This document shows positions 1 through 10,301 of a stretch of DNA of 10,301 bases, piece after piece. Source of the stretch: Providencia sneebia DSM 19967 (GTDB lineage: Bacteria; Pseudomonadota; Gammaproteobacteria; Enterobacterales; Enterobacteriaceae); assembly GCF_000314895.2 (NCBI RefSeq), contig NZ_CM001773.1, forward strand, positions 3,293,687 through 3,303,987. Direction: 5' to 3'. Each line of letters starts with the position of its first letter. Position 1 is the stretch's first letter. The position numbers were made by a program, and so were the translations under genes. The notes beneath the pieces were generated by a model, which saw nothing but the letters and a program-made list of their open reading frames with translations, was not told the DNA's origin and ran no database searches.

Positions 1-203
1 GTGTGACTTGCTACCAAGATGTGATGAATTGCGATGTCGAACGTTTTAAAACCTTTTTCCACTTGATGTTAGAACAAGGTATTTACCTTGCACCAGCCGC
101 ATTTGAAGCTGGATTTATGTCTATCGCACATAGTGATGAAAATATTGATAAAACAATTGAAGCGGCTGAAATTGCACTTGCTAAAATCAAAGCCGCTCAA
201 TAA
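1..203 (+). CDS. hemL: Glutamate-1-semialdehyde 2,1-aminomutase, C-terminal fragment
   Basis: This is the 3' end of a gene that enters from the left edge; the reading frame has whole codons from base 3 and ends at TAA 201-203. The last 66 residues ([20 protein letters not shown], then [21 protein letters not shown]) match my recollection of the C-terminus of E. coli HemL almost residue for residue. HemL is a cytoplasmic PLP-dependent enzyme that converts glutamate-1-semialdehyde to 5-aminolevulinate, the committed precursor of heme and other tetrapyrroles. The PLP-binding lysine lies upstream, outside the window, so catalytic integrity cannot be judged. The visible tail shows no frameshift. 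The gene faces mrcB tail to tail and is followed at once by a hairpin terminator. The GTG at base 3 is an internal valine codon, not a start. Confidence 0.95.
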
Positions 204-237
204 GTTATTTAATTAACCATAGATTCGATTAACAGTC

Positions 238-269
238 ACTGCCCGATAAAACTCATTATCGGGCAGTTT
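238..269 (+). terminator. Rho-independent terminator of hemL, between convergent genes
   Basis: A perfect 12-bp stem (238-249 with 256-267, arm ACTGCCCGATAA) closes a 6-nt loop and runs into TTT on the + strand, 35 bases after the hemL stop. The same hairpin lies 7 bases past the mrcB stop on the - strand. There it is followed by TGACTG rather than a T run, so it may also slow or end mrcB transcription but looks better suited to hemL. The U tract is short for a classical terminator. Confidence 0.8.
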
Positions 270-274
270 AGCCA

Positions 275-2812
275 TTAGTTTTTACTGCCAAACATCTCTT
301 TTACCCATTCAGGTGCATCACTTTCAGTTTCTTGCTGAGAATGATTATTTAAATCCCAAACAGGTTCTTGGTTAGCTGAACTTTGACATAACGCTTGCGG
401 ATTATCTGTCCAGATAGGTAATAAACGACCACCACCGAAATCAGAACAGTTAAATTGCCCATCAGGCATCACTTTCATCTCAACAATCCCTTCAGGTGCT
501 CGATTCATCAATGCTAACGGTGCTTGGTTATCCAAATAACGTTGGTACACTCTTAGCGCACCCGTTGACCCTGTTAATTGCGTTGGGCCATTATTGTCTC
601 GGCCAATCCACACAATAGCAACTTCCTTGCCATCAATACCGGCATACCAGCTATCACGCAAATCGTTGGTTGTTCCGGTTTTACCTGCAAGATGATATTT
701 ACCATATTTAGACAGTAAAACTCGCCCTGTTCCTTGCTGTACAACTTGTTGCATTCCATACAGTGTTAAATAGGCCGCTTGTGACGGAACAGCTCGCTCC
801 GCTGATGGGAAACTTTGGTAAATTTCCTGATCATCACCATCGATAACGGAACGTAATGCCGATAGTTTTGCTCTATTTCCTTCGCCACCAATGGTTTGAT
901 AAATTTGTGCCACTTCAGCTGGCGTAAGGTTAATAGCACCTAATAACATTGCTGGCACTTTCTCTATCGCAGATGCTGGCGCACCTAAACGCACAAAGAT
1001 ATTGACGATTTGGTCAAGACCAACATCTAAACCTAGATTTACAGTTGGAACGTTTTGTGACCTTGCTAATGCATCAATCAGCAACATACCACCCGTAAAA
1101 TTACGACTATAGTTTCTTGGGCTCCAAGTTTGGTTTCCAACTTTAACAGACAAGGGTTCATCTTTTAACCAAGTGTTTAAACGGAAACGATCTGGTTCGT
1201 TAAGTGCGGCTAAATAAACTGGGGGTTTTGCTAATGAACCAATATTGCGACGTGCATTTAATGCGCGGTTAAAGCCTGAGAACTGTGGTTGTGAGCCACC
1301 AACCATCGCGCGGACTTCACCATTGATGCGGTCGACAACCACCATCGCCCCTTCAATATCATCAAGATTTCTATCTTTACGCAACTGAGCAACACCTGAT
1401 TCAATCGCTATTTCAGCAGCCGTTTGTGAGATAGGATCAAGTGTAGTGAAAATTTTTGCGCCCGATAAATCTTTGACTTTATCGCCTAATCTTTCATTAA
1501 GTTCTTGGCGTACCATCTGCATAAAAGCAGGTTGGGAGGCAACTAACCCTTCTTTCGTTTTTACGCCTAAAGGGCGCGCACTAAGCACTTCATAAAGTTC
1601 TTTATCAATGACTTTACGAGTTTCAAGGATCTTCAACACAATATTACGGCGTTTAGTGGCATTTTTTGGCTTAGTCCAAGGATTAAAAGTTGAAGCGCCT
1701 TGAACCATACCAACTAATAGTGCCTGCTGATCGAGACTCAATTCATTAATTGGTCGACCAAAATAATACAAACTCGCTAACGGGAAACCGCGAATTTCAT
1801 CATTGCCATTTTGTCCTAAATACACTTCGTTAAGATACAATTCCAAAATACGTTCTTTGCTGTAATTGTAATCCAGCAATACTGCCATTATTGCTTCATT
1901 AGCTTTACGCTTTAATGTTCGCTCATTGGTTAAAAAGAGGTTTTTGACCAATTGCTGTGTCAGGGTACTTCCCCCTTGAACTGATCTTCCCGCGGATAAG
2001 TTAGCAACAATAGCACGTCCAATAGAATAAAGGCTAACCCCATCATGTTGGTAGAAATCACGATCTTCTGTTTCTATTAAGATTTTCACTAATGACTCAG
2101 GGAAATCAGCAAGTGGCAGAACTAAACGTTGTTCATTATTTGCTGATTGCATCATGGTGATAAGTTTCGGGTCTAATCGGAAGAAACCAAATGAACGCCC
2201 CGTTTCAAGGTTTTCAATTTTGCTGAGCATGCCGCGATCAAACACCATACGGGCTGAAATTGGACCTTCTTTTTGGTCAGGAAAATTAAATGGTCGACGC
2301 AAGATATCAATCGTATTACCTTTCACTGAAAACTCACCTGAATTCGTGATTTTAGTGACTTTTCGATACTGCATACCTTCTAATAAGCGCACCATTTCAG
2401 CTTGGCTGTAATCCATACCGGGTTCTAAGTTTACCATTCGGCCATAAACAGCCGCAGGTAAATCCCAAACCTTGCCATCAAGGCGTTCTTTAATTTGTTG
2501 ATTTAAATAAAAAGCATAAGCGGCTAACAATACGGCAAAGACAATAAAGATTTTGACCAATAGCCAAAACCAACGCCATTTACTTTTAGGACTACGGTTT
2601 TTGTTACTCTTTTTATTTGATTGGCGCTTTTTAGCCATTAGCTCATTCTCTTCATCATCGAGGTTTTGCTCGTCAATATCATCATTATCAAAAAGCTCGT
2701 CATCATACTCTTCATAATCATCACGTTCTCTACGTCGACGTGAATTAGGTTTTTTCTTTTGCTTTACCGGCTTTTTACGTCTACCGATAGGTTCTAAATC
2801 TTTACCTGACAT
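275..2812 (-). CDS. mrcB: Penicillin-binding protein 1B (bifunctional glycosyltransferase/transpeptidase)
   Basis: An 845-residue class A PBP that polymerises lipid II into glycan strands and cross-links them in the periplasm. The ATG at 2812 is preferred, with GGAG at 2821-2818 five bases upstream. The in-frame GTG at 2818 lies within that ribosome site and so is an unlikely start. Order of parts: a charged cytoplasmic tail (acidic about 30-58, basic about 59-80); one membrane anchor about 82-102; a UB2H-like region about 110-195, where LpoB binds in E. coli; GT51 with EDRDFYQHDG (E249 catalytic) and GGSTLTQQLVKN; then the transpeptidase with SLAK (nucleophile S526), SQN (585-587) and KTGTT (711-715). 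C789 and C809 match the disulfide pair of the E. coli C-terminal tail. The C-terminus ends EMFGSKN, like E. coli DMFGSN. Length matches the family (E. coli 844). It follows hrpB in the same direction but after a 229-bp gap, so it probably has its own promoter. Confidence 0.97.
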   Translation of the reverse strand: MSGKDLEPIGRRKKPVKQKKKPNSRRRRERDDYEEYDDELFDNDDIDEQNLDDEENELMAKKRQSNKKSNKNRSPKSKWRWFWLLVKIFIVFAVLLAAYAFYLNQQIKERLDGKVWDLPAAVYGRMVNLEPGMDYSQAEMVRLLEGMQYRKVTKITNSGEFSVKGNTIDILRRPFNFPDQKEGPISARMVFDRGMLSKIENLETGRSFGFFRLDPKLITMMQSANNEQRLVLPLADFPESLVKILIETEDRDFYQHDGVSLYSIGRAIVANLSAGRSVQGGSTLTQQLVKNLFLTNERTLKRKANEAIMAVLLDYNYSKERILELYLNEVYLGQNGNDEIRGFPLASLYYFGRPINELSLDQQALLVGMVQGASTFNPWTKPKNATKRRNIVLKILETRKVIDKELYEVLSARPLGVKTKEGLVASQPAFMQMVRQELNERLGDKVKDLSGAKIFTTLDPISQTAAEIAIESGVAQLRKDRNLDDIEGAMVVVDRINGEVRAMVGGSQPQFSGFNRALNARRNIGSLAKPPVYLAALNEPDRFRLNTWLKDEPLSVKVGNQTWSPRNYSRNFTGGMLLIDALARSQNVPTVNLGLDVGLDQIVNIFVRLGAPASAIEKVPAMLLGAINLTPAEVAQIYQTIGGEGNRAKLSALRSVIDGDDQEIYQSFPSAERAVPSQAAYLTLYGMQQVVQQGTGRVLLSKYGKYHLAGKTGTTNDLRDSWYAGIDGKEVAIVWIGRDNNGPTQLTGSTGALRVYQRYLDNQAPLALMNRAPEGIVEMKVMPDGQFNCSDFGGGRLLPIWTDNPQALCQSSANQEPVWDLNNHSQQETESDAPEWVKEMFGSKN

Positions 2813-2821
2813 GGTCACTCC
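2810..2821 (-). promoter_or_regulatory. Ribosome binding site that decides the mrcB start
   Basis: Read on the - strand this is GGAG, five bases, then ATG TCA GGT. The Shine-Dalgarno core covers the in-frame GTG at 2818-2816, so that GTG cannot be served by the same site. The protein should therefore begin MSGKDLEPIGRR, which also aligns better with the E. coli start (MAGNDREPIGRK). Confidence 0.75.
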
Positions 2822-2961
2822 ATATCACATTCAAACTTGGTTTGGTTAACTTTAACTCTCAACACTGTCTTAAAACATCAGATTATTGACAGAATAAAGC
2901 CATTCATTATGCCCTATGACTTAGTTCAAAGCTCATGTTATCGCATTTCTGACATGAGACA

Positions 2962-2990
2962 AAAATACTTGGGGCAACAATATTTATCAA
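2962..2990 (-). promoter_or_regulatory. Candidate sigma-70 promoter for mrcB
   Basis: On the - strand TTGATA (2990-2985, 5/6 to consensus) is separated by 17 bases from TATTTT (2967-2962, 4/6). It sits in the 229-bp gap between hrpB and mrcB and would give a leader of roughly 140 bases. This is pattern matching in AT-rich DNA, where chance hits are common. The rest of the gap (2822-2961) holds nothing I recognise and no credible gene. Confidence 0.35.
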
Positions 2991-3036
2991 TTTTAAATTG
3001 AGTACATTATTTTAATATACAATTAGTTACATAACT
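2987..3036. repeat. Three adjacent AT-rich inverted repeats downstream of hrpB
   Basis: Three dyads lie end to end just past the hrpB stop. The first is 2987-3001 (TCAATTT, T, AAATTGA, perfect). The second is 3002-3020 (GTACATTA, TTT, TAATATAC, one mismatch). The third is 3025-3036 (AGTTA, CA, TAACT, perfect). None is GC-rich enough to be a convincing terminator. They could form a weak 3' structure for hrpB mRNA or a protein-binding site next to the proposed mrcB promoter. Chance is a real alternative at this base composition. Confidence 0.4.
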
Positions 3037-3041
3037 CTACA

Positions 3042-5528
3042 TTAGCGTTTATCTGATTTTGTCGACAACATAGCTTTCTTTGTTTGGCTGGTTGGCTGTG
3101 TATTTACGGGGTCATCAGGCCACAAGTGTTTTGGATAACGGCCTTTCATCTCTTTTTGTATTTCCCTGTAGCTTCCTTGCCAAAATACGCCGAGATCTTG
3201 AGTTATCTGTAAAGGGCGCATTGCAGGGGACAATAAAGATAAAGTAACAGTGACTTTTCCTTGTGCAACTGTTGGGTTTTGATTTTCACCGTACATCTCT
3301 TGCATCCGAATTTCAATTAATGGCGGTTTATCTAAAAAATAGTGAATACTAACTTTCTTACCTGAGCCGGATAAATAATGTGTTGGCAAAACCGTATTTA
3401 ACCACTGGTTTTGCTCCCAACTTAAACGGTGAGTCAGTAATTCCGCTAAATTAATTGATTGTAATTGCTGGCGATGCGTAATGTTATCTAAATAAGGTGC
3501 TAACCATAATTCTAGTGAATCTAACAAGCTATCATCATCTACATTTGGTAATAAAACATCGGGAAACCATTGTTGTGCAAGCTGGCAGCGGATACGTAAC
3601 TGTTCTGCCGACTCACTCCAATCTAAACTGGATAACCCATTTTGGCGCAACCAATATAATAGAGCTTGTTTTATCTGCTTTTTATCTGGATTGCTCCATC
3701 TTTCTGACTGAATCACTAATTGCCCGCAAAGCACTCTCCGCCAAGCAATTAATGTTCCTTTTTGCTCATCCCATTCGACCATTTCTTGTAGGGAAAACAA
3801 CTCAGGACAACAAACACGTAACTCTTCAATTTTAAAAGGTAATGCTAAAGTTATTCTTGCATCTGCGGATGATTCAGGTTGCCAAAGCTCAGGTGCAATC
3901 AGCCATGGCGTTTCAACTAAACTGTCAGATTCATCTAATACTGCGCCTAAACCATTTGAAAGTTGATAACGATATTGGTTATCACGGCTTTTAGCAATAC
4001 GGTCAGGAAATCCCGCAGCTAATAAGGTTGGCAACCACTTACTGACCAAATCGATTTGTTGGTTAACTATTTCACTTATTGCATGTGCATTAATTTTTTG
4101 TCCGCAAAGAATTGAAGCACGCAGACACCAATTTGCTGTAGGTTTTTCTAAATAGTTACGAAGGTCACTATGACCTCGACGAGGTGGTTCTTCTAATATT
4201 GCCACGAGTAAAGCGGCTAATTTGATAATATTCGTATTTTGGCTTTGCTGAGCGTGTTGTAAAACAGCGGCAGTCCGCACTGAACTCCCCGTTTCCGCCA
4301 TTGACCGACCAAAAGTGGTTAACTGCCCTTGTGTATCAATCGCGCCTAACTGAGAAAGTAATTTTTTGGCCGCTAACACAGCAGAATTAGGGGGCATATC
4401 AAGCCATTGAAGCTGTGTCACATCTTGGCAGCCCCATTGTCGCAATGATAACCAAAGAGAACTTAAATCACTGTGTAAAATTTCAGCTTCACTATATTGC
4501 ATTGCACGTTGTGCTTGCTCTTGACTCAATAAATGCCAACACACACCTTCTTCAAGCCTTCCTGCACGACCAGCACGTTGCACCATTGATGCCTGACTAA
4601 TCCGCTGTTTTACCAATTTAGTTAACCCTGATTTAGGATTAAACATTCCCACGCGCTCAAACCCACTATCAACAACCAAACGAATTCCTTCAATGGTTAA
4701 GCTAGTTTCAGCAATATTGGTTGCTAAAACAACTTTACGTTTTCCTGTAGGAGCAGGTTGTATTGCTTGTTGTTGCTCTTTGATGGACAACGCGCCATAT
4801 AATGGGCATAAAAGTATGTCCTCACTAACCATCGGGGCTAATTCAGAGCGTGTTTTTTCAATTTCACTCACCCCTGGCAGAAATAATAATAAAGAACCTT
4901 TTTCTTGTGACAACAACTGATAAACCGCATTAGCCACTTCTTTATGAAATAATTTATGGCCATTGATAGGATGGAAAGCGCGAGTAACAGGATAAGTTCG
5001 CCCTTCAGAAATAATCACGGGAGCATCAGGAAAGAGTGAATTCAGCCCTTGGTCATCTAATGTTGCTGACATTAAAAGAATTTTTAAATCATCACGCAAT
5101 GCTTGCTGCACATCTAGTAATAATGCCAATCCCAAATCAGCTTGTAAGCTACGTTCATGAAATTCATCAAGAATAATTAAACCAATACCTTCCAACATAG
5201 GGTCATTTTGTAACATACGTGTTAACACACCTTCGGTTACCACTTCAATGCGTGTATGTGAGCTGATTTTACTTTCAGAACGCATCCGTAACCCAATAGT
5301 TTTCCCAACCTCTTCACCAAGTTGGTCAGCCAAACGCATTGCTACCGTCCTTGCCGCAATACGTCGAGGTTCTAGCATAATGATTCGCCCTTGGATCACA
5401 CCACTTTTAAGAATAACTAATGGTAATCCTGTTGATTTACCCGCCCCCGTTGGCGCAAGTAATAGAACTTGTGGTGAGCTTTCTAAAGCTGAGAGTAAGG
5501 AATCACTAACATCATAAATAGGTAACAC
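3042..5528 (-). CDS. hrpB: ATP-dependent RNA helicase-like protein HrpB
   Basis: An 828-residue DEAH-box superfamily 2 helicase, collinear with E. coli HrpB (809 aa). Helicase motifs in order: I APTGAGKST (25-33), Ia LEPRRIAARTVA (52-63), TEGVLTRM (98-105), II DEFH (121-124, the HrpB variant of DEAH), III SAT (154-156), IV LLFLPGVSEIEK, V LATNIAETSLTIEGIRLVVD (268-287) and VI QRAGRAGR (317-324). The HrpB-specific C-terminus follows, with QEMYGE, SPAMRPLQITQDL and EMKGRYPKHLWPDDP. All catalytic motifs look intact. The cellular role of HrpB is poorly defined; RNA helicase activity is inferred from the family. The start is GTG 5528-5526: GGAG lies 10 bases upstream at 5542-5539, an in-frame stop occurs at 5552-5550, and no other start codon lies between. 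The C-terminus is slightly longer than in E. coli and basic. It is divergent from sfsA and upstream of mrcB, as in E. coli. Confidence 0.96.
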   Translation of the reverse strand: MLPIYDVSDSLLSALESSPQVLLLAPTGAGKSTGLPLVILKSGVIQGRIIMLEPRRIAARTVAMRLADQLGEEVGKTIGLRMRSESKISSHTRIEVVTEGVLTRMLQNDPMLEGIGLIILDEFHERSLQADLGLALLLDVQQALRDDLKILLMSATLDDQGLNSLFPDAPVIISEGRTYPVTRAFHPINGHKLFHKEVANAVYQLLSQEKGSLLLFLPGVSEIEKTRSELAPMVSEDILLCPLYGALSIKEQQQAIQPAPTGKRKVVLATNIAETSLTIEGIRLVVDSGFERVGMFNPKSGLTKLVKQRISQASMVQRAGRAGRLEEGVCWHLLSQEQAQRAMQYSEAEILHSDLSSLWLSLRQWGCQDVTQLQWLDMPPNSAVLAAKKLLSQLGAIDTQGQLTTFGRSMAETGSSVRTAAVLQHAQQSQNTNIIKLAALLVAILEEPPRRGHSDLRNYLEKPTANWCLRASILCGQKINAHAISEIVNQQIDLVSKWLPTLLAAGFPDRIAKSRDNQYRYQLSNGLGAVLDESDSLVETPWLIAPELWQPESSADARITLALPFKIEELRVCCPELFSLQEMVEWDEQKGTLIAWRRVLCGQLVIQSERWSNPDKKQIKQALLYWLRQNGLSSLDWSESAEQLRIRCQLAQQWFPDVLLPNVDDDSLLDSLELWLAPYLDNITHRQQLQSINLAELLTHRLSWEQNQWLNTVLPTHYLSGSGKKVSIHYFLDKPPLIEIRMQEMYGENQNPTVAQGKVTVTLSLLSPAMRPLQITQDLGVFWQGSYREIQKEMKGRYPKHLWPDDPVNTQPTSQTKKAMLSTKSDKR

Positions 5529-5582
5529 GTGGATAAAACTCCATGAATTTTAACTTTTTCTAATAAATATTTTTATAAACAT

Positions 5583-5597
5583 ATTGTTATAAACAAT
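5583..5597. promoter_or_regulatory. Inverted repeat in the hrpB-sfsA divergent spacer
   Basis: ATTGTT, ATA, AACAAT is a perfect 6-bp dyad in the 111-bp spacer between the divergent starts of hrpB (GTG 5528) and sfsA (ATG 5640). The spacer is very AT-rich and contains TATAAA-like -10 hexamers on both strands, for example 5574-5579 on +. I could not find a -35 with good spacing for either gene. The dyad could be an operator serving both promoters; it does not match the FNR, Fur or CRP consensus. Weak call. Confidence 0.25.
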
Positions 5598-5639
5598 GTA
5601 GCATTGCTGTCTATTACTGGATGTTTATGCGGAGAAACA

Positions 5640-6350
5640 ATGAAGTTTAATCCCCCACTACAATCAGGCACTCTCATCAAACGTTATAAACGCTTTCTTG
5701 CTGACATCATAACGTCAAATGGTGAAACAATAACAATTCATTGCGCAAATACAGGTGCAATGACAGGTTGCGCAAATCCGGGTGATACAATTTGGTACTC
5801 CACATCTGATAACCCAAAGCGAAAATACCCACATAGTTGGGAAGTGACACAAACAGCACAAGGCCATCTCATTTGTGTCAACACGTTACGAGCTAACCAA
5901 ATTATTGCTGAAGCTTTGCTGGAGCAAGACATTCCAGAATTATCTGAATATACTATCATCAAACCTGAAGTTAAATATGGTACAGAAAATAGCCGTATTG
6001 ATTTTTTTCTTTCCGGTGAGTCCTTAGTTGATTGTTTTATTGAAGTAAAATCGGTCACTCTGTTAGAAAATAATCACGGTTATTTCCCTGATGCTGTAAC
6101 GCAAAGAGGACAAAAACATTTACGCGAGCTAACAACAATTGCTAAAGAAGGAAAAAGAGCCATACTGTTGTTTGCTGTTTTACATACGGGTATTCATGAG
6201 GTATCTGTCGCGGCACATATAGACAAAAATTATGCAAAATTGTTAAATGAAGCAGTTGAAAATGGCGTTGAAATTCTCTGTTATCAAACAGATATAACAG
6301 AGAGAAAAATGCTATTGGGTAGAAAAATTCCGTTTATCTTTGTGAGATAA
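5640..6350 (+). CDS. sfsA: Sugar fermentation stimulation protein homolog SfsA
   Basis: A 236-residue protein close to the E. coli SfsA length (234). The start ATG 5640 has GGAG five bases upstream (5631-5634), and the product begins [20 protein letters not shown], as E. coli begins [20 protein letters not shown]. A longer in-frame reading from TTG 5604 lacks homology and is rejected. The N-terminal part, about 1-80, fits the SfsA OB-like domain ([13 protein letters not shown] 37-49, RKYPHSWE 61-68). The C-terminal part has a PD-(D/E)XK-like signature: E110, D121 in RIDFFL, then E135-V-K137 in FIEVKSVTL, followed by RGQKHLREL (156-164). It is therefore probably a nucleic-acid-binding protein with a nuclease-type fold. 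The historical name comes from an E. coli maltose phenotype, and the true function is unsettled. It precedes dksA in the same direction with a 195-bp gap. The neighbouring thpR gene of E. coli is absent here. Confidence 0.95.
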
Positions 6351-6455
6351 TGTTAGTTTAATTGGTAAGTAAAGAGAGGATGCTTGAGTTCTGGGGGCTT
6401 AAAAAGGAACAAACACGCGCGCCTTCACAGCATTACAAAACTCTTGCATGAATGA

Positions 6456-6484
6456 TTGCCAAGACGGCTCTCTTCTGCTATTTA
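6456..6484 (+). promoter_or_regulatory. Candidate sigma-70 promoter of dksA
   Basis: TTGCCA (6456-6461) is followed after 17 bases by TATTTA (6479-6484), preceded by TGC, which forms an extended -10. A GCTAT/ATAGC dyad (6477-6488) overlaps the -10. The predicted start is near 6490, giving a leader of about 55 bases. E. coli dksA is known to have its own promoters, so a promoter here is expected. Exact boxes are my inference. The preceding stretch 6351-6455 shows no gene or clear sfsA terminator. Confidence 0.45.
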
Positions 6485-6500
6485 TAGCGACCTTATTTTT

Positions 6501-6516
6501 CCCCTTTGGGGTTTTT
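6501..6516 (+). promoter_or_regulatory. Short GC hairpin plus T run in the dksA leader
   Basis: CCCC (6501-6504), loop TTT, GGGG (6508-6511) is followed directly by TTTTT (6512-6516), in the predicted dksA 5' untranslated region 29 bases before the ATG. It has the shape of a very small intrinsic terminator and could act as an attenuator or mRNA-stability element. With only four base pairs its terminating strength is doubtful. Confidence 0.35.
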
Positions 6517-6545
6517 GTGAAATTTGCGTGTGTAGGAGAAGCATT

Positions 6546-7001
6546 ATGCAAGAAGGGCAAAAACGTAAGACATCGTCCTTAAGCATTCTCGCCATTGCCG
6601 GGGTTGAGCCCTATCATGAAAAGGCTGGCGAAGAGTACATGAACGAAGCCCAGCTGGCTCATTTTAAACTCATTCTCGAAGCATGGCGCAATCAACTCAG
6701 GGATGAAGTCGACCGGACAGTTACTCATATGCAAGATGAGGCAGCTAACTTTCCAGACCCTGTTGATAGAGCAGCTCAGGAAGAAGAGTTCAGTCTTGAA
6801 TTACGCAACCGCGACCGTGAGCGTAAGTTAATTAAGAAGATTGAAAAAACATTGAAGAAAGTCGAAGAAGAGGATTTTGGCTTCTGTGAATCTTGTGGAG
6901 TGGAAATTGGTATCCGTCGTTTGGAAGCCCGCCCTACAGCTGATTTATGTATCGACTGTAAAACATTAGCAGAAATTCGCGAAAAGCAAATGGCTGGCTA
7001 A
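6546..7001 (+). CDS. dksA: RNA polymerase-binding transcription factor DksA
   Basis: A 151-residue protein, the same length as E. coli DksA and differing at only a few positions. It inserts a coiled coil into the RNA polymerase secondary channel and, with ppGpp, reprograms transcription in the stringent response. Visible parts: an N-terminal segment (1-32); two long charged helices of the coiled coil (about 33-108), with the tip acidic pair D71 and D74 in PDPVDRA; and a four-cysteine zinc finger C114-x2-C117 and C135-x2-C138 (CESC, CIDC). The C-terminal helix ends EKQMAG. The start is ATG 6546, with AGGAG at 6534-6538 seven bases upstream. An extended in-frame reading from 6456 adds 30 residues with no homology and would begin in the likely promoter, so it is rejected. 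A GC-rich hairpin follows the stop. In E. coli gluQRS comes next; here it is absent. Confidence 0.98.
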
Positions 7002-7009
7002 AATACAAA

Positions 7010-7048
7010 AAGATCCTTAACGGCGCGCCATTGCGCCGCTAAGGTCTT
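7010..7048 (+). terminator. GC-rich hairpin after dksA, probable terminator
   Basis: The arms are 7010-7026 and 7033-7048. AAGA pairs with TCTT across one bulged T, CCTTA with TAAGG, then an A/C mismatch, then CGGCGC with GCGCCG, around the loop GCCATT. It starts 9 bases after the dksA stop. The 3' side ends TCTTAAAC rather than in a long T run, so it may work as a weak intrinsic terminator or as an RNA-stabilising 3' end. It separates dksA from the pcnB unit. Confidence 0.65.
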
Positions 7049-7141
7049 AAACAAACAAATGATTCATATTAATAAATGCCACTTCTTATTACCTACTTAC
7101 CTGCAAAAAGTTTATCCTATTTTTCGACTTAGCCGCTCATT

Positions 7142-7171
7142 AACTCTATTCATAATAACTCTATTCATAAT
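7142..7171. repeat. Perfect 15-bp tandem duplication
   Basis: AACTCTATTCATAAT occurs twice head to tail (7142-7156 and 7157-7171) with no mismatch. It lies in the gene-free spacer before pcnB. Two perfect copies suggest a recent slippage event and a possible variable site between strains. No function is evident. Confidence 0.9.
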
Positions 7172-7340
7172 TTTTTGTGTTAAAGGGCGCTTTATTGATG
7201 AAAATATTTCATAACAGGCTTAATATTCATGTCTTCATTAAGAGCTGCTATCGTCGAGCTGACTACATATCAATAAACAATAATAGCAATCAATTAATTA
7301 GGAAATTTACGACTTGTGAATGACCACAATAATGAATTAA

Positions 7341-7417
7341 AAACGTTCAGTCACAATGAAACAATTCTGATGGTATTATTAACACCATCTATGATTGAAT
7401 GTGACTTTTATGCGTTT
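7341..7417. repeat. Long imperfect hairpin with three nested helices
   Basis: Three pairings nest around one loop. The outer is AAACG 7341-7345 with CGTTT 7413-7417. The middle is AGTCACA 7349-7355 with TGTGACT 7400-7406. The inner is GATGGTATT 7369-7377 with AACACCATC 7381-7389, with one A/C mismatch and the loop ATT. Internal loops of 13 and 10 bases separate the middle and inner helices. The middle helix is followed by TTTT on the + strand (7406-7409). It could be an RNA structure, a decayed miniature mobile element, or a terminator-like element before the pcnB promoter. Confidence 0.55.
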
Positions 7418-7422
7418 AGCCA

Positions 7423-7451
7423 TTCTCAAAGAAAGTTCAGTAGGCTATGAT
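7423..7451 (+). promoter_or_regulatory. Candidate sigma-70 promoter of pcnB
   Basis: TTCTCA (7423-7428, 4/6) and TATGAT (7446-7451, 5/6) are separated by exactly 17 bases. The -10 lies inside a small dyad, GGCTA-TGAT-TAGCC (7443-7456). Transcription would start near 7458, about 44 bases before the ATT start codon. It is the best-placed promoter-like pair in the spacer, but no experiment supports it here. Confidence 0.4.
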
Positions 7452-7491
7452 TAGCCGCTTATTTTGTTTAATGAATATTCGTAATAACATC

Positions 7492-7504
7492 GAGGTGTAC
7501 TATT
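7492..7504 (+). promoter_or_regulatory. Shine-Dalgarno and ATT initiation codon of pcnB
   Basis: GAGGTG (7492-7497), a strong match to the 16S anti-Shine-Dalgarno, is followed four bases later by ATT (7502-7504), in frame with pcnB. The in-frame stretch from the stop TGA (7472-7474) to the ATG at 7559 contains no ATG, GTG or TTG. The codons after ATT read [14 protein letters not shown], homologous to E. coli PcnB FTRVANFCRKVLSR. E. coli pcnB is reported to initiate at AUU, a codon discriminated against by initiation factor IF3. Confidence 0.88.
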
Positions 7505-9046
7505 TTTAACCGAGTAGCAAATTTCTGCCGTAATATTTTATCACGAAATGACAAAGATATGCGTGACACTCAGGCAGCCGGTGAAAGGCCAGTCACTCAC
7601 TCTGCATCGACAGAAAGTCATTATCTAGAGCAGAATGCGAAACAAACGAAAAATACGGTTCGTCAATCCAAACGTGCCGACATTCAGGCAGAGAAAACAG
7701 AGACAATGACGACCGGAACAGATGAAAAGATCACAATCATCCCACGTTCAGAACATAATATTTCACGAAATGATATCAGTGATAATGCGCTGAAGGTATT
7801 GTATCGACTGAATAAAGGTGGCTATGAAGCTTACCTCGTCGGTGGTGGTGTTCGTGATTTATTATTAGGTAAAAAACCAAAAGACTTTGATATCACGACA
7901 AATGCGACTCCCGAGCAGATCAGAAAACTATTTCGCAATTGCCGTTTAGTTGGTCGCAGATTCCGTCTAGCACATATCATGTTTGGACCAGAAGTGATTG
8001 AAGTCGCTACTTTCCGTGGACATCATGATCAAAGTATCACTGAAGATAAAAACCTGTCACAACAAGCCCAAAACGGCATGTTACTCCGTGATAATATTTT
8101 CGGTTCAATTGAAGAAGATGCTATTCGCCGTGATTTCACAGTAAACAGCTTGTATTACAACATTGATGATTTCTCTGTTCGTGATTATGTCGACGGTTTA
8201 AAAGATCTCAAAGATGGGATCATTCGTTTAATTGGCGATCCGGAAACGCGATATCGTGAAGATCCCGTCAGAATGTTACGTGCGGTGCGCTTTGCGTGTA
8301 AGCTTGATATGCGCATTGAGCCAAAAACGGCACAGCCAATTAAGCAATTAGCGCCACTTTTAAGAGAAATTCCATCAGCAAGACTGTTTGAAGAATCACT
8401 AAAATTACTTCAAGCAGGACAAGGTTATGCAACCTATAAAATGCTGAAAGAGTACCACTTATTTGAACAACTCTTTCCCACAATCAGTATCCGATTCACG
8501 CTAAATAATGACTCGCCAATGGAGAAAATCATTGAGCAAGTCCTGAAAAATACTGATTTTAGACTCAAAAATGAACGACCTGTCAATCCCGCTTTCTTAT
8601 TTGCAGCAATGTTATGGTATCCCGTAACAGAACATGCAGAGAAGCTTTCTCAAGAAGGTGGTCTTGCTTATTATGACGCATTTGCTTTAGCAATGAATGA
8701 TATTCTAGACGATCAATGTCGGTCTATTGCCATACCTAAACGCATTACTACAACCATGCGCGATATTTGGCAGTTACAGTTACGCCTTCCGCGTAGGCAG
8801 GGTCGTCGTGCGAGTAAGTTAATGGAACATCAAAAATTCCGTGCTGCTTTTGATTTGCTAGAACTTCGCGCTAATGTTGAGCGCAGAACTGAGCTACAAG
8901 AACTCGCAACTTGGTGGGATGATTACCAAAGAGCAAATAATACTCAGCAACGTGAAATGATTGCTGAACTGGGTAGTTCACCTGTACGTAAACGCCACCG
9001 CCCTCGTAAACCATCACATGCCGCGCGTAAGCCGAATAAATCTTAG
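7502..9046 (+). CDS. pcnB: Poly(A) polymerase I
   Basis: PcnB adds 3' poly(A) tails to RNAs, marking them for degradation, and controls ColE1-type plasmid copy number through RNA I decay. With the ATT start at 7502 the product is 514 residues (E. coli 465). The first 15 residues match the E. coli N-terminus. Most of the extra length is a Q/T/K/E-rich linker of about 55 residues before [13 protein letters not shown]. The class II nucleotidyltransferase core follows: [10 protein letters not shown] (114-123), the metal pair D128 and D130 in [25 protein letters not shown] with the likely third acidic residue D211, and [12 protein letters not shown]. The C-terminal tail is very basic, for RNA binding. 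An ATG at 7559 is the first conventional start, but it lacks a ribosome site and would remove conserved residues. The TAG stop (9044-9046) lies inside the folK ribosome site, so the two genes are probably co-transcribed and translationally coupled. AUU initiation implies low, IF3-sensitive expression. Confidence 0.95.
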
Positions 9047-9056
9047 GAGCTAAAGA

Positions 9057-9548
9057 ATGGAGCAGGTTTATATCGCTATTGGTAGTAATCTTGGTGATCC
9101 GCTAAAACAAGCACAGCAAGCTATTGAAGCATTGAATGAGATCCCCAAAAGCAAAGTGAGCAAAACCTCTTCAATCTATCGCACTAAACCTTTAGGTCCA
9201 CAAGATCAAAATGATTTTCTCAATCTTGCCGTGTTACTTGAAACCGAGCTTGAACCAGAAGAATTGCTTGACCATACTCAAAGGATTGAGCTTGAGCTAG
9301 GTCGAGTACGCAAAGCTGAACGCTGGGGCCCTAGAACACTTGATCTTGATATTATGCTGTTTGGAGATCGTGTTATTAGCACCCCGCGATTAACCGTGCC
9401 ACATTATGGATTAAAAGAGCGGGAATTTATGCTATATCCGCTCAATGACATTGCTCCTCACCTTATTTTTCCTGATGGTGAGCCACTTGCACAAAGGCTC
9501 ACTCAGGTTCCACGTAATGGTCTCACTTTTTGGGATACAACCGCTTAA
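9057..9548 (+). CDS. folK: 2-amino-4-hydroxy-6-hydroxymethyldihydropteridine pyrophosphokinase (HPPK)
   Basis: A 163-residue cytoplasmic enzyme that transfers pyrophosphate from ATP to 6-hydroxymethyl-7,8-dihydropterin, the step before dihydropteroate synthase in folate synthesis. Family landmarks: YIAIGSNLGDP (5-15), SSIYRTKPLGPQDQNDFLN (38-56) and the signature RKAERWGPRTLDLDIMLFG (85-103), whose D96 and D98 bind the magnesium ions. VPHYGLKEREFMLYPL (114-129) follows. All key residues are present and the length is close to E. coli FolK (159). The start ATG 9057 has AGGAG at 9045-9049 seven bases upstream, and this site overlaps the pcnB stop codon. The next gene, panB, begins 58 bases after the stop. 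Confidence 0.97.
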   Translation: MEQVYIAIGSNLGDPLKQAQQAIEALNEIPKSKVSKTSSIYRTKPLGPQDQNDFLNLAVLLETELEPEELLDHTQRIELELGRVRKAERWGPRTLDLDIMLFGDRVISTPRLTVPHYGLKEREFMLYPLNDIAPHLIFPDGEPLAQRLTQVPRNGLTFWDTTA

Positions 9549-9606
9549 TCACTGAAATTTTCGCCAGTAAATACTCCTTGTGAGATCATTTCCGGAGGTT
9601 ATTACA

Positions 9607-10301
9607 ATGAAACCAATTTCTCTGTCAGTTTTAGCTCAATGCAAAAAAAACAAGCATAAATTTGCAACGATCACTGCCTATGATGCCAGCTTTGCGCAAT
9701 TATTTGCTGAGCAAGGTATCCAAGTGATGCTGGTTGGTGATTCACTTGGTATGACCATTCAAGGCGAAACTAGCACCCTTCCTGTCACTGTTGAACAAAT
9801 TGCTTATCACACGCGCTGCGTTCGTAAAGGTGCACCTAACGCCTTTATCATTGCTGATATGCCTTTTATGAGTTATGCAACACCTGAGCAAGCTTGTGCT
9901 AATGCCGCTATCTTGATGCAAGCCGGCGCAAATATGGTCAAAGTTGAAGGTGGTCGTTGGCTAGTTGAAACAGTAAAAATGCTTTGTGAGCGCTCTGTGC
10001 CTGTTTGCGGCCACCTCGGATTGACACCACAAGCCGTAAATGTGCTAGGTGGCTATAAAGTACAAGGCCGCGATGAAGCAACAGCAACTCAATTAACACA
10101 AGATGCGTTAGCCTTAGAACAGGCAGGAATTCAGTTGTTAGTGCTTGAATGTGTTCCAACTTCTCTTGCTCATCATATTACTGAGAAATTATCACTTCCC
10201 GTCATTGGTATTGGTGCAGGTAAAGAAACAGATGGGCAAATTCTTGTCATGCATGATGCGCTAGGGATCACAGCTCGACCGCCGAAATTCGCCAAAAATT
10301 T
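9607..10301 (+). CDS. panB: 3-methyl-2-oxobutanoate hydroxymethyltransferase, 3'-truncated by the window edge
   Basis: The first enzyme of pantothenate (vitamin B5) synthesis, converting 2-oxoisovalerate and methylene-tetrahydrofolate to ketopantoate. The reading frame starts at ATG 9607, with GGAGG at 9594-9598 eight bases upstream. It stays open to the right edge, so 231 complete codons of about 264 are visible. Landmarks: [19 protein letters not shown] (19-37), [14 protein letters not shown] (41-54) with metal ligand D45, ADMPF with D84, VKVEGG with E114, CGHLGLTPQ (134-142), GGYKVQGR (148-155), catalytic E181 in LVLECVP, and [17 protein letters not shown] (201-217). These positions coincide with the E. 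coli enzyme numbering. It follows folK by 58 bases, in which I see no terminator. panC would be expected beyond the edge. Confidence 0.96.

Follow-up and report, generated by a model that had tools for sequence, protein, structure and literature searches.

A probable AUU start codon of pcnB in Providencia sneebia, conserved over much of the Enterobacterales

Introduction

Where does translation of pcnB, the gene for poly(A) polymerase I (PAP I), begin in Providencia sneebia, and if it begins at a non-canonical codon, why would a weak start have been kept? We addressed this question in a 10,301-nt stretch of the genome of P. sneebia DSM 19967 (contig NZ_CM001773.1, positions 3,293,687 to 3,303,987; referred to here as the window), whose plus strand carries sfsA, dksA, pcnB, folK and panB according to profile family matches.

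AUU initiation of E. coli pcnB has long been known, with Binns & Masters 2002 reportedly the source, and to our knowledge experimental work on an AUU-started pcnB comes from E. coli. The AUU start is stated in excerpts of PMC9764084, PMC9410913, PMC4245954 and PMC1780047, three of which, including PMC9764084 and PMC9410913, cite Binns & Masters 2002. In a search covering the open-access literature and few subscription journals, we found no publication on a wide conservation of this start. Comparing sequences within the family, the order and the class, we conclude that P. sneebia pcnB is very probably translated from AUU 7502 and that the weak start is kept by selection. What was taken for a peculiarity of E. 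coli looks like a trait that pcnB has conserved across much of the order.

Results

The pcnB reading frame and its putative start codon

The gene was identified as a pcnB ortholog from its profile score (Table 1) and from its neighbors dksA and folK, both of which also lie near pcnB in E. coli EC14. Among named relatives, Providencia vermicola has the most similar PcnB (90% identity). The first-pass annotation of this DNA had proposed that ATT 7502 is the true start, pointing to GAGGTG four bases upstream, to the absence of ATG, GTG and TTG between the in-frame stop and ATG 7559, and to an N-terminus resembling that of E. coli. Each of these observations was borne out. GAGGTG is separated from ATT by the spacer TACT, no canonical codon was found in that interval either by reading or by script, and 12 of the 15 residues encoded from ATT match E. 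coli IFTRVANFCRKVLSR. ATG 7559 lies 19 codons past ATT 7502, and the next in-frame ATG is at 7706. The 18 nt around the Shine-Dalgarno sequence and the start, CGAGGTGTACTATTTTTA, are identical in E. coli and in the window. The further claim that E. coli pcnB itself uses AUU agrees with the published statements and with the RefSeq CDS of strain EC14, which begins at the same ATT (L003, 2560-3957). AUU is found at the homologous position after a Shine-Dalgarno sequence with no canonical start nearby, the N-terminus encoded from it is conserved, and the conserved Shine-Dalgarno sequence, peptide and codon together support ATT as the start. That ATT is one base away from ATG, GTG and TTG, as had also been stated, is correct for ATG only; GTG and TTG are two changes away.

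From its complementarity alone, GAGGTG reads as a good Shine-Dalgarno sequence; excerpts of PMC9764084 describe the ribosome-binding site of E. coli pcnB as poor. Other candidate starts were rejected. Two in-frame ATA codons, at 7475 and 7484, have no Shine-Dalgarno sequence by eye, and the residues ahead of ATT 7502 differ even between members of the genus. A start at the GTG of GAGGTG would be in another frame, one of only four codons (GTG TAC TAT TTT TAA), which is not kept in E. coli.

Table 1. Features at the pcnB locus (positions in the window).
Feature	Position	Strand	Basis or remark
Promoter-like element: TTCTCA (7423-7428), 17 nt, TATGAT (7446-7451)	7423..7451	+	9/12 consensus matches; aligned with E. 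coli
Stop codon TGA bounding the pcnB open frame	7472..7474	+	Read directly and by script
Shine-Dalgarno sequence GAGGTG, 4 nt 5' of the start codon	7492..7497	+	At -10 to -5 in 125/125 family CDSs
Putative pcnB start codon ATT (AUU)	7502..7504	+	Sequence read, E. coli alignment; relatives have ATT or ATC
N-terminal motif, (M) and 14 further residues	7502..7546	+	Mean major-residue fraction of residues 2-15: 0.85
Variable polar linker from motif to catalytic core	7547..7729	+	Gaps in E. coli alignment; core from residue 77
First canonical in-frame start, ATG; start of database protein P0001	7559..7561	+	Judged not to be the real start
PcnB catalytic core, C-terminal part and stop codon	7730..9046	+	NF008634 815.6 bits (cut-off 702), TIGR01942 543.8

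The region upstream of pcnB

Taken alone, the promoter-like pattern is no better than chance, with three sites found against 3.1 expected. The form TTCTCA-N16-18-TA[TC][AGT]AT was present upstream of 110 of the 125 distinct full-length pcnB CDSs from the GTDB family, mostly ending 47-55 nt before the start. The TATGAT hexamer sits within a short palindrome, GGCTATGATTAGCC (7443-7456); similar forms also occur upstream of pcnB in loci L175 and L180, and GCTATKATTAGC was seen upstream of 94 of the 125 family CDSs. We found neither a structured leader nor a known RNA element: predicted structure in the pcnB leader was at the level of chance (z -0.01), and an Rfam search of the window at gathering scores gave 0 matches. 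In E. coli EC14 gluQRS separates dksA and pcnB, whereas in the corresponding interval of the window (7002-7440) gluQRS was not seen and no ORF of at least 80 aa is present.

The N-terminal motif precedes a variable linker

Residues 17-30, which contain the methionine of ATG 7559, have a mean major-residue fraction of only 0.28 in the family set, against the much higher value of the motif ahead of them (Table 1). Linker length ranges from 14 to 135 residues in relatives, as measurable in 44 of the 125 sequences. The closest solved chains, PDB 3aqk-3aqn, cover query residues 77-490; they begin at the core, and the motif lies outside them. Treated as a helix, the motif has a hydrophobic moment above that of most shuffles in seven of eight peptides (fractions 0.002-0.043), the exception being the Pasteurellaceae-like peptide (0.441). 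This is no more than suggestive of an amphipathic N-terminus, and docking to a membrane or a partner would be a guess at its role.

The start site is conserved within the family

A motif search that allowed starts including ATG, GTG, CTG, ATA and ATT, and excluded TTG and ATC, matched 226 of 392 genomes of the GTDB family; among the matches listed, all begin ATTTTT. We then read 28 of the non-matching genomes: some have ATC at the start, others have ATT and a variant motif, and six have no motif; ATG in place of ATT or ATC was not seen in any of these 28. A pattern with ATG, GTG or TTG at the start site was found in 0 of 285 family genomes, the peptide being held fixed so that taxa with an altered peptide fall outside this test.

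The set of 125 family CDSs was drawn up with a motif rule that looks for Ile at the start position, and of the two scan patterns that yielded the named set, one likewise contains this Ile. The start is ATT in 112 of these CDSs and ATC in 13. TTT is the second codon in 124 and TTA in the remaining one. In the same set, Phe columns of the core use TTC 984 times and TTT 760 times, and Ile columns use ATC (420), ATT (295) and ATA (29). In a tree built from the core, two changes fall on the start codon and one on codon 2, as compared with 11-31 changes for core Ile codons (median 27, 8 columns) and 9-29 for core Phe codons (median 25, 16 columns). Codons 3-5 are also slow, with 10, 7 and 9 changes, and the slowest single Glu and Lys columns of the core changed 3 and 6 times, so rarity of change is not unique to codons 1 and 2. 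Judged from these alignments, GAGGTG at a fixed distance combined with rarely changing codons 1 and 2 is more than chance. The 285-genome pattern and the order-wide survey described below are less biased tests than the 125-CDS set.

An alignment of pcnB upstream regions had been suggested as a check on the proposed start; it gave conserved ATT or ATC, GAGGTG and residues 2-15, with variable residues 17-30. The accompanying claim that the weak start is under selection gained support from the exchange between ATT and ATC and from the lack of the ATG/GTG/TTG pattern in the 285 genomes.

The start site in the order and the class

To call starts over the order we used a procedure that takes the best Shine-Dalgarno sequence and gives a bonus to canonical codons. 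Over 268 order loci, 140 of them from the family, it returned ATT 204, ATC 26, TTG 9, ATG 4, CTG 2 and no start in 23. These counts include some misassigned loci: L178, L219 and L220, for example, were given a TTG downstream of an ATT that has GAGGTG, and L189 and L195 an ATT or ATC lying too far into the gene. No call was corrected. Outside the family, 97 of the 128 loci were called at ATT (85) or ATC (12); within it, seven of the 140 received no call. In f6, 29 of the 30 best-scoring matches start at ATT and one at ATC, and in f9 the numbers are 18 and 1 of 19. As a guess, f6 is Shewanella-like, f9 Pasteurellaceae-like and f21 Vibrio-like. Six f21 loci (L175, L224, L227-L230) appear to use ATG, while three others keep ATC or ATT (L225, L231, L226). 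ATG also seems to be the start in three f8 loci (L243, L245, L256) and in two of f20 (L237, L238). With groups in the order that appear to use ATG, the weak start would not be indispensable.

Beyond the order, 138 class genomes gave a match; we read 108 of these loci and kept the 97 that could be anchored, dropping 11 without an anchor. In 16 of the 97, the stretch from the upstream stop to the conserved core contains no canonical codon. ATT or ATC follows a Shine-Dalgarno-like stretch in several of these 16, in others not convincingly, and assembly errors are possibly behind some. As class controls, loci without a canonical start numbered 0 of 24 for folK and 23 of 27 for infC, each control consisting of the 30 best-scoring loci and not a random draw, less 6 folK and 3 infC loci that were dropped. 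Among its relatives, pcnB has a conserved non-canonical start with codons of the infC type, apart from the groups that appear to use ATG. The first-pass annotation had argued for selection from conservation in one more enterobacterium. That conservation is real and reaches well beyond the family, but in a single further enterobacterium it is not in itself surprising.

Annotation of the pcnB start in databases

P0001, a 495-aa database protein identical to the PcnB of the window, has ATG 7559 as its first codon and does not include the N-terminal motif. Among the best 120 of 7999 scored hits, 59 are without the motif (a count that rests on a regular expression), another 26 carry an upstream extension, and the remaining 35 have their start exactly at the site. 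The annotation problem, a conserved motif missing or extended upstream, concerns 85 of these 120 hits. The prediction that standard gene callers shorten PcnB is borne out in part: P0001 is such a case, but some pipelines place the start correctly, as in EC14.

Tandem infC genes in Providencia

Outside the window, the same genome carries two tandem infC genes (L442, 2315-2848 and 3198-3740; G000:C1:1967500-1973500), flanked by what we take to be thrS and rpmI. The same gene order appears in a figure legend of PMC10846113, and the excerpt of that paper names infC_1 and infC_2 of Providencia rettgeri without comment. Two infC genes lie close together in 24 of 24 genomes searched in the genus. Among 382 family genomes, two were found in all five of the same genus and, by reading of the table, one in the others, with doubtful counts in G413 (a genome 49% complete) and in G727 (where the better of two matches has an E of only 1e-42). 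In 12 other genomes that we read, each of the two copies has an ATT start preceded by GGAGGAAT. An infC tree places all 26 Providencia sequences in a single clade (0.868) with a copy 1 clade inside it (0.987), and copy 2 is not separated as a clade of its own. Eight infC pairs have dN of 0.01-0.07, low against dS of 0.43-1.13. Just past its start, copy 1 of the window's genome (L442, about 2300-2330) no longer shares the frame of its ATT, unlike in the 12 others; this may be a sequencing error or a broken copy.

Discussion

In the mechanism that we propose, GAGGUG at its fixed 4-nt distance would set AUU 7502 as the start, probably on a short leader, and the start codon appears to be kept weak on purpose. 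IF3 discriminates against codons such as AUU and AUC. The Shine-Dalgarno sequence would recruit 30S subunits and the AUU or AUC would lower initiation through this discrimination, leaving PAP I scarce; in parallel with infC, its synthesis may then increase at low IF3 activity. Initiation at AUU would give the protein a conserved, mostly amphipathic N-terminal motif of 15 residues, tethered to the catalytic core by the variable linker. A fixed Shine-Dalgarno sequence, exchange between AUU and AUC and a near-frozen codon 2 form the pattern expected under selection for a weak start. The response to IF3 is a step that we hold tentatively, as possible rather than probable; the selected property may be this response or low expression as such.

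A canonical start, at ATG 7559 or at an upstream codon in relatives, would mean that the motif is not made at all. The identical database protein does begin at ATG 7559, and some relatives have a canonical codon six or seven codons upstream. These upstream codons differ among relatives and have no counterpart in the window, however, and it is the peptide read from ATT that is conserved while the residues around ATG 7559 are not, which makes a canonical start very improbable. Alternatively, AUUUUU and the Shine-Dalgarno sequence could be frozen as an RNA element, such as a contact for a small RNA, Hfq or S1, with the weak start a by-product. The near-invariant TTT at codon 2, in a gene whose core Phe codons vary, would fit, but other families keep AUU with the second codons AAA, CTT, TTA and ATT, and neither the leader structure nor the Rfam search of the window gave any sign of such an element. 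We regard this explanation as improbable, if less so than a canonical start.

The remaining alternative concerns the IF3 step and not the AUU start: AUU or AUC may be kept only to hold PAP I low, a static tuning in which IF3 is not a regulatory input that matters. We give this an even chance. The interchange of AUU and AUC is what would be expected if any weak codon sufficed. On the other side, low expression could equally be reached with a weaker Shine-Dalgarno sequence and AUG, yet GAGGTG is invariant in the family set, and infC keeps the same class of codon. Selection for a weak AUU start, our preferred reading, is common to static tuning and to an IF3 response. Why a poly(A) polymerase should keep an IF3-sensitive start is a testable question, with natural contrasts between AUU, AUC and the groups that have apparently moved to AUG.

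A broader proposal, which we consider rather unlikely as a whole, is an ancient IF3 regulon made up of two genes, pcnB and infC. Selection would have held the weak AUU/AUC start at least since an ancestor that lived early within the GTDB order Enterobacterales, and the start would recur elsewhere in the class, tying polyadenylation to the state of initiation. In Providencia this would involve two IF3 paralogs that start at AUU in the genomes read, with purifying selection acting on both.

The nearest known system is E. coli pcnB, which has the same start codon, the same GAGGTG at the same spacing and nearly the same N-terminal peptide; it differs in that the linker of the window's protein is 48 residues longer and in that EC14 has gluQRS between dksA and pcnB, an interval in which the window has no ORF of 80 aa. 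The autoregulated infC gene, encoding IF3, also has an AUU or AUC start after a Shine-Dalgarno sequence, frequently so across the class. It encodes the discriminating factor itself, whereas pcnB would be a target and not autoregulated. According to excerpts of PMC5472188, Streptomyces sigR has a GTC start repressed by IF3. It is a regulatory gene whose non-canonical start is controlled by IF3, as proposed here for pcnB; gene, codon and phylum are all unrelated. In S. aureus, the AUU start of cvfC1 and the AUA start of ccpN were mapped by ribosome profiling (excerpts of PMC13009471). These genes are unrelated to pcnB, but like it they combine a conserved non-canonical start with a Shine-Dalgarno sequence, which in S. 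aureus is strong and extended.
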